In this document: positions 1 through 64,000 of the stretch, in pieces
Position numbering within the stretch: the stretch's first letter is position 1
Layout: every line of letters starts with the position of its first letter
Made by a program: the position numbers and the translations under genes
Notes under the pieces: model-generated
The model's input: the letters and a program-made list of their open reading frames with translations, nothing else
Database searches by the model: none
What the model was told of the DNA's origin: nothing
Assembly (NCBI RefSeq): GCF_003946095.1
Contig: NZ_RHOD01000013.1
Span: 1 to 64,000, forward strand
DNA length: 64,000 nt
Source: Levilactobacillus lindianensis
Lineage (GTDB): Bacteria > Bacillota > Bacilli > Lactobacillales > Lactobacillaceae
Direction: 5' to 3'

Positions 1-107
1 CCGCGCGTGCGCCCACAGCGTTCCGGTCTCATTTTCACCAGCCCTGCGGCGCTGAGCCCTGCCATTCGACTTTCAATCTACATTAAGTAGCAAAACCAGT
101 AACCCAC

Positions 108-138
108 AAAAAAAGCCGAGACCTAAACCGTCTCGGCT
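108..138 (-). terminator. Rho-independent terminator of the 147..773 gene
   Basis: A 9-bp perfect stem (AGCCGAGAC / GTCTCGGCT, 114-122 with 130-138) is followed on the minus strand by a run of seven T. It sits just past the stop of the membrane protein gene. Bases 1-107 hold no gene I can support. Confidence 0.85.
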
Positions 139-146
139 ACAACTCA

Positions 147-773
147 CTATTCCTTTAACATAAACGAATGATCCGGAATCCGAATCAACGTGAAGCGATT
201 GGCCAAGCGACCGGCGTGCAAGCCGATCCCGTTGACAAAGGACTTCTTGTAGGTCGTCTCGATGACCCCGACCCAAGCCTTCTGGTGTCGTTGATCATAC
301 TTCTTGACCTTTTTCTCATCCCATTGGTAGGCCGAGGCGGGCAAATTAATGGCCTTTTTCCCCGTCGCTACCGTGGCGTCCGTACTGTTGACCTGGTATT
401 TTTCACCCTCGGTCAGATACGTGTACTGCTGGACCGGTTTCTTGCCGTCACTGTTGTGGACCACAACATAATAGGCGGAGCCACTCCCTGTACCCGTAGT
501 GATTACCAGGGGTTCATAGCGCGTCGTTTCGCTAACCCGACTGCCCAGCTGGTTCACATTTTGGAAGAACGTCGTGTAACTCATCCCACCAAAGAACAAC
601 AGCCACACCACTAACTCAATGGTTGAAATGGTGAAATTACGCCACGAAAAGCTGTGATGTTCCGTCACGATGAGGTGAATACGGCGAACCCGCATGTCGT
701 GGACCATCCAGACCAACGCGACCAGGACTAGGACCCACAAGGTCATCCCCACTAAGTTCCAAGTTGATTTCAT
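147..773 (-). CDS. Membrane-anchored protein of unknown function (LVIS_2131-like)
   Basis: The protein has about 208 residues. It has an N-terminal membrane segment (about residues 3-23), a basic loop, a second membrane segment near residues 48-68, and a C-terminal part of about 130 residues rich in Thr, Tyr and Val that is probably outside the cell. I chose the ATG at 773 because a GGAAGGG site lies upstream; an in-frame TTG at 794 would place the start inside that site. From memory it resembles lactobacillar proteins annotated as LVIS_2131 family; the function is unknown. It has its own terminator and is followed upstream by a divergent gene, so it is probably monocistronic. Confidence 0.7.
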   Translation of the reverse strand: MKSTWNLVGMTLWVLVLVALVWMVHDMRVRRIHLIVTEHHSFSWRNFTISTIELVVWLLFFGGMSYTTFFQNVNQLGSRVSETTRYEPLVITTGTGSGSAYYVVVHNSDGKKPVQQYTYLTEGEKYQVNSTDATVATGKKAINLPASAYQWDEKKVKKYDQRHQKAWVGVIETTYKKSFVNGIGLHAGRLANRFTLIRIPDHSFMLKE

Positions 774-925
774 AGTTTCCCAATTCCCTTCCAAAAATAA
801 ACCCCTCTATATGGGTATTTCTGTTCTCTATTAGCTTACGAGATTCACGCCGGGAATACAAGCCACAGCGGCGAAAATTAAGTTATACTGAGGGTAGTTC
901 TCATCTTAGAAAAGAGGCGTTCCCC

Positions 926-1882
926 GTGTGTACTAGTTTAACCTATACCACCGCTTCTGCCCATCATTTTTTTGGCCGGACGATGGATTTTCCAACGACT
1001 ACCCCGTGGCGGCCGGTTTTTCTGCCCAGACAACATCCCTGGCAGCCCGCGGTTGGCCCCTTGCGGACCAGTCAGTACGCTATTCTGGGCGGTGGTCGTC
1101 GTGCCAGTGACTGGCACGCCTACCTCCTCGGTGATGGCGTCAACGAAGCCGGCCTGAGCTGTGCCGAACTGTATCTACCCGGTGCCGCCACCTATGCCGA
1201 CCAGCCGGTTACCGGACAAGTCAATTTAGGACCCCAAGATTTCATTACCTGGGTCTTGGGTGAACATACCACCCTGGCTGACGTCATTGCCGATCTTCCC
1301 CGGGTCACACTCCTCAACCGTCGCTGGGGTCAAGCCACGGCCGTCTACCCCTTTCACTGGATCCTAAGTGATCCCACGGGACAAACAATCGTGATCGAAC
1401 CGACCGGAGGGCCGCTACAAGCTCAGGTCAATCCGGCTGGCATTCTCACCAATACCCCGCTACTCGCCACCCACATTAAAAACCTCAACCGTTATCTAGG
1501 GGTATCTGGGGATGTCTTTACCTCGGAAACTATTCAAGCTGCCCAGACTGTCATCGTCTCGGGCCAGAAATTACCAACTAAAACCATTCCCACCGACCGC
1601 TTCATTCACATGGCCATTCGCCGTTGGGGAACCCCGATCGCTGAAAATGACGTACTTAGTACCCGTGAAATTTTCCAATGGTTAGCAGAGGTTAGCCTCC
1701 CATTTGACCCGAAAAGACAGGGGCAACCCAACCATAATTACACCCATTACCGATCAATTTTCAATTTAGAGGCCAAAATGCTCACTTTTCAATCTCGCCG
1801 ATCACGGCGTTTGCAACAAATCATTTTGACCCCTGAAATGGCTTCACACCAACACTTTCCCCATGCCTATCCGGTTGATTAA
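926..1882 (+). CDS. Choloylglycine hydrolase family enzyme (bile salt hydrolase / penicillin V acylase type)
   Basis: This is an Ntn-hydrolase of 318 residues, the usual length for the family. The start is GTG, directly followed by Cys2, which becomes the catalytic N-terminal nucleophile after Met removal. Further family residues are visible: Arg18 and Asp21 in GRTMDF, the GVNEAGL segment near residue 72 and the TNTP Asn near residue 173. A GAGG ribosome site precedes the GTG. The family hydrolyses amide bonds of conjugated bile salts, penicillin V or acyl-homoserine lactones. The substrate cannot be assigned from sequence alone. It is a single gene with a TATACT -10 box at 884-889 and probably cytoplasmic, since no signal peptide is seen. 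Confidence 0.88.
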   Translation: MCTSLTYTTASAHHFFGRTMDFPTTTPWRPVFLPRQHPWQPAVGPLRTSQYAILGGGRRASDWHAYLLGDGVNEAGLSCAELYLPGAATYADQPVTGQVNLGPQDFITWVLGEHTTLADVIADLPRVTLLNRRWGQATAVYPFHWILSDPTGQTIVIEPTGGPLQAQVNPAGILTNTPLLATHIKNLNRYLGVSGDVFTSETIQAAQTVIVSGQKLPTKTIPTDRFIHMAIRRWGTPIAENDVLSTREIFQWLAEVSLPFDPKRQGQPNHNYTHYRSIFNLEAKMLTFQSRRSRRLQQIILTPEMASHQHFPHAYPVD

Positions 1883-2042
1883 TTGGGAATGTTGCAAAGC
1901 TTAACATTACCTTTAACGCGATTGATATTCGTTTGAGACATAACTGTAACAACTCCCTGATAGTATTAGTTCTGTTGAATCGAACGGAACAAGTTTTCAA
2001 AACTAAAAATACTAATTAAAAAAGAGGAGTTTGTTTACATTT

Positions 2043-2516
2043 ATGAAGAAGACGTTAGCTAAAATCGCATTATCCCTGATCGCCATGGCCGCATTCGTGC
2101 TGGCTGGCTTTGCATTAACCCAACCGGTTAATGCATCCGCAAAGACGATTTCCTACAGCAAATTACATAAGGTAGCCAAGAAGCAATTAGGTAAGCCTTA
2201 CGGTTGGGGCTCAGTTGGTCCTTCCCGCTTTGATTGCTCTGGCTTTACCAAGTACGTTTACAAAAAGGGTGGTAAGAAGTCTATTCCACGGACTGCCCAA
2301 GCTCAATACAACCACTACAAGCACGTTAGCTACAAGCACATCAAGAAGGGTGACTTGGTCTTCTTCGGTGGTTCAAAGCATTCCATCTATCACGTCGGCC
2401 TTTACGTTGGTGGCGGTAAGATGATTGATTCCCAAAACCGTGGTGTTGTGACTGAAAAGGTTCACGCCCCATGGTGGCACGCCGTTGGTTACGCACGGGT
2501 CGCAAACGTTAAGTAA
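2043..2516 (+). CDS. Secreted NlpC/P60 family cysteine peptidase
   Basis: The 157-residue protein has a signal peptide (Lys-rich start, hydrophobic 8-25, Ala-rich cleavage region near NASA at 30-33) followed directly by one NlpC/P60 domain. The catalytic Cys65 is in RFDCSGF and the His117 in YHVGLYVGG. It has no SH3, LysM or other wall-binding domain. Enzymes of this family cut gamma-D-glutamyl-diamino-acid bonds in peptidoglycan. The ATG at 2043 fits the AAGAGGAG site better than an upstream TTG at 2031, which touches it. It is a single gene with a terminator 35 bp downstream. Confidence 0.9.
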   Translation: MKKTLAKIALSLIAMAAFVLAGFALTQPVNASAKTISYSKLHKVAKKQLGKPYGWGSVGPSRFDCSGFTKYVYKKGGKKSIPRTAQAQYNHYKHVSYKHIKKGDLVFFGGSKHSIYHVGLYVGGGKMIDSQNRGVVTEKVHAPWWHAVGYARVANVK

Positions 2517-2551
2517 GATCTCGTCTAACCTTCATAAATGAAATGAATTCT

Positions 2552-2588
2552 AACCCCCGCTGTTACGTCGCAGCGAGGGTTTTTGTTT
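2552..2588 (+). terminator. Terminator of the NlpC/P60 gene
   Basis: An 11-bp stem with one mismatch (AACCCCCGCTG / CAGCGAGGGTT) is followed by TTTTGTTTT. A second inverted repeat (AAGCGGTC at 2662-2669, GACCGCTT at 2691-2698) lies between this gene and the convergent regulator and may serve the other direction. Confidence 0.8.
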
Positions 2589-2729
2589 TGCCTGATAGTA
2601 GCTAAAACCTGGCCCAACCCTTCATATCTGCATCCGTCATCCTCAACTCTACAACCACATCAAGCGGTCACCCCATCTTAATCGTGAGGCGACCGCTTTT
2701 CAATTCATTCATTTTAATCGAGCTGCTAG

Positions 2730-3086
2730 TTAATGTTGAAACATTCCAACAACCCAGCTGAGCGCAACCAGTAGGGGAAAAATCAGCCACCAATTCTGCG
2801 AAAGAAATTCCCAGCCATTCATCGGTCGTTGTCCCTCTGGCAAAGTTTTCACTGTCTTGTAAGACTGTTCTTTAGTCTCTGCTACTTGGCCCCCGACTAG
2901 TTCATTCAGATCCACTTGCAAGAGATTGGCCAGCTTCACAACTGTAGCCAAATCCGGTGATGTTTCACCCTGCTCCCACTTTGAAATCGACTGTCGTGAC
3001 ACGAATAGTTCATGAGCGAGTTGTTCCTGTGACAGATTCTGCCGGCGTCGCAATTTTACCAACTGCTGACGAAACATATTCTCCAT
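2730..3086 (-). CDS. XRE-family transcriptional regulator with C-terminal membrane segment
   Basis: The 118-residue protein has an N-terminal helix-turn-helix of the Cro/CI type (about 8-62, with LSQEQLAHELFVSRQSISKWE as the recognition part) and a single hydrophobic segment near the C-terminus (about 97-114). The layout suggests a membrane-tethered DNA-binding protein. A GGGG site precedes the ATG, and a TATGAT -10 box lies upstream on the minus strand. The target is unknown; no adjacent gene forms an obvious operon with it. Confidence 0.85.
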   Translation of the reverse strand: MENMFRQQLVKLRRRQNLSQEQLAHELFVSRQSISKWEQGETSPDLATVVKLANLLQVDLNELVGGQVAETKEQSYKTVKTLPEGQRPMNGWEFLSQNWWLIFPLLVALSWVVGMFQH

Positions 3087-3333
3087 GCTCTCATCCCCTT
3101 TTGCTTAAAATTATCATACCTGAAACACCGCGGGCTTCCTGCGAACAAAGTCGAACATCACGCTCTTTGCCCGGGCTAGTTGCGCCCGTATCACGGGCAG
3201 AACGGGTTGCAGATCCTATGATAACGGCATTTGTCTCAACTATTCTCTTTATCAATCACGGTAAGCAATCAGGCGTTAGTTTCCGTTAACAACGGAACCA
3301 ACGCCTGATTTTTGATCACTATGCTCATGTTGC
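3087..3333. other. Intergenic region with an orphan plus-strand terminator
   Basis: There is no protein gene here. It contains the minus-strand promoter region of the XRE gene, GC-rich inverted repeats (GCCCG/CGGGC near 3159-3200) and, at 3267-3313, a long near-perfect hairpin with a T run on the plus strand. The closest upstream plus-strand gene ends at 2516. Confidence 0.5.
3267..3313 (+). terminator. Orphan Rho-independent terminator
   Basis: The stem AATCAGGCGTT / AACGCCTGATT encloses a second stem (TTCCGTT / AACGGAA), followed by TTTTT. It points in the plus direction although the neighbouring genes on both sides are on the minus strand, so it may end a small RNA. Confidence 0.65.
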
Positions 3334-3452
3334 CGAAACGTGCGGAAAAGGGCAGTCAACTCCGCTTAACCCCGATAGTCACACAATCCAAAACCAGGAT
3401 TGTCCGACTATCGACGTTAATGCTCATTGACTAATCGCCCTTTTCCCCACTC
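3334..3452. repeat. Copy A of a covarying 120-nt hairpin element
   Basis: The whole element folds into one long interrupted hairpin: GTGCGGAAAAGGGC with GCCCTTTTCCCCAC, AGTCAA with TTGACT, GATAGTC with GACTATC, ACAATCC with GGATTGT, and an AAAACCA loop. It aligns without gaps to copy B at 31494..31612. The unpaired blocks TCCGCTTAACCC and TCGACGTTAATGCTCA are identical in both copies, while the stems differ with compensation. It lies directly after the S9 peptidase stop codon. The strand of any transcript is not known. Confidence 0.8.
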
Positions 3453-3454
3453 TC

Positions 3455-5419
3455 TTATTTTTGAACTGACGGATGCGCATCGAACCACGCCGTCATATCA
3501 TCTAACCGTTGCACGCGCAGGCTCGGTAGCCCATCACGTGAGACCCCATGGAAGCTCTGCGGGTAGCGAATCATATCGGCATCGACGCCGTGGCGTTTAA
3601 CCGCGGTGAAGAATTCCTCAGACTGGCTGATGGGACAACGCATATCCCACTCGCCGTGTAACAAGCGAATCGGGGTCGTGACATTCTGGGCATAAGCCAG
3701 TGGCGAACGTTGCCAATATTCACTCACGCCACCCTCATCGAAGAGATCCCCGGCCAATTCATCCGGATTGAAGTAAAACCCAATATCACTGGTTCCAAAT
3801 AGGCTAATCCAGTTGGTCACAGACCGTTGGGCAACGGCGGCCGCGAAACGTGCCGTATGACCTACAGCCCAGGTGGTCATGAAGCCTCCGTATGATCCGC
3901 CAGCGATGTACTGACGATCCGCATCTAACTCTGAGAATTTCGCAAGTGCCACGTCTAACCCACTCATCACATCGCGATAATCGTGTTCCCCATAATGACC
4001 GATCACCGCATCCTGGTAGGCTTGACCATAGCTGGTTGAGCCCCGTGGATTGAAGAAGACCACGCCGTACCCGCGACTAGCGTGCACCTGAAATTCATAG
4101 AAGAACGTTTCCCCATAGTTGGCATGCGGTCCTCCATGGACGTAGAGCAGGACTGGCGTCTTCTTGGCGGTCGTTTGAGCCGGCAAGTACCACCCTTCCA
4201 GATCTTGGCCATCCGTGGCTTCAAACGTAAAGTGTTGGGGGTGAGCGTACTCATGGGTATCTTCATAAGTGGCATTGGGATTCACTAGAATGTGTTCGTT
4301 GCCCTCACTCAGCGTATGCCGAACCAGCAGGCTAGGTCGATCCTGAGCAGAAACGGCGAGCACAACGGCATCATCATCGATAACGGCAAAGTCGACAATT
4401 TCTCTAGGCTGATCACTCAGCAAGCGGACCTGCCCGCCATCCCCCACGTAAAGTTGGCTACGACCATGAAAGGCGGCGGTGAAGACGAAGCGCTGGCCAT
4501 CCAGCCACTGGGCCAATTTACCACTCGGATTTTGGGTGAAGTCGGCCGCAAATTCCGGCACCGGATCAGCATCCAACGACGCCGTCTGGTTGACTAACTC
4601 GCCGGTCTCACGATTGGCAAGATAAACGTTAGCCACGGTATGTAAGCCATGCGAGCCATCGTTACCCACGATCAGGGCGCGACGACCATCCGCGGAAATT
4701 GTCGCATCCGCTACCTGACCCTTAAGACCACTAGTTAAGTCCGTCCATTCACGAGTCGCGGTGTCTAAGCAGTAGGCATGGCGCGTGAAGTCACGGTCAT
4801 CGTCCGGCTGGACATCTTGAATCACCGTGAGCCAGCGGCCATCCGCACTGGTACTGGTCAGGTCGAAGTCGGTTCCTTGACTCAAGACTTCCCGCAACTG
4901 ATCCGTCTCTGGTCGATAGCGCCAGACCCGGTAGGTGACTTGGTGTGGCAACCAGCCATGACCATCGGCCTTATTAATCAGGCGAGAAACGTGACGCGTT
5001 TGCGGAAAGTCCTCGGCATTTAAGAATTTCGGTTGTTCCGTAGTTTCGGTCGTTTTGAAAAAGATGGTCTGTTGATCGCCACTCGCAAGTACCGTGCTGA
5101 CGGCCTGTTCCGGCATTAAGACCGTCACCGCCAGTGCTTCGCCACCATTGAGTGACGTGGTAAAAAGCTGCGGCTTGGCCTGCCCAACTTTGGCCGCAAA
5201 GTAAAGGTGCTGACCAGCTACAGCCGGTTGGGTATTCTGCTCTCCGACACTTCCCGCGGTCCAGGCTTCACCACCACTCACGCCGCGAACCACTGATCGA
5301 TAGCCGTTGCTGGCCTGATCGACGCCATTCTCCACGAAGAAGATCCGATCGCCGGCCACGACCGGTTGTGTGATTGATTTTAGGTTAAATAAGTCCTGTG
5401 CTTGCACGCTCTGGGTCAT
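3455..5419 (-). CDS. S9 family peptidase (acylaminoacyl-peptidase type)
   Basis: The protein has about 654 residues with the two-part layout of prolyl-oligopeptidase-like enzymes: an N-terminal beta-propeller-like half and a C-terminal alpha/beta-hydrolase half beginning near the VHGGPHANYGE oxyanion motif. The nucleophile Ser is in GGSYGGFM, the Asp in HGEWDMRCP and the His in SFHGVSRDG. There is no signal peptide, so it is a cytoplasmic peptidase acting on small peptides, fitting with the Opp transporter and PepF elsewhere in the window. The ATG at 5419 has a GGAG site; an upstream in-frame ATG lacks one. Confidence 0.9.
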   Translation of the reverse strand: MTQSVQAQDLFNLKSITQPVVAGDRIFFVENGVDQASNGYRSVVRGVSGGEAWTAGSVGEQNTQPAVAGQHLYFAAKVGQAKPQLFTTSLNGGEALAVTVLMPEQAVSTVLASGDQQTIFFKTTETTEQPKFLNAEDFPQTRHVSRLINKADGHGWLPHQVTYRVWRYRPETDQLREVLSQGTDFDLTSTSADGRWLTVIQDVQPDDDRDFTRHAYCLDTATREWTDLTSGLKGQVADATISADGRRALIVGNDGSHGLHTVANVYLANRETGELVNQTASLDADPVPEFAADFTQNPSGKLAQWLDGQRFVFTAAFHGRSQLYVGDGGQVRLLSDQPREIVDFAVIDDDAVVLAVSAQDRPSLLVRHTLSEGNEHILVNPNATYEDTHEYAHPQHFTFEATDGQDLEGWYLPAQTTAKKTPVLLYVHGGPHANYGETFFYEFQVHASRGYGVVFFNPRGSTSYGQAYQDAVIGHYGEHDYRDVMSGLDVALAKFSELDADRQYIAGGSYGGFMTTWAVGHTARFAAAVAQRSVTNWISLFGTSDIGFYFNPDELAGDLFDEGGVSEYWQRSPLAYAQNVTTPIRLLHGEWDMRCPISQSEEFFTAVKRHGVDADMIRYPQSFHGVSRDGLPSLRVQRLDDMTAWFDAHPSVQK

Positions 5420-5469
5420 CTCACCACTCCTCAATATTCTCATTATTTTCTCATTAATGGTTGCGTTTT

Positions 5470-5499
5470 ATCTTACGCTCCCGGTTCGGCCCCTGTCAA
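5470..5499 (-). promoter_or_regulatory. Promoter of the S9 peptidase gene
   Basis: TTGACA and TAAGAT are separated by 18 nt, about 50 bp upstream of the chosen start. Confidence 0.65.
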
Positions 5500-5580
5500 A
5501 CTCAATTCAAGCCTTCACGTGCGCCCACGGTGGAAAACCGCTACACTGAAAGTAACTAATGTGATAAGGAGTGAGCAAGT

Positions 5581-6525
5581 ATGAAAATTGCAATTGCCGG
5601 CGCGGGTGCCATGGGGTGTCGTTTCGGGGTCAAGCTGCAAGCTGCCGGACATCAAGTTACCCTGATCGATAACTGGCAGGATCACGTGACCTCCATTCAG
5701 GAACATGGATTGACCGTCACCACTGATGATGGCCAAGACCATGTGACCCAAATGACTGCCAAGCGTCCCGCAGACGTGACGGAACGTTTCGACCTGGTGA
5801 TCCTCTTCACCAAGGCCATGCAAATGGACCAGATGCTCCAACAACTCAGTGGCATCTTAGACAACCAGCCTATCGTCTTGACCCTGGCCAACGGGATTGG
5901 GAACGTCGAGACCATCGAACGCCACGTCCCTAAGGACCGCGTCGTGGCCGGAACCACGGTCTGGTCATCTAGTCTGACGGGTCCCGGTCACATCACGGTT
6001 ACCGGAACCGGGAGCATCTCGCTACAAGCCATCGTGCCCGAGAAGTTCGACGACCTACCAGCCCTGATCGCAGCCCTGATCGCGGCCCTGAATGCCGCCC
6101 ACCTCAACGCCAGTCCCGCTGAGAACGTGCTAGCCGCTATTTGGAAGAAGGCGGCGTTAAACAGTGTGCTGAACACCTACTGTACCCTGTTCGACTGCAA
6201 TATCGGTGGATTCGGGGCATTGCCAAATTGGCGTACCTTGAACGATGCCGTCTTGACGGAATTTGCTGCCGTGGCTAAGGCCGCCCACATTCAATTTGAC
6301 GCGGCTGCGGACACCGCCCTCATCGCCGCACAATTCGATCCTGATAAAAATGGTGGCCACTACCCCTCCATGCATCAAGATATGGCCAAGAAGCGGCCAA
6401 CCGAAATCGACTTCCTCAATGGCTACATTGCCCAACTGGGAAAGAAGCTTGGCGTCCCAGCACCAACCAACGCCTTACTGACACAGTTAATTCACAGTCA
6501 GGAGTCGCTCCGTGGTATCAAGTAA
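5581..6525 (+). CDS. panE: 2-dehydropantoate 2-reductase (ketopantoate reductase family)
   Basis: The 314-residue protein has a Rossmann dinucleotide-binding motif GAGAMG (residues 7-12) and the C-terminal helical domain with the IWKKAALNSVLN segment that carries the family catalytic Lys. The reaction is NADPH-dependent reduction of ketopantoate to pantoate in pantothenate synthesis. Lactobacilli carry several paralogues, some acting as 2-hydroxyacid dehydrogenases, so the symbol is tentative. It has a good GGAG site and ATG. No other pantothenate gene is nearby. An imperfect inverted repeat near 6530-6590 may end the transcript. Confidence 0.82.
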   Translation: MKIAIAGAGAMGCRFGVKLQAAGHQVTLIDNWQDHVTSIQEHGLTVTTDDGQDHVTQMTAKRPADVTERFDLVILFTKAMQMDQMLQQLSGILDNQPIVLTLANGIGNVETIERHVPKDRVVAGTTVWSSSLTGPGHITVTGTGSISLQAIVPEKFDDLPALIAALIAALNAAHLNASPAENVLAAIWKKAALNSVLNTYCTLFDCNIGGFGALPNWRTLNDAVLTEFAAVAKAAHIQFDAAADTALIAAQFDPDKNGGHYPSMHQDMAKKRPTEIDFLNGYIAQLGKKLGVPAPTNALLTQLIHSQESLRGIK

Positions 6526-6602
6526 CATTAAAAAGTGAGCACCACGCTCTGTCACATTCATACTATATGTGGCAAAGTCTCACACTTTCGCCCTATATCT
6601 AG

Positions 6603-6631
6603 TTGTAATTTCTGCTAATTCATCGTAACAT
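6603..6631 (+). promoter_or_regulatory. Promoter of the ATP-cone gene
   Basis: TTGTAA and TAACAT are separated by 17 nt; the leader to the ATG at 6709 is about 70 nt. Confidence 0.5.
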
Positions 6632-6708
6632 AGACCTATACTAATTTTTGACCGGGCGTTATAAAGACACACTAACGGGTTCGGCAAACCCTAGGAGGGC
6701 TAGAGACG

Positions 6709-6996
6709 ATGGATGTTTTAAGACGATCACAGGCAACGATGTATCCGGGTGGTCTCACCGTGGAAAACTTAGCAGGAAAGCACATTCCGTTCAACTCACG
6801 AAAGATTCATCGGTCACTCACTGCACTGACCAACGATCCGACGGTAGTTCACCGCGTCGAAAGTCTCATCGTTGCCCAATTAGCAGGGTTTGACGTGGTT
6901 GCAACGGGCACTATTGCGGCAACGGTTGTGGAGACCTTGGAACAACTGGGCTACGACAATATGGCCCAAAATTACCGTCGTCGACAGCACGCTTAG
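6709..6996 (+). CDS. Stand-alone ATP-cone-like domain protein
   Basis: The 95-residue protein begins with MDVLRRSQ and then matches the ATP-cone pattern: GKHIPFNSRKIHRSL (about 23-37), a middle helix, then TGTIAATVVETLEQLGYDNMAQNYRRR (about 66-92). ATP cones are the allosteric nucleotide-binding domains of ribonucleotide reductases and NrdR. Here the domain makes up nearly the whole protein, without the NrdR zinc ribbon or a catalytic domain. The AGGAGGG site is 9 nt from the ATG. Its partner is unknown, and no nrd gene is in the window. A bidirectional terminator follows. Confidence 0.7.
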   Translation: MDVLRRSQATMYPGGLTVENLAGKHIPFNSRKIHRSLTALTNDPTVVHRVESLIVAQLAGFDVVATGTIAATVVETLEQLGYDNMAQNYRRRQHA

Positions 6997-7055
6997 TTAG
7001 TCGTGACTGGTAATCATTAGCGGTTATAATCGCTAACCCCAGAATCTAACAGATC

Positions 7056-7094
7056 AAAAAAAGTCCAGGACATGTCAACGTGTCCTGGACTTTT
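7056..7094. terminator. Bidirectional terminator
   Basis: AAGTCCAGGACA pairs with TGTCCTGGACTT, with an A run before and a T run after. It is shared by the ATP-cone gene (plus) and the Spx-like gene (minus). Confidence 0.9.
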
Positions 7095-7161
7095 GGCGTG
7101 CGATTATAAATTTTTCAATAAAAAATCGACCAGCACTCCCCCGAGAACTGATCGACTAGGT

Positions 7162-7560
7162 CTATGAGCTTAATTGTGATTCTAAGTGGTGTAATTCGGC
7201 GGTCCGTACCTCACGAGGTAAGAAACGACGAATTTCCTCTTCGTTGTACCCCACTTCAAGTCGTTTATCATCAAAGATGATTGGGCGCTTGATTAAGTCC
7301 GGATACTTAACAACTAAGTCAACTAATTGGCTGACCGACAGACTATCCAAATCAATATTCAATTGCTTGAAAATATTTGATCGGGTAGAAATGATATCCT
7401 CGCTCCCATTTTCTGTGAGCCGAAGAATCTGTTTAACCTCGATAGCATTCAGTGGCTTAGACTTGATGTTACGTTCCTTGAACGCAATCTCATGTTCCTT
7501 AAGCCATGCGCGTGCTTTCCGACTGGATGCGCTACTTGGCGCAATGTACAAATTAATCAT
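7162..7560 (-). CDS. Spx/ArsC family regulator lacking the redox CXXC
   Basis: The 132-residue protein has the length and pattern of Spx: RKARAWLKEHEI, the ERNI strand, the ISTRS segment that follows the RNA polymerase alpha-CTD interface and the GYNEEEIRRFLPR tail. The canonical redox switch (CXXC at 10 and 13) is replaced by Ser10 and Ser13 in APSSASSRK. Spx binds RNA polymerase alpha and controls thiol-stress genes. This copy should be insensitive to disulfide switching. It may be one of several paralogues, as is common in lactobacilli. It is a single gene with a shared terminator. Confidence 0.88.
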   Translation of the reverse strand: MINLYIAPSSASSRKARAWLKEHEIAFKERNIKSKPLNAIEVKQILRLTENGSEDIISTRSNIFKQLNIDLDSLSVSQLVDLVVKYPDLIKRPIIFDDKRLEVGYNEEEIRRFLPREVRTAELHHLESQLSS

Positions 7561-8086
7561 ATCTCAGCACTTCCTTATCGTTGGATTGAGTAACGATAGA
7601 AACACAGACAACTTGGTTCCCCCGAAATGTTTCACTGAACTATCTAGTAGAACCAACTTATATGTTACCACAATTGAATGAATAATCAACCCTTTTTGGA
7701 AACTTTCTAAATAACCCTCATCATTTTTTAACGTGTTGGTTAGCCGTCACAACTAAGTCAACGTGCACCGTTTTACTTGTGATAAATCCGATGGAAGCCC
7801 CTAAATACGTCCATTGTCCCACCACAAAGTTCTGAAGCTCAACCAATTATCCTTTGTTCTTTTAGGTTCCGTTAAGGTTCATCCCGCCACGCGTGTCTTT
7901 TTACATGTAATGTATGGATATTCATTATACATGCAAAAATATCCATTATGTCAATTCTGAATCGCCAGCTTTCACCACCACAACTTTATTAAAATGGTTA
8001 TTTTGGGCTTTTCAAGCGATCGGCACCCGTTCCCACCGAGAATGGCGTAAAATGGTGGCATCAATTATTTTCGGGAGGAACTCGTT
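7561..8086. other. Intergenic region without a recognisable gene
   Basis: It holds the upstream region of the Spx-like gene and the leader of the antiporter gene. The only structure noted is a pair of inverted AT-rich motifs (GGATAT near 7916 and ATATCC near 7938) separated by a short spacer. I found no convincing start codon with a ribosome site. Confidence 0.4.
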
Positions 8087-10114
8087 TTGGAAGCCTTTTA
8101 CTCCGTACTATTACTGATCTTGGCGACGATCGTCGCCAACACCATCTATCCTTACTTTTCTGCTATTCATCAGGCGTTCTACCAGATCTTTGCCGGTGCC
8201 TTATTGTCATTAATCCCCATGTTCCATCACTTTGCGTTGGAACCCGAGGCCTTTATGCTCCTGATCATTGGCCCACTGATGTTTTATGATGGGAAGAATG
8301 CCAGTGCCAAAGATCTCCGTCGCAACGTCGGCTCAATCGCCTCCATGGCAATCGTCCTCGCCGTTTTGACCGTGGTTGCCATGGGCTATCTCGCCCACAG
8401 CATGTTGGCCGGCATTCCCTTAGCCCTAGCCTTTGCACTGGCGGCGATCGTGACCCCTACCGATGCCGTGGCGGTTTCCTCCATTACCACGAATATGGCG
8501 GTGCCCGAACGAGTCATGGGCATGTTGGAACGTGAATCTCTATTCAACGATGCTTCTGGTTTGGTCGCCTTCAACCTCGCGTTGACAGCCTTTACTACCG
8601 GTCAATTCTCCGTTGGCATGGGCGTTAAACACTTCCTCATTGTCTTCTTTGGGGGCTTACTTATTGGGGTTATTCTGGGCGGCTTAGCCGTTTGGACCCG
8701 GGTCCTGCTGGTTCAGAGTGGGATGGATTCTTCCAGCGTCATCGTTCCATACGACCTCATTGTGCCCTTCCTCATCTACCTCGCTGCCGAACACCTCGAA
8801 CTCTCCGGAATTCTCGCGGTCGTTGCTGCCGGGCTGATGTACAGCTTCTCTTCAAATCAACTACGCCTCTCCAGTACCCAGCTTCAGTTGGTCTCGCGGT
8901 CTTCATGGCGCATCGTCACCAGCCTTTTAAATGGGTTCGTGTTCGTTCTCTTAGGCGCGACACTTCCCACAGTCTGGGTAAATATTCAACAGGACCGCAC
9001 CAAGGACCTGTTGACGTTCTTCATCTTAGCCGTCGTCCTTTACGTCGTCATGACCGCCCTACGTTACCTCTGGATTCGCTTCGACTGGGCCCTCATCCAC
9101 TCGAAAAATAAAGACCGCCGTTCAAATGCCCTTGTGGGTGCCTTATCCGGGGTTCACGGAACCATCACCTTGGCCATGGCCTTCTCCCTTCCCTTAACGC
9201 TCCATGGCGCGGCCTTCCCCTATCGGAACACGATGATCTTCGTGGCCGCCGTCGTGATTATCCTAAGTCTGCTGGTCCCGACCATCATCTTGCCGTTCTT
9301 CCTACCAAAGAAAACGGCTACGGTCGATGCCGAGCAACTCGAACAGGAACGTAAGGCCTTGGTGGCCTACGCCAGTGAACGGTTGGCTCAGGAAAATCCG
9401 GATACCCCGGCCAGTGCCCAAACGGTAATCCAGGTCTTAAATAGCCAAACGAACAACACGCGGCCAGATAAAAAGGCGACACGGTTACTCCTCAATCGAG
9501 CCACACAGATGGAAGTCACGGCGGTCCAAGGGCTTGCCGACGCTGGCACCATCCCGGCTCCCTTTGCCAATCGTTACGTGCGTTTACTCCTGATGAAATC
9601 CCAAATGAGTCGTCACAATCCACTCGTCAACACCAGCATCTGGTTCCGCTTCGTGGGACACCGTCTCTGGCATCTCATTACCCACCATGGTGATCGACGT
9701 AAACAACGAGAACGACGCCAGGCCGGTCAACGCCATAGCCATCGTGGTCGCGATCGCTCGCGCCCTGGTCACGTCTCCGCAGCCGAACGCGAACGTCGCG
9801 AGAGTTTTATGCTAGTTGAAAAGACTATCTACACCCAAGTCATGACGTTCCTGACCGAGATTTCGACTATCGACAACCAAGCCGAAGTGAACGCGGTTCG
9901 TTACTACTACAATGCGCGTCACCGGCGCTTTGAATCTACCCAAGCCGCTGACGAACAAAGTGAGCTCTTCATTCAGGCCTTCCAGTACGAGTACACCTAC
10001 ATCCGCCAACGTCGGTCATCCAAAGAAATTCCGACAGCACTGGCAGACGAACTCTACCAACAAGTCTCAACCGATCAGATGCTCTATACCCAAGAAATTG
10101 CAGGAGAAGAATAG
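8087..10114 (+). CDS. Cation:proton antiporter, CPA1 (NhaP/NHE) family
   Basis: The 675-residue protein has about 12 membrane segments in residues 1-410, including the family motifs LLIIGPLMFYDG, AIVTPTDAVAV and ERESLFNDASGLVAF with the paired Asn-Asp of the ion site. A long hydrophilic C-terminal tail follows (about 410-675), including a stretch rich in Arg and His (about 528-560). It exchanges Na+ or K+ for H+ across the cell membrane for pH and salt homeostasis. The start is TTG with a GGGAGGAA site 6 nt upstream. It is followed by a terminator at 10286. Confidence 0.9.
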   Translation: MEAFYSVLLLILATIVANTIYPYFSAIHQAFYQIFAGALLSLIPMFHHFALEPEAFMLLIIGPLMFYDGKNASAKDLRRNVGSIASMAIVLAVLTVVAMGYLAHSMLAGIPLALAFALAAIVTPTDAVAVSSITTNMAVPERVMGMLERESLFNDASGLVAFNLALTAFTTGQFSVGMGVKHFLIVFFGGLLIGVILGGLAVWTRVLLVQSGMDSSSVIVPYDLIVPFLIYLAAEHLELSGILAVVAAGLMYSFSSNQLRLSSTQLQLVSRSSWRIVTSLLNGFVFVLLGATLPTVWVNIQQDRTKDLLTFFILAVVLYVVMTALRYLWIRFDWALIHSKNKDRRSNALVGALSGVHGTITLAMAFSLPLTLHGAAFPYRNTMIFVAAVVIILSLLVPTIILPFFLPKKTATVDAEQLEQERKALVAYASERLAQENPDTPASAQTVIQVLNSQTNNTRPDKKATRLLLNRATQMEVTAVQGLADAGTIPAPFANRYVRLLLMKSQMSRHNPLVNTSIWFRFVGHRLWHLITHHGDRRKQRERRQAGQRHSHRGRDRSRPGHVSAAERERRESFMLVEKTIYTQVMTFLTEISTIDNQAEVNAVRYYYNARHRRFESTQAADEQSELFIQAFQYEYTYIRQRRSSKEIPTALADELYQQVSTDQMLYTQEIAGEE

Positions 10115-10285
10115 ATTGGCCGCTCAGCGTCACATTTTCTTCACAATTGAATGCTATAGTAGTCGCATAACTTACGAATTAACCAACGAATAAGTTACCA
10201 ATTTTACTCCTCCAAAAGTAAAAAAACGGGCGGACCGCTACGGCGATACCGACCCACTCCAAACGTAACATGTGTTTTTATTCAG

Positions 10286-10324
10286 CAGCGATGCGGACAA
10301 TTACGGTCCGATCGCTGTTTTTTT
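10286..10324 (+). terminator. Terminator downstream of the antiporter gene
   Basis: CAGCGAT-GCGGAC pairs with GTCCG-ATCGCTG, followed by seven T. It lies 170 bp past the stop. Confidence 0.8.
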
Positions 10325-10329
10325 ATGTC

Positions 10330-10545
10330 GTTTTTCTTAACGACTCCGACCACCAGACGCCACCCTGTGTGGTGACCTCCGGCTGAAGCTAGTAAAAAAT
10401 AGAAATTCGCATAGAAGTTTCCTGTATGGCCAATAATCGACGTCAATTTGTTCTGCTTAGCCGCCCCACATGACCTGTCTTCTGCGGCACGACCTTGGTA
10501 TTCCCAGGGGTGACCCCGTCCCACCGGAGGCATCAAAGACTAAGA
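10330..10545 (-). repeat. Degenerate copy of the three-hairpin intergenic element
   Basis: Read on the minus strand it carries the GCCGGAGG boundary motif (near 10377-10384) next to GGGTGGCGTCTGGT, a string also present at the 3' end of the full copy at 15887..16059, but the central hairpins are missing. A second fragment with TGCCTCCGG and GGGGTCACCCC lies at 10485-10535. I read it as a decayed copy or two partial copies. Confidence 0.5.
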
Positions 10546-10632
10546 CAACTAAAAATTCCAGCCGATAATAGTCAATCCCCCGCGCTTTTGTTAGAAATTT
10601 ACTCATAATCTGGACGAATGCGCTCTCATAAA

Positions 10633-10661
10633 TTTACACCGTTAGCAAACTAGCTTATAAT
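10633..10661 (+). promoter_or_regulatory. Promoter of the 5'-nucleotidase-family gene
   Basis: TTTACA and TATAAT are separated by exactly 17 nt, 70 bp before the start codon. Confidence 0.75.
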
Positions 10662-10729
10662 TTCTTTAACACGTTATAGATTCGGCGTTGTGCTCAGGGT
10701 CTGTTAGACGTAATGGAGGGTGAGAATTC

Positions 10730-12304
10730 ATGAAGCTGACAATTTTATCGACAAGCGATACCCACGGGTATGTCTTTCCGACGAACTATGTAAAGAAGGG
10801 CAGTCACCAGGGTTTTGGTCTGGCGCGTGCCGCCACGGTGATCGCCCGTGAGCAAGCGCAGGCGAAGACACTGGGACCGGTCGTAACCGTGGAAAACGGG
10901 GACTTTCTCGAGGGATCACCACTGGCGTACTACGTCGCCCGTGTCAAACCCGACCGCGACCCAGCACCTCTGATGGCCATCTATAACCAAATCGACTATG
11001 ATTGCGGAATTCTCGGCAACCATGAATTTAACTACGGCCAAGAATACCTACAGGCCGCTATTAAAGACGCCAAACGTTCCATCCTTTGCGCCAATATTTT
11101 AGATCACAATGGCGAACCCGAATACGGGCAACCCTACCAAATTATCGAAAAGGAAGGCATCAAGATCGGCATCCTGGGGCTCACCACCCAGGCTGTCTAC
11201 AAGTGGGAAAAAGCCACCAACATCAGTGGCCTGCAATTTGAGTCGGCCTACCTAGCCGCCAAGAAATACGTCCCAATCATCAGAGAACAGGCGGATGTGG
11301 TCATTGTGTGCTATCACGGGGGCTTTGAGCGCGATCTGACCACCGGGAAACCTAATGACATTCACGTCGGCGAAAACGAAGCCTACCACATCCTAGAGGC
11401 TATTCCAGGCATCGACGCTTTGGTCACGGGTCACCAACACCGGCAGCTTGCCACCGATGTTTTCGATACGCCAATCACACAACCTGGTTTCCGGGGACAG
11501 GCCATCGGGAAGATCACGTTGGATCTCGACCGTCAAGCGGATGGCACCGTGACCGTGCTCAGCCATGAGAGTGAACTGGTCCCAACCAAACACGCCCCAC
11601 TTGACCAGAAGGTATTAGCCGCCGCCAATGGGCTGAACAGTGAGGTCGGCCACTGGCTAGACCAACCACTGGGTCATATCCAAGGCGACATGACTTTTGA
11701 CGATCCCTTTGCGGCACGGATGCACGAGACCCCCTATATTGAATTTATCCAAAAAGTTCAAATGGCCACGATGGGCGCCGACATCTCTGCAACCGCCCTC
11801 TTCAGTGATGAAGCTCGCGGCTTTGAAAACCCCATCACCATGCGAAATATCATGACCAACTACGTCTATCCCAACGGCCTGTCCCTCTTAAAGATCACCG
11901 GGGCCGACCTGCGTGGCGCGTTAGAAGTCTCCGCCCGTTATTTTGCGATCGAAGATAACCAGATTGCCGTTAACCCAGCCTTTGTCCACCCCAAGCGTCG
12001 TCAGTATAATTACGACATGTACGAGGGTGTAGACTACCAGATCAACGTCGCCAAACCCGAGGGCCAGCGTATCGAAAACTTGACCTATCATGGTAAACCT
12101 GTGACGGACGATCAGGAACTCCGGATTGCACTGAACCAATACCGCGCAGTCGGTGGTGGCCACTACGCCATGTACAGTGCGGACAAGATCATTGCGGAGA
12201 GTCAAGGTGCGATGAGTGAAATCATTGCTGACTACCTCCAAGAACACCCAACCGTTCCGGCTACGGCCAATAACAATTTTACAGTCGTTAATGAGCCAGA
12301 ATAA
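10730..12304 (+). CDS. 5'-nucleotidase / 2',3'-cyclic-nucleotide phosphodiesterase family metallophosphatase
   Basis: The 524-residue protein has an N-terminal calcineurin-like metallophosphoesterase domain (about 1-280) with the metal-binding set TSDTHG, ENGDF, GNHEF, CYHGG and GHQH. A 5'-nucleotidase C-terminal domain follows (about 320-500), with NGLSLLKITGADL as its typical segment. No signal peptide is visible, so it should act in the cytoplasm, unlike the secreted UshA type. Likely substrates are nucleotides or cyclic nucleotides; the exact one is open. It has its own promoter and a terminator shared with the convergent RNase Y gene. Confidence 0.87.
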   Translation: MKLTILSTSDTHGYVFPTNYVKKGSHQGFGLARAATVIAREQAQAKTLGPVVTVENGDFLEGSPLAYYVARVKPDRDPAPLMAIYNQIDYDCGILGNHEFNYGQEYLQAAIKDAKRSILCANILDHNGEPEYGQPYQIIEKEGIKIGILGLTTQAVYKWEKATNISGLQFESAYLAAKKYVPIIREQADVVIVCYHGGFERDLTTGKPNDIHVGENEAYHILEAIPGIDALVTGHQHRQLATDVFDTPITQPGFRGQAIGKITLDLDRQADGTVTVLSHESELVPTKHAPLDQKVLAAANGLNSEVGHWLDQPLGHIQGDMTFDDPFAARMHETPYIEFIQKVQMATMGADISATALFSDEARGFENPITMRNIMTNYVYPNGLSLLKITGADLRGALEVSARYFAIEDNQIAVNPAFVHPKRRQYNYDMYEGVDYQINVAKPEGQRIENLTYHGKPVTDDQELRIALNQYRAVGGGHYAMYSADKIIAESQGAMSEIIADYLQEHPTVPATANNNFTVVNEPE

Positions 12305-12351
12305 ATCGGTTTACGTTTCACCTAAACGGCGCGTCAAGCGCTAGCCTACAT

Positions 12352-12393
12352 AAAAAAGTCCCGCGAATTCCAATAGGAACCCGCGGGACTTTT
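12352..12393. terminator. Bidirectional terminator
   Basis: AAAAGTCCCGCG pairs with CGCGGGACTTTT, between the nucleotidase gene (plus) and rny (minus). Confidence 0.9.
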
Positions 12394-12407
12394 GTGTTGC
12401 CAGCGTT

Positions 12408-14015
12408 TTAAGCGTTGGCTACCTTTTTCTTTTTCTTGTGTTTTTTCTTTTTCTTTTCGTCACCGACATATTCGACCGCCGTCAGCGTGCGAATCGTCGT
12501 CACCTTAATCTTACCAGGATACGTGAGCTTATCTTCGATCTGCTTGGCCACTTCCTGCGTCAGACTAGCCGCAGCTTGATCGTCCAGCTCATGTGGCTTG
12601 ACCATAATCCGCAATTCCCGACCAGCTTGAATGGCGTAGCTTTCCGAGACACCCTTCTGTTCGTTAGCAATCTGTTCGAGGGCTCGCAACCGGTTGATGT
12701 AATCTTCCACCGATTCACTCCGTGCCCCAGGACGTGCCCCGGAAATAGCATCGGCCGCCGCGACTAAGTCAGATAGCGGTGACGTCTTCTCGATGTCGCC
12801 ATGGTGCGCCGCGATGGCGTTGATCACAATCGGATCTTCGCCATACTTCTGGGCAAATTCCGTTCCGATTTCCACGTGGGTGCCTTCAACTTCATGGTCG
12901 ATAGCTTTCCCCAAATCATGTAGGAGACCGGCCCGGCGCGCAAGTCGGGTATTGTACCCCAGTCGTGCCGCCATGGCACCAGTTAACTGAGCCACTTCAA
13001 TCGAGTGCAACAACACGTTTTGACCATAACTAGTCCGGTACTTGAGTCGGCCGATCAGCTTCATCAGGTCGGGATGCATCCAGCCCACATGTAGCAGGCT
13101 AACGGTCTGTTCCCCAGTTTCCCAAAGGCTATGGTTGACGTCGCGTTGGGCATTCTCCACCTGAGTCTCAATCTGATTAGCCGAGATGCGACGACTGGCA
13201 ACCAAGTTGGTCAGTGCCACCCGAGCAATTTCCCGGCGAATCGGATCGTGTGTGCTGATAAACAGCGTGGTGTTGTCATCCGGCACGAAGATTAAATCCG
13301 TCCCCGTGAGGGTTTCTAACAACCGAATGTGTTGACCTTCACGGCCGATAATTTTACTGCGAATGTCGCCGTTGGGTACAGTGACGGTATGTTCCATGTG
13401 CTCCTTCGGCAAATCCTGAGGACCACTCTCGGTGGCGGACAGGACGACATCCTTGGCCCACTTCTCAGCGTTGGCCACGGCGTTATCGTTGAGTGCCTTG
13501 ATTTCAATGTCTCGATCCCGCTTCAAATCCAATTCAGTGTGATCTAGGACAGTTTGCTTCGCGACGTCATCGTCCATCCCCGCACGTTGCGCTAAGGTCT
13601 GGTTGCGCGTCGTCGTTAGTTCTTCGGCTTGATCGCGAAGTAAATGGATAGCTTGCCGCTGGTCACGGTTGGCCTGGCTCCGTTCATCTAACATCTCTGT
13701 CTGATCGTCGAGCCGGACCGTGGCCTGTCCCATTAAACGTTCTCGCTGTTGCCGCCGTTGTTCTCTAACGCGAATATCACTTTGTTGTTCGGTCAATTCG
13801 TCCTTGACGGATTGCTGATAGGCGAGTGTGGCTTGCCGACTCTTTTTGGTAAGCTGGTCGACACGCTGCTTCGTCTTCTCGGTCTCCTGAGCAATGATGG
13901 TTCTAGCCTGGGCCTGAACCGCCAGTAGTTCTGCGCGATGTTGCCGTCGCCGAACCAGGTAACCGATCACAATCCCAATCAACAACAGACCGATAGTCAG
14001 TCCTGTTATTAACAA
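12408..14015 (-). CDS. rny: Ribonuclease Y (possibly a second, diverged copy)
   Basis: The protein has about 535 residues: one N-terminal membrane helix (about 1-24), a long charged coiled coil to about residue 190, a KH domain (SKIIGREGQHIRLLE), an HD domain (LLHDLGKAIDHEVEGTHVEIG) and a Lys-rich tail after residue 515. RNase Y starts mRNA decay at the membrane. I placed the start at the TTG at 14015, 9 nt after AAGGAG; an upstream GTG at 14066 lies before this site. The KH-to-HD linker differs from the usual sequence and no recA or cinA is adjacent, so it may be a paralogue of the main enzyme. Confidence 0.85.
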   Translation of the reverse strand: MLITGLTIGLLLIGIVIGYLVRRRQHRAELLAVQAQARTIIAQETEKTKQRVDQLTKKSRQATLAYQQSVKDELTEQQSDIRVREQRRQQRERLMGQATVRLDDQTEMLDERSQANRDQRQAIHLLRDQAEELTTTRNQTLAQRAGMDDDVAKQTVLDHTELDLKRDRDIEIKALNDNAVANAEKWAKDVVLSATESGPQDLPKEHMEHTVTVPNGDIRSKIIGREGQHIRLLETLTGTDLIFVPDDNTTLFISTHDPIRREIARVALTNLVASRRISANQIETQVENAQRDVNHSLWETGEQTVSLLHVGWMHPDLMKLIGRLKYRTSYGQNVLLHSIEVAQLTGAMAARLGYNTRLARRAGLLHDLGKAIDHEVEGTHVEIGTEFAQKYGEDPIVINAIAAHHGDIEKTSPLSDLVAAADAISGARPGARSESVEDYINRLRALEQIANEQKGVSESYAIQAGRELRIMVKPHELDDQAAASLTQEVAKQIEDKLTYPGKIKVTTIRTLTAVEYVGDEKKKKKHKKKKKVANA

Positions 14016-14115
14016 TATAATGTGCTCCTTAATTTTCAGTCCCGGGTATCCCGGGGGGATTGTCACTTTTCCCGTTAATTATACGCTATTTATGCCCACA
14101 ACCCAACTGTTCAAG

Positions 14116-14799
14116 TTAAGGGTTTTCCATGGCTACCGGTAAAAATAACCAACCGAGCAGAATTAATTTGAAGCCACTCGCCACCCACAAGACCTCTAAC
14201 CCGGCCAGATCGGCTAACCGAACCCCGATTGCACACCCTAGCAGAAAGGTTACCAGGACTAAACCAACACGCACCACCCGTTTTCTCGCCTGACGATCAC
14301 GGTTGATGACGGCTCGATAAAAACTCGTGGCAAAGGCCTTGGTGTTGCCCGTCATGATGCCATTATTAATGGCGATGCCCCCGACCTGGCGAAAGATTGT
14401 GAGTTCGTACCCAGCTACTGTCCCGAGGAAAAAGATGAGCCAACTATCCGGCAATGTCGTCTGCAGACTAGCGAGTAGCGCGTAGGCCAACACGTCAATC
14501 AGTAGAAGCCAACGCATCTGACGCCGCGGATTGCGGGCACTGACGCGCTCACTCAGGCCCTGAGCGATGAAGCACCCCAGAAAGTAACCGACCCAAACAA
14601 ACCCATTGGTCCAGGCGGCCTGCCAACCGTGTTCCATGAGTTTGATGACTCCCACAATCAGGTTTCCAGTCTGCGCACTTACGAAGACCTCACCATGCTT
14701 CAGGAAGGTATCGGCATCGATAACGCCCATCACCAGGGTGGCGCCCAGTGTCAGAATCGTATCGGTAACCGGTCTAAATTGTCGTGTGACATCATCCAA
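14116..14799 (-). CDS. YoaK family (DUF1275) membrane protein
   Basis: The 227-residue protein has about six hydrophobic segments and the family signature DADTFL followed by VFVSAQTGNLI (about 28-50), plus a second NNGIMTGNTK motif near residue 145. The function of this family is unknown; a transport role has been suggested. The start is TTG with a GAGGAG site about 10 nt upstream; no ATG is in frame there. It starts 20 bp after the hydrolase gene, so the two are probably one transcript. Confidence 0.85.
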   Translation of the reverse strand: MDDVTRQFRPVTDTILTLGATLVMGVIDADTFLKHGEVFVSAQTGNLIVGVIKLMEHGWQAAWTNGFVWVGYFLGCFIAQGLSERVSARNPRRQMRWLLLIDVLAYALLASLQTTLPDSWLIFFLGTVAGYELTIFRQVGGIAINNGIMTGNTKAFATSFYRAVINRDRQARKRVVRVGLVLVTFLLGCAIGVRLADLAGLEVLWVASGFKLILLGWLFLPVAMENP

Positions 14800-14819
14800 A
14801 ATCAGTAGACTCCTCTAAC

Positions 14820-15764
14820 TTACTTCATGTATTTGGCTAAGAAAGCCGTAACCGTCTTCTCGTAGAGTTCCGGATTATGGGATAGCGCCGCCGCGTGTTT
14901 GGCGCCCTTGACCACCAGGAGCTCCTTAGGCCCAGCGTCCGCTCGATAGACCTGATAAACCATCCGCGTCGGCACGAAGGTATCCGCTCCACCGTGAATA
15001 AACAACATCGGTTTGTGGTTCTTCTTGACCGCAGCCAACGCATTGGCATCCTTAAAATGGAACCCGGCCTTGGCCTTCGCCACGGCACTGGTCAATGGGA
15101 CTAACGGCCAGTAGGGCAAGTTGTACATCTGCTTGGCCTGATAACTAATCTCGGACTGCGCATCCGTATAGCCACAGTCCTCAATGTAGGCCTTGAGCTG
15201 TGTCGGTGTCTTCAGTCCACTGGTCATCATGGTCGTGGCACCTCCCATGGAGACCCCAAACAACACAATTTGTGACTGGGGTCCCTGCTTGGCAATAACC
15301 TGCTTGACCCATTTTAAGTAGTCGCGACTCTCGTAATAACCATAGCTAATGACTTTCCCCTGGCTCTCACCCTGGCCCCTCGTGTCGGGAATCAAGGTGT
15401 TGTACCCGAGCTGATGGAAGAGCGCCACATAGCCTCCCATGGCTTCCTTATTCGATCCAAAACCATGAACCAACACGACGGTTTTCTTAGTCGCCTTGGC
15501 CGCGGGAATGTAGTCGGCGACCTGTTTCAAATGAGTGCCCGCCGCATTCTCCGTCCACCGTTCTTTCTTGACGTCGCGATACCACTTCTTCTGAGCATAC
15601 AGGCGATCCGACTTGCGTAGTGGTTTCTCGGTACCCACAAAGCTTTTCTTGCCGCTCGCTACCGTCATGTTATAGAAATACAGACTGGCCCCTAGTAGTC
15701 CCCCGGCTACCAGCACCACAATCACACCGAGACTAATCAGTCCCCACTTTTTTCGCTTACTCAT
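14820..15764 (-). CDS. Membrane-anchored alpha/beta hydrolase
   Basis: The protein has about 314 residues, with one N-terminal membrane segment (about 7-33) and an extracellular hydrolase domain. The oxyanion motif is VHGFGSN, the nucleophile Ser is in FGVSMGGAT, the acid Asp in HGGADTFVP and the His in GAKHAAALS. The closest known shape is the YqkD/YkoA-like serine hydrolase group; the substrate is unknown. The ATG at 15764 has a GGGAGGAA site, unlike the upstream ATG at 15788. It has a clear promoter and leads a two-gene unit with the DUF1275 gene. Confidence 0.85.
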   Translation of the reverse strand: MSKRKKWGLISLGVIVVLVAGGLLGASLYFYNMTVASGKKSFVGTEKPLRKSDRLYAQKKWYRDVKKERWTENAAGTHLKQVADYIPAAKATKKTVVLVHGFGSNKEAMGGYVALFHQLGYNTLIPDTRGQGESQGKVISYGYYESRDYLKWVKQVIAKQGPQSQIVLFGVSMGGATTMMTSGLKTPTQLKAYIEDCGYTDAQSEISYQAKQMYNLPYWPLVPLTSAVAKAKAGFHFKDANALAAVKKNHKPMLFIHGGADTFVPTRMVYQVYRADAGPKELLVVKGAKHAAALSHNPELYEKTVTAFLAKYMK

Positions 15765-15803
15765 TTTCGTTTCCTCCCAATATCTCATTTCTCTTCTTCA
15801 GTA

Positions 15804-15832
15804 AGTATACGAAGTTCTTTTGATCAGCGCAA
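15804..15832 (-). promoter_or_regulatory. Promoter of the hydrolase-DUF1275 unit
   Basis: TTGCGC and TATACT are separated by 17 nt on the minus strand. A plus-strand TATAAT at 15849-15854 may be the -10 box for transcription toward pepF. Confidence 0.65.
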
Positions 15833-15886
15833 TTGTTATGATGTTTGCTATAATAAGCACAACTTACGTGTGTGATCTTATCCATA

Positions 15887-16059
15887 CCACCTGCGGCAAC
15901 CAGACGCCACCCCATGAGGCAGACCTGAAGCCTGAGAAACGGTCTTCAGGACAACCTTGAACCTCGAAAACCATGAGTTTCAAAGTTGGCCGTGCTCTAA
16001 GCCGAGAAAAAACCTCGGCTAAGACCACCGACACGGGGTTCTGTCTAGTTACCTCCGGC
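15887..16059 (-). repeat. Three-hairpin intergenic element, copy 1 (minus orientation)
   Basis: Read on the minus strand it runs from GCCGGAGG to GCCGCAGGTGG. A closing stem (ACCCCGTG with CATGGGGT) encloses three hairpins: CTTAGCCGAG with CTCGGCTTAG, CAACTTTGAA with a partner containing TTCAAGGTTG, and CCTGAAG with CTTCAGG. The same architecture is found at 16119..16298 and 42720..42903. Confidence 0.75.
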
Positions 16060-16118
16060 TAAAACCAGTCACTACATTACCTGAAGCAGCCTAATCATGC
16101 GACTAATTGTAGTAGCGT

Positions 16119-16298
16119 TGCCGGAGGTGGAATGGAGTCACACCCTGTGTCGATGGTGTTAGGTCGGCGAACTTGCCGGCCTTACAGCATGGGACGTTTC
16201 TAAGACCCACGCCCCTTGTGGGGCTTAGAGACGAGTCCGAAGACCGCCCTTTGGCTTCGGGCGGTCCCCATAGGGTGTGACTCCGTGCCATCGTAGGC
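16119..16298 (+). repeat. Three-hairpin intergenic element, copy 2 (plus orientation)
   Basis: It starts with TGCCGGAGG. A perfect 13-bp closing stem (GGAGTCACACCCT with AGGGTGTGACTCC) encloses three hairpins: TTAGGTCGGC with GCCGGCCTTA, GTTTCTAAG with CTTAGAGAC, and GACCGCCC with GGGCGGTC. It is inverted relative to copy 1; the 59 bp between them has its own inverted repeat (ACTACA / TGTAGT). It would lie in the pepF leader. Confidence 0.75.
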
Positions 16299-16338
16299 TA
16301 AAAAGTCACACAAACAAATCATTTAGGAGGACTTGCCG

Positions 16339-18147
16339 ATGAAGTATTCGATGAATTGGGATCTGGATTCTCTGTTTCCCGGCGGAATTAATTCTGCCCA
16401 GCTGGCAACAAAATTAACGCAGATTAAGGCCGCCATTGCGACTCTAGGTGACCTGTTGGACCGGTGGGACGCGGCAAGCGATGCCCCCGACTACCAGCAA
16501 TTTACCAAGCTGATCACCCATCTTCAGAAGATTGAAGCTGGCATCGGTCAGGCCGGGATCTTCATGACAGCCATTGGTTCCGCCGACGTCAACAACCCCG
16601 AAGTGGCGCCCATGGTAGCCAAACTCGACGGCCTCGAAAACGAGGTTGAAAACGTCAGTGGCAAACTGAAGAAGGTTCTGGTTCAAGTACCCGATGACCA
16701 TTTCGATGCGATCTTAGCGGTTCCCGAACTGAAACCATTGGCCTTTAACCTAAAGGAAATGCGCGATGCCGGTAAGGAACTTCTGGACGACAAGACCGAA
16801 GCCCTGATCAGTCGCCTGAATCTCGACGGCCGCTCTGCCTGGAGTGCCCATTACGACTCCTTGGTGGCAACGGTTAACGTGCCTTTCCACGACGCCGATG
16901 GCAACCCCGTCACGCTGTCCGCCGGGCAAGCTGACAACAACCTTCTCGGGAACGCCGATCCACAGTACCGAGCCGATCTCCTACCAGCCTGGGAAAAAGC
17001 CTGGACGGATAAGGAACAGCTCTTTGCCGACACGCTGAATCACCTAGCCGGTTTCCGTTTGACGGAATACGCCGCCCACGGCACCACGGACTTCTTGAAG
17101 GAGCCACTCAAGGATAACCGGCTGAGTGCCGAGACGCTGAATACCATCTGGCAGGTCGTCGATGACAACAAGCAATTCCTGCTCGACTACCTCGACAGAA
17201 AGGCCGCCCTGTTAGGTAAAAAACACGCCGGGTGGCAGGACGTTGAGGCCCCGCTGAACTTACCGGGTGCCCAACTTCACCACTTCACCTATGACGAGGC
17301 CGCGGCCTTCATTATCAAACACTACGGCGAATTCTCACCTAAGATGGCGGCCTTAGCGCAACACGCCTTCGAACACAACTGGATCGAGGCGGAAGACCGC
17401 GCGGGTAAGGCCCCTGGTGGTTGGATGGAAAGTGCCCCCGAAACCAACGAGTCTCGAATCTTCATGACCTTCACCGGGTCGCCCAATGACGTCTCCACGC
17501 TGGCTCATGAACTCGGTCACGCCTTTCACTCGAGTGTCATGAACGACCTACCCTACTTCCGGCAAGGTTACGCCATGAACGTGGCGGAAACAGCCTCTAC
17601 TTTTGGTGAACTGATCGTGGCCGATGCCAACGTCAAGGCTGCGACTACTGATGCAGAAAAGATCTCTTTAATCAATGCGAAAATGGATAACCCTTTGGCC
17701 ATGTTTTTAAATATTCGGGCCCGGTTCCTCTTTGAATCTCGTTTCTATCAATTGCGGCAACAGAAGTTGGTCACACCAGCCGAATTAAACGAACTGATGT
17801 TAAATGCCCAGAAGGAAGCCTTCGGTCACGACCTGTCGACCTACTCGCCACACCTCTGGGCTAGCAAGCTACATTTCTACATCGCTGATCCTTCCTTCTA
17901 CAACTTCCCGTATGTCTTCGGCTACCTTTTCAGCCTGGGAATCTACGCCAAGGCCCAACAAGAAGGCAACTTTGAAGACCAATACATCGCACTATTGCGG
18001 GATACGGCTAACATGTCGACCGAAGAGTTAGCCCAAAAACACCTGGGAGTCGACCTGACCAAGCCTGATTTCTGGCTGGCTGGTGTCCAACTCATCAAGC
18101 GTGACGTCGCAGAATTTATGCGGCTAACCGATTCACTGGTGAAATAG
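16339..18147 (+). CDS. pepF: M3 family oligoendopeptidase F
   Basis: The 602-residue protein fits the length of the PepF family. The zinc motif HELGHAFHS lies near residue 392, with the distal Glu in VAETASTFGE. It is a cytoplasmic metallopeptidase that cuts peptides of roughly 7-17 residues, acting downstream of oligopeptide uptake such as the Opp system in this window. The ATG at 16339 is 8 nt from TAGGAGG; an in-frame TTG two codons earlier is less likely. The leader carries the structured repeats described above. Confidence 0.93.
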   Translation: MKYSMNWDLDSLFPGGINSAQLATKLTQIKAAIATLGDLLDRWDAASDAPDYQQFTKLITHLQKIEAGIGQAGIFMTAIGSADVNNPEVAPMVAKLDGLENEVENVSGKLKKVLVQVPDDHFDAILAVPELKPLAFNLKEMRDAGKELLDDKTEALISRLNLDGRSAWSAHYDSLVATVNVPFHDADGNPVTLSAGQADNNLLGNADPQYRADLLPAWEKAWTDKEQLFADTLNHLAGFRLTEYAAHGTTDFLKEPLKDNRLSAETLNTIWQVVDDNKQFLLDYLDRKAALLGKKHAGWQDVEAPLNLPGAQLHHFTYDEAAAFIIKHYGEFSPKMAALAQHAFEHNWIEAEDRAGKAPGGWMESAPETNESRIFMTFTGSPNDVSTLAHELGHAFHSSVMNDLPYFRQGYAMNVAETASTFGELIVADANVKAATTDAEKISLINAKMDNPLAMFLNIRARFLFESRFYQLRQQKLVTPAELNELMLNAQKEAFGHDLSTYSPHLWASKLHFYIADPSFYNFPYVFGYLFSLGIYAKAQQEGNFEDQYIALLRDTANMSTEELAQKHLGVDLTKPDFWLAGVQLIKRDVAEFMRLTDSLVK

Positions 18148-18211
18148 TCAAGTTTAGGTTAAAAGTAACGCTAAGTGGTATAATGGTCGTATAGACTAAT
18201 GGAAGAAACGG

Positions 18212-18643
18212 GTGACTAACATGTTTTCTGAACGACTTCGGGCCTTACGACGCGGCCAACACATTACTTTGGAACAATTGGCCACAGCCCTGAACGAACA
18301 ACAGTCCGTGGAAACGGACGATCATTCAAACACTGCGTCACAAATTGGTAACTGGGAACGCGGGATTCGTACCCCGTCCTACGTAGAGGTCCGCAAGCTC
18401 GCGGAATACTTCGATGTCACCATGGATTACCTGACGGGTAAAGCGGAACGAGACGAATACGACCTCGGTCGACTCTTCCTTTCCGGAAAGCAACTGAGCT
18501 TCAACCGGGAATTATTGAGCGGTCGTGACCGTTATGAAATCTATCAACTTATCGATGGCTACCTGCACGGTAAGGAAAACCGCTTCACCGCACCGGAAAC
18601 CAACCAACAAGAAGAGTTGGATCTTCATCTCGACGACCACTAA
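18212..18643 (+). CDS. XRE-family transcriptional regulator
   Basis: The 143-residue protein has an N-terminal helix-turn-helix (about 6-70) with an unusual insertion (QQSVETDDHSN) before the recognition helix TASQIGNWERG. It is followed by an acidic, Gln-rich C-terminal part without a clear domain. It starts at a GTG (18212) after GGAAG; an ATG three codons later is an alternative. A TATAAT -10 box lies at 18179-18184. It is followed by its own terminator. Target genes are unknown. Confidence 0.8.
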   Translation: MTNMFSERLRALRRGQHITLEQLATALNEQQSVETDDHSNTASQIGNWERGIRTPSYVEVRKLAEYFDVTMDYLTGKAERDEYDLGRLFLSGKQLSFNRELLSGRDRYEIYQLIDGYLHGKENRFTAPETNQQEELDLHLDDH

Positions 18644-18650
18644 CCATTTA

Positions 18651-18696
18651 AGAACCGGCCGATCAGCCGCTGAGGCTAATCGATCGGTTCTTTTGT
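18651..18696 (+). terminator. Terminator of the XRE gene
   Basis: An interrupted stem (GAACCG-CGAT with ATCG-CGGTTC) is followed by TTTTGTTTT. Confidence 0.7.
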
Positions 18697-18758
18697 TTTG
18701 ACATTGGTTCAAATTTTGTCAAAGTATTTCATGACTTATTTCAGAAAGGACCTTTCAA

Positions 18759-19610
18759 GTGAACCCGAAAAAACTACAAAAACTAAAAAAGAAGATTCGG
18801 CATCAACCCTTGAGCCAGCGTAAGACGGCCTACATTGACCGAATGACGGACTATTATCATCAGTTTGGGGATTACCCAGCCGTGAAGATTCTGATCAGTA
18901 ATATTCTCCTGGCCGACCGGATGTTGGCCGCCGGTGATCTCCCGCAACAGTTGCCGCTACTCCAACTTCCCGATAATATTCAGGACCAGATTTATCGCAA
19001 GCTAGCCGAGCAATACCCGACCAACGATGCTCAGGGCGATCGCCTTTGGAACAGCCTGACCGACGCTCTACCGGACTTGGACCATGACCTACGCTCCTTT
19101 AGAGACTACCTCGAGAATCACTACGGCATGTGGGCTTACACATCCGCTCCGTTCGTGAGTGACCTGGCGAAATTTGTCGGCGACCGTGCGGTACTAGAAG
19201 TCATGGCGGGTAACGGCTACATTTCTAAAGGGTTGCGAGCCGCACACAAGACGGTATACGCCACCGACAATCAGGCTTGGACCAAGGAAAATGAAACCGG
19301 TCGGCATCCCCTGACGCCAATCGAACCGCTCTCCGCTCTGGACGCCTGGAACACCTACCACGACCAGGTAGGCGTTGTCGTGATGTCCTGGTCTCCCGAT
19401 GGTTTACCATTGGACTGGGAGCTCCTACAAGCGATCCGTCAATCTGATACGGACGTGGACTTCGTCGTCTTGGGTGAGCCCCACGGTGCCACTGGATCCA
19501 ATGAGTTCTGGGATCACGCTGAGCTCTTAGAGAATAAGGATACGCGTGACTTGAACCGTCACTACACGCCGATCGACCTGATCAAAGATCACGTTTACCT
19601 GGTCAAATAA
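18759..19610 (+). CDS. Putative SAM-dependent methyltransferase-like protein
   Basis: The 283-residue protein starts at GTG after AAAGGA. The N-terminal half (1-130) is helical and charged. The C-terminal half has a methyltransferase-like glycine motif VLEVMAGNGYIS (about 147-158), a following acidic strand (VYATDNQAW) and a VVVMSWSPDG strand near residue 208, which fits a Rossmann-like SAM-binding fold. The substrate is not known. There is no operon partner nearby. Confidence 0.65.
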   Translation: MNPKKLQKLKKKIRHQPLSQRKTAYIDRMTDYYHQFGDYPAVKILISNILLADRMLAAGDLPQQLPLLQLPDNIQDQIYRKLAEQYPTNDAQGDRLWNSLTDALPDLDHDLRSFRDYLENHYGMWAYTSAPFVSDLAKFVGDRAVLEVMAGNGYISKGLRAAHKTVYATDNQAWTKENETGRHPLTPIEPLSALDAWNTYHDQVGVVVMSWSPDGLPLDWELLQAIRQSDTDVDFVVLGEPHGATGSNEFWDHAELLENKDTRDLNRHYTPIDLIKDHVYLVK

Positions 19611-19733
19611 TTGGATTAATTTCTCAGTGGGCTAGTAAATATTACAAATCAACAAACTACCTGCAAACTATTTATCCTGGATACCGAATTTGCTATCATA
19701 CTAGGTAGCAACCTATTCAGGGGGAATCCAATC

Positions 19734-19841
19734 ATGATGGCACTGGGGAATATCTTGTTTTATGGCGTGGGGACCTTGTTAGTTGTGGCAGTCGGCTATG
19801 CCGCTTTTGCCAGCTACCAGACCCATCGTAACGATGATTAA
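19734..19841 (+). CDS. Small single-pass membrane protein (35 residues)
   Basis: A short open frame starts at ATG (19734) after GGGGGAA and encodes one hydrophobic segment (about 6-27) and a polar tail QTHRNDD. A TATCAT -10 box lies at about 19693-19698 and a strong terminator follows directly, so it looks like a dedicated transcript. No family is recognised. Confidence 0.6.
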   Translation: MMALGNILFYGVGTLLVVAVGYAAFASYQTHRNDD

Positions 19842-19856
19842 CTCACTTGGAATTTG

Positions 19857-19893
19857 AAAAGCAGCTGACCTTTTTCTGGTCAGCTGCTTTTTT
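19857..19893. terminator. Bidirectional terminator
   Basis: AAAAGCAGCTGACC pairs with GGTCAGCTGCTTTT. It serves the small membrane protein gene (plus) and the YdcF-family gene (minus). Confidence 0.9.
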
Positions 19894-19896
19894 CAT

Positions 19897-20964
19897 CTAC
19901 TGATATTCGGCCCAGGTAAGCGCTAGGGTCAGGAGAAGCATTAGGCCAATAGCCACCGTGTGCCAACGCTTATTACCCACGAAAATGGCAATATATTCTC
20001 GCAGGATGGCATTGGGTAAGAAAAACTTGGCAGTATGTGCCCCAATCCCGTTGGCCTTGAGCCCAGCCTTCTTAGCAATCATCCCTGCCCTGAAGGTGTG
20101 ATACCCATTGGTCACGAAGGTCACCCGAGGATTCGTGGGTCCCTGTTGATCAATAATGGCTTTAGAAAATACCATATTTTCATAAGTTGTCTTTGACCGG
20201 TCTTCCGCGATGGTGTGGTCGGCTGGTAAGCCGCGTCGCAGCGCATATTGCCGCATGGCAACACCCTCGGACACGGTCTCGTCGCCGCCTTGACCACCAG
20301 AGAAGATAATCATGGGTGCCCGGCCGGTCTTGGCCAGTTGCTTCTGGTAAAAGGCGATCGCCCGGTCAATCCGTTGACCCAACAGGGGCGAAACCTCATC
20401 CCCATTTAGCAGACCCGCTCCCAGAACAATCAGGTAATCCTGCTTGTAGCGCGGGTGATTGAACTGGTAGATGAACAACATCGTTAGGTAGTTGTAAAAC
20501 CAGAACAGGACGTAGAAGATCACCATCGATGGAAACAAGTTGATCGCCGTCGCCACGGGTACTGGTAGATAAAGCGACGTCAGCCGAACCACGAAGGGTG
20601 CCAAGAGAATCGCAATTCCTAGAAAGAGCGTCAACATGTTGGCAATCGTATGACTCTCTCTCTTCCAGACGATCCACGCATTCCACAACAACAAGAAGGC
20701 CTGAAGGGCAAATACGACCCCGATTAACATCAGGAGTAAGACAAACAAGACGATACTGATGACGATTAGCCACTTATTATTGGTTCCAAGAATTGAGATG
20801 GCTAGCATGGTTAAAAACGAATAAAAAAATAGCGAAAACCAGATGCCGTTACCCAAACGACGTTTCTCAATGCCGTAACTAACCCCAAATATCAGGCCAA
20901 ATCCCAGGGGGATCAGCCATCCCAGGTAAACGACGGCAGGAATAGCGAACATTTCATTTTGCAT
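19897..20964 (-). CDS. YdcF/ElyC-family (DUF218) membrane protein
   Basis: The protein has about 355 residues. The N-terminal half has about six membrane segments and the C-terminal half has a DUF218 domain: LIVLGAGLLNGDEVSPLLGQRID, FSGGQGGDE, SKTTYENM and FVTNGYHTFRAG. A final membrane segment ends the protein. Family members (SanA, ElyC, YdcF) act in envelope processes, but the biochemical activity is not settled. I start it at the ATG at 20964, after GGAGGAG, rather than the upstream ATG at 21000. Confidence 0.85.
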   Translation of the reverse strand: MQNEMFAIPAVVYLGWLIPLGFGLIFGVSYGIEKRRLGNGIWFSLFFYSFLTMLAISILGTNNKWLIVISIVLFVLLLMLIGVVFALQAFLLLWNAWIVWKRESHTIANMLTLFLGIAILLAPFVVRLTSLYLPVPVATAINLFPSMVIFYVLFWFYNYLTMLFIYQFNHPRYKQDYLIVLGAGLLNGDEVSPLLGQRIDRAIAFYQKQLAKTGRAPMIIFSGGQGGDETVSEGVAMRQYALRRGLPADHTIAEDRSKTTYENMVFSKAIIDQQGPTNPRVTFVTNGYHTFRAGMIAKKAGLKANGIGAHTAKFFLPNAILREYIAIFVGNKRWHTVAIGLMLLLTLALTWAEYQ

Positions 20965-21030
20965 GACACGAGACTCCTCCGCAATAATTTCAAGACTCAC
21001 TCTAGAATAGCATAGTGAGCCGTGATCGCT

Positions 21031-21636
21031 CTACTCCGCGACCTCAATCCCTAACAGACCAATCAGTTGGGCCGCCTGAAATTGATTAATCTTTAACCCC
21101 TTTGCCAGGTCAGCGTTGAGACTAACGCCGGCAAAGTCGGCAGCGTGCCAGTCAAAACCAGCCAACCGGGTTTCAATAAAACTGGCTCCGGTTAGGCGAG
21201 AACCGGCGAAGTCCACACCTTTTTTACTCCGAACGGCCTGAAAAGCACTCTCTAATAGATCACAATCCAAGAAGCTCATCTGATTCAGCTGGGCCTCGCT
21301 AAAGTTGGCGTAGGCCAGCTTCGACGCTTGAATGCTGGATCGCTGCCAAAAGCTCCCCGTCAACTCCGCCCCCGATAGCTGAAGATTGCGTAAATCGCAG
21401 TCATACCAACGGGTCTCGCGCCACGAGGTGTTGACTAATTGGCTGTGCCGCCAAGTCACCCGAACGAGCTCACCTTCGTCAAAGTTAGTCTGTTGAAACG
21501 TGCAGTGATCCAGCTCCACGTCCATCAGGCGGATGGCCGCATTGGCTGGCGTGAAGGTACAGTTCTGATAGGTATGTTCCATTTCGATATCATCAAACGC
21601 CAGGGTTTGATCGGCAATGACGGGATAATTTGACAT
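21031..21636 (-). CDS. Pentapeptide-repeat protein
   Basis: The 201-residue protein has many degenerate A(D/N)LXX-type repeats between about residues 20 and 175, for example LRNLQLSGAELTG, YANFSEAQLNQMSFLDCDL and VDFAGSRLTGASF. Such proteins form a right-handed quadrilateral helix. Some (Qnr, MfpA) protect DNA gyrase, but most have no assigned role, and nothing here singles out the gyrase type. The ATG follows AAGGAG. Confidence 0.85.
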   Translation of the reverse strand: MSNYPVIADQTLAFDDIEMEHTYQNCTFTPANAAIRLMDVELDHCTFQQTNFDEGELVRVTWRHSQLVNTSWRETRWYDCDLRNLQLSGAELTGSFWQRSSIQASKLAYANFSEAQLNQMSFLDCDLLESAFQAVRSKKGVDFAGSRLTGASFIETRLAGFDWHAADFAGVSLNADLAKGLKINQFQAAQLIGLLGIEVAE

Positions 21637-21696
21637 AAATTTTTCGACTCCTTTTCCTCTTAGTTTACCCGTTTTACGGCGGTAAAGCGATTACAC

Positions 21697-21728
21697 AAAA
21701 CGGGTTTCTCATGGAATTGAGAAGCCCG
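21697..21728 (-). terminator. Terminator of DUF5776 paralogue 1
   Basis: CGGGCTTCTCA pairs with TGAGAAACCCG, followed by TTTTG on the minus strand. Confidence 0.85.
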
Positions 21729-21739
21729 TCGCTTGATGC

Positions 21740-23236
21740 TTATTTGACAATTTTAACTAACTTAGGATTACCGGTAATGTAACCACCGGCCACCTTATAC
21801 CGCTTGGTGCCATGAACCGTCTTGTTCCAGCCATGAGAGTAATCCCAGCCAGTGACCTTGAAGACGTGGCCCTTCTTGTAGTGTTGAAGACGTTCATTCA
21901 AGTTGACATCACTGTAACGGTTTCGTCCGTCTCGTCCTTGAACTTTGATGACCGTTCGTGGCTTGTTGGGCGTCACGTAACACTTACTGCCCGTGATGTA
22001 GGTACCGTCTGGTAACTCATACCGGGTCACGTTACCAACTTTTACCAACTTGGTTACAGGGACTGCGCTGCCTTGCTTCAAACGACTAATCTGGTCGTTG
22101 AAGGTTGTCGTGGCGTGGGTCTTGACTCCCTTGGGATTCGTGACATACATAGTCTGGGTCGTCATCTTTTGCCAGTATAACTTAGCTACATAGGCTGACT
22201 TCGCCGTGATGTAGGTACCGTCGCTCAGTTTGTACCGAGGATTACCTGCCCTCGAAGTTGCCGTCCCGACAACTTTGAAGACTGGTGCGTAGATTCGTGG
22301 CTTCTTGACATACTTTTGGATTCGCTCGCTCTTCTTGAAGTCCACGTTCTTGTAGCGATAGAACTTCTGTTTACCGTAGACCTTGAAAGACGAGTTTCTT
22401 ACGCTATCACCAGTCTCTGAACTTGAAGAAATACTTGGATTCTTCTGATAGAACACTTTCAAGTCCTTTTCAGTTCCGTCCAATGTAACAGAATTGATGT
22501 TTGCTGTGTAGCCTTCAATCTTAGGAAAGACATGGTCGTCTGTGATAACCTCACCTGCAAATCCTGTAAGGTCACGATCTTTAGGCAGTATAGTCTGTCC
22601 ATCCGAACTAGCATAGGTAACATGGACCAAAGAAGAATCGTTATGGACAAATAAATTAGTATCAGCAGTTGAATCCGCCGCCTGCCCAATGGGGTAGGAG
22701 TAATCAATGCCTGCTTCTGTATCATTGGTAATTGCAGGTTGCTGCAAAAACTTTTGCCATCCATCTACACTAAATGTGTATCCCGCCAGTTCTTTCTTAT
22801 AATTTTCCAGCCCATTGGCGAAACTTTCCTTAAATTCAGGCGTTAGTTCCCGGTCGGGAAACATAATTTTCCCAACCATCGGCACAGTTTCATCTAACGT
22901 CCAAAACCCATTTGAAAAATAAGAAAGGACCTGTATGCTGTCCTTCGCTTTCTCCATACTAGCTAGACCCTCATGACTATTGACATAGAGGTCCTTAAAT
23001 GTCGGGTCATCAGAGAAAATTTCACTGGGAATTCCTGATAAGTTAGTCAACGTGATAGCATCCATACTATCCCCGTTATTGATGGCCTCACCTGGCACAA
23101 CATAAATAATAGAAGCTGTTTTGCTTTCTTCTGCCTCATCAGCTGATGCTGACTTAAAGTTGTGATAACTTATCCCCAGCCCTAATCCCGCAATCACCAT
23201 AACTGCACCTAATAAAACCTTTTTCCATAACCGCAC
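21740..23236 (-). CDS. Secreted DUF5776 surface protein, paralogue 1
   Basis: The protein has about 498 residues. The N-terminus has a signal peptide or anchor (KKVLLGAVMVIAGLGLGI). A variable N-terminal region of about 150 residues contains a FWTLDETVPMVG segment related to the other paralogues. A MucBP-like domain follows (about 205-270, with GYTANINSVTLDG), then three DUF5776 modules starting near FKVYGKQKFYRYKNVDF. There is no LPXTG motif; the basic repeats may bind wall polymers. I take the GTG at 23236, spaced after AAGGGGTGG, over one at 23245. The N-terminal half is more AT-rich than its surroundings. Confidence 0.85.
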   Translation of the reverse strand: MRLWKKVLLGAVMVIAGLGLGISYHNFKSASADEAEESKTASIIYVVPGEAINNGDSMDAITLTNLSGIPSEIFSDDPTFKDLYVNSHEGLASMEKAKDSIQVLSYFSNGFWTLDETVPMVGKIMFPDRELTPEFKESFANGLENYKKELAGYTFSVDGWQKFLQQPAITNDTEAGIDYSYPIGQAADSTADTNLFVHNDSSLVHVTYASSDGQTILPKDRDLTGFAGEVITDDHVFPKIEGYTANINSVTLDGTEKDLKVFYQKNPSISSSSETGDSVRNSSFKVYGKQKFYRYKNVDFKKSERIQKYVKKPRIYAPVFKVVGTATSRAGNPRYKLSDGTYITAKSAYVAKLYWQKMTTQTMYVTNPKGVKTHATTTFNDQISRLKQGSAVPVTKLVKVGNVTRYELPDGTYITGSKCYVTPNKPRTVIKVQGRDGRNRYSDVNLNERLQHYKKGHVFKVTGWDYSHGWNKTVHGTKRYKVAGGYITGNPKLVKIVK

Positions 23237-23382
23237 GTTTTCCACCCCTTCACAAATAATAAATAATCCTCATAACTTCTGATTTATCACGATGGTTTCA
23301 GTGTTTAAAAATTCACAAGCATTTAGTCTCAGTATACACTACTGCCACTAACTTTCCCGCTCGTAGGCGTCCAAATGGCTAA

Positions 23383-23409
23383 ATAAAAATCGCCAGTTAA
23401 CGGCGATTT
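23383..23409 (-). terminator. Terminator of the decayed DUF5776 copy
   Basis: AAATCGCC pairs with GGCGATTT, followed by TTATTT on the minus strand. Confidence 0.7.
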
Positions 23410-23565
23410 CTACCTCTAATTTGTTTTATAGTCTTAACTAATTTAGAATTCCAAATAATGTACCCACCGGCTACCTTATAGCGCTTGGTGCCATAAACTG
23501 CGGTATTCCAGCCGTGGGAGTAATCCCAGCCGGTAACTTTGAACACGTGGCCCTTCTTGCAATGT
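23397..23565 (-). pseudogene. Remnant of a fifth DUF5776 protein gene
   Basis: A minus-strand frame without a start codon encodes KKGHVFKVTGWDYSHGW and then GTKRYKVAGGYI, almost the same as the last DUF5776 module of paralogue 1. An in-frame stop lies just before it, and the normal stop is lost so the frame runs about 10 codons further. It keeps a terminator but has no signal peptide or other modules. This is a decayed duplicate between paralogues 1 and 2. Confidence 0.85.
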
Positions 23566-23585
23566 TTGCAATCTTAGCCTCTTTA

Positions 23586-23624
23586 CAAAAATAAATAAGG
23601 CGACCACTGGCCGCCCTATTTATT
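23586..23624 (-). terminator. Terminator of DUF5776 paralogue 2
   Basis: AATAAATA-GGCG with GGCCGCC-TATTTATT forms a long stem followed by TTTTTG on the minus strand. Confidence 0.8.
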
Positions 23625-23645
23625 CAAATTCACTGTCAGGTTTCC

Positions 23646-25370
23646 TTACTTCACAATCCGAACCAAGTTACGACTTGCCGTAATGTAGCCACCGGCAACC
23701 TTGTAACGTTTCTTACCCGTAATGTTATCAAACTTTTCGTGAGAGTGATCCCAACCCTTGACGTTAATCTTCTGGCCTTTCTTGTAAACCTTCACAGCCT
23801 TGGTCAAATTAACATCCTTGTACAATTTGATTTTAGTCTTCGTTTGAACTTGCTTAGCGTTCGTCGGCTTGTTTGCCGAAACTCGCGACTTGTTTCCCGT
23901 CACGTAAGTGCCATCAGCCAACTCGTAACGCGTCATGTGGTCCTTACGCACGATCCGCTTCACGTTAACGGCCGTACCCTGCTTGAGGTGTTTAACCTTA
24001 TTCTTTGCATTCATCGCAGTAGACTTGTAGACATTCGACCCATTGGCATGCGTAACGTACAACTTCTTGTTATCGCCTTGCCAGTAGAGGTTCGCAACAT
24101 ATTCATTTTTCGCTGAAATGTAAGTGCCATCAGCTAATTTATACCGCGGGTTCCCAGCCTTAGAAGTAGCTTTGGCAACGACCGTGAAGACAGGGGCGTG
24201 GGCCCGAACCTTCTTAGCGTACCCCTTAACTCGTTCATTCTTCTTGTAGTCAACGTTCTTGTAGCTGTAGAACTTCTGTTTACTGTAGACGTTGAATGGC
24301 GTCACAGCAGTTTCGTTTCCGTTGTTGTTATCCCCATTCCCGTTGTTATTGTTGTCACCGCCGCCACCGCCAGTCTTATCGGCGACATAATACACGGTTT
24401 CTTGAACATCGTTTTCTCCAAAATTGTAGTCTTTAAAATTCAGTTCAACTGACGGTCGATCTGCTGTGAATCCAGCGATGACAGGTGACTCAACAGATTC
24501 CTTCTGAGCACCATAACTTTCAACCGTCTTTTCTGGCGCTGCAACTTGATCCCCATCCGCAAAGAGATACTGAATCTTTGCGAACTTAGCTAGATGGTAA
24601 TTAACAACCGCGGGCTGACTTGCTAATGTCTCGTCATCAAACTTTACAGTCTTTTTATCCGGCGTATGCTTAATGGAATCGCCAACTCTTCGGACAATAG
24701 CTGGATGCGTCATGTCAATTGACTCACCCTTTAAGCCATGGATGGCTTCCTTTTCCGTACGAAAAGTTCCCTCCACAGCACCGTCAACGCCTATGCTATT
24801 TAGCTCCAAACCTAATCCCGGTTCACTATTCTTAAACATGATGTTTAGACGGCCATCCTCTTTCAAAGGAACATCCAATTGTTTCTCTAGATATTCTGCG
24901 GGTAATGAATATCTTTGAGGAACTGTCTCCTTATAGGCAAATTTTTCTGTGCCACTACCCCAATTTTTATACAGGGAAAATGCTTTCTCACTTGTTAGTG
25001 TTCCATACTTCTCCTCTAACCAGTTAAAAAATCTTATCTCCATCCAAAGACCGATAGGAGTCCCGTAGAAAGGGTCATTGTTTACTGTCGCAAAATAATT
25101 TAATACTGCTCGATAATCAATATCTTTATTGTCTGCGAGTTCAGTTAAAACCTCACCGTAAGTCTTAGCTGAAGTTCCCTCATCGTACTTCACCTCAAGT
25201 GTGTTTTGCCCTTCATCCAGAAGCAGTGTCTTCGCCTTCTCATCCACCGGGTTTAAGGTAAAACTTGCTGCTTCCGCCAATATGTCTCGGCTAGAATCAC
25301 CCATCACGTTACCTGCCATCCCGACACCCATTGCAATTGCCAGCACTGCTAATCCTTTTCTTAACTTCAT
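23646..25370 (-). CDS. Secreted DUF5776 surface protein, paralogue 2
   Basis: The 574-residue protein has a signal peptide (1 to about 35). Its long N-terminal region (about 36-335) is related to the other paralogues only in short segments such as KTYGEVLTEL. A low-complexity linker rich in Gly, Asn and Asp near 337-357 separates it from three C-terminal DUF5776 modules (from FNVYSKQKFYSYKNVDY). It lacks a clear MucBP domain and any LPXTG sorting signal. The ATG follows AAAGGAGA. It is probably a cell-wall-associated adhesin-like protein; ligand unknown. Confidence 0.85.
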   Translation of the reverse strand: MKLRKGLAVLAIAMGVGMAGNVMGDSSRDILAEAASFTLNPVDEKAKTLLLDEGQNTLEVKYDEGTSAKTYGEVLTELADNKDIDYRAVLNYFATVNNDPFYGTPIGLWMEIRFFNWLEEKYGTLTSEKAFSLYKNWGSGTEKFAYKETVPQRYSLPAEYLEKQLDVPLKEDGRLNIMFKNSEPGLGLELNSIGVDGAVEGTFRTEKEAIHGLKGESIDMTHPAIVRRVGDSIKHTPDKKTVKFDDETLASQPAVVNYHLAKFAKIQYLFADGDQVAAPEKTVESYGAQKESVESPVIAGFTADRPSVELNFKDYNFGENDVQETVYYVADKTGGGGGDNNNNGNGDNNNGNETAVTPFNVYSKQKFYSYKNVDYKKNERVKGYAKKVRAHAPVFTVVAKATSKAGNPRYKLADGTYISAKNEYVANLYWQGDNKKLYVTHANGSNVYKSTAMNAKNKVKHLKQGTAVNVKRIVRKDHMTRYELADGTYVTGNKSRVSANKPTNAKQVQTKTKIKLYKDVNLTKAVKVYKKGQKINVKGWDHSHEKFDNITGKKRYKVAGGYITASRNLVRIVK

Positions 25371-25605
25371 ATTCTCATCTCCTTTTGATTGATATTATTT
25401 ATTAGATTTTATGTATTGTAACTATAGCATATTATTCATGACCATTGATGCCACACATTGGATAATGTGGATAGACAATCAACAGCATTTACTTATATAT
25501 GCTGTTGTGTTTAATGGAGATACTAATTTACTATTTCAATTAATTGCTTCGATTTTTTTGACGCTTTAGCTAAACTCGCTAATCTAAGGCACTTCATCAC
25601 AAGTG

Positions 25606-25640
25606 AAAAAGAGATCTGGGACTAATACTCCCAGATCTCT
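25606..25640 (-). terminator. Terminator of DUF5776 paralogue 3
   Basis: AGAGATCTGGGA pairs with TCCCAGATCTCT, followed by TTTTTC on the minus strand. Confidence 0.9.
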
Positions 25641-25645
25641 AGTCT

Positions 25646-27112
25646 TTACTTCATAATTTGAATAAGTTTCGTATTTGCCGTGATGTAACCCCCAGCCACC
25701 TTGTACCGCTTATGACTAATCATCCCCGTAATCCCACCAAAGGAATAGTCCCAGCCTTTAACAGTAACCGTTTGGCCCTTGGCGATCCGCTTGATTCGCC
25801 GTTGTAAGTTCACATCCCGATACAAGTTGATATTGGCTTTAGTTTTGACCTTAGCAACTATTTTAGGCTTAGTTGGTGAAACCAGTTGCTTATTCCCGGT
25901 GATATAAGTTCCATCCGCCAGCTGGTAGCGTGTCAAATAACCTTTTTTAATCATCTTCACCACCTGGACCGACGTTCCTTGCTTCAGATGACGAACTTTG
26001 TCTTTAAGTGGTAGTCCCTGATACAAGTTCGTTCCTCTTGGGGACGTCACATAGAGCTGCTGCTGATCACCCTGCCAATACAAATTGTCTACATATGCCT
26101 TCTTGGCGGTAATATAGCTACCGTCACGTAACTTATAGCGCGGGTTACCATGACGCGATTCGGCTCGATCAACCACATCAAATACCGGTGCATAGGTCCG
26201 CGGCTTCTTCAGATAATGGTGGATCCGCTCGCTCTTTTTGAAATTAACACTTTTATAGGTGTAAAAATTCTGTCTGCCATAAACCTTCAGTAACGTCGGC
26301 ACTTTCACCTCTGGCTGAACCACTGGATTCTTGGTATAGGTGATGGTTACTGGTTCGACTTGGGTTTCGCCCGTTTGAGTTTCATCTACTTGGACCTTGT
26401 CCATTTGGCTCTCAGCCGTTTGGTCCTGAATAAATTCAACTTTATCGGTATTTGCCGTGTAACCCGCAATCTGTGGAATTAGAAAATGGTTCGTATCCGT
26501 ATAGACTTCTCCCGGATAACCGGTGATTACCCGCGGATTCTGATAATCAGAGAACGCCTTTTCCGGAACCGCGCTGCCGTCTGCCATCTTATAAGTCAGG
26601 CTTAACGTCACCGTCGCTGGAATGTAGGGGAGCTTCTCATGCGGAATCTCGCAATACAGTGTGCCACTAATTTTAGGTTTCTCTATTGCAAGTTCATTAA
26701 ACTTCTCAGCACTAAAAGCCTGACCAACTGTCCGTTCTGAGAACATGGATAAATCCGTATCTTCTGGAACTCCCAGGTATCGATTAGCTTGCACTGGTGT
26801 CCAAACATTGTTCGTCACAAAACTCATGGTCTGCCAGAGTCTGTCAAGACGCATGCCCCCATCCGCATATTTGTCAAAAAGGTTCCCAAAAGTGGTTTCA
26901 TCAGTTAGGTCATACCCATCCTGCAAAGATTGATTCAAAAGTTTGCCTTCATATGGACCATAACCATCGTAAGAGAATCCCAACACGTGGGTGGATTCCA
27001 GGTCTGTCGCCGTCACCTCACTCGCAGACACCCGGGTGTCTCCACCAGCCATTCCCGTCAGTCCGAGCACCAGCGCCAAACCAACTATGATTATTGTTCG
27101 TAGTCTTTTCAT
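25646..27112 (-). CDS. Secreted DUF5776 surface protein, paralogue 3
   Basis: The protein has about 488 residues: signal peptide (about 1-33), variable N-terminal region with a NNVWTPVQANRYLG segment, a MucBP-like domain (about 165-230, GYTANTDKVEF), a short spacer rich in Gln, Thr and Val, then three DUF5776 modules. The last 210 residues are very similar to paralogue 4, including the RNYQLADGTYITGN-like and INLYRDVNLQRRIKRIAKGQ segments, which suggests recent duplication or gene conversion. The ATG at 27112 follows GGAGGGG. A promoter with an internal cre box lies upstream. Confidence 0.87.
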   Translation of the reverse strand: MKRLRTIIIVGLALVLGLTGMAGGDTRVSASEVTATDLESTHVLGFSYDGYGPYEGKLLNQSLQDGYDLTDETTFGNLFDKYADGGMRLDRLWQTMSFVTNNVWTPVQANRYLGVPEDTDLSMFSERTVGQAFSAEKFNELAIEKPKISGTLYCEIPHEKLPYIPATVTLSLTYKMADGSAVPEKAFSDYQNPRVITGYPGEVYTDTNHFLIPQIAGYTANTDKVEFIQDQTAESQMDKVQVDETQTGETQVEPVTITYTKNPVVQPEVKVPTLLKVYGRQNFYTYKSVNFKKSERIHHYLKKPRTYAPVFDVVDRAESRHGNPRYKLRDGSYITAKKAYVDNLYWQGDQQQLYVTSPRGTNLYQGLPLKDKVRHLKQGTSVQVVKMIKKGYLTRYQLADGTYITGNKQLVSPTKPKIVAKVKTKANINLYRDVNLQRRIKRIAKGQTVTVKGWDYSFGGITGMISHKRYKVAGGYITANTKLIQIMK

Positions 27113-27159
27113 CTTAAGCCCCTCCAAACCCGCAGCATTTGTGATATCTTGTTAAACTC

Positions 27160-27188
27160 AGTATATGTGAAAGCGTTTACAAACTCAA
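27160..27188 (-). promoter_or_regulatory. Promoter of paralogue 3 with a cre box in the spacer
   Basis: TTGAGT and TATACT are separated by 17 nt. The spacer holds TGTAAACGCTTTCA (27168-27181 on the plus strand as TGAAAGCGTTTACA), which matches the CcpA cre consensus TGWNANCGNTNNCA at every position. A CcpA dimer here should block RNA polymerase. Confidence 0.85.
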
Positions 27189-27233
27189 CTAAATCCGAGC
27201 AGCCTGTCTTAAATTACGTTAATTTTCCCATGC

Positions 27234-27268
27234 AAAAAGGCATCCAAGCGTTTTAATCTTGGATGCCA
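27234..27268 (-). terminator. Terminator of DUF5776 paralogue 4
   Basis: GGCATCCAAG pairs with CTTGGATGCC, followed by TTTTTG on the minus strand. Confidence 0.9.
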
Positions 27269-27273
27269 AAGAT

Positions 27274-28743
27274 TTATTTCATAACTTTAATAAGGGCTTT
27301 ACTGGCGGTGATGTAGCCCCCGGCCACCTTATAACGCTTACGACTGGTCATTCCCGTAATCCCACCAAAGGCATAATCCCAGCCTTTAACGGCCACGGTC
27401 TGGCCCTTGGCGATTCGCTTGATTCGCCGTTGTAAATTTACATCACGGTACAAGTTGATATTGGCTTTAGCTTTGACCTTAGCAACTGCCTCAGGCTTAG
27501 TTGGCGAAACCAACTGCTTATTTCCGGTAATATAAGTCCCATCGGCCAGCTGGTAGCGCGTCAGATGACCCTTTCTCACCATTTGCACTACCTGGACTGA
27601 ACGACCCTGCTTCAAGTGCCGAACCTTATTCGTTAACGGCAGCCCCTGGTATAAATTCGTTCCCCTAGGACTCGTGACATAGAGTGTTGTTTGTTCGCCT
27701 TGCCAGTAGAGCTTATTCACAAAAGCCGCCTTAGCCGTGATATAACTCCCATCCCTCAGCAAATAACGGGGATTTCCAGCCTTAGAGGTTGCTGTCCCTA
27801 CAACATCAAAGACTGGGGCATACGTCCGCGGTTTCTTAACATAGTGGTGCAGGCGTTCAGCCTTCTTGAAATTGACATGTTGGTAACGATAGAAGCCACG
27901 CTTGCCGTAGACCTTAAAAAGCGTCTTGACCGGCTTCAGTTCACTCGGCGTCGCTACCGAATTCTTAGTATAAGTAATCGTCACTGGCTTTGCTTTCGTC
28001 GCGTCCGTTCCCTTCTGGGTAAAGGTTACGGTATTCACATTCGCCGTGTAACCTGAGATTTGAGGGATCAGATAGTGTGGTGTATCTTGATAGACCTCCC
28101 CCTCAAAGCCTTTAATCGTCTTCGTTGCTGTGGTTTTTGTATCACTTGTGGGATTGTCGCTAATATCTGTAACCGAAGCTGGTAAATTTGAGCCGTTCGC
28201 CATCTGATAAGTCAATTGCAGGGCCATATTTGGTTCCCTCATCGGAAGGTTATAGTCTATTTTAATAGCCGTTGCGTTGGCATCATAAGTTGGTGTCTCT
28301 TTCATATCCCGATCAAACTGTGTCACATTTAACACTTGATTATCCACAAGCATATTTGAAACATCTGCATCAGTTATTGCCGGAGACGTGTCGTTCATAA
28401 ATGGTTTCAACATTTGAACGCCTTGTACAGGTTCCCAAATATGGGTCGGCACATAATTGGCTACTTTAAAATTTTCCTGTAACATTCCCGCTTTACCGAA
28501 CCCACTTACAACGACCGCCTGGTCAAAAAGTTCGCCGTAGGTTAGTGGCAGATCAAGCTTCGAAAACGGTATAACAAATTCGAAATTACTTTTGTCTGCC
28601 CAGCAATTGAAAGAAACCACGGCATCATCTGCGGCCTTGGCAGTAGTTACTGCCCCCATTGACCCTGGACCCGTCACGACTAGCCCTATGACAAGTCCAA
28701 CAATAACTTCTAAAATACCGCTTACCCATTGCTGCTTTTTCAT
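27274..28743 (-). CDS. Secreted DUF5776 surface protein, paralogue 4
   Basis: The 489-residue protein has a signal peptide (about 1-38), a variable N-terminal region with LTYGELFDQ and THIWEPVQGVQML segments, a MucBP-like domain (about 170-260, GYTANVNTVTF) and three DUF5776 modules. Its C-terminal 210 residues are nearly the same as in paralogue 3, while the N-terminal regions differ strongly. It has no LPXTG motif. The ATG follows AAGGGAGA. The promoter carries a cre box, so expression is probably repressed by preferred sugars. Confidence 0.87.
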   Translation of the reverse strand: MKKQQWVSGILEVIVGLVIGLVVTGPGSMGAVTTAKAADDAVVSFNCWADKSNFEFVIPFSKLDLPLTYGELFDQAVVVSGFGKAGMLQENFKVANYVPTHIWEPVQGVQMLKPFMNDTSPAITDADVSNMLVDNQVLNVTQFDRDMKETPTYDANATAIKIDYNLPMREPNMALQLTYQMANGSNLPASVTDISDNPTSDTKTTATKTIKGFEGEVYQDTPHYLIPQISGYTANVNTVTFTQKGTDATKAKPVTITYTKNSVATPSELKPVKTLFKVYGKRGFYRYQHVNFKKAERLHHYVKKPRTYAPVFDVVGTATSKAGNPRYLLRDGSYITAKAAFVNKLYWQGEQTTLYVTSPRGTNLYQGLPLTNKVRHLKQGRSVQVVQMVRKGHLTRYQLADGTYITGNKQLVSPTKPEAVAKVKAKANINLYRDVNLQRRIKRIAKGQTVAVKGWDYAFGGITGMTSRKRYKVAGGYITASKALIKVMK

Positions 28744-28839
28744 AGTCTCTATCTCCCTTAGTTGTCCGCCTAAAGCTTATCTATCTCACTAAATGACTAG
28801 ATCCTAATTTTATACGGGAAACGATATACACTCGACTTA

Positions 28840-28868
28840 ATTATAGAAGCAAACGCTTACATTATCAA
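28840..28868 (-). promoter_or_regulatory. Promoter of paralogue 4 with a cre box in the spacer
   Basis: TTGATA and TATAAT are separated by 17 nt. The spacer holds TGTAAGCGTTTGCT (28848-28861), matching the cre consensus at 13 of 14 positions. Confidence 0.8.
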
Positions 28869-28902
28869 TTTGTCTGTAAATTAACCTTCAAAATCTAGAC
28901 AA

Positions 28903-28946
28903 AATAAAAAGCGCTCAACCGGTCAAAAGATCAATTGAACGCTTTT
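28903..28946 (-). terminator. Terminator of the candidate small RNA
   Basis: GCGTTCAA pairs with TTGAGCGC, extended by flanking A/T pairs, with a T run on the minus strand. Confidence 0.85.
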
Positions 28947-29114
28947 CCCACAGCATTCGTCGAAACGAATGGATTTATCTCGGAATCCACATTCCCTCAA
29001 AATCAGACACGTCACAATACGGTGACATATGTGCCCTGCTGACAAATTCACCTAGCCGCTTGCGCGGACGCCCCTTGCAAGCAAGGAACGCGTGATTTCT
29101 CGACTCATCGCATA
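28903..29114 (-). ncRNA. Candidate independent small RNA (about 210 nt)
   Basis: A strong minus-strand promoter (TTGAAG, 17 nt, TATGAT at 29121-29149) is followed by about 210 nt without a convincing protein frame, ending in a long terminator (AAAGCGTTCAA with TTGAGCGCTTT, then TTATTTT). Inside are several hairpins: CCTTGC-TTGCAAGG, GTCAC/GTGAC and CATTCGT-TTCG-ACGAATG. It lies between the convergent-free ends of the 29153 gene and paralogue 4. I could not match it to 6S, SRP, tmRNA, RNase P or T-box hallmarks. Confidence 0.65.
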
Positions 29115-29120
29115 CAGAGA

Positions 29121-29149
29121 ATCATAGCACAGACTCCCCGTCGCTTCAA
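29121..29149 (-). promoter_or_regulatory. Promoter of the candidate small RNA
   Basis: TTGAAG and TATGAT are separated by exactly 17 nt. It overlaps the intergenic space directly after the 29153 gene stop. Confidence 0.75.
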
Positions 29150-29152
29150 GCC

Positions 29153-29635
29153 TTATTTTTTCTTGACGTCAGTTTCCTCACGGTTGGCTTCAGCCGTTTG
29201 GAGCTTTTCAATCTGCAACTTCAGCCAGTCATGGAGACTCTGGTCGGCCGTTTCCGCCTGATCGACGTAAGTATCGGCCGGAGCCAAGGCATCGATCCGC
29301 AAGCCCGAGACATTGATGTCGGGCGTCTCAATTACGGCATAGACGTTCAATGGGTCCTCAACGTCGGTCGTCATAATCTTCCCGATTGTCTTGGTGTCTT
29401 GCAGTGGCAGGTTAATCACACTGAGCTCTAAGCGCACTGAGATGTCCGTACCGGTCACCGTCAGGGTTGCCTGGGCAAGTGTGTCCGCCTGAATCTTTTC
29501 CCGCATGAAGGCTGCTAGAGGCGCCATCACGCCGTCTGGGTCGGCGAAGAATTTCGCCTGGGTCGTCTTCTGTTCCAAATGTTCCAAGTTATCGGCTTCA
29601 ACAGCCGCCATAAAATCATCTACGTTGCGTTTCAT
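29153..29635 (-). CDS. Hypothetical cytoplasmic protein
   Basis: The 160-residue acidic protein has no signal peptide, membrane segment or motif I recognise. The middle (about 55-110) is rich in beta-forming residues (LTVTGTDISVRLELSVINL) and the last 35 residues look helical and charged. The ATG follows GAGGTG. It starts about 20 bp after the membrane protein gene 29656..30069, so both are likely one transcript. Confidence 0.65.
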   Translation of the reverse strand: MKRNVDDFMAAVEADNLEHLEQKTTQAKFFADPDGVMAPLAAFMREKIQADTLAQATLTVTGTDISVRLELSVINLPLQDTKTIGKIMTTDVEDPLNVYAVIETPDINVSGLRIDALAPADTYVDQAETADQSLHDWLKLQIEKLQTAEANREETDVKKK

Positions 29636-29655
29636 TTTAGCTTAACACCTCGTTA

Positions 29656-30069
29656 TTATTTCTGGAACCGTCGCCGGTCTTCTCGTTCCCGCTCAGCCTT
29701 CCGTAATCGTAAGGCCAACACCAACCAATAGGCATTGGCTGCGATAACGGCTAGGCTTGCCAGGGCCATACCCAACCGAACCATAATGTCCGCGTGCCCG
29801 TACCACATGGTCAGGATCACCCCGACTGGCGCCAGCGTATAGAGCGCCATGATCAGCCCCATCAGGTAGAAAGAAAGCCGCCAGTTCAATGCCGCCATCA
29901 CAATCGGAATCGCGTAAAACAGCAGCGCTAGCAGTGATGTATGCCAGAATTCCGTCATCGAATTTTCCTGGCCACTGCCCGTAACAAAGGACCGGGTCAT
30001 TAAAAAGTTAATTACCCAGAACCCAAAGAGAGAAATGATGTCCCAAGCAATTACGTTACGATCTTTCAT
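29656..30069 (-). CDS. Hypothetical membrane protein
   Basis: The 137-residue protein has four predicted membrane segments (about 9-26, 45-62, 66-88 and 97-120) and a strongly basic/acidic C-terminal tail (RLRKAEREREDRRRFQK), likely in the cytoplasm. I do not recognise the family. The ATG is preceded by GGAG. It is probably co-transcribed with the downstream hypothetical gene. Confidence 0.65.
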   Translation of the reverse strand: MKDRNVIAWDIISLFGFWVINFLMTRSFVTGSGQENSMTEFWHTSLLALLFYAIPIVMAALNWRLSFYLMGLIMALYTLAPVGVILTMWYGHADIMVRLGMALASLAVIAANAYWLVLALRLRKAEREREDRRRFQK

Positions 30070-30102
30070 TTTAGAATTAAACTCCTCAATATAGTTAAGA
30101 AT

Positions 30103-30135
30103 AAGAAAAAGGCGCCACCAAACCGACGACGCCTT
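30103..30135 (-). terminator. Terminator of lplA
   Basis: AAGGCG pairs with CGCCTT around a 15-nt loop, followed by TTTCTT on the minus strand. Confidence 0.7.
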
Positions 30136-30200
30136 CAGTCAATTTATTCTATTCTAACGTATTCGCCAGATAAAATCAGCAGATCTCCCAAATCAGATGG

Positions 30201-31214
30201 TTAATCGACTAATAAGTCAATGACGTCAGCGGTATCGATCCCGTTGAAGTATTGCTGGGTATCGACGCTATTCAAGACGGCCGCGACATCCTTGCGGTCA
30301 TATCGAACACCGGCCAACTTATCCGCCAGTTCGGTGGCGTCACCAGGGCCAAAGAAGTCCCCAAAGAACGTGATCTTTTCAATCTTGCTAGCCGTGATCA
30401 TCAACCGGGCATCGATCGTTCCGGCCGTGAAGTGTTGCCGTTTCTTGACCGTGAACTCCGGTGAATTCCCGTAAACCCAATCCCAGTTAGCGTAATAATC
30501 ATTAAAGATCTTGTCGATAGCGGCCTGTTCACTATCCGCAATCTGAACCTCCTTATCCGCAATCTTAGCGAGGTCGTCGACGTGGAAGAGTTCCTTTAAC
30601 AGCGTATCTCTGAATTCAGGCACGGTCAGGTCCTGGTATTGGGACGCTAAGAACGGCTTCAGATTCGTCACCCGTGAGCGAACAGACTTGATCCCCTTGG
30701 ACTTCATCTTGTCGGCAGGCACGTTTAAGGCGTGCGCGATCACATCTTGGTCGACGTCAAGCATCAGGGTCCCGTGGGAGAAGGTCTTCCCACTGTGCGA
30801 GTACATCGCATTGCCGGAGAACTTCTTGCCGTCGACTAGAATATCGTTTCGGCCAGAAACTTCTGCGGTCGTAGCCCCCATGGCGTGAAGAGCATCGACA
30901 ATCGGTTGAACGAAGGACTTAAAGTCCCCAAATTCTTCACTGTCGCTGTCAACCACGAAGCTGAAACACAGGTTACCCAGGTCTTGGTACACGGCCCCAC
31001 CCCCGGATAACCGGCGAGTGACGGTAATGCCTTGTTCCTCAACGTACTTCTGGTTAATTTCTTCCAGCGTATTTTGGTTCCGGCCGACGATGATGCAAGG
31101 GCCTTCGTAATAAAATAGGACCAATGGTTCATCGAATTTTTTGTTATTCATTAAGTATTGTTCCGTTGCCAGGTTCCGGCGAATATCGTGAGACTTCATG
31201 GCATACCAGTACAT
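30201..31214 (-). CDS. lplA: Lipoate-protein ligase A
   Basis: The 337-residue protein has the lipoate-binding motif RRLSGGGAVYQDLGN (about 68-82), the catalytic Lys region ILVDGKKFSGNA (near 130) and the HGTLMLDVD segment, followed by the small C-terminal domain. It attaches lipoate, via lipoyl-AMP, to E2 or GcvH subunits. No dehydrogenase genes are nearby, so it is a stand-alone salvage gene. The ATG has a weak AAGGGG site upstream. It ends at its own terminator. Confidence 0.93.
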   Translation of the reverse strand: MYWYAMKSHDIRRNLATEQYLMNNKKFDEPLVLFYYEGPCIIVGRNQNTLEEINQKYVEEQGITVTRRLSGGGAVYQDLGNLCFSFVVDSDSEEFGDFKSFVQPIVDALHAMGATTAEVSGRNDILVDGKKFSGNAMYSHSGKTFSHGTLMLDVDQDVIAHALNVPADKMKSKGIKSVRSRVTNLKPFLASQYQDLTVPEFRDTLLKELFHVDDLAKIADKEVQIADSEQAAIDKIFNDYYANWDWVYGNSPEFTVKKRQHFTAGTIDARLMITASKIEKITFFGDFFGPGDATELADKLAGVRYDRKDVAAVLNSVDTQQYFNGIDTADVIDLLVD

Positions 31215-31493
31215 AGACCTAAGACCCCTTTCAAATTACACAGCCACCGGGTGAGGCCCGGCTACGCTAAATGATAGCACGCTCTGAAAACGATTACAAT
31301 TTACACGTATTCTATGGAAGAATTTTGCTATAAATGGGTTGATATTGGGGTGGAAAAACATCTCGGAACGTGGTGTGAGGGAACGCCGACACGCAACCTT
31401 ATTGGAGCTTGGTGTGGTTTGTTGGGAGCGGACCTCTCGCTTTGTGGTTGCGGACTTCTGGTTTGGCGGTTTTGTTTTTTTGGTTTAGACGGT
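31215..31493. other. Intergenic region with a G/T-skewed stretch
   Basis: From about 31318 to 31490 the plus strand is unusually rich in G and T and poor in C and A compared with its surroundings. A TATAAA box lies at about 31329-31334. The only open frame there (71 codons, rich in Trp, Cys and Gly) has no ribosome site and does not look like a protein. It leads directly into hairpin copy B. Confidence 0.4.
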
Positions 31494-31612
31494 CGAAACG
31501 TGCGATCAAAGGCAGCCGACTCCGCTTAACCCCGATAAGCTGGTAATCCAAAACCAGGATTATCAGCTTATCGACGTTAATGCTCATCGGCTAACCGCCT
31601 TTGATCGCACTC
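31494..31612. repeat. Copy B of the covarying 120-nt hairpin element
   Basis: It aligns to copy A (3334..3452) with no gap. The outer stem is GTGCGATCAAAGGC with GCCTTTGATCGCAC, then AGCCGA with TCGGCT, then GATAAGCTG with CAGCTTATC, then TAATCC with GGATTA around the same AAAACCA loop. Each stem differs from copy A in both arms, keeping the pairing. The blocks TCCGCTTAACCC and TCGACGTTAATGCTCA are unchanged. Confidence 0.8.
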
Positions 31613-31617
31613 TTTTA

Positions 31618-31676
31618 TAAAAAAAACGCCAGACCGAAGTCTGACGTCAGCCGCGTCAGGGTTCACCCCTGGCGTT
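31618..31676 (-). terminator. Terminator of the Rrf2-family gene
   Basis: AACGCCAG pairs with CTGGCGTT around a structured loop; eight T follow on the minus strand. Confidence 0.85.
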
Positions 31677-31765
31677 GAAAGTATGGCCATTAATGGTGGC
31701 CGTAGTCACCATCCCTTTTATCCCTTCATTATAATCGCTTTATCGAAATAATTATAGCAGAATGC

Positions 31766-32236
31766 CTAGTCCTTCTGCTTATTCACCAACCGCCGGAAGT
31801 AACCGTGGCCGTGGAGGTCTTCCTTCAGATCCGTCATCGTAAATTGATGATAGAACTTCCGGTAGTCCTCATCAGCGAGGGTAAACAGGTCTGTCAACGT
31901 TTGCGAGATGTTGGCCGAGATATCCGTATCATCGGTCGTCTGAGTCCCCTTGGAATCCCCAGTAATGAATCGGGCGTAACTGATAGTCGGGGGAATCGTC
32001 AGGTCGTAGAGTTCCCCAACGTTAATCTCATCAAGATTGCGCAGGAGTTGGTACCCGCCGTTTTTCCCGACGGAACCTTCGATGTACCCCTGCTTATGGA
32101 GTACGGAGAGAATGTTGCGGATCATCACCGCATTCAATTGAAGTGACGTTGCCAGTTCGCGGCTTGCAATCTTCCGGGGCCGATTCTCATCCAGATAGAG
32201 CAAGCTATGGACTGCAACGGAAAAGTCTAATCTCAT
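31766..32236 (-). CDS. Rrf2-family transcriptional regulator
   Basis: The 156-residue protein has the winged-helix layout of Rrf2: MRLDFSVAVHSLLYL at the start, a recognition helix near IASRELATSLQLNAVMIRNILSVL and the GKNGGYQLLR wing. The Cys cluster that binds an Fe-S centre in IscR/NsrR types is absent, so it probably senses by another route. It is monocistronic with its own terminator. Upstream lies an inverted repeat that may be its operator. Confidence 0.88.
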   Translation of the reverse strand: MRLDFSVAVHSLLYLDENRPRKIASRELATSLQLNAVMIRNILSVLHKQGYIEGSVGKNGGYQLLRNLDEINVGELYDLTIPPTISYARFITGDSKGTQTTDDTDISANISQTLTDLFTLADEDYRKFYHQFTMTDLKEDLHGHGYFRRLVNKQKD

Positions 32237-32546
32237 CGTCTAGCCATCGCTTTCAAAAAGTCTGTATTCGCATGTAACCAATACAGATATCATACCACAA
32301 AACCGCGGCAGGGCGATGAGAAAGCGGCGACCCCCTGAGAACTTTCTCATAGAGAATATACATGCATATTATTCTAACAAATTGTATAGATTGAGTCCCT
32401 AAATAGGTAGTTAGACAAGCAAATTGTCCAACTACCACCTTTTAGGTTAAATTTTTTATCATTTTAACTATTGTCTGCGAAACTTGATACATCAGAGTTT
32501 ATGAGCTTTTTATGAAGAAATCATGATTAAAATTAAAAAATAAGGG
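32237..32546. other. Divergent intergenic region between rrf2 and opp
   Basis: It contains the rrf2 upstream operator candidate, a hairpin with ATGAGAAAG/CTTTCTCAT arms (32313-32352), and a hairpin with GGTAGTT-GAC and GTC-AACTACC arms (32406-32436), but no gene. The AT content rises toward the opp promoter. Confidence 0.5.
32261..32287. promoter_or_regulatory. Inverted repeat upstream of the Rrf2 gene
   Basis: TCTGTATT and AATACAGA are separated by 11 nt, next to a TATGAT -10 box on the minus strand. It is a candidate site for autoregulation. Confidence 0.5.
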
Positions 32547-32575
32547 TTGTAAATGAGAATTTGATTAATTATAAT
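32547..32575 (+). promoter_or_regulatory. Promoter of the opp operon
   Basis: TTGTAA and TATAAT are separated by exactly 17 nt, about 100 nt before the oppD start. Confidence 0.8.
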
Positions 32576-32681
32576 CAGAACCAATTATTGTTCGATAGCC
32601 GATTGAATACGCAGGAACGTTTATTCATCGGGCTCAATCTACATAATGAGAGGTAGATTAGAACATTGGGGAGGGATTTCC

Positions 32682-33695
32682 GTGAAAACCGCATCAAACT
32701 TTCTAGATATTAAAGACGTCAGCACGGCTTTCAAGATTAACGGACACTACTACGACGCCATCTCCCACATTAACCTCCAAGTCCAACACGACGAAATTCT
32801 CGCCATCGTTGGTGAATCAGGGTGTGGTAAGAGTACTTTAGCCACAACGATTATGGGCCTTCATGATCCAGCCGAAACCAAAATTTCTGGTTCCGTCGAC
32901 TTCGAAGGAACCGACCTACTTGGCTTAGACGAAGATGGTTATAACCAATTCAGAGGTGCCAAGATTGGCATGATCTTCCAAGATCCCCTGTCAGCCTTGA
33001 ATCCCCTCAAACGTATTGAGGACCAAATTAGTGAGGTCATGGATTACCATACTTCCCTATCTAAGACGGCCAAGCATGACCGCGTGATTGAACTGCTCAA
33101 CCAAGTTGGGATCGTCAACCCCGAACGAACGGCGCACCAGTATCCCCACGAATTATCAGGAGGGATGCGGCAACGGGTCATCATTGCCATCGCCATTGCC
33201 TGCAAACCAGACTTAATCATTGCCGACGAACCAACGACGGCGTTGGACGTGACGATTCAAGCACAAATCTTGGATGTTCTCAGAGACATTCAACGTGAGA
33301 ACCACGCCGGTATCATCCTCATCACGCATGACTTGGGGGTTGTGGCCGAAACAGCCGACCGAGTTGCCGTTATGTACGCCGGCCAGATCGTGGAACAAGG
33401 AACCGCGGAACAAATCTTCAATTCACCGGAACACCCTTACACCCGTTCCCTCTTACGGTCGATGCCGCAACGAGACAACGAAAACGATGACCTCTACGTC
33501 ATTCAGGGTAACGTGCCTTCCTTACAGAAGATGCCTAGCAAGGGTGACCGGTTCGCCCCACGGATCCCTTGGGTACCAGCCAGTGCCCACGAAGAACACC
33601 CGACAATGCACGAAGTTGCGCCGGGCCACGAAGTCCGTTGTACCTGCTACAAGGACTTCACATTTCCAGATGAGAAGGGGAGCGTGACGGAATGA
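32682..33695 (+). CDS. oppD: Oligopeptide ABC transporter ATP-binding protein OppD
   Basis: The protein has about 337 residues: Walker [11 protein letters not shown]-loop region [11 protein letters not shown], signature LSGGMRQRV, Walker [13 protein letters not shown] and the H-loop ITHDLG. The C-terminal oligopeptide-transporter extension carries the Cys pair in RCTCYKD. It powers uptake of oligopeptides with OppF. I take the GTG at 32682 after GGGGAGGG; an ATG at 32646 lies before that site. It is first in oppDFBCA and overlaps oppF by 4 nt. Confidence 0.93.
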
Positions 33696-34549
33696 GCCTA
33701 ATCGAAATCAAAGATCTCAAAGTTCACTATCCCATCCGCACCGGATTTTGGAACCGCATCACCGATTCCGTTCGGGCCGTCGATGGGATCACCTTCAACA
33801 TTGAAGCCGGTGAAACCTACGGCTTAGTTGGCGAATCTGGTTCCGGCAAGTCCACGACTGGCAAATCAGTTGTCGGTCTCGAAAAGGTCACCAGCGGGTC
33901 TATCCTTTACAAGGGACAGGACATCACCAAGGCTGATAACCGCCGCAAGTTGGACTACAACCGCGACGTTCAAATGATTTTCCAAGACTCCCTATCGAGT
34001 CTGAACCCCCGGAAGCGGATCGAAGACATCATCGCCGAACCCCTCCGGAACTTCGAACATCTCAGCAAGGATGACGAGAAGTTGCGGGTCTTACAACTCC
34101 TCGACATCGTCGGACTGGATGCGGATGCCTTATACAAGTACCCTCACCAATTCTCCGGTGGTCAACGACAACGGATTGGGGTTGCCCGTGCGGTGGCTAC
34201 CAACCCGAAGCTCATCATCGCTGACGAACCCGTCTCCGCTTTGGACCTCTCCGTTCAAGCTCAAGTTTTGAACTTTATGAAGAAGATTCAACGGGAATTC
34301 GGTATTTCTTACCTGTTTATCTCCCATGACTTAGGGGTTGTGCGGCACATGTGTAACAACATTGCCATCATGAACCGGGGCCGATTGGTTGAGATTGGAA
34401 CCCGTGACGATATCTACAATCACCCGTTACATATCTACACGAAGCGGCTTCTGGCAGCGATTCCCGAAACCAACGTCAACCAACGTGAAGCTCACCGAGC
34501 CTCCCGCCTGGCCGTTGAAAAGGTCTACCAGGAACAACAAAGCAAGTAA
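33692..34549 (+). CDS. oppF: Oligopeptide ABC transporter ATP-binding protein OppF (C-terminally truncated)
   Basis: The 285-residue protein has Walker A GESGSGKST, LSSLNP, signature FSGGQRQRI, Walker B LIIADEPVSALD and the H-loop ISHDLG, so the ATPase core is complete. The TAA at 34547-34549 is followed by 38 further sense codons in the same frame (34550-34663), beginning YDDDGEAYPLVQIS and ending at a TAA that overlaps the oppB ATG as TAATG. This is the expected OppF C-terminal extension. The stop looks like a single-base nonsense change of a Tyr codon, and it uncouples oppF from oppB. A sequence error is the main alternative. Confidence 0.9.
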   Translation: MSLIEIKDLKVHYPIRTGFWNRITDSVRAVDGITFNIEAGETYGLVGESGSGKSTTGKSVVGLEKVTSGSILYKGQDITKADNRRKLDYNRDVQMIFQDSLSSLNPRKRIEDIIAEPLRNFEHLSKDDEKLRVLQLLDIVGLDADALYKYPHQFSGGQRQRIGVARAVATNPKLIIADEPVSALDLSVQAQVLNFMKKIQREFGISYLFISHDLGVVRHMCNNIAIMNRGRLVEIGTRDDIYNHPLHIYTKRLLAAIPETNVNQREAHRASRLAVEKVYQEQQSK

Positions 34550-34666
34550 TATGACGATGACGGTGAGGCCTACCCACTGGTTCAGATTTCTAAGACCCAC
34601 GCGGTAGCCTTACCACAAGCTCTGGCTCAGCAACTTGCCACCCAGGAAGGAGAGGTGCAGGCCTAA
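34550..34666 (+). pseudogene. Lost C-terminal coding extension of oppF
   Basis: Thirty-eight codons continue the oppF frame past its stop and end at TAA 34664-34666, which shares one base with the oppB ATG. Codon use matches the operon. An AGGAGAGG site for oppB lies inside it. Confidence 0.75.
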
Positions 34667-35625
34667 TGTGGAAAACGATTCTCCGGCGTTTCTTAATTAT
34701 GATTCCTGAAGTCATCATTCTCAGTCTGTTGGTCTTCCTCCTGGCTAAGGCGATGCCCGGTGACCCATTTACCGGTTCGATTAACCCGAAGGCTGACCCC
34801 CAGCAAATCAAGCATTTAATGCGGATGAATGGCTTGTACGACCCTTGGTACCAACAGTATTGGAACTGGGTGGTGCACTTGTTCCATGGGAACTTAGGGA
34901 ACAGCTACCAGTACCAAGAACCCGTTACTCGGTTGATTGAAGGCCGGGCCGGGAATACCCTCTGGTTAGCCCTGTTCACCATGATTCTGACCTACGTCTT
35001 TGCCCTCCCAATGGGGGTCTTCGCGGGCCGTCACGAAGGTAAGTTACCCGATACCATTATCCGGGTCTACACCTACGTAACCTACTGTATTCCGTTCTTC
35101 GTTATCCTGGTTATCGGGATTTGGATCTTCGGTTACGTTTTAGGGTGGTTCCCAACGACCGGGTCAATATCTTCGGACGCTTCCGGCTGGCTACATACCG
35201 TCGGGTCGCGTTTCTACCATATCTTGTTACCTGGTCTCCTCGGGGCGCTGTTCGGTACCGTCAACATTGTTCAGTACCTGCGTTCCGAAGTTATCGACGC
35301 CAAACATTCAGACTACGTCAGAACGGCGCGGTCCAAAGGGGTGCCGAACCGCGACATTTACTTACACCATATCTTCAGAAACTCACTCTTACCAATTGCC
35401 GCCTTTGCCGGCTACTCCATCACCGGGCTGTTGAACGGGTCAATCTTTACTGAAACGGTCTTCTCTTACCCCGGGATGGGCTTGCTGTTCGTGAACTCGA
35501 TCAGCTACCGGGACTACACGGTTATCACCGCTCTAGTCCTCATTTATGGGATTTTAAACTTACTGGGTACCCTGCTCTCCGATATCATCTTGAGCATCGT
35601 CGACCCACGAATTCGGATTGAATAA
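34666..35625 (+). CDS. oppB: Oligopeptide ABC transporter permease OppB
   Basis: The 319-residue permease has six membrane segments and the EAA-type coupling loop near YVRTARSKGVPNRDIYLHHIFRN (read in two parts, about 216-240). The N-terminal segment IPEVIILSLLVFLLAKAMPGD is typical of the family. It starts at ATG after AAGGAGAGG. Together with OppC it forms the channel through the cell membrane. Confidence 0.93.
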   Translation: MWKTILRRFLIMIPEVIILSLLVFLLAKAMPGDPFTGSINPKADPQQIKHLMRMNGLYDPWYQQYWNWVVHLFHGNLGNSYQYQEPVTRLIEGRAGNTLWLALFTMILTYVFALPMGVFAGRHEGKLPDTIIRVYTYVTYCIPFFVILVIGIWIFGYVLGWFPTTGSISSDASGWLHTVGSRFYHILLPGLLGALFGTVNIVQYLRSEVIDAKHSDYVRTARSKGVPNRDIYLHHIFRNSLLPIAAFAGYSITGLLNGSIFTETVFSYPGMGLLFVNSISYRDYTVITALVLIYGILNLLGTLLSDIILSIVDPRIRIE

Positions 35626-35639
35626 GGAGGCTAAACAGA

Positions 35640-36590
35640 ATGGCAGAAAACTTCGAACAACACTCAGATATTTCCGCAGCTGATTTGGCCCGCCTATCAC
35701 AGGAGGCTCAGGCGGAAGCCACGCCATCGACGGCCAAAATCATCTGGAGTGAATTTAAGGCGGATCGTCCCGCCATGGCTGCCCTCTTCATCATCGTTGG
35801 CTTTATTGTCTTCGTGATGGTGGGTGCGCTATTTATCGACACTCCCAAGATGATGGAAACCAACATCATGGCGTACTTCAACCAGCCGTTCACCCCTGAA
35901 TTCTGGCTCGGTGCCGACTCCGGTGGTCGTTCCGTGGCTAAGCAGCTGATTGTCGGATCTCGTAACTCCATTGGGATTGCAATTGGCCTGACCATCATCT
36001 CTTCCACCTTCGGGATCTGCTGGGGACTCATCTCCGGTTACTTCAACGGTTACATCGACTGGGGAATGCAACGGGTCTATGACTTCATGATGATGTTACC
36101 AATGACCATGATGATTATCGTCCTGGTTACCATCATCCCCCATTACAACTCTGTGACCTTAACGTTCATCTTCTCCATCTTCTATTGGGAAGGAACGTCA
36201 CGGCTGATTCGGTCCAGAACCTTGGCCGAATCAGAGAAGGATTACGTGGCCGCTTCCCGAACTTCCGGGACCAGTCACTGGAAGATTATCTTCAGAGAGA
36301 TCATGCCTAACATTTCTTCTCTGATCATCGTCGACTGTACCCTGTCCTTCGCCGAAAATATCGGGGTTGAAACCGGGCTGTCTTACCTGGGCTTCGGGCT
36401 ACCAAGCCAGACGCCTTCACTCGGGACCATGATTTCTAACGCCAATGACCCCAACAACATCACACAATACTGGTGGACTTGGTTGCCAGCCGCACTGGAA
36501 ATCATCATTCTTTGTTTAGCGATTAGTTATGTCGGCCAAGTTCTGCGGCGCGCTGCGGATGCTTCGCAACGCCAAGGTGCTGCCGACTAA
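35640..36590 (+). CDS. oppC: Oligopeptide ABC transporter permease OppC
   Basis: The 316-residue permease has a polar N-terminal tail of about 45 residues, then membrane segments and the family coupling loop near DYVAASRTSGTSHWKIIFRE. LGADSGGRSVAKQLI matches the conserved LGTDxxGRD region with changes. A GGAGG site precedes the ATG, 14 nt after oppB. Confidence 0.93.
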   Translation: MAENFEQHSDISAADLARLSQEAQAEATPSTAKIIWSEFKADRPAMAALFIIVGFIVFVMVGALFIDTPKMMETNIMAYFNQPFTPEFWLGADSGGRSVAKQLIVGSRNSIGIAIGLTIISSTFGICWGLISGYFNGYIDWGMQRVYDFMMMLPMTMMIIVLVTIIPHYNSVTLTFIFSIFYWEGTSRLIRSRTLAESEKDYVAASRTSGTSHWKIIFREIMPNISSLIIVDCTLSFAENIGVETGLSYLGFGLPSQTPSLGTMISNANDPNNITQYWWTWLPAALEIIILCLAISYVGQVLRRAADASQRQGAAD

Positions 36591-36655
36591 TCACCCAATT
36601 TCATTTGAGGAGATGGTGCCACCCTTCATCTGCGTCAGTCGTAACATTGGTTCCA

Positions 36656-36681
36656 CAACCGATCCTGAGGAGAATCGGTTG
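36656..36681 (+). other. Stem-loop between oppC and oppA
   Basis: AACCGAT pairs with ATCGGTT in the 131-bp gap. No T run follows, so it is more likely an mRNA stabiliser or processing point that lets oppA be expressed at a different level from the membrane genes. Confidence 0.5.
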
Positions 36682-36721
36682 GCTTATAACTTGAGGATTT
36701 TATACAAGGGGGAAACATAGT

Positions 36722-38548
36722 ATGGATAAGAAAAAGCTCGCATTGTCTGCCGTGGCTGTTCTTGCAACACTCAGCCTTGCAGCATGTTCCAGCAAAAGTT
36801 CATCCAGTTCCAACTCCGGGACTAGTGGCGCTTCCGTAAAAATGTCCGCTTCATATAAGAACACGAAAGCCACTGATAAGTCCGCGACGAAGAACAGTAC
36901 ATTAAAGCTCGCAGAACCTAACGATTCGCCATTCCAAGGGATTTCTGACCCCGTCTTATCGACTAACGCCGAAGACGCCGATGTCTTCTCACCAGGTGGA
37001 GATACTCCCGGTAACATCAACGGGTTATTCCGGACCGACGCCAACTTCAAGATTGTTGATGGTGGGTTAGCTAACCAGAAGATTGACCGGAAAGCTAAGA
37101 CGGTTACGATCACCTTACGCAAGAACGCTAAGTGGTCTAACGGTGACAAGGTTACCGCCAAGGATATCGAATATCCATACGAAGTTATTGCCAACAAGAA
37201 CACCACTTCACAACAATACTCCGCTGACTACAACGCCATCAAAGGGATGGCCGAGTACCACACTGGTAGCGCTAAGACCATCTCTGGGATCACCTTCCCT
37301 GACGGCCAAACTGGTCGGACGGCTGTAATCCACTTATCGAAGGTTACGCCAGCCATGAAGTATTCTGGTAACTCCTTCATCTGGCAATCTGTAGAACCTT
37401 ACAACTACATCAAGAACGTGCCAATCGCCAAATTAGCTTCATCCAAGCAAGTTCGTAAAGACCCACTCTTCACTGGTCCTTACAAGTTGGATAAAGTTGT
37501 TGAAGGTGAATCCACGACTTGGTCACCTAACAAGTACTACTACGGCAAGGCACCACAAATCAAGCACATCAGCATCAACGTGGTTTCTTCCAACAACATT
37601 GACAAAGCTATCCAGTCCAACAAGTACGACTTCACTGTTCCTAACAGTGTCATGCGTGGGACTGACTACAAGCAGATCAAGAACGCCAAGAACTACAAGA
37701 TGGTTGGTCAAGCTGCCCTCTCCTACGGTTACTTTGGGTTCAACGTTGGTCACTACGACACTAAGACGCAAAAGAACGTGATGGATAAGAACAGCAAGAT
37801 GAGCAACAAGAGCTTACGTCAAGCCATGATGTACGCCTTGAACCTCGATGCCGTTAACAAGAAGTTCGGTAATGGGATCACTTGGCGTGGGAACACATTG
37901 ATTCCACCAATCTTCAAGAAGTACTGGGACTCTTCAGCCAAAGGTTACCCTCTGAACATCAAGAAGGCTAACCAATTACTGGATAAGGCCGGTTACAAGA
38001 AGCGTAACGGTAGCAAGTGGCGTTCCGATCCTAAGGGCAAGCCATTAACCATTAACTTTGGGACGATGACTGGGACTTCAGCCCAAGCCGCTGAATACCA
38101 AGACTACCTGCAACAATGGCGTAAGGTTGGTTTGAACGCTAAGTTGGCAACTGGTAAGACGATGGAAATGAACAGCTTCTACTCCACCATCCAAAAGCCA
38201 AAGCAAAACACGGTCGACATTTACGCCGCCGCATGGAGCTTGTCATCTGAACCAACGCCTACGCAAATCTACGGTGAAGACGCAACCTACAACATGGGTC
38301 ACTTCGTCACTAAGAAGAACACGCAACTTATGAGTGACATGAACAACGAGAAGGCTTGGAACGATACTTACCGGACCAAGATCTTCAAGCAATGGCAGAA
38401 CTACATGAACGAACAAGCCGCCGTTGTACCTGATAACTTCAGTTACAACTGGTCACCTGTCAACAAGCGGGTTAAGGGCTTTGACATGGGTGCTGCTAAC
38501 CAGAACTTCTGGACGAACTTATCCTTGACCTCATCAAGCCTTAAGTAA
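36722..38548 (+). CDS. oppA: Oligopeptide-binding lipoprotein OppA
   Basis: The 608-residue protein has a lipoprotein signal peptide with LAAC lipobox (lipidated Cys22), a Ser-rich linker and a type-5 solute-binding domain for peptides over the rest. It is basic, rich in Lys and Asn. It captures oligopeptides outside the cell and passes them to OppBC. The codon use is strongly biased (AAC, AAG, GGT), suggesting high expression. The AAGGGGGA site precedes the ATG, and a strong terminator follows. Confidence 0.95.
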   Translation: MDKKKLALSAVAVLATLSLAACSSKSSSSSNSGTSGASVKMSASYKNTKATDKSATKNSTLKLAEPNDSPFQGISDPVLSTNAEDADVFSPGGDTPGNINGLFRTDANFKIVDGGLANQKIDRKAKTVTITLRKNAKWSNGDKVTAKDIEYPYEVIANKNTTSQQYSADYNAIKGMAEYHTGSAKTISGITFPDGQTGRTAVIHLSKVTPAMKYSGNSFIWQSVEPYNYIKNVPIAKLASSKQVRKDPLFTGPYKLDKVVEGESTTWSPNKYYYGKAPQIKHISINVVSSNNIDKAIQSNKYDFTVPNSVMRGTDYKQIKNAKNYKMVGQAALSYGYFGFNVGHYDTKTQKNVMDKNSKMSNKSLRQAMMYALNLDAVNKKFGNGITWRGNTLIPPIFKKYWDSSAKGYPLNIKKANQLLDKAGYKKRNGSKWRSDPKGKPLTINFGTMTGTSAQAAEYQDYLQQWRKVGLNAKLATGKTMEMNSFYSTIQKPKQNTVDIYAAAWSLSSEPTPTQIYGEDATYNMGHFVTKKNTQLMSDMNNEKAWNDTYRTKIFKQWQNYMNEQAAVVPDNFSYNWSPVNKRVKGFDMGAANQNFWTNLSLTSSSLK

Positions 38549-38580
38549 ATCTAGTGTTTCGGTTCATGAATCCTGATGAT

Positions 38581-38619
38581 TACCGTCGAATCCCGAGAGA
38601 TTCGGCGGTTTTTGTTTTG
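38581..38619 (+). terminator. Terminator of the opp operon
   Basis: ACCGTCGAATC pairs with GATTCGGCGGT, followed by TTTTGTTTTG. Confidence 0.9.
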
Positions 38620-38931
38620 TCTGAGATTCATGGAAAGCCCCCCACTTGTTTTCTGGGTAAACCCTCATTTTTTCTTCAGGGTCCCCCAAGTCACGCAACC
38701 GTTCCCAAGCCACTCACATCAGTCACCCAAGCCTTGGTTAAAATGAAATGAGCCCAAGGGGACCTTCCGCAACTTTTGTTATAAATTTTTCAACCTAGAG
38801 GTACCCCCTAGTTCCCGCGTTTTCAGCCCTTTTCATACGGGTTTCTAAGAATTAATTACTTACACTCTGCGAAATTAATGATATAGTATAGGTAAAGTTT
38901 TAACATGACTCGTGAAGGGGTGGCATTCCAT
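38620..38931. other. Leader region of uspA with a potential closed structure
   Basis: There is no protein gene here. GGTCCCC (38680-38686) can pair with GGGGACC (38758-38764), enclosing CCAAG/CTTGG pairs; further downstream is CCTAGAGGTACCCCCTAG. A TATAGT box lies at about 38883-38888 near the uspA start. Confidence 0.4.
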
Positions 38932-39387
38932 ATGTTACAACAATACAAGAACATTCTGGTTCCCGTTGACGGCTCCAAAGCAACCCAACCAGTCTTAGAA
39001 AAGGCAATTGAAGTCGCTAAGCGCAACCAAACCCATCTTGATATCTTAAATGTCCTTGAAGTTAACCAATTCAGCGACACTTATGGTGGTGCTGTGAGTG
39101 GTGACGTCATTTACAAGCTTTCTGAGGACGTTCAGGAACGGCTTGATAGCTTGAAACAACAAGCCATCAACGCCGGTGTGACTGACGTCAGTATCCACGT
39201 TCGTTTCGGTAACCCTAAGCCGGTTATCGCCCGAGAATTCCCAGCGGACCACGGTTCCGAATTGATTGTCATTGGGTCAACTGGATTGACCGCCGTTGAA
39301 CGTTTAATGGTTGGTTCCGTAACCAACTACGTTAGCCGTTCTGCCATCTGCGACGTCTTAATCGTTAAGCCAACTAAACTCAAATAA
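38932..39387 (+). CDS. Universal stress protein, UspA family
   Basis: The 151-residue protein has the ILVPVDGS start strand, the ATP-binding pattern (VIGSTGLTAVERLMVGSVTNYVSRS near 113-137, in parts G-2x-G-9x-G-S) and the DVLIVKP end strand. It belongs to the ATP-binding Usp branch and is cytoplasmic. I use the ATG at 38932, which follows GAAGGGG; an in-frame ATG at 38905 would be upstream of that site. It is a single gene with a strong terminator. Confidence 0.92.
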   Translation: MLQQYKNILVPVDGSKATQPVLEKAIEVAKRNQTHLDILNVLEVNQFSDTYGGAVSGDVIYKLSEDVQERLDSLKQQAINAGVTDVSIHVRFGNPKPVIAREFPADHGSELIVIGSTGLTAVERLMVGSVTNYVSRSAICDVLIVKPTKLK

Positions 39388-39395
39388 ACAACTGG

Positions 39396-39426
39396 TCCCT
39401 CACCCTTGTGGTGGGGGATTTTTTTG
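39396..39426 (+). terminator. Terminator of the uspA gene
   Basis: TCCCTCACC pairs with GGTGGGGGA, followed by eight T. Confidence 0.9.
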
Positions 39427-39577
39427 TGACCAGCTAACTTGAATACCCCCTGAACATTCCCAGTGAATAGGGCTATAATAGGTCCCTGTAGAACACTATC
39501 TACGGCCTGAATTGGAGCGGGCCCGTTTCATTATTTTTAGGGAAAGTCATCTCTCGTGATGACAGGAGGAGTTAATC

Positions 39578-40411
39578 ATGAACAACTTACTTAAGGGGTC
39601 TCTGGCCCTGACTATCGGTCTGATCGGCCTAACTGGCGGTCTGACGACAGCCCATGCGGCTACCAAGTCCCCATATTTAGATATAAACCACTCATTTATC
39701 CGTTACGTCCAGCTCAAAAAGAACCTCTACATAGGCGCGCAGAAGAAGTCGGGGAAGACCTTCAAACGCGTTCAGAGTAAGAAGGGCACCATCGTGGGAA
39801 TCCTTGGTATGGGCTATAACAAAAAGGATAAAAACGGTAATTGGATTGTCAATGCTGGCTTTACCAACGTTTCCAATCACTATGGTCGCATCAAGAATCT
39901 GACCTATAAACGTAACGTTTCCATTCCCCTCAAGAAGGCGAACTTTAAGATCGTCAAACTAGGAGCTGAGCCCACGCTGTATCAGGCCGGTAAGGGATTC
40001 AAAGGCATCCTAAATAGCACGACATTTACGTCACAAGCTGCCTTTTATTTGACGATGGACCACTACGTTCAATACTATAATGCTTCAGCAATGAAGCAAT
40101 TTGCCCCCGATGGCGCCGTAGCTACTGTCTCCGGTCTCGATGTTTGGAAGCCAACCCACTCGGCTAAGGCTTATAAGGTGACAACCACGGGCAGAACGAC
40201 GAAAATCTACACTCATCGGGCCATCAAGGGCTTACCCAACAAGCGCCTTGCTAAGGGTAAATACCGCTTGACTATCAAGGATTTGAATCGTCAAACAGAT
40301 CAGGACTTCTTCCCATTTGAAGATGCGTACTACGCCTATGCCACTTGGTCTAGCTACCAGGTCAACGGCAAGCCTTACTTCTCCGGCACCGCTGACGAAG
40401 ACTATGACTAA
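39578..40411 (+). CDS. Secreted protein of unknown function
   Basis: The 277-residue protein has a typical signal peptide (1 to about 27, cleavage after AHA). The mature part is basic in its first 130 residues and contains repeated Lys/Tyr-rich strands (KKNLYIGAQKKSG, NLTYKRNVSIPLKKA). This resembles lactobacillar wall-associated proteins, but I recognise no named domain and no LPXTG. The ATG follows ACAGGAGG. A short hairpin (GTCATC/GATGAC) lies just before the ribosome site and could affect translation. Confidence 0.7.
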   Translation: MNNLLKGSLALTIGLIGLTGGLTTAHAATKSPYLDINHSFIRYVQLKKNLYIGAQKKSGKTFKRVQSKKGTIVGILGMGYNKKDKNGNWIVNAGFTNVSNHYGRIKNLTYKRNVSIPLKKANFKIVKLGAEPTLYQAGKGFKGILNSTTFTSQAAFYLTMDHYVQYYNASAMKQFAPDGAVATVSGLDVWKPTHSAKAYKVTTTGRTTKIYTHRAIKGLPNKRLAKGKYRLTIKDLNRQTDQDFFPFEDAYYAYATWSSYQVNGKPYFSGTADEDYD

Positions 40412-40511
40412 GTTCTAGAACAAATTGGCCGCCTGCGGCTAGATTGGTTCTTCAATGCCACCAAGAGTCTCAGCCTCGTATTTCTATGGTATTCAATTAA
40501 CTTTTAAACTT

Positions 40512-40564
40512 AACCGACCAGTCCCACTACCGCATTACTCGGAGTGGGACTGGCCGGTTTTTCT
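40512..40564 (+). terminator. Terminator of the secreted protein gene
   Basis: AACCGACCAGTCCCACT pairs with AGTGGGACTGGCCGGTT, followed by TTTCT. Confidence 0.9.
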
Positions 40565-40671
40565 CTGCCTAACATCTAAGACTAAAATGGTATGATGGTT
40601 AGTAATTAGATAGACAAAATCGCCTATCGCCAACGTTTAAACTACTCAACTCAAGAAAGAGGTAACCTCCT

Positions 40672-41556
40672 TTGCATTGGACCTATACGCGCACCCTGCC
40701 CTCAACTCAAATAGCCCGTTCCCTGCGAGACCAGCTGATCGCCTGGCTACTCCCAAGCCACCTGGTTCATGATTTGCGGATTAGTCAGCGCGTACTCGTC
40801 AATGGCAGTTACCGGTCAATGAACCAGCTTGTCGGACCCGGTGACATCGTTCAAATGACCTTTGTCCCCGAAGACTTCAAGGAACCTTTTCCCGAGGTTG
40901 ATCCCGACAGTGCGGCTACGGTGGCCGTCATTTACGAAACGGCGGACCTCCTTATCGTCAATAAAACGCGGGGGAGTAAGACCCATCCCAACCAACCAGG
41001 TGAGCGCGGAACGACCTTAAACCACGTTGCAGCCTACCTAGGAGACGAGCAGCCCGGCCCTTATATTCTAAGCCGGCTGGACCAGGAAACCACGGGTGCC
41101 TTGATGATGACCAAGACCCCCGCCGTGGTGCCCATCATGGTCCGCAACATTGCTGAAAAACGGGTTCAACGCACCTATTTGGCCTGGGTCACGGGCCACC
41201 TGGCCGGTGAAGGGACATTTGACGACCCCATCGGCAGAGACCCCCAGGACCGCCGTAAGCGTCAAGTTAATGGCATCCATCCACAGAGAGCCATCACCCA
41301 TTACGCGGCCTTAGACGAGCAGTCAGGAGCCACTCTGGTCAAATTGTGGCTAGAGACCGGCCGGACCCACCAACTTCGCGTGCACCTGGCCGCCAGTGGT
41401 CATCCACTGATTGGTGATCCCCTTTACGGAGCCCCTTCTAAAACCCGTCTACGGCTTCACTGCTGGCAATTGCGTTTCCCCCAACCCTTCGCTACCGATG
41501 ACCAGTTAACAACTGTGACGGCCCCCGTACCAGCCGATTTCGACGTCCTCAACTAA
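40672..41556 (+). CDS. RluA-family pseudouridine synthase
   Basis: The 294-residue protein has an N-terminal S4-like part and the RluA catalytic domain with the catalytic Asp in SRLDQETTG (near residue 138), the GRTHQLRVHLAASGHPLIGDPLYG signature (in two parts near 230-255) and the RLHCWQL end. It makes pseudouridine in rRNA or tRNA; RluD, RluC and YlyB types cannot be told apart here. It starts at TTG, 9 nt after AAAGAGG. Confidence 0.9.
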   Translation: MHWTYTRTLPSTQIARSLRDQLIAWLLPSHLVHDLRISQRVLVNGSYRSMNQLVGPGDIVQMTFVPEDFKEPFPEVDPDSAATVAVIYETADLLIVNKTRGSKTHPNQPGERGTTLNHVAAYLGDEQPGPYILSRLDQETTGALMMTKTPAVVPIMVRNIAEKRVQRTYLAWVTGHLAGEGTFDDPIGRDPQDRRKRQVNGIHPQRAITHYAALDEQSGATLVKLWLETGRTHQLRVHLAASGHPLIGDPLYGAPSKTRLRLHCWQLRFPQPFATDDQLTTVTAPVPADFDVLN

Positions 41557-41668
41557 GTCTTCCTGAAGTCAGCATAATCGTCAGTATTCTCACGATAGAG
41601 ACGATTGTCACCGTTAACCATTAAAACCAGTTATACTTTAGTCAATTGGATTCACTAGGGGGGATTGG

Positions 41669-41758
41669 ATGCGCTGGCAGCAAAAAGGAGCCCTGATTAT
41701 TCTTGCAGGCTTGTTAGCCATCTTATTAATCTGGGGACTCTTCAATCTTCGTCGATGA
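41669..41758 (+). CDS. Small single-pass membrane protein (29 residues)
   Basis: A short frame starts at ATG after AGGGGGG. It encodes a basic start (MRWQQKG), one hydrophobic segment (about 8-24) and a basic end (LRR). A TATACT box lies at about 41633-41638 and a strong terminator begins 13 bp after the stop. It is a dedicated mini-transcript like 19734..19841. Unknown function; a small membrane regulator or type I toxin are possibilities. Confidence 0.6.
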   Translation: MRWQQKGALIILAGLLAILLIWGLFNLRR

Positions 41759-41770
41759 GCATCATTAAAT

Positions 41771-41816
41771 AGCACCAGCTAGCATGACCATTTTGTGGTT
41801 TATCTAGCTGGTGCTT
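41771..41816 (+). terminator. Terminator of the 29-residue membrane protein gene
   Basis: AGCACCAGCTAG pairs with CTAGCTGGTGCT around a 20-nt loop, followed by TCCTATT. Confidence 0.7.
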
Positions 41817-41833
41817 CCTATTCATGACTAGTG

Positions 41834-41871
41834 TTATTGGCCACCTGCGGCTACCAGGGATTACACCGGCT
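41834..41871 (-). repeat. 3'-end fragment of the three-hairpin element
   Basis: On the minus strand it reads TAATCCCTGGTAGCCGCAGG, nearly the same as the 3' end of the copy at 42720..42903 (TAATCCCTGGCAGCCGCAGG). The rest of the element is missing. The two lie on opposite sides of the cytidine deaminase gene in opposite orientation. Confidence 0.7.
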
Positions 41872-41901
41872 GTACCTAGACTAGCCCCACAATCACCAAC
41901 A

Positions 41902-41942
41902 ACTAAAAACGGGAAGTTTGCCTATTTAGCAAGCTGCCCGCT
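41902..41942 (-). terminator. Terminator of the cytidine deaminase gene
   Basis: An interrupted stem (CGGG-AGCTTGC with GCAAACT-CCCG) is followed by TTTTTAG on the minus strand. Confidence 0.7.
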
Positions 41943-41951
41943 TATTGTGGT

Positions 41952-42383
41952 CTAATCTGAGCCTGGTTTGACCGAGGTCCCCCACCAGTGAGGCATAAGT
42001 TCACCCAGAGTTAGAGTCTCTCGTTTTGCATAATCCACCATAATTTGCATATTCTTATTGGCCTGATTATACTGCATGAATGCCTCACGACAAGCACCGC
42101 AAGGCATACCGCCATTGCCTTCAGGTGGCGTATCCCGAAAGGCAATTAACCGCTGAACCTCAGTTTCACCACTATCCATATACATTTGAAGTAAGGCAAC
42201 CCGTTCTGCACAGAGGTTCAGGACCCCAGATAGCGCTTCGACACAGTATCCGGTATAGATTTTCCCGGATTTACTTTGGAGGGCACAGACCACATTATGT
42301 GTATAGATAAAATTATTCACCGCCGTGGGATGATAGTACGGCTTGGCTGCTTGATAGAGTTCTTCCCAAATGTCCATATTCAC
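41952..42383 (-). CDS. Cytidine deaminase family protein
   Basis: The 143-residue protein has the zinc-binding deaminase motifs in the right order: CAERVAL (Cys plus catalytic Glu) and PCGACREAF (two Cys ligands). The YTGYCVEALSG segment corresponds to the family's G.NVE.AS region but is altered (CVEAL). The likely role is deamination of cytidine/deoxycytidine or a related base in pyrimidine salvage. It starts at GTG 42383 (6 nt after AAGGAA) or ATG 42377. It is monocistronic and flanked by repeat elements. Confidence 0.8.
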   Translation of the reverse strand: MNMDIWEELYQAAKPYYHPTAVNNFIYTHNVVCALQSKSGKIYTGYCVEALSGVLNLCAERVALLQMYMDSGETEVQRLIAFRDTPPEGNGGMPCGACREAFMQYNQANKNMQIMVDYAKRETLTLGELMPHWWGTSVKPGSD

Positions 42384-42719
42384 TCGCCGTTCCTTCTTCA
42401 GTCATCACTAACAATCTAAGTGACAAGCTAGTCCCCCGCTAATGCCAGCGAACTATAATTAGTGTTCATTTTGGCCCTTCAAAAACCATAATGCAACTGC
42501 TAAAAACACAGCGATTTCGCCGGTTAAGACCCCGTTCTAATTATCTTGGTGATCATGCCATCTGAATCTGAGTCTTAGAGTTTCCACCCAAATTAAAAGT
42601 AGTACCAACGAATTTTTTCGTCGACACTACTTTTCAATTTATCCATTAACAACCAGTTAGTCTGAATGCCACGATACCGTGGCAACCCCCGGTTAGTTTT
42701 GACTTTCTCATCCACTCTA
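42384..42719. other. Intergenic region upstream of the deaminase gene
   Basis: There is no gene. It has a bidirectional hairpin at 42596-42635 and a short perfect hairpin TGCCACG-ATAC-CGTGGCA at about 42667-42684 next to the three-hairpin element. Confidence 0.5.
42596..42635. terminator. Terminator-like hairpin
   Basis: AAAAGTAGT pairs with ACTACTTTT around an inner stem (CGA/TCG), with T runs in both directions. No gene ends next to it. Confidence 0.5.
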
Positions 42720-42903
42720 GCCGGAGGAGGCCAGGGATGGAGCCGGCCGTGGTGGTACTGTTAGACCGAGTGTTTTTCTCGGCCTTACAGTACCGGGCGA
42801 CTTTGAAGACTCGCGTCTCTGGCGGGGCTTCAAATCGAGCGAGAAGCCCAGAGGGCTGAAGCGTCCCCACAGCAGGCGTAATCCCTGGCAGCCGCAGGCG
42901 GCC
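42720..42903 (+). repeat. Three-hairpin intergenic element, copy 3
   Basis: It runs from GCCGGAGG to GCCGCAGGCGGC. The closing stem CCAGGGAT / ATCCCTGG encloses three hairpins: GGTACTG-TAG-CCGAG with CTCGG-CTTA-CAGTACC, CTTTGAAG with CTTCAAA, and GAAGCCC with GGGCTGAAGC. The hairpin order and boundary motifs match copies 1 and 2, while most stem sequences differ. Confidence 0.75.
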
Positions 42904-42936
42904 AATCTCACGCTAACATTCGATTTCAAAGAGATC

Positions 42937-42963
42937 AAAAAAACCGGAGTAACCACGCTCCGG
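42937..42963 (-). terminator. Terminator of the candidate 270-nt RNA
   Basis: CCGGAG pairs with CTCCGG around an 8-nt loop, followed by seven T on the minus strand. Confidence 0.85.
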
Positions 42964-43206
42964 CTCCCAGTTAGCAGCTTTGAGTCGCAACGTTTTCACC
43001 GTTTGTAGTCAGGAAATCGCTGTTCTCTCAGGCTTGCTAGACCTCAATATGTAATCTTTATTGAGCAACTCTACCCGATCAGGTTGGGAACCCGGTCGAG
43101 CCATTAAAGTAACTCTCATCATGACGGTAAGGGTCACTTCACAAAGTTGAGACTCCGCAGAACTTCCACATTCTACGACTTCTCTGAAGGATTGATTGGT
43201 ATTACA
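42937..43206 (-). ncRNA. Candidate CcpA-regulated small RNA (about 270 nt)
   Basis: It has its own promoter (43213-43240) with a perfect cre box, no plausible protein frame with a ribosome site, and a terminator with seven T. Inner hairpins include CTCAATA with TATTGAG and ACCGGGT with a GATCGGGT partner region. It lies downstream of the two-kinase operon on the same strand. I see no hallmark of tmRNA, RNase P, SRP, T-box or known riboswitches. Confidence 0.6.
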
Positions 43207-43212
43207 TTCATT

Positions 43213-43249
43213 AGTATAGCAGACGCCTCTAGAATTGCAAGCGTTTTCA
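43213..43249 (-). promoter_or_regulatory. Promoter with cre box of the candidate 270-nt RNA
   Basis: TTGCAA and TGCTATACT are separated by 16 nt to the TATACT hexamer, with an extended -10 TG. TGAAAACGCTTGCA (43236-43249) overlaps the -35 box and fits the cre consensus TGWNANCGNTNNCA at all positions. Confidence 0.75.
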
Positions 43250-43326
43250 GGAATGAAACGATAACTGTTTTTCTGTGAAACCAGTTGACCAGTCTATCTG
43301 ACTTTGTGAATCATTCAAGCCTTGGG

Positions 43327-44649
43327 TTATCCCTTCGGTAAGGCTACCGTTAATTGGCCCCAGTGTCGCTTTAATTTCAGTGTGCTCGTGGCACTCGTCG
43401 GGAGCACATGCTGCAAACGAGATAAGTCTAACTCGGCCTGATTACTCTTGACGTGACTCTGTCCGTCCACTTGCGCATCATCTGGTACTGGAAAGATAAT
43501 TTGAAAGCGAACCAGCTGCGGCGATTCTTCCAGATCCAGCGTGACCACGGTTGGCGATAGATGTTTCACCCCTTGAATCAGTGGCGGGAGCGTCCGACTT
43601 AGCAGCGTCCCCATCAATTTGAGCGTCGTGATCGTCGCGGTCAAGGGTTCCGGAACCTTGATAAACAGCTGAACCCCGGCCTCCTGCGCCAATAAGTAGT
43701 TGTGATAGACATCGAAACGCAGGCTGGCACTGGGAATATTGGAGAGATCGTCAATCGTCAGTTCCGCCGCGTTACTGGTCTCCCAACCCGAACGAATATC
43801 GATATACAGCTGGCGAAAACCGTCATAATCCCGATCTTCAAGGTAGCCTCCTAGTCCCAACAACATATTTTGATAGTCATGGCTAAACTTACGAATCGCG
43901 CCCATTTGACGGTTCAGTTCACTGGTATACTGCTCCCGAAATTCCTGCTGTTGGCGTTGAAGTTGCGTGTGCTCTTCTTGCAAATGGGTCAACATCAACA
44001 TATAGGTACTTAGTGAGAGCCCAATCAACAGGGTTCCCGCCACTCCCGTTAAGAAAATCAAATAGTGGTCAGAATCGGCCAACTCCTGTAGGGAGTATTC
44101 GAAAAGAATGTAGACTAACGCAATCCCCGTCATAAAGATCAAGAAGAGGTATTCCATGGAACGTCCCACCATAGCCTGGATAAGATTTTCCATCGGCGCT
44201 CGCGTCAGCCACAGTCCCATTCCAATCAAGGTAAAGAGCACCGCATCGATCGTCATTCCCGTCAGCGTCCCCCACCAACTCGTCGCAAAGTTCAGACTGG
44301 TGAGCCAAATAGTCCCGTTAAGCACGACCATATCCACGAATTCCGTCAAGAGATACGCCATAATCGTCACGTCAATAAAGGCCGGCAAGTATTGCCACTG
44401 ATGGTCCTTGGCGAGGAGTGCGACTTCGATGACTAACATGACCACGACCGCCAGCGCACCTAGCAAAGAACTCCGTGCGGTGAAGGGGTTGAAGATATCT
44501 AAGAGGGTAAACCCAATCGCCATCCCCGCGCAGTACGTGAGAAAGTGTTTCTGCCGCAATTCTGGAAACCAGTAATACTGGAAGTAAACAAACCAAAAAA
44601 TCAGTGTGAAGTCAGCCACCGCAAAGCTCCAGATACTCACTGTAATCAT
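43327..44649 (-). CDS. HPK10-type sensor protein with His box but no ATP-binding boxes
   Basis: The 440-residue protein has about six to seven membrane segments (residues 1 to about 215), a coiled linker and a dimerisation helix with the phosphoacceptor motif FSHDYQN (near 256), as in AgrC/PlnB kinases. The GHKL ATPase region is degenerate: where the N box LLDNAIEA should be it has LLSRTLPPL, and no G box is present in the last 80 residues. Alone it cannot bind ATP in the usual way. It is the third gene of a regulator-kinase-kinase operon, 4 bp after the first kinase, with its ribosome site inside that gene's end. It probably acts as the phosphoacceptor partner of the 44654..45973 protein. 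Confidence 0.85.
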   Translation of the reverse strand: MITVSIWSFAVADFTLIFWFVYFQYYWFPELRQKHFLTYCAGMAIGFTLLDIFNPFTARSSLLGALAVVVMLVIEVALLAKDHQWQYLPAFIDVTIMAYLLTEFVDMVVLNGTIWLTSLNFATSWWGTLTGMTIDAVLFTLIGMGLWLTRAPMENLIQAMVGRSMEYLFLIFMTGIALVYILFEYSLQELADSDHYLIFLTGVAGTLLIGLSLSTYMLMLTHLQEEHTQLQRQQQEFREQYTSELNRQMGAIRKFSHDYQNMLLGLGGYLEDRDYDGFRQLYIDIRSGWETSNAAELTIDDLSNIPSASLRFDVYHNYLLAQEAGVQLFIKVPEPLTATITTLKLMGTLLSRTLPPLIQGVKHLSPTVVTLDLEESPQLVRFQIIFPVPDDAQVDGQSHVKSNQAELDLSRLQHVLPTSATSTLKLKRHWGQLTVALPKG

Positions 44650-44653
44650 GTGC

Positions 44654-45973
44654 TCACCTCCCCGGCTTGGTCAAAATCACGGTAAAGTACAGCATGCCGC
44701 GTTTTATCGCCACCTGTAGCGCCGCGTTCTTGGTCCGGTCAATCAATTCTTTCACAGTACTCAGACCTTGACCGTGACCATTTCCCTTGGTGGTATAGCC
44801 CGCCCCCATGAAGCGGTTAATCTTAGGCGGCGTCAGCGTTGAGACCGGGTTGGCCACGGCGATCTCGTAGGCGTCTGGATAGGCTAAGATCGCGCAGTAG
44901 ATCTCCGATCGATCGCCAACGGCTGGTGCCTCAATGGCATTGTCCAATAGAATGCCCACAATTCGTAACAGATCCATGCTGGCCATCGGCAAACTGACAA
45001 TCGCTTCAGGAATCTCCAGGTGTAAATTACGACCCCGATTCTGGGCGGCTAAGATCTTCTGAAACAACAGACTCTTCAGCGCCGGATCACCCAATCTCTG
45101 GAGACCATCTGCCTCGAGGCCCGCCAAGTGACTCGTGGCCTGCCAGCGCTGGTTTAAGGTCTCGTAATAGGTGGCCAACCCTTCGTAGTCGTTTGCATCC
45201 AAATAATCCCCCAGTTGTAGCATCTGCTTCTGATACGTTTGTTTAAACTGACGAATAGCCTGTACCTGATCAGAAATCCGGCGATCATAGCGCGTTCGTA
45301 ACAGCGTTTCTTGATACTTCGCCCGCATGCGCTGGCGAGAAAAGAAACTCTGGAGAAAACCAAAGAGACTCGCCGAGATCAGTAGAACCATGACCAGTTC
45401 AATACTCAGAGAAAAGGTCAGCATGGCGTGCGAGATCTGTAGGTGGTGAATGATCAGCGACGACATTTCCGCTAACACCGTCAGGCTAGCCAACATCGCC
45501 ATCACCGTCCACTGCTCCTTACGACTCAATGCCAACTTGGTTAGATTCCCCGGTTGAATGTGCATCCCAGATACCGCTAAGGAGATCAGACTATAGATAA
45601 AGATTTGAAAGAATAGCCGCGCCGTGATGGCCGAAACGCTGTCGGCAATCCGCCGACCCCAGAGTTCAATGGCCACCTGCCGCGTCACATCGTTGATCAG
45701 GACGACCACTAGAAAGATCACAATCGTGGCGTTGACAAAAATCAACGCCAAATGCCGGATCAAATAGACCAAGGCACTGATTGGCGGAATGAGGAGACTC
45801 CACGGCTCACCAATAAAGGCTGGGATTAACGCCCAACCGACCCACTTCAAGGGTAATTTCCAATTTTGGGGCCGAATGAGCCCAATCCAAATCGTGAGGA
45901 ACCACTGCATGGTCATGGCCAGCACGAAGTTCGTCCAAAACTGACGTCCGAATAGCTGTAACACGGCGTCCAT
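44654..45973 (-). CDS. HPK10-type sensor kinase with ATP-binding boxes but no phosphoacceptor His
   Basis: The 439-residue protein has about six to seven membrane segments, a dimerisation helix and a complete GHKL ATPase domain: N box LLDNAIEA (near 344) and G box GNGHGQGLSTV (near 402). In the H box the His is replaced: FKQTYQK (near 242) stands where its partner has FSHDYQN. It should bind ATP but cannot autophosphorylate on the usual His. The ATG at 45973 follows AGAGGG. It is encoded 12 bp after the response regulator. A heterodimer with the 43327..44649 protein, phosphorylating it in trans, is the simplest reading. Confidence 0.87.
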   Translation of the reverse strand: MDAVLQLFGRQFWTNFVLAMTMQWFLTIWIGLIRPQNWKLPLKWVGWALIPAFIGEPWSLLIPPISALVYLIRHLALIFVNATIVIFLVVVLINDVTRQVAIELWGRRIADSVSAITARLFFQIFIYSLISLAVSGMHIQPGNLTKLALSRKEQWTVMAMLASLTVLAEMSSLIIHHLQISHAMLTFSLSIELVMVLLISASLFGFLQSFFSRQRMRAKYQETLLRTRYDRRISDQVQAIRQFKQTYQKQMLQLGDYLDANDYEGLATYYETLNQRWQATSHLAGLEADGLQRLGDPALKSLLFQKILAAQNRGRNLHLEIPEAIVSLPMASMDLLRIVGILLDNAIEAPAVGDRSEIYCAILAYPDAYEIAVANPVSTLTPPKINRFMGAGYTTKGNGHGQGLSTVKELIDRTKNAALQVAIKRGMLYFTVILTKPGR

Positions 45974-45985
45974 CACTGCACCCTC

Positions 45986-46744
45986 TTAGGATTTTAAATG
46001 CTTTTGTACTAACGTTTTAACCTCATGGAAGCGCCGAGTAGCCACGTCTGTCTCGTCCCCATTAGGAAAAACCAAGCGGCGCGTTTCCGAGTCAATGCCA
46101 CTAACATTGTCAAGATTAACTAGAAAACTCTTATCGGTTCGATAGAGTTCCGGATACTGATCGGCGATATCTTTCAAAAAACCAGGAAATTCCACCAATT
46201 GATTGACCGCGTGCACCATGACCTTATGGGGCGTCTCCGCGGTAGCGACGAAGTATACGTCGCCCATCGGCAGGCTGAAAGTCCGGCCGCCAATGTTATA
46301 ACTAAAGAGGTTCTCGGTATTGCCGAGGTAATTGGTATAGCGTTGATACCCATAGTCGACGTTTTCACGCAACTTTTGGTCAATCTGAGTGCGCCCCAGG
46401 TCCTTGACCACGAAATCCATGGGCTCCACCTTTCGCTCGAAGGTCAGCAAAGCCATTTCAGAATGCGTGGTGACGAAGACAATCTCCGCAAAACCCAGCA
46501 GCTTTCTGATGGCAATGGCTGTCTCTAGTCCACTCATCTTCTCTGCCGGAAATTCGATATCGAGGAAGAACAGGGCATACTCTGGCGGATTTGCCTGGAG
46601 ATTTTCCAGAAGTTCTTTAGGGCTGGGCGTGGCCAGATTAACCACCATATCATAGTCATTAATCATGATGTAGCGCTTAATCACGTCCTTATAGTGCTGT
46701 AACTGTTCCAGATTATCTTCACAGAGGTATACGGCTAACATCAT
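45986..46744 (-). CDS. LytTR-family response regulator (AgrA/PlnC/ComE type)
   Basis: The 252-residue protein has an N-terminal receiver domain with the acidic pair Glu9-Asp10, the phosphoacceptor Asp62 in FFLDIEF and the conserved Lys in VVKD near residue 117. A C-terminal LytTR DNA-binding domain follows (about 145-250, RTDKSFLVNLDNV). This type binds pairs of 9-bp direct repeats and usually controls peptide-pheromone regulons. I use the ATG at 46744, after AAAGGGTG. It leads the three-gene operon; no AgrB-like processing gene, ABC exporter or clear pheromone gene is seen next to it. Confidence 0.92.
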   Translation of the reverse strand: MMLAVYLCEDNLEQLQHYKDVIKRYIMINDYDMVVNLATPSPKELLENLQANPPEYALFFLDIEFPAEKMSGLETAIAIRKLLGFAEIVFVTTHSEMALLTFERKVEPMDFVVKDLGRTQIDQKLRENVDYGYQRYTNYLGNTENLFSYNIGGRTFSLPMGDVYFVATAETPHKVMVHAVNQLVEFPGFLKDIADQYPELYRTDKSFLVNLDNVSGIDSETRRLVFPNGDETDVATRRFHEVKTLVQKHLKS

Positions 46745-46788
46745 CTCACACCCTTTCAACTAAATCGGTACTATATCTATCACCCACT

Positions 46789-46817
46789 AATATATATTGA
46801 ATCGTGACGACTTGCAA
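46789..46817 (-). promoter_or_regulatory. Promoter of the regulator-kinase-kinase operon
   Basis: TTGCAA and TATATT are separated by 17 nt on the minus strand. The -35 box lies inside the first of two direct repeats. Confidence 0.7.
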
Positions 46818-46821
46818 TCGT
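46797..46821 (-). promoter_or_regulatory. Direct repeats, candidate LytTR operator
   Basis: ACGATTGCA and ACGATTCAA lie 16 nt apart start to start, overlapping the operon promoter. The shape fits LytTR targets; autoregulation is an inference. Confidence 0.5.
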
Positions 46822-46831
46822 TTTACTCACA

Positions 46832-46863
46832 CAAAAAAGGAACTATCCCCTCAGATAGCTCCC
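46832..46863 (-). terminator. Terminator upstream of the regulator operon
   Basis: GGAGCTATC pairs with GATAGTTCC, followed by six T on the minus strand. Confidence 0.8.
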
Positions 46864-47165
46864 AATCCGCATGGATTATTTAATTTGGTGCTGGCTAAAT
46901 TAGCACTCCCCCAAGTTCTAATTAAGTCGTCAGATACTGCTATACACTTACTCTTCAGTCACTGCTGAAAGTCTTGCTACTAGCCATCCTAAGCATCTGA
47001 CGATGATTGCGTTCTACCAAGCCGCCATGTGATTAGATAATCTCAGGTACGATCCAATCAATATCCCCTAATGTCGTGTTAATCACGCATACTTTAATTG
47101 ATTGATTCGCAAAATCAGTTTCCGTAAAACTGACCCCTTCCAACTGTTATCACTTTACCATGTTC
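46832..47165 (-). ncRNA. Candidate leader or small RNA upstream of the regulator operon (about 330 nt)
   Basis: A possible promoter (TTGACG at 47195-47200, TGATAA 18 nt later) is followed by about 330 nt and a terminator. Inside are hairpins such as CAGTTTTACGGAAACTG and GCTAATTTAGC. The only short frame (36 codons from a TTG) has no ribosome site. It could be a terminated leader or an independent RNA; the regulator gene has its own promoter further down. Confidence 0.45.
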
Positions 47166-47235
47166 TTAGCTTATCAGTCGTTAAATGGCAAAAACGTCAA
47201 TATTTGCACGTTAATGCCCCAAAAATCAGCACAAT

Positions 47236-47661
47236 TTAATTGTGTCGTAACGAATACGTGACGTAGCCACCTAAGATTAAGGGGCCCACAAAGGCGACCA
47301 CAACATCGATCAAACCGCGCCAGTACCACTTCAACGCGGTCTTGGGAGCTGCGGCCAGCCGGGGTTCGCGTTGCGGCTGCCCCATCTTCTCGTAGACCGA
47401 GGCCGTCTGATCCGCTGCACGACGTCGGCGTTTACGCTTGCGACGAATGGTTGGCGCCTTAACGTCGCGGTTATCTTCCAGAATTACCCACTTGGCAAAT
47501 GGAAAACATAACCAACTGATTAAAAAGTACCAGTCGGCCCCGGTGATACCAGGCATCAGCCGCCACTGCGCGTAGTTCAGGTGCCCCAGAAGGGCAATAA
47601 TGAGGACGATGACTAGACCCACTCCGGCCTGCCGTAGCCAGTACGATCCGTTAATTTTCAT
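47236..47661 (-). CDS. Hypothetical membrane protein with an Arg/Lys-rich loop
   Basis: The 141-residue protein has three hydrophobic segments (about 11-26, 44-60 and 117-135). Between the second and third lies a very basic loop (about 69-80, RRKRKRRRR). The family is not recognised. The ATG follows AAAGGTGG. It is divergent from the GreA-family gene and upstream of the candidate 330-nt RNA. Confidence 0.65.
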   Translation of the reverse strand: MKINGSYWLRQAGVGLVIVLIIALLGHLNYAQWRLMPGITGADWYFLISWLCFPFAKWVILEDNRDVKAPTIRRKRKRRRRAADQTASVYEKMGQPQREPRLAAAPKTALKWYWRGLIDVVVAFVGPLILGGYVTYSLRHN

Positions 47662-47734
47662 AGCTGTCCACCTTTCCCTTTCCGGTAAAACTGTTATAGA
47701 CTAGGTTTAAATGTAAGTAATGAGGTGTTCTATT

Positions 47735-48223
47735 ATGGCAAATTCACGAGATTTCAATCCCATCACCGCGGCGGGCTACCGCCGCATCGAAGACGAGATT
47801 GCCGCACTCCAAGCGGATCGACCCACTAAAATTGCCGCTCTAGCGGAGGCTCGAGCTCACGGCGACCTCTCAGAAAACGCGGACTACTCCGCCGCTAAGC
47901 GCGATCTGCGGCATTTGGAGAGTCGCTTACGTTTTCTAAATAAGCAGCTCCAATATGCCCGTGTGGTCACGCCGAGCACCAACCCCGTCGTGGAACTCGG
48001 TAAATGGGTCACCCTGCGTTTCGCAGACGATGAGGCATTGGAAACCTACCAACTGGTTGGTACCGCCGAAGCGGACCTTGATGCCGGTAAAATTACTCGA
48101 ATCTCCCCCCTAGGTAAGGCCCTCATGGGACACCGGGCCAACGATACCGTCACGGTCCAGTCTCCCAATGGGTCCTACCAGGTCACCCTCTTGACGGTCG
48201 GCTTGAATCCACCAGAACAATAA
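47735..48223 (+). CDS. GreA/GreB-family transcription elongation factor
   Basis: The 162-residue protein has the N-terminal coiled coil (about 10-75) with the acidic tip motif GDLSENADYSAAK and the C-terminal FKBP-like domain ending in the ISPLGKALMGHRANDTV signature. It rescues backtracked RNA polymerase by stimulating transcript cleavage. It is more diverged than a typical main GreA, so it may be a second copy. The ATG at 47735 follows GAGGTG; an earlier in-frame ATG at 47720 overlaps that site. Confidence 0.9.
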   Translation: MANSRDFNPITAAGYRRIEDEIAALQADRPTKIAALAEARAHGDLSENADYSAAKRDLRHLESRLRFLNKQLQYARVVTPSTNPVVELGKWVTLRFADDEALETYQLVGTAEADLDAGKITRISPLGKALMGHRANDTVTVQSPNGSYQVTLLTVGLNPPEQ

Positions 48224-48238
48224 AACCAGTATACCATG

Positions 48239-48268
48239 AAAAACCGACCGGTCGTGGGCGGTTTTTTA
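48239..48268 (+). terminator. Terminator of the GreA-family gene
   Basis: AAACCG-CC pairs with GG-CGGTTT, followed by TTTTTT. Confidence 0.75.
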
Positions 48269-48285
48269 CTAGCGTATAGAACCAC

Positions 48286-48332
48286 AAAGAGAGCCGCCAG
48301 CTGGGCTAATGCCCATTCTGACCGCTCTCTTT
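48286..48332 (-). terminator. Terminator of the fructose-family PTS operon
   Basis: AAAGAGAGC pairs with GCTCTCTTT around an inner GGGC/GCCC stem on the minus strand, 35 bp past the epimerase stop. It can also work in the other direction. Confidence 0.75.
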
Positions 48333-48366
48333 ATGATCTCAATTCTCTCTCAATTCATATCCATTT

Positions 48367-49056
48367 CTATTCAGTAACGGGAATCCCCGTGGCGTCGTAG
48401 AAGTTCTTGGTCATTTCATTCCAGGAATCTTCGATATTGTCTTCCAAACCGAAGAGTCCGCTCCGACCGATGATGTAAATATCAGGATCGGCATCGTGAA
48501 TCCGCTTGAAGGACTTCCGGTTGGAAGAACCATCCATTTCGATTTCGTAGCCATAGCCGTTTTCGTCACGCAATTGACGAAGCTGCTTGATCTTTTCCAA
48601 GGCAGAAGCCACAAACTTTTGTCCGGCAAAGCCAGGGTCAACCGTCATGATAGTCACCTTGTCAACATCAGCAATGTAAGGCAGAATTTCAGAAATTTGC
48701 GTTTCAGGATTCAAGACCACACCGGCCTTCAAACCAGCCCGGTGAATCTTATCAATCATCCGAAAGGCAATTCCGTTGGCTCGTTCGGCTGGGAAGCAGA
48801 TTACTTCACAGTTAACCTTGATTAGTTCATCAACCCAGAATGCTGGATCTTCAACCATTAAGTGCGCGGAAATTGGGGTGTCAGAAACGGTCTTAACTTG
48901 TTCGATAAACCATGGCGATAACGTCAGGTTCGGGACGAACTTACCGTCCATAATATCCACGTGGAAGGAATCAACCTTGTCACTCAAAAAGCTAATCTCT
49001 TTATTGAAATTCTTTAAATTCATCGTCATCAATGATGGTGCAAACTTTACGTTCAA
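48367..49056 (-). CDS. Ribulose-phosphate-3-epimerase family enzyme (D-allulose-6-phosphate 3-epimerase type)
   Basis: The protein has about 229 residues with the TIM-barrel epimerase set: FAPSLMTM, FHVDIMDGKFVPN, ISAHLMVEDP, TIMTVDPGFAGQ and the EMDGSSN phosphate region. The MDGKFVPN and EMDGSSN segments resemble AlsE more than Rpe. It would interconvert allulose 6-phosphate and fructose 6-phosphate, or act on a pentulose phosphate. I start at the TTG at 49056, 9 nt after AGGAGG. It is last in the PTS operon, 13 bp after EIIC, so its substrate is probably the imported sugar phosphate. Confidence 0.85.
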   Translation of the reverse strand: MNVKFAPSLMTMNLKNFNKEISFLSDKVDSFHVDIMDGKFVPNLTLSPWFIEQVKTVSDTPISAHLMVEDPAFWVDELIKVNCEVICFPAERANGIAFRMIDKIHRAGLKAGVVLNPETQISEILPYIADVDKVTIMTVDPGFAGQKFVASALEKIKQLRQLRDENGYGYEIEMDGSSNRKSFKRIHDADPDIYIIGRSGLFGLEDNIEDSWNEMTKNFYDATGIPVTE

Positions 49057-49069
49057 TTCAATTAACCTC

Positions 49070-50176
49070 CTATGAAATCTGAATGTCATCCATGTTCAAT
49101 TCAGCTTCGTTACTGGTATCTTCTTCCTCTTCTTTTTCATCAACGGGAACCGGCTTCTTCAAAAGAGCCAATGCAGTCCCAGTGACTAAGATGTTCGCAA
49201 CTAATCCGATAATGAAGCCCATTGGCTTGGTCATCGTTGGAATGGCTAACAAGCCACCGAATGGCACCTTACTGTTGGCACTGAAGTACATGGAGATGGC
49301 CCCACCAACGGCACCACCGATACCAGTGGCAACCACACAACGAACAATATCGTTCAAGACAATTGGAAGCACCCCTTCAACAATTTCGAAGATACCCATT
49401 GGGAACGCCGTCTTGATGGTTTCAACTTCAACCTTGTTGTAAATATTCTTACGGAACAGCTTACCAATGAAGTATGCGGCCGTGAAGCCTAAAGGTGTTG
49501 CCATGTTAACTAGGATTAACGCCGTGATAGGTTCATTAACCCCGGAAGCTTGCATGGTCAGAACAAAGGCAAAGACCGTCTTGTTAATCGGGCCACCATA
49601 ATCAACACTGGCTAAGACCCCAATCATTAAGCCGTAGAAGACTTTGGATGAGTTGTTCAACGTCCCTAAGTAGTGGGTCAACCACGTTGTCAGCCAACCA
49701 ATAGGTCCCCCGATAATGTAAATCATAATCAGGCATCCAATGAACGAGGCCAGGAATGGCACAATCAGCATGGGCATTAACCCATTAGCCCAGGTCGGTA
49801 ACTTAACATACTTTAAAATGGCTAAAACTAACCAACCGGCCATGAACCCACCGATTAACCCACCAATAAAACCGGCACCAATCTGTTGTGCGGCTAAACC
49901 AATTACTAAACCTGGGGCAATCCCTGGTTTGTCAGCGATAGAGAATGCAATCCCGGTGGAGATGATCATTGGTAAGACACCTAATCCGGCACCACCCATG
50001 GTTGATAAAGCATCCCAGAATGAGAAGGACTTCGTCAAATCAGCAGATGAGCTTCCACCAAATGCCATCCCAATAGCAATCATGAACCCAGCCCCACAGA
50101 CAACTGGGATTAAGTACGAAATCGCTGTCAATAAATGATTCTTCAACCGTAAATTTTTAAATGCGCTTTTCATCAT
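49070..50176 (-). CDS. PTS fructose-family EIIC permease
   Basis: The 368-residue membrane protein has about eight to ten hydrophobic segments. Family segments visible are SYLIPVVCGAGFMIAIG, DKPGIAPGLVIGLAA, GGFMAGW, DYGGPINKTVFAF and PMGIFEIVEGVLPIVLND. A Glu-rich cytoplasmic tail ends the protein. It transports and, with EIIB, phosphorylates a ketose-like sugar. The neighbouring epimerase points to allulose or a similar sugar. Confidence 0.9.
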   Translation of the reverse strand: MMKSAFKNLRLKNHLLTAISYLIPVVCGAGFMIAIGMAFGGSSSADLTKSFSFWDALSTMGGAGLGVLPMIISTGIAFSIADKPGIAPGLVIGLAAQQIGAGFIGGLIGGFMAGWLVLAILKYVKLPTWANGLMPMLIVPFLASFIGCLIMIYIIGGPIGWLTTWLTHYLGTLNNSSKVFYGLMIGVLASVDYGGPINKTVFAFVLTMQASGVNEPITALILVNMATPLGFTAAYFIGKLFRKNIYNKVEVETIKTAFPMGIFEIVEGVLPIVLNDIVRCVVATGIGGAVGGAISMYFSANSKVPFGGLLAIPTMTKPMGFIIGLVANILVTGTALALLKKPVPVDEKEEEEDTSNEAELNMDDIQIS

Positions 50177-50191
50177 CTATACCTTCTTTTT

Positions 50192-50515
50192 TTAAGCGTT
50201 TTGACGTTGCTTAATAACCTGGGCAGCCTTTTCCATCAATTTATTTGGTGATTTGATGGCGATATCAGTTGGCACCGTCATCTTGGTAATCTTGTCGAAC
50301 CGGTCCATCCCCTTGATCTTGACGTCGATAGCCAAGATAGCAATGTCAGCATCGGCAATGTCTTCTGGGGTTAATTCATTCTGCGTTCCGATAGTGCCTT
50401 GCGTTTCCAAGTGAATGTCATAACCTGCCTTTTCAGCGGCCTTTTCTAGTTTTTCTTGGGCGATATAAGTGTGGGCAATTCCAACGGTACAAGCACAAAC
50501 ACCAACAATTTTCAT
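50192..50515 (-). CDS. PTS fructose-family EIIB
   Basis: The 107-residue protein has the phosphorylated Cys9 in VCACTVGIAHTYIA; the canonical CPTGIAHT motif is changed to CTVGIAHT. It carries phosphate from EIIA to the sugar bound in EIIC. It is 15 bp upstream of the EIIC gene. Confidence 0.92.
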   Translation of the reverse strand: MKIVGVCACTVGIAHTYIAQEKLEKAAEKAGYDIHLETQGTIGTQNELTPEDIADADIAILAIDVKIKGMDRFDKITKMTVPTDIAIKSPNKLMEKAAQVIKQRQNA

Positions 50516-50531
50516 GATTAAGTCCTCCTAT

Positions 50532-50984
50532 TTATTCAAACGCAGCAATGACTTCATTAACACTTTGTGCAGTCTTCAAGCTATCGAGAACGTCGTCGTC
50601 CCCGAGCTTCTTGGCAAATTCAGATAACATCTTGAGGTGGTCTTGCGCCCCTTCCGTTGAATCGGTAACCGCGAATAAGATGACGATGGAAATCTTCTCA
50701 TCATCTAGACTTTCCCATTCGACGGGAGTCGTCAGCGTGGCAATGGCGACGGCGGGTTCAGCAACACTCACGCTGCGACCATGGGGAATCGAGACGCCAT
50801 TCCCAATGCCGGTCACACCTTCGGATTCGCGAACGTACACGTCCTTCAAGAAACCTGCCTCGTCGCTCACCTTGCCAGCTAAGGCCAACTGATGAATCAA
50901 TTCCTTTAAAACTTCATCTTTACTACTTGCCGAACTATTGACGACAATTGCTTTAGGGTCTAACGCTTCCTCTACTACAGTCAT
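50532..50984 (-). CDS. PTS fructose-family EIIA
   Basis: The 150-residue EIIA-2 domain protein has the active His in GNGVSIPHGRS and the TTPVEWESLDDEKISIVILFAV segment (in parts). It starts at ATG 50984 after GAGAGGGAG. It passes phosphate from HPr to the EIIB next door. Confidence 0.92.
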   Translation of the reverse strand: MTVVEEALDPKAIVVNSSASSKDEVLKELIHQLALAGKVSDEAGFLKDVYVRESEGVTGIGNGVSIPHGRSVSVAEPAVAIATLTTPVEWESLDDEKISIVILFAVTDSTEGAQDHLKMLSEFAKKLGDDDVLDSLKTAQSVNEVIAAFE

Positions 50985-50998
50985 GTCTTCTCTCCCTC

Positions 50999-51430
50999 TC
51001 AAATCTCTATGCTGTCTGCCGCCGTCGGTTCCGTTTCAAACAGGGAATCTGCGACGTCGTTGTCCGCCAACTGGCGAACAAAATCAGTGATTCTAAGTAA
51101 TTGATCCTGCGGTGCATCCTTTGCCAACAGTAAGATTACAAGTCCTTCAACTTGATGGCCCGCGGCATCCCAGGTGATCGGGTAGCGCTTACAATTAACC
51201 AACAAAATTTTAGATTGCTTGACAACATCACTTTGACAATGTGGCATCGCCACGCTCTCAGTAATTAACGTTTCCGCTAATCGTTCTCTCTCTTCTAATG
51301 CCGCAGCGGCAACTTCGGGTTCCGTAATCAAGGCTCGGTCCCCCAGTGCCTGACAAACGCGGTTGAATAGCTGTTGTTTGGTTAAGTGCCGCTTAACCAA
51401 AACGGCTTGTGTTTCTTGGCCATCTTTCAT
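50999..51430 (-). CDS. EIIA-2-like protein adjoining the PRD regulator
   Basis: The 143-residue protein has the EIIA-2 shape with the candidate phosphorylated His in ESVAMPHCQS. Its ATG overlaps the stop of the PRD regulator by 4 nt (ATGA), the arrangement expected if a fused EIIA domain had been split from a LicR/MtlR-type regulator. It may act as the regulatory input to the PRD protein, while 50532..50984 serves transport. Confidence 0.8.
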   Translation of the reverse strand: MKDGQETQAVLVKRHLTKQQLFNRVCQALGDRALITEPEVAAAALEERERLAETLITESVAMPHCQSDVVKQSKILLVNCKRYPITWDAAGHQVEGLVILLLAKDAPQDQLLRITDFVRQLADNDVADSLFETEPTAADSIEI

Positions 51431-52923
51431 TTGGTCGCCCCAGAAAGTTTCGTGACAACTTTTCTAATGGCGGTCTGGTCGCGAGTACTAAATAACGCAC
51501 TCACTACGATGACCGGAATCACCTGTTCGTCTCGAATGGGGACGGTTGAGATGATGAAGTCAACGCCCGAATACTGTTCGCGATTGACTTGGTATTGCCG
51601 CATCGACACCACATCATCAATCACGAGTTCCGGTAAGTTCTTGCTAACCTTGACCCGCAGCAACTCGGCAGTTCCCACCCCGGTCGTACAAGCAATCAAG
51701 ATGTGCAACGGCCGCGCGGACTGTTCCACGGCTCGGGCAAAGTAGATACTAATAAAGGCACTCTCATCAACGGGAATCTTCGGTAATTCATAATCCTGCT
51801 CAATCTTCAGAGACGCGGTACAAACCGCATTGAAGATACTCGGGTACTCTTGCTTAATCTGTTCGAGCAACTCATTCGTGGCATGAATGCCATTCTCGAG
51901 GCGATTTAACATCGGCCGAACGTGATTAATCAAGTCGGGTAAAATTGCTTTTCCGTCAATCTCAATTTGCAGTAGCCGACTCACCTGCCGGACGTAATCA
52001 TCGGCAATGAGGATGGCCCGCTGGGGAACAACCTCTGTGCGATCACTAAGGTTCGTGATCCGTGATGATTCTAGATACTCGTAGATAAACGAGATTTCCG
52101 CTTGGGGTAAGTTAACGTGAGCATATTGTTCAATTCTATGGCTCAACACCTCCGCACAGTGTAATAATTCTTTGTTCTGAGTAATGGTACCGGGAACTTG
52201 GTTAGCGGGCAGGGACCCTTTCTGACCAACGTTACGGTACCGGTTGATTAGAATGTAAATATGTGAGAAGAGGTTCACGTCATATGGATAAGGAATCTCG
52301 ATTTCCAAGTCCTTCTCGGCATCGCGAATCAAGTCAATTACGAAGTTGACGTCGACTTGATTCAAAGCGACCTCCGAACGGCTAAAGATATTATCGAAGT
52401 CGATGATGCCAGTCAGGTCGGTCAGCACAGAAATAGCTTGCCGAACTGCTAACTCATCGCCTTGAATCGAAGCTTTCCGATTGGTCCGTTGTAGCCGAAG
52501 CCCGTAGCGGTCAAGCCACTGATTAATAATTTTTTCGTCGTTACTAATCACTGAATCGCTTACATAAAAGTGTTCGTATAAGTACTGAACATCGATAGCT
52601 CGTGGTGACACATAGAGTAAGCGAATCATGACTTGCTTCCGCCGCTTGCTGGGTGACAACGTATCCTCAGAGAGCTTGGCGAGATCATGTTGAACGAACT
52701 GGCCACTTTCATTCAGCGAACGTGACCGGTTAATTTCAACGCCCTTCCCCTTGGCTGTGGTAATCAGCTGGGGAGCACCGACTTTCTCGTTAATATGGGT
52801 GATGGCACGGTAGACCGTCTTGGGAGAAACTTCTAACTCTTCAGATAGTTTCTTTGCCGTAACATAGGAATCTTGCTGGTAGAGCAGATTCATTAACTCA
52901 CGATTAATGTCGGTTTTAACCAT
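51427..52923 (-). CDS. PRD-containing transcriptional regulator (BglG/MtlR-like)
   Basis: The 498-residue protein has two N-terminal helix-turn-helix units (AKKLSEELEVSPKTVYRAI near 24-42; a second near 110-130), two PRD domains (about 180-390) and a C-terminal EIIB-like domain with Cys in ACTTGVGTAELLR. A fused EIIA is missing and encoded separately. Such regulators activate their PTS operon when phosphorylated through the PTS. It leads the operon through to the epimerase gene. Upstream are a cre box and two palindromes. Confidence 0.9.
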   Translation of the reverse strand: MVKTDINRELMNLLYQQDSYVTAKKLSEELEVSPKTVYRAITHINEKVGAPQLITTAKGKGVEINRSRSLNESGQFVQHDLAKLSEDTLSPSKRRKQVMIRLLYVSPRAIDVQYLYEHFYVSDSVISNDEKIINQWLDRYGLRLQRTNRKASIQGDELAVRQAISVLTDLTGIIDFDNIFSRSEVALNQVDVNFVIDLIRDAEKDLEIEIPYPYDVNLFSHIYILINRYRNVGQKGSLPANQVPGTITQNKELLHCAEVLSHRIEQYAHVNLPQAEISFIYEYLESSRITNLSDRTEVVPQRAILIADDYVRQVSRLLQIEIDGKAILPDLINHVRPMLNRLENGIHATNELLEQIKQEYPSIFNAVCTASLKIEQDYELPKIPVDESAFISIYFARAVEQSARPLHILIACTTGVGTAELLRVKVSKNLPELVIDDVVSMRQYQVNREQYSGVDFIISTVPIRDEQVIPVIVVSALFSTRDQTAIRKVVTKLSGATK

Positions 52924-52965
52924 TTGACATGCTCCTTTCTACATAAATAATCATATCATCCATTC

Positions 52966-52982
52966 TGGTAAGCGCTTTCTCA
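52966..52982 (-). promoter_or_regulatory. cre box upstream of the fructose-family PTS operon
   Basis: TGGTAAGCGCTTTCTCA contains the AAGCGCTT core of CcpA sites. It lies 43 bp before the regulator start. Confidence 0.7.
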
Positions 52983-52987
52983 ACTAT

Positions 52988-53005
52988 TGTCCAGAGCACT
53001 GGACA
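52988..53005. promoter_or_regulatory. Perfect palindrome, candidate operator
   Basis: TGTCCAGAGCACTGGACA has 7-bp perfect arms. It lies between the cre box and a second palindrome in the promoter region of the PRD regulator gene. Confidence 0.55.
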
Positions 53006-53007
53006 TT

Positions 53008-53026
53008 GGCCAAAAGCGTTTTGACC
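53008..53026. promoter_or_regulatory. Second palindrome, possible cre or operator
   Basis: GGCCAAAAGCGTTTTGACC has 8-bp arms with one mismatch and an AAAGCGTTT core like a cre box. Confidence 0.5.
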
Positions 53027-53043
53027 ATTGACTATTCGCGTCA

Positions 53044-53079
53044 TAAAAAAAGGGAACAGTCGTTAATGACTGTTTCCCC
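53044..53079 (-). terminator. Terminator of the 53118..55175 regulator gene
   Basis: AGGGAAACAGTC pairs with GACTGTTCCCT, followed by seven T on the minus strand. Confidence 0.9.
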
Positions 53080-53117
53080 TAGGTGGACATCACTTGTCCG
53101 AATTTGACGGCCGTCCG

Positions 53118-55175
53118 CTAAGCCTGCTGCCTAGTGGACTCCCCAATAACCGTTTTTATTTTTGAGTACTCATTTGCTGTTAACAGCTGCTGGTAAAGTC
53201 CCTCGTCTTGGAGTAACGCTAACAATTGGCTCAAGGCGTGGACGTGGGCATCCCGATCCACCGAAGCTAGACCAAAGATAACCTGAAGTCGCTTAGATTG
53301 GCCATTGACTTGCAGGATTGTCGGTTCCTTTAGGATGAGTAGCGACATGCCCAACCGATTAACGCCATCCTCGGGCTTCGCGTGGGCCAACATGACACCT
53401 TCTTTAATCATCATATACGGCCCATTCTCTAAGGTAATCTTGATAATCTGATCCGCATACTTGGTCTGAACTGACCCATCACGTTCCAATGGTGCCATCG
53501 CGGTGTGCACCGCGGCCTGCCAGTCCATTGCCCCGTCGACAAGCTGAATGTGTGGTTCGGTTAGCAGATCGGCCAGAGATGGCCGATCGTTAGGCGTGAC
53601 CGCGGTCTCCGGCTGGACTTGTTGGAAGTAGTCACGCAGACTCGCCGTGAGGCCCTCGAAGTCATCGACACGCGCGTAATCCGTGATGATATCCAAGATT
53701 GCATGGACCAACTTGGTCTCCCGCGAGTTATCCAACAACCCCAATTGACGAAATTCCTGGCTCAGCCGTTGGAAGTCATTAGAAGTCGGAATCGCCTGGA
53801 CCCACAAAACCGGTACGTCTGTCGTTGCCGTCATCTTAGCCGTCGTCAGAACGAGCTTGGGCCCACCATGCGTCAAATCCATCTTCTGAAATTCTTCCAG
53901 ACTAAATGGTTGTGAGAAGCTGATCCCGGGATAACGATCCGAGAGCTGTTGATACAGGATCAGACTCGTCCCGATACCACTGGTACAGACGAGGATCACG
54001 TCAGGCTGCTTCTCTGAATCGAGCCAATCCGGTGAAATGCGTTTCACTTCACCACCGAAGTACACCGCAATCAAGGCCAACTCATCACTGGAAACCGGAG
54101 ACTGTAGAAAGTCTTCAAAGGGTTTCAGGGCGTACTTAGTCAGACTCATCAGGTAACTATATTCCAACTTCACATCCGTCAGATTGGCATTGTGGTATTG
54201 AACGTTATATTTAATTCGAAAATAAGTAGAGTACAGGTGAGTGGCTAACGCCCCGAGAAAGGCCTCCGTAACGAGATCAATTCCAGAAACGGAACTGAAG
54301 CGCTGGGCCACTTTTTTCGTGGTGGTCAGGAGTTGTTTACTGAATTGACCGTCCTCATTGACCTGTTGTAACTGACCGGCCAGCAGGAGTTTTCTGAGAT
54401 TGCCAACCTCGGCTGAGGTAACCCGACCATATTGGGCTAAGAGGGCTTCACACCACTGACTGTACCGATCCAGCGGATAATTGCTGGCACCGGTTAGCTC
54501 GCGATCACGGTCCCGCAATCGGGCCAACAACCAGGTGAGATACCAGATTAGGAGCTGTGCGGCATCGCCACTGTATGAATTGCCAGTTTCCACTTGTAAC
54601 TGGGCCAATTGTTCCGTGACCGTTTGGAGATGCGGTAACTGGCGGATCTGCTGAATAATCAACGGGTTCTGCTGAGCCAGCTGTTGGTAGACCCATTGCC
54701 GCTGGGCGCCTTCGCTTCCCACCAAGGCCTTTCCGTGACTCGTATTGATAACCTCTGTATCCGCGGGAAGATTAGGCGTGAGCTCACGAAAATCCTTAAT
54801 GACGGTATTCTTGGAGACCGCTAAGTGCTCTGAGAGGTTCACCAGTGAAAGATGCGGGTTGTGCTGGATGAGAGCCCAGATAATCATTTGACGCCGCTCA
54901 TCGGCATTTAAGACGGGTCGTGTGTCGGCCTGGTTGTGTTCTTGAAGATCATCCAGCGTTGATTGCGTCAGGAAGTACCCCCCCTGAGCCAGTCGCTGAA
55001 TATCATCCAACCCCAGGGCCTTTAGCGCCTCGTTGGTCTGCTTCAACCAGTAGAATACACTGCGCCGGGAGAGGCTCATCTTATCCTCGAGATCAGCCAC
55101 CGTTTTATATTTTTTACCCTCGGCCAAAATGGAAACCAAGAGGTTGATTTGACCTTTTTCACTAATGCTTAGCAT
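53118..55175 (-). CDS. PRD-containing PTS-controlled regulator with fused EIIB and EIIA domains (MtlR/LicR type)
   Basis: The 685-residue protein has an N-terminal helix-turn-helix (MSLSRRSVFYWLK near 33-45), a second near 107-130 (LAVSKNTVIKDF), two PRD domains (about 180-390), an EIIB-like domain with Cys in VCTSGIGTS (near 398) and a C-terminal EIIA domain with the His in AHAKPEDGVN (near 615). The EIIA part closely resembles the ascorbate EIIA at 60950..61399, so it probably controls that locus. It lies after the transketolase-enzyme I unit with its own terminator. Confidence 0.9.
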   Translation of the reverse strand: MLSISEKGQINLLVSILAEGKKYKTVADLEDKMSLSRRSVFYWLKQTNEALKALGLDDIQRLAQGGYFLTQSTLDDLQEHNQADTRPVLNADERRQMIIWALIQHNPHLSLVNLSEHLAVSKNTVIKDFRELTPNLPADTEVINTSHGKALVGSEGAQRQWVYQQLAQQNPLIIQQIRQLPHLQTVTEQLAQLQVETGNSYSGDAAQLLIWYLTWLLARLRDRDRELTGASNYPLDRYSQWCEALLAQYGRVTSAEVGNLRKLLLAGQLQQVNEDGQFSKQLLTTTKKVAQRFSSVSGIDLVTEAFLGALATHLYSTYFRIKYNVQYHNANLTDVKLEYSYLMSLTKYALKPFEDFLQSPVSSDELALIAVYFGGEVKRISPDWLDSEKQPDVILVCTSGIGTSLILYQQLSDRYPGISFSQPFSLEEFQKMDLTHGGPKLVLTTAKMTATTDVPVLWVQAIPTSNDFQRLSQEFRQLGLLDNSRETKLVHAILDIITDYARVDDFEGLTASLRDYFQQVQPETAVTPNDRPSLADLLTEPHIQLVDGAMDWQAAVHTAMAPLERDGSVQTKYADQIIKITLENGPYMMIKEGVMLAHAKPEDGVNRLGMSLLILKEPTILQVNGQSKRLQVIFGLASVDRDAHVHALSQLLALLQDEGLYQQLLTANEYSKIKTVIGESTRQQA

Positions 55176-55359
55176 CGTCTGCCCCCCTCAATTCTCGTGG
55201 CGGGTTCGCCCAACTTCGAAACCCCAATCGGATTTAAGTCCATTTCCAAGGCGTTGGCCCCCGCAACTGATCGACCTGTTAAAGACTCAATTGTTATTGA
55301 TTGTACCACGCCTAATCACGTTCCGCCGCGATCAAAGGTTCAAAAATAACTAAGAAACA

Positions 55360-55400
55360 CAAAACGTATGACGCCAAAGACACTTGGCAACCATACGCTT
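55360..55400 (-). terminator. Terminator of the ptsI-containing operon
   Basis: AGCGTATG pairs with CATACGTT around an inner TTGCCAAGTG/CTTTGGCG stem, followed by TTGTGTTTC on the minus strand. Confidence 0.65.
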
Positions 55401-55428
55401 TATGAAAATTATTCTTTTTCACTCGTGA

Positions 55429-57153
55429 TTAAGCCTGAAGGTGCTTTTCCACGAGAGCCTTGACCTCTTCATTGGTCTGGCAGGTTGTGACGGCTTCGTC
55501 AACAACCTTAGCCCAATCAGTGGTGTCAATATTCTTCATTTCACTCCGAACCCGTAGGACAGAGGTAGCACTCATCGAGTATTCGTCGAGACCCATCCCC
55601 ATCAACAGCGGTACGGCAATCTTGTCACCGGCCATTTCACCACACATCGCCGCAATCTTACCTTCCTTGTGAGCAGCCTCAATTACGTTCTTAATCAGCC
55701 GCAGTAAGGCAGGATTGTAAGGCTGGTAGAGGTAGGAAACGTGTTCGTTCCCCCGGTCAGCAGCAAAGGTGTATTGGATCAGGTCATTGGTCCCAATACT
55801 AAAGAAGTCAACTTCCTTGGCAAATTGGTCCGCAAAGACTGCAGAGGCTGGAATTTCAACCATCATCCCCAGCTTGATCTTATCCGCCACGGGAACCCCA
55901 GCGGCAACCAACTTGGCCTTTTCTTCTGAAAAGACCTTCTTGGCTGCGCGGAATTCATCCAGCGTTGCAATCATTGGGAACATAATCCGAATCTCACCGT
56001 AGTGGGAAGCCCGGATTAATGCCCGTAACTGCGTTCTGAAGATTTCTTGCCGGTCCAACGAAATTCGAATCGCCCGGTAACCCAAGAATGGGTTCATTTC
56101 TTCAGGAAGTGGTAAGTATGGGAGGTGCTTATCCCCACCAATATCCATCGTCCGAATGACCACTGGTTTACCCTTCATGGCCTCAGCCACGGACTTGTAA
56201 GCCTCGAACTGGTCATCTTCGGATGGTAACTTATCACTGTTCATGTAAAGAAATTCCGTCCGGAACAGTCCAACTGCTTCGGCCCCGGCATCAACCACAG
56301 CGCTGATGTCGTCTGGAGTTCCGATGTTAGCGGCAACTTCGAAATGCTTGCCATCTTTAGAAACAGACGCCGCATCCTTCAATTTCCGCCATTCGGCACG
56401 CTCCTGAGCGTAGTGCTTAGCCTGTTCCTGATACTGCTGAACTTCAGCCTTATCGGGAGCGACCAGAGCAAATCCATCCAACCCATTCAACACGAGGAGA
56501 TCCCCGTCCTGAACCTCTTGGGTGGCCTTTTCAGTCCCAACCACCGCTGGGACTTCCAAGGTCCGTGACATGATAGCTGAGTGACTCGTCCGACCACCGA
56601 GATCCGTCAGGAAACCTTTAACGAACTGGGTATCCATCTGGGCGGTATCGGAAGGTGTCAAATCGTGAGCGATCACGATGACGGGTTCGTTAATCAATGC
56701 TGGGTTAGGCAGTGCCTTCCCAAGCAAATGACTCAAGACACGCTTCGTGACATCCTTAACATCGGCTGCCCGTTCTTGCATGTACTTGTTATCCGTCATG
56801 CCTTCGAAGATGGTAATGAATTGGTCCGTGACCTCTTTCAAAGCCTCTTCAGCGTTGATCTTTTGATCCTTAATGAGCTGTTCAATTTGACCAGTCATTT
56901 CAGGATCGGCCAGAATCGTCATGTGGGCATCGAAAACTTCGGCTTCACTCTCGCCGAGGTTCTGCGCTGCCTTGTCGCGAATAACCTTCAAGTCATCCGT
57001 CGAGTCACTCATGGCTTGAGTCAGACGCTTGATTTCGGCGTCCACATCCGTCACTGACTTTTTCTCAAAGCTCAGGTCTGGGTCAACCAGGCGATAAGCC
57101 TTGGCGATCCCAATCCCATCACTTGCTGCAATACCTGTAATTCTCTTTGACAT
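55429..57153 (-). CDS. ptsI: PTS enzyme I (phosphoenolpyruvate-protein phosphotransferase)
   Basis: The 574-residue protein has full enzyme I length: N-terminal HPr-binding part, phosphorylated His in [12 protein letters not shown] (near 190), PEP-binding domain with [21 protein letters not shown] and the Cys motif [10 protein letters not shown] (near 502). It transfers phosphate from PEP to HPr. There is no ptsH next to it; it is instead the last gene of the ascorbate PTS-transketolase operon. It could be the only enzyme I of the genome moved here or a second, dedicated copy. The ATG at 57153 follows GAGGTG. Confidence 0.93.
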
Positions 57154-57174
57154 GTCTGCCTTCACCTCAAATGC

Positions 57175-59199
57175 TTATTCCGACTTCTTCCACAATTCTT
57201 CGTACTTCTTAACAATAGTTTCCGCATTAAAGCCGAAGTGTTCAATGATGTCTGGACCCTTACCACTCAATCCGAAGGTATCGATCCCAATGTTGGCACC
57301 CTTTAAGCCGGTGTACTTACCCCAGCCAAAGGTACTGTCCATTTCAATCGAGATCCGCTTGTCAACCTTTGGTGGCAAGACAGAGTTCTTGTAGTCTTCA
57401 CTCTGTTGGTCGAAGAGTTCGACACTTGGAATGGAAACCACGGAAACATCGTATTGCTTTTCCCGTAAGGCGGTTTGGGCCTTCAATGCTAATTGAACTT
57501 CGGAACCAGTGGCCATCAAAATACCATCTGAGTCTTCGTTCTTAGCTGGCGAAACCACGTAGCCCCCACGAGCAACGTCTTCTGGACGTGTTTGTTCCAG
57601 CAGAGGTAACCCTTGACGAGAAAGAACCAGAACCGTTGGCTTGTCGGTAGTGTTGGCAATCGTTTGCCATGCCCCTAACATTTCGTGAGCATCGGCAGGA
57701 CGAATGACATTCACATTTGGAATAGCCCGTAAACCAGCCAATTGTTCGATTGGTTCATGAGTTGGGCCATCTTCACCAACGGCAATCGTATCATGCGTGA
57801 AGATGAAGGTAACTGGGAGTCCTTGTAAGGCAGCTAAACGAATAGCAGCCTTCATGTAGTCGGAGAAGGTGAAGAAGGTTGACCCGTATACACGAGAACC
57901 ACCATGTAAAGTCATCCCGTTCAAGGCAGTGGCTTCACCGAATTCACGAACACCAAACCAAACATTATCGTTGGCTGGTTCGTCAGGGTTAAAGCGACCT
58001 TCGTTCTTCAACTGGGTCTTGTTACTTGAGAACAAGTCGGCAGCACCACCCCAGAAGTTCGGATTGTACTTGGAGATTTGTTGCATCAATTCTGAGTTGC
58101 TGACACGAGTGGCAACTTCCTTACCAATCGTCTCATCGCTCAACTTAACTTGGCTCATATCCAACTTAGGCCCTACTTCAGGCGTAAAGTCAGCAGCCAA
58201 CTTAGGTTCGTTACGTTGGTAATTCGTGTAGAGTTCTGTCCAGTCATGATGAGCGGACGTCCCACGTTCTTCAATACCCTGCTTGAACTGGGCATAAGCG
58301 TCTTCAGAAACGGAGAATGGGGTCTGACTCCAGTGATAGAATTCCTTCGTCTTTTTGACGTTTTCGGCACCTAGAGCGGAACCGTGAACTTTGTTCGTCC
58401 CGGCTTCTGGTGAACCATGACCAATTTCGGTCTTAACTTCAATGATCGTTGGTTGTGCTGAACGCTTAGCTTCGTTGATGGCGTTGTTGATGGCTGCTAA
58501 GTCTTCCCCGTCTTCGACGAAGAGATAGTTCCAGCCAGCACCCTTGAAGCGGTAGCTTTGCGTTTCCACAGAACCATTAGCCAACGGTCCATCCAACGTA
58601 ATGTCATTTGAATCGTAGAGCACGATTAACTTGTTCAGTTTTTCTTTACCAGCGATGTTGATGGCTTCTTGACTGATACCTTCCATCAAGTCCCCATCAC
58701 CAACGATTGAATACGTCCAGTGATCGATTAAGTCGTAATCTGCCGTGTTGTACTTAGCTGCTAAATGCTTTTCAGCTAAGGCCATCCCGACAGCCATTCC
58801 GATCCCTTGGCCCAGTGGCCCAGTCGTTGCGTCAACACCTGGGGTGTGACCATATTCAGGATGTCCTGGCGTTAATGAACCCATCTGCCGAAATTGCTTT
58901 AAGTCATCCATCTTAACCGCATACCCACTCATGTGAAGTAAGCTGTAAAGTAAGGCTGACCCATGACCAGCTGAAAGAACAAACCGGTCACGGTTGATCC
59001 AGTTAGGACGCTTAGGATCAGTCGTCATGTGGTAATTCCATAAAACATAAGCCATTGGAGCAGCATCTAAACACAAGCCTGGGTGCCCTGACTTAGCCTT
59101 TTCAATCATATCCACACTTAACATTCTTAAAGTATTAACAGCTAATTCGTCTTTCTCTGTGAAGTTCGCTTGGACTTCGCTTACGCCTGTCTTTGTCAT
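57175..59199 (-). CDS. tkt: Transketolase, copy 1
   Basis: The 674-residue protein has the full transketolase layout: KSGHPGLCLDAAPMAYVLW, the TPP motif GDGDLMEGISQEA with its later Asn, GHGSPEAGTNKVHGSALG and the pyrimidine domain with FTHDTIAVGEDGPTHEP (in parts near 455-475). It exchanges two-carbon units between pentose phosphates. It sits between ulaA and ptsI, so it should process the sugar acid or pentose entering by this PTS. It is about 70% similar by eye to copy 2 at the window end. Confidence 0.95.
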   Translation of the reverse strand: MTKTGVSEVQANFTEKDELAVNTLRMLSVDMIEKAKSGHPGLCLDAAPMAYVLWNYHMTTDPKRPNWINRDRFVLSAGHGSALLYSLLHMSGYAVKMDDLKQFRQMGSLTPGHPEYGHTPGVDATTGPLGQGIGMAVGMALAEKHLAAKYNTADYDLIDHWTYSIVGDGDLMEGISQEAINIAGKEKLNKLIVLYDSNDITLDGPLANGSVETQSYRFKGAGWNYLFVEDGEDLAAINNAINEAKRSAQPTIIEVKTEIGHGSPEAGTNKVHGSALGAENVKKTKEFYHWSQTPFSVSEDAYAQFKQGIEERGTSAHHDWTELYTNYQRNEPKLAADFTPEVGPKLDMSQVKLSDETIGKEVATRVSNSELMQQISKYNPNFWGGAADLFSSNKTQLKNEGRFNPDEPANDNVWFGVREFGEATALNGMTLHGGSRVYGSTFFTFSDYMKAAIRLAALQGLPVTFIFTHDTIAVGEDGPTHEPIEQLAGLRAIPNVNVIRPADAHEMLGAWQTIANTTDKPTVLVLSRQGLPLLEQTRPEDVARGGYVVSPAKNEDSDGILMATGSEVQLALKAQTALREKQYDVSVVSIPSVELFDQQSEDYKNSVLPPKVDKRISIEMDSTFGWGKYTGLKGANIGIDTFGLSGKGPDIIEHFGFNAETIVKKYEELWKKSE

Positions 59200-59252
59200 T
59201 AACGATTACTCCTTATCCTTGGACTAAAATTTTAAAAAATGATTCTCTAGAT

Positions 59253-60617
59253 TTAACCTTCGGCCTTAGCCTTCTTGTTGCTCTTGAGGAAGAAAGACCA
59301 AATAATAACAACAATTGTAAAGCCGATGATACCGGCGATAACAGCAGCTTCACCGTAGTGACCCAAGTTACCAAGTAAGATACCTGGTACCAAGTAGTCG
59401 GTATCGGCGAAAGTTGAAGCAGCCATCTTCAAACCACCCAGAACAGGCAGAATCAATAATGGTAACCAACTAATCAACAAACTGTTAACGGCAGAACCAA
59501 TGATGGCCCCACGACGTCCACCGGTAGCGTTCCCGTAAATCCCAGCGGCACCCCCACAGAAGAAGTGACCAACAACACCAGGGATAATAACGGTTGACCC
59601 CATAGCGATCATCCCGAACATACTCAAAGTCCCGACGATAAAGCTGACGAAGAAACCAATCAGCAAAGCGTTAGGTGCGTATGGGAAGATGATAGGAACA
59701 TCCAAGGCTGGCTTGGCATTTGGAACCAACTTCGTTGCGATCCCTTGGAAGGCTGGCACAATTTCACCTAAGATCATCCGAACACCGGCTAAAACAACGT
59801 AGAAACCAGCGGCGAAAGTCCCGGCTTGAGTCAATGCGTAAATTAAGTAGTTAGTGCCTGAGCTCAACTTCGTTTCAACGAAATGTGGACCTGAAACTAA
59901 AGCTAATACTAAGTAAACAATAGCCATAACCAATGTAATAGAAACGGTTGAGTCCCGTAAGAAGCTTAAGCCCTTAGGAACATTGATGTCTTCAGTAGAC
60001 TTCTTGGAGTTACCGAACCACTTACCCATCAAACCGGCAGTTGCATAACCAATGTTACCCGTGTGCCCCATGGCAACGGCGTCACCACCAGTAATCTTAC
60101 GCATAAATGGTTGACACAATGCTGGCGTAACAGTTAACAAAGTCCCTTCAAACAACCCACCTAAGAGAATCGTGGTTGCACCGGCCTTCATCCCAGTAGA
60201 AATCAGGATAACGGCAGTTAAACAAGAAACATAAAGCATTGCTTGACCCGTTAAGAAGATGTACTTGAACTTCGTGAAACGTGCCAACAGAACGTTGACA
60301 ATCATCCCAACGAACATGATCAAAGCGGTCGTGGTCCCATACTGTTGTAACGCAATGGCCACAACGGCTTCGTTAGAAGGAACAACCCCTTGAACGTGTA
60401 AGGCGAACTTAAACATAGAAGCGAATGGTGCCAATGAATTTGATAAGATACCGGCACCACCGGTCAGGACCAAGAACCCAACGAAGGTCTTAACAGTCCC
60501 TTCCATAATCTTAGTTCCTGGCTTCTTTTGAAGTGCCAACCCTAGACATGCAATCAACCCAACTAGGATGGCAGGTGTACTAACGATAGAAACAATAAAA
60601 TTAATAACTGCTTGCAT
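59253..60617 (-). CDS. ulaA: PTS ascorbate-family EIIC permease (UlaA/SgaT type)
   Basis: The 454-residue membrane protein has about eleven hydrophobic segments. Family motifs seen are LQKKPGTKIMEGTVKTFVGF (near 29-48), GHTGNIGYATAGLMGK and GNATGGRRGAIIGS. It imports L-ascorbate or a related sugar acid with EIIB and EIIA encoded just upstream. No UlaG lactonase or UlaD/E/F genes are in the window, so the exact substrate is open. Confidence 0.9.
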   Translation of the reverse strand: MQAVINFIVSIVSTPAILVGLIACLGLALQKKPGTKIMEGTVKTFVGFLVLTGGAGILSNSLAPFASMFKFALHVQGVVPSNEAVVAIALQQYGTTTALIMFVGMIVNVLLARFTKFKYIFLTGQAMLYVSCLTAVILISTGMKAGATTILLGGLFEGTLLTVTPALCQPFMRKITGGDAVAMGHTGNIGYATAGLMGKWFGNSKKSTEDINVPKGLSFLRDSTVSITLVMAIVYLVLALVSGPHFVETKLSSGTNYLIYALTQAGTFAAGFYVVLAGVRMILGEIVPAFQGIATKLVPNAKPALDVPIIFPYAPNALLIGFFVSFIVGTLSMFGMIAMGSTVIIPGVVGHFFCGGAAGIYGNATGGRRGAIIGSAVNSLLISWLPLLILPVLGGLKMAASTFADTDYLVPGILLGNLGHYGEAAVIAGIIGFTIVVIIWSFFLKSNKKAKAEG

Positions 60618-60650
60618 AATTGCTATTCCTCCAATCTAACGTTAAAAACA

Positions 60651-60950
60651 CTAGTCGTGCTTGATGCCTTCTCTGTCTAATAAGACATTGAGCTTTTCTT
60701 GTAATTCATCCTTGTCGATGATGCTCTTTAAGACAAAGACCTTTTCTTTGGGCATGTCTGAAGCTTGTTCAGCCAAGTCGTTCCCTAAGAAGAAGTAATC
60801 AGCGGCATTAACGTTCATGCTACCAGTATCAAAGTGGGTAACTTCAATGTTATCCGTGTCGACGTTTTCTGCTTTGAGAACAGCGTCGATGTTCATTTGA
60901 ATCATGAAACTGGAACCTAAACCTGATTGGCAAACTGCTGCGATTTTCAT
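60651..60950 (-). CDS. ulaB: PTS ascorbate-family EIIB
   Basis: The 99-residue protein has the active Cys7 in VCQSGLGSSFM at the N-terminus, the pattern of SgaB/UlaB. Its ATG shares one base with the EIIA stop (TAATG), so the two are translationally coupled. Confidence 0.92.
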   Translation of the reverse strand: MKIAAVCQSGLGSSFMIQMNIDAVLKAENVDTDNIEVTHFDTGSMNVNAADYFFLGNDLAEQASDMPKEKVFVLKSIIDKDELQEKLNVLLDREGIKHD

Positions 60951-61399
60951 TATTTTTCCACTCCTCTGAATTCATTAACCAACTCTTCGACAGTTGTTGC
61001 TTTTTCCATTCTGGCGAAACTATCCGCATCTTGAAGCTTCATTACTAATTCTTGTAGCGCTTCCAAATGTTTGGTGTTATCACTAGCAGCCAGAACGAAG
61101 AATAATGTAATGGGATGGTCGGCACTAACCAAGTCGATCGCTGGATCAACTTTCATGAGTGCCATCGACATTTCATTCACACCATTCTCGGGACGAGCAT
61201 GTGCTAAAGCAATGTGGGGTCCGATATTGATAAATGGACCGTTCTTTTCGACAACATTAATCATGGCATCAACGTACGATTGTTCAACCTTCCCTGTAGT
61301 TAACAACGGCGCTGCTGCCTGCTTAATTGCCTCCTTCCAATCTAGGTGACCAGCCTGTCTTACCTGGACAGTCTGGGGCGTCAATAAAGTTTCTAACAT
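60950..61399 (-). CDS. ulaC: PTS ascorbate-family EIIA
   Basis: The 149-residue protein has the EIIA signature GPHIALAHARPENGVN, with the phosphorylated His in LAHARP. It starts at ATG 61399 after GCGGAGG. It is the first gene of the ascorbate PTS operon and matches the C-terminal domain of the 53118..55175 regulator. Confidence 0.9.
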   Translation of the reverse strand: MLETLLTPQTVQVRQAGHLDWKEAIKQAAAPLLTTGKVEQSYVDAMINVVEKNGPFINIGPHIALAHARPENGVNEMSMALMKVDPAIDLVSADHPITLFFVLAASDNTKHLEALQELVMKLQDADSFARMEKATTVEELVNEFRGVEK

Positions 61400-61445
61400 T
61401 CTAATCAACCTCCGCTTCTAAAGACAACTACACCTTAACTTGTTC

Positions 61446-61459
61446 TGGAAGCGGTTCCA
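61446..61459 (-). promoter_or_regulatory. cre box upstream of the ascorbate PTS operon
   Basis: TGGAACCGCTTCCA fits the cre consensus TGWNANCGNTNNCA at 13 of 14 positions and is itself palindromic. It lies about 50 bp before the EIIA start. Confidence 0.65.
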
Positions 61460-61470
61460 AGTGCAGTCAA

Positions 61471-61489
61471 TGCACTCTTATAGAGTGCA
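61471..61489. promoter_or_regulatory. Palindrome in the ascorbate PTS promoter region
   Basis: TGCACTCTTATAGAGTGCA has 7-bp perfect arms around a TATAA centre. A TATAAT box lies at 61518-61523 on the minus strand. It is a candidate operator for the PRD regulator. Confidence 0.55.
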
Positions 61490-61696
61490 GAAAGTGAACC
61501 TTTATACCTTTTTCTGCATTATACGACTGGCTAAATTAATTAGCTGTTAATCAATAAACCCTTGCCACTAGGCGGTTTATAATGAGAAATGTTGTTTGCG
61601 AATTCATCGTAATTTAATCATAAACCCATCGAATATACAGAACTACCTGTTTTTCGTCCATAACAATGGACAGAAGTTAAGGTGGCCAACCTCGCC

Positions 61697-61723
61697 AGAT
61701 CAAGTCAGATCAAGTCAGATCAA
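61697..61723. repeat. Short tandem repeat, 10-bp unit
   Basis: AGATCAAGTC occurs twice in a row followed by AGATCAA, between the ascorbate PTS promoter and the terminator of the next gene. Confidence 0.85.
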
Positions 61724-61782
61724 AAGTAGTGTAAAACAGAGAGCCTGCAACAAACACGACAGTCTCTCTGTTTTACGCTACT
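61721..61782 (-). terminator. Terminator of the extra EIIA gene
   Basis: A 19-bp stem with one mismatch (AGTAGCGTAAAACAGAGAG with CTCTCTGTTTTACACTACT) is followed by TTTTG on the minus strand. Confidence 0.8.
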
Positions 61783-61827
61783 GATTATCTATAGCGAAGG
61801 CTCAGTCTAGTTCAACTAATCCCCGAC

Positions 61828-62277
61828 CTATTCCTTCAAAAGATTTACAATTTCATCGACCGTCGTCGCTTGCTTTACGGCGTACAAAGTCTCATCATTG
61901 CTGAGTTTCTGGATCATCTTAGTTAGTAGGGTGCTGTGGCCCTGATCAGACGCCAGCTCGTCAGGTTCCGCAAATAACAGAACTAATCGAACGGGGGCGT
62001 CATCAATACTCTTCCAAGCAATTGGTGTTTGGAGAGTCGCAATGGCTACGGTAGGATAGGCAACTGCCTGGCTTCCATGGGGAACGGCCACCTCATTGCC
62101 AATTCCGGTCATTCCCAACATTTCACGATATTCAACATCATCCAGAAAGTCTGCTTCATTCGTAATGGCTTGTGATTGCAACAACCAGTGTGTCATTTCC
62201 TGCAGAACTGCCTCGCGATCGGAACATTCAAGATGTAGTGAAATATTATTTGGATTAATCGTACTCATTAAGTCCAT
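61828..62277 (-). CDS. PTS fructose-family EIIA (second locus)
   Basis: The 149-residue EIIA-2 protein has the active His in IGNEVAVPHGSQ and the QTPIAWKSIDDAPVRLVLLFA segment (in parts). The ATG at 62277 follows AAAGGA. It is placed 59 bp after transketolase copy 2, with which it is likely co-transcribed, and ends at a strong terminator. It has no EIIB/EIIC of its own class next to it; the partners may lie beyond the window. Confidence 0.85.
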   Translation of the reverse strand: MDLMSTINPNNISLHLECSDREAVLQEMTHWLLQSQAITNEADFLDDVEYREMLGMTGIGNEVAVPHGSQAVAYPTVAIATLQTPIAWKSIDDAPVRLVLLFAEPDELASDQGHSTLLTKMIQKLSNDETLYAVKQATTVDEIVNLLKE

Positions 62278-62336
62278 GCCTACCGTCCTTTCTAGTTCAA
62301 AACCTCCAAGAGATTTAGAAACCAGCTGAGACAAAC

Positions 62337-64000
62337 TTACTTATTCCATAACATTTCAAAGTGCTTAACAATATTATCTACCGTAAAGCCAAAGTGCTTC
62401 TGAACGGCCGGACCATTGCCGCTGGCACCGAAGGTATCGATTCCAACACTGGTCCCGTCTAAGCCAACATACTTGCCCCAGCCAAACGTACTTTCAGCCT
62501 CAATGGAGATCCGCCGCTTGATGTCACTTGGCAAGACGGATTCACGATAATCCTTAGACTGCTTATCAAAGAGTTCCATACTTGGCATTGAAACAACCGA
62601 GATGTCGTAAGAACGCTTAGTCAAGGCTTCCTTAGCAGCTAAAGCCAATGGCACTTCAGACCCAGTCGCAATCAGAATGGCATCTGGATTACTGGTCTTA
62701 GCCGGTGAAAGCACGTAAGCCCCTTTGGAAACATCAGCATCAACCGTTTCCTTCAGCACCGGCAACTTTTGCCGCGAAAGAACCAGGACACTTGGCGCCT
62801 GAGTTTCTTCAGCAATGAACTTCCAAGCACTCAGAACTTCATTGGCATCGGCTGGCCGAATAACATTAACATTGGGCATCGACCGTAAGGCTGCCAGCTG
62901 TTCCACGGGTTCGTGGGTTGGCCCATCTTCCCCAACGGCAATTGAATCGTGAGTAAAGACATAGGTCACTGGTAAGCTCTGTAACGCTGACGAGCGCACA
63001 GCCGACTTCATGTAGTCGGAGAAGGTAAAGAACGTACTCCCAAAGACCCGACTACCCCCATGCAAGGCAATCCCGTTCAGTGCAGCGGCCATCCCAAATT
63101 CACGAACCCCAAACCAAATATTCTTGTTCTGTGGGTTTAGTGGCGAGAAGCGTCCGCTATCTGCTAATTGTGTTTTATTGCTTGAAGACAAGTCAGCTGC
63201 CCCGCCCCAGAAATTAAGGTTGTGGTCACTGATCTGTTGCAAAATATCCGAGCTGGCAACTCGGGTCGCAATCTCATCGCCCACCTTGTAAGATGAGGTG
63301 ACCTGATCTAGATTGAGCTTTTCACGTGGGTCAGCAGAGAAGTCTTTAGCCAAGGCATCCTTGTCACTGAAGTCACGGTAGTCTGCTTCCCAGTCATTGT
63401 AGGCTTGAATTCCACGACTCTGCAGGTTTTTCTGGAACTGTTCGTAGACCGCATTTTCAATTTCAAATGGCGCATCGGTATAGTGTAGTGCCTTCCGGGT
63501 AGCAGCAATGTTTTCATCACCCAATGCAGACCCGTGGACTTTGTTAGTGCCGGCCTGTGGCGAACCATAGCCGATCACCGTCTTAACTTCAATTAACGTT
63601 GGCTTGTCGGTCTTCTTTGCTTGATCGATAGCTTCGTTAATGGCGGCTAAGTCTTCCCCGTTAGACACTGAGAGATAGTCCCAACCAGCGGCCTGAACCC
63701 GTTGCCCAGCATTTTCCACGGATTCATTGTTCAGTGGCCCATCCAACGTCACGTCATTTGAGTCATAGAGCACAATCAGCTTACCCAGCTTCTCTTTCCC
63801 GGCAATGTTGATGGCTTCCTGACTGATCCCTTCCATCAAGTCCCCATCACCAACGATGGAGTAGGTGTAGTGATCAATCAAGCGATAGTTACGGTTGTAG
63901 ACGGCAGCCATATGCTTTTCAGCGATCGCCATCCCGACGGCCATACTGATCCCTTGACCTAAAGGCCCCGTCGTCGCATCAACACCAACGGTCTTCCCAA
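62337..64000 (-). CDS. tkt: Transketolase, copy 2 (partial, runs off the window)
   Basis: The frame is open to the window edge, so about the first 120 residues are missing. The visible 554 codons include VGVDATTGPLGQGI at the edge, the TPP motif GDGDLMEGISQEA, GYGSPQAGTNKVHGSALGD and FTHDSIAVGEDGPTHEP. It is a paralogue of copy 1, on the same strand, with the ascorbate PTS genes between them. Confidence 0.93.
   Translation of the reverse strand, partial: GKTVGVDATTGPLGQGISMAVGMAIAEKHMAAVYNRNYRLIDHYTYSIVGDGDLMEGISQEAINIAGKEKLGKLIVLYDSNDVTLDGPLNNESVENAGQRVQAAGWDYLSVSNGEDLAAINEAIDQAKKTDKPTLIEVKTVIGYGSPQAGTNKVHGSALGDENIAATRKALHYTDAPFEIENAVYEQFQKNLQSRGIQAYNDWEADYRDFSDKDALAKDFSADPREKLNLDQVTSSYKVGDEIATRVASSDILQQISDHNLNFWGGAADLSSSNKTQLADSGRFSPLNPQNKNIWFGVREFGMAAALNGIALHGGSRVFGSTFFTFSDYMKSAVRSSALQSLPVTYVFTHDSIAVGEDGPTHEPVEQLAALRSMPNVNVIRPADANEVLSAWKFIAEETQAPSVLVLSRQKLPVLKETVDADVSKGAYVLSPAKTSNPDAILIATGSEVPLALAAKEALTKRSYDISVVSMPSMELFDKQSKDYRESVLPSDIKRRISIEAESTFGWGKYVGLDGTSVGIDTFGASGNGPAVQKHFGFTVDNIVKHFEMLWNK

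Follow-up and report, generated by a model that had tools for sequence, protein, structure and literature searches.

Do two adjacent sensor kinase genes, each lacking what the other keeps, encode one sensor divided between two proteins? The question is raised by an operon of Levilactobacillus lindianensis. The operon lies in a window of 64,000 nucleotides (contig NZ_RHOD01000013.1, positions 1 to 64,000), the whole stretch of DNA analysed here. All features given below are on its minus strand, and the operon order is AgrA-type LytTR regulator, first kinase (K1), second kinase (K2) and non-coding region. An earlier note had read K1 as lacking the phosphoacceptor His while keeping the ATP-binding boxes, and K2 as the reverse, and had proposed an obligate heterodimer in which one subunit phosphorylates the other.

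The motifs were located as claimed. K1 (44654..45973; match to the GHKL ATPase family PF14501, E 5e-9) would be the ATP-competent subunit without a phosphoacceptor His, a FasB-like role. Sequence and alignment place its N box, LLDNAIEA, at 44927..44950, its G box is KGNGHGQGL, and in its motif at the phosphoacceptor region, IRQFKQTYQKQML, the His column is occupied by Gln245 (codon CAA, 45239..45241), which aligns with His257 of K2. By its motifs K2 (43327..44649) would be the subunit that accepts the phosphate, its ATPase domain being degenerate, a FasC-like role. His257 (codon 43879..43881) lies in FSHDYQN, of the form HDxxN, within the phosphoacceptor motif RKFSHDYQNMLL; at the N-box position, again by sequence and alignment, K2 has LLSRTLPPL (43579..43605), and Pfam gave no HATPase match at E<=1. 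The genes are indeed adjacent, lying 4 nt apart with no overlap. That both encode 440 residues fails for K1, which has 439 aa from its ATG and 440 only if the GTG at 45976 is used. One LytTR regulator gene does stand ahead of the pair (45986..46744); it matches PF04397 and PF00072, with phosphoacceptor Asp62 in LDIEF, and matches the AgrA model with a score below the model's cut-off.

The NCBI AgrC model matches both kinases with scores well short of its cut-off. Both have the AgrC-type architecture of polytopic N-terminal membrane domain, DHp domain and GHKL ATPase domain, the last in K2 by predicted fold only. The K2 structure model (mean pLDDT 72) found AgrC structures as its best PDB matches (6e52, E 7e-8), and its C-terminal domain superposed on the AgrC ATPase domain 4bxi with an rmsd of 2.2 Å over 154 columns (TMt 0.74). 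The model thus makes it probable that K2 retains a GHKL-like fold while lacking the residues for the nucleotide. For K1 the structure model was poor (pLDDT 61).

Upstream of the regulator gene we read the sequence AAAACGATTGCAA (46812..46824), which resembles an element at the promoter of the RNA described below. The interval separating the operon from the upstream gene holds a structured element ending in a terminator hairpin (46835..47160; fold z-score -3.5), part of which is present in most, not all, of 18 aligned rows. Neither agrB nor agrD was noticed among the neighbour genes compared.

How general the complementary loss is was judged from 34 Levilactobacillus loci, the window and 33 congeneric loci. 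Of 35 genus genomes, 34 have a K2 relative and the one without, G008, is 72% complete; K1 and K2 occur together in 34/34 loci, so the pair recurs in related genomes. In seven loci (L060-L066) there is a third kinase gene, a second one of K2 type; one of these seven, L065, has its first K2-type gene (K2a) broken into 81 + 377 aa, and the 81-aa piece is excluded from the 41 K2-type rows counted here. All 41 have HDYQN and none has an N or a G box. The N and G boxes are kept in all 34 K1 rows. As to the His and the N and G boxes that an AgrC-type kinase combines in one protein, K1 lacks the His in 29/34 and K2-type proteins lack the boxes in 41/41. The earlier note had named as counter-evidence relatives in which both genes retain the His as well as the ATP boxes; such relatives were sought and are absent from these loci. 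K1 and K2 are 4 nt apart in 21 loci and overlap by 4 nt in 8, together 29/34 when longest ORFs are used. An intact regulator gene adjoins K1 in 30/34 loci; in the other four the regulator region is cut by a contig edge (L037), the regulator gene is interrupted by a transposase gene (L040), two transposon genes are inserted between regulator and K1 (L054) or the regulator frame is split (L066). Chance and assembly or sequencing error are ruled out as sources of the pattern by its persistence across the 34 loci.

Purifying selection acts on both kinase genes, the dead ATPase domain of K2 included. Mean pairwise identity over the 27 two-kinase loci was 81% for the K2 DHp domain, the highest of the six domain values, against 60% for the K2 dead ATPase domain; the corresponding K1 values were 75% and 70%. 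Among 13 close pairs, omega of the K2 dead domain was 0.016-0.095, and it was below 0.1 in every computable domain cell (73/78, the other five being undefined), with several dS values close to saturation. These values rule out a pseudogene reading. Alignment A1 left out 6/41 K2-type rows and alignment A2 5/34 K1 rows.

The phosphoacceptor column of K1 is less constant: it holds Q in 24 rows, R in 5 and H in 5 (n=34). The His-bearing cases occupy two places on the K1 tree, indicating that this column drifts. The +1 residue is never Asp and the +4 residue never Asn (34/34), His-bearing species included. With a His in K1 of 5/34 species, self-phosphorylation of K1 is conceivable and may occur in those five. 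The word obligate in the earlier proposal says more than is shown; its core, a heterodimer with phosphorylation in trans, stands as the best explanation, with an experimental precedent in Fas (PMC12675982).

The locus is more than a kinase pair, having the third kinase gene in 7/34 cases and a structured RNA in 34/34. This conserved small RNA (42937..43206), supported by conservation and covariation, ends in a terminator and is a candidate effector in a FasX-like position. The element, with promoter-like and terminator sequences, measures 261-277 nt (about 270 nt) and lies 3' of the last kinase gene, starting 106-129 nt past its stop codon in 34/34 loci; the position behind the last kinase is kept also where a third kinase gene has been added. 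A pattern located it in 31/34 loci and a covariance model built from those recovered the remaining three; alignment A3 left out L052, L053 and L059, all recovered by the model. Fourteen of 39 consensus pairs change on both sides. In 500 column shuffles the observed 95.5% of cells paired, 79 cells changed on both sides and covariation score of 0.322 were never reached, 14 both-side-changed pairs were reached in 5/500 and the 41 further pair types in 33/500, a test favourable to the structure in that it was derived from the same alignment. All six slid versions fell far below the observed values.

With the covariance model, one full-length copy was found in 34/35 genomes of the genus, exactly those in which K2 occurs; two of these also gave a weak partial match. 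In a search of 251 family genomes with stricter filters, full-length RNA was found in the 12 Levilactobacillus included and in none of the 239 others, with one weak partial match elsewhere. The streptococcal loci searched with the model gave no match, and for RNAs a missing match is weak evidence. Other identities were considered: 6S RNA is located elsewhere in the genome, and other Rfam families are excluded by the lack of any match at E<=1. Nor does the RNA appear to encode a peptide, since no start column has an open frame of >=20 codons common to more than 11 of 31 rows.

Its putative promoter, read from the sequence as TTGCAA, a 16-nt spacer and TATACT (43213..43240), has TG-N-TATAC in 34/34 loci. 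Overlapping the -35 is TGAAAACGCTTGCAA (43235..43249), with one exact copy in its own genome and a core, CGCTTGCA, in 32/34 loci; by the cre consensus it is cre-like. Such an element would suit control by CcpA as well as by the regulator. Farther upstream, conservation marks a candidate regulator site, the TTCACAAAGT box (43301..43310), present in 26/34 loci, with TTCACAA in 33/34. By eye, no convincing LytTR direct repeat precedes the promoter.

Complementary pairs are not unique to Levilactobacillus: they occur in Fas, in the streptococcal loci inspected and, in a further family of the order, in two genomes. Across 397 genomes of the family, every full-length K2 match among those listed came from Levilactobacillus. 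Twenty loci around weaker family matches showed no complementary pair, their kinase frames having the His, except for a 77-aa fragment. Kinases of L107, L168, L169 and L186 that seemed to lack the His in a first motif scan proved on alignment to have it. In L113 the motif scan gave no N box.

In the wider order (395 genomes) and in 147 genomes of a genus taken as Streptococcus from its Fas loci, complementary pairs are present. Loci L266-L269 have the order tRNA-synthetase gene, FasB, FasC, FasA, gap and rnpA, names being given by resemblance. In L266, FasB is 448 aa long and carries His residues at positions 241 and 284, and FasC, of 427 aa, carries one at 246; the numbering is identical to that of PMC12675982, a paper that also names fas genes in four other streptococcal species. 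The residue of L266 FasB aligned with the phosphoacceptor is Ser254. In a comparison omitting L269, L271, L275 and two kinases of L273, the aligned His is absent from 10/10 FasB-type rows of 8 genomes, with N and G boxes present; FasC-type rows have the His in 10/10 and the G box in 0/10, with the N box in 4/5 FasC rows and 0/5 rows of a second FasC-type group. This row comparison suggests that subunits of FasB type can do without a phosphoacceptor. Streptococcal loci L232/L235, L273 and L274 contain four kinases each, looking like two pairs. The two non-streptococcal genomes, L233 and L234, belong to a further family of the order and show one ATP-only protein, four His-only proteins and one regulator; several of the His-only proteins are shortened to membrane and DHp parts; going by motifs, this cluster is a possible third case of split kinases. 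Candidate phosphoacceptor subunits are more numerous in some loci, with a second in 7/34 Levilactobacillus loci and four in L233.

Was there one split or several? In a 62-row tree, K1 and K2 group together (94/77), beside the intact kinases of L095 and L097 (99/97); in an earlier tree, which left out L035, L045, L048 and L057, K1+K2 separated from the rest at 83/39. Streptococcal split kinases and intact ones form a group (100/100); the ATP-only kinase of L233 stands beside its own intact neighbour (94/48). AU tests rejected single clades of K1 with FasB-type (p 4e-6), K2 with FasC-type (p 4e-32), all ATP-only (p 4e-79) and all His-only kinases (p 2e-53), and did not reject one joining FasB with the second ATP type of streptococci (p 0.51); branches in these trees are long, and a first tree was already at hand when the tested groups were defined. 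The trees reject orthology of K1/K2 to Fas within the limits set by those long branches, by the post hoc groups and by the modest support for K1+K2 (94/77 and 83/39). The Levilactobacillus and streptococcal splits are thus likely of independent origin, and with their common origin rejected the split-kinase design looks convergent. A third independent origin, in the family of L233, would be the least secure, resting on the one 94/48 branch. We incline, by a little, to the view that at least three independent splits have occurred in the order, the first two with a dedicated RNA, and that their advantage would be a switch-like response together with the freedom of phosphoacceptor subunits to multiply under one ATPase.

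We consider it quite probable that the locus is a split-kinase system working like Fas. K1 and K2, as membrane AgrC-type subunits made from one operon, would pair through their DHp helices, and the ATPase domain of K1 would phosphorylate His257 of K2 in trans, a reaction that the motifs and the analogy with Fas make likely. K2, which alone has the full HDYQN, would hand phosphate to Asp62 of the regulator; when free or unstimulated by the signal that the pair would sense, K2 may also dephosphorylate it. The phosphorylated regulator would most likely activate transcription of the ~270-nt RNA, the presumed main output, as FasX is for Fas. Of these steps, those of the K1 ATPase and K2 His257 have good backing from comparison; the RNA output is suggested by position and precedent. 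As for the pair itself, its most likely origin is a single intact kinase gene that duplicated, the two copies then losing complementary parts, in a history separate from that of the streptococcal pair.

The Fas precedent bears on several of these steps. According to PMC12675982, FasC H246 is required (H246A loses FasX and streptokinase), the FasC kinase domain is dispensable (FasC 1-286 is enough), plasmid-borne FasB H241A still complements, two-hybrid assays gave a FasB-FasC signal and no homodimer signal, and FasA is phosphorylated on D60, with FasX the effector RNA. In CheA3/CheA4 of Rhodobacter sphaeroides, the His protein is also a phosphatase, with the motif H[ED]xx[NT] (PMC3591291). HDYQN of K2 fits this motif and K1 has no such motif, so that by analogy the phosphatase activity would belong to K2; the Fas authors, by contrast, propose FasB as the phosphatase (PMC12675982).

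Other arrangements of the same genes have to be weighed. K1 might be the sole catalytic sensor, phosphorylating an unusual residue of its own or the His of another kinase, with K2 an accessory sensor or scaffold. Such a role for K1 would draw on the His at its column in 5/34 species, and PMC12675982 keeps FasB H284 open as a second phosphorylation site and names accessory proteins of other kinases. It is improbable in view of HDYQN in 41/41 K2-type rows, against a K1 column that varies between Q, R and H; a K2 query against its own genome, moreover, found only K2 itself and K1 at E<=0.001, hence no third relative, and Fas output is abolished by FasC H246A (same source). Less credible again is that K1 and K2 are unpaired, K2 homodimers taking phosphate from acetyl phosphate or an unrelated kinase and serving in phosphotransfer, and K1 acting elsewhere: the genes share one operon and are spaced or overlap by 4 nt in 29/34 loci, they co-occur in 34/34, and the Fas two-hybrid signal was heterotypic only (PMC12675982). 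That one or both kinases are decaying leftovers we can hardly credit. The broken K2a of L065, the interrupted regulator of L040 and the split regulator frame of L066 are of that kind, each in one locus, but kinase frames are open in the other 33 loci, omega is below 0.1 in all 73/78 computable cells, and identical residues are lost throughout.

A separate doubt concerns the output. The kinases could work as proposed and the RNA still be an independent gene under CcpA-type control, as the cre-like element overlapping its -35 and the want, by eye, of a clear direct-repeat LytTR box would have it. We find this possible and on the whole doubtful: the RNA stays 106-129 nt behind the last kinase in 34/34 loci, a third kinase notwithstanding, gave no full-length match in 239 family genomes outside the genus, and has the precedent of FasX.

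Returning to the split-kinase reading, the genus-wide complementary loss, together with the FasB-type rows without the His (10/10), leads us to argue from these alignments that the ATP subunit requires no phosphoacceptor His, and its need for one becomes testable. Among the papers listed on such pairs, on Fas, on lactobacillar small RNAs and on CheA3/CheA4, no title or abstract opening reports this operon; one of the listings on small RNAs is uninformative here, as none of its papers contains the genus name. As far as that literature shows, the genus-wide complementary loss, the linked RNA and the evidence for repeated origin of such pairs are new. The locus brings the architecture into food lactobacilli (Levilactobacillus), which are easily studied, and adds a structured RNA without an Rfam match. 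Independent repetition, if true, would be a rule on kinase diversification rather than a curiosity.

Among known systems, staphylococcal AgrC/AgrA/RNAIII has the same kinase and regulator families and an RNA effector adjoining the operon; its AgrC is one intact kinase, unlike K1/K2. In GacS/RetS and RocA-CovS, too, the modulated kinase is complete by itself, unlike K1/K2. Partner proteins modulate the kinases of those systems (PMC12675982). CheA3/CheA4 share with K1/K2 the placing of ATP domain and phosphoacceptor on separate proteins. Neither CheA3 nor CheA4 autophosphorylates alone, and modelling indicates that their split can yield switch-like responses; they differ in belonging to the chemotaxis family, in missing whole domains and in having a separate phosphoacceptor domain (all from PMC3591291). 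K1/K2 retain every part of the architecture; what they have lost is residues.

Of the known systems, streptococcal FasBCAX comes closest. Shared are two AgrC-type membrane kinases, one with the ATP domain and one with the phosphoacceptor His, both needed in Fas, an AgrA/ComE-type regulator in the same operon as the kinases, and a separate small RNA gene directly 3' of the operon, here in 34/34 loci. The differences lie in gene order, which in Fas is kinase-kinase-regulator-RNA and here regulator-kinase-kinase-RNA, in descent, K1/K2 not grouping with FasB/FasC in the AU tests, and in the extent of loss, K2 being without N and G boxes whereas FasC keeps the N box in 4/5 rows.

Two boxes of complementary sequence lie behind the kinase genes and within the structured small RNA (about 270 nt, minus strand) that follows them. 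TTCACAAAGT (window 43301–43310) lies behind the stop codon of K2, the kinase without N and G boxes, and is present at 26 of 34 loci. ACTTTGTGAA (43138–43147) is inside the RNA; the full box is found in 17 of 31 RNA rows, and its core, TTGTGAA, in 27 of the 31. The two boxes may pair RNA to RNA, or may both be sites for a common protein. The intergenic stretch at about 42700–42956 is perhaps a dispersed repeat; mechanically called ORFs there match a few loci of the genus.

At the other end of the operon, a second structured element (46835–47160, minus strand) occupies the space between the LytTR regulator gene and the gene upstream, and ends in a terminator hairpin. Its fold z-score is −3.5, and one of its segments, CTTGGGGGAGTGCTAA, is present in most, though not all, of 18 aligned rows. 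The element may be a leader or an RNA of its own.

Transposase or transposon genes lie within or next to the regulator gene in two of the loci compared. At L040 (6670–8803) a transposase gene breaks up the regulator gene, while both kinase frames are still open. In L. brevis CD0817 (L054, 2790–4620) two transposon genes, termed TnpB-like and TnpA-like by resemblance, separate the regulator from K1, the kinase that keeps the ATP boxes.

Seven species (L060–L066) carry a second K2-type gene; neither the first nor the second copies form one clade in the tree.

Larger kinase sets were found outside the genus. Operons of another family encode four His-only AgrC-type proteins, one ATP-only kinase and one regulator (L233, 5314–10683; L234, 12299–17714), and adjoin an intact kinase–regulator pair. 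At streptococcal loci (L232/L235, L273 and L274), four AgrC-type kinases precede one regulator, and look like two complementary pairs.
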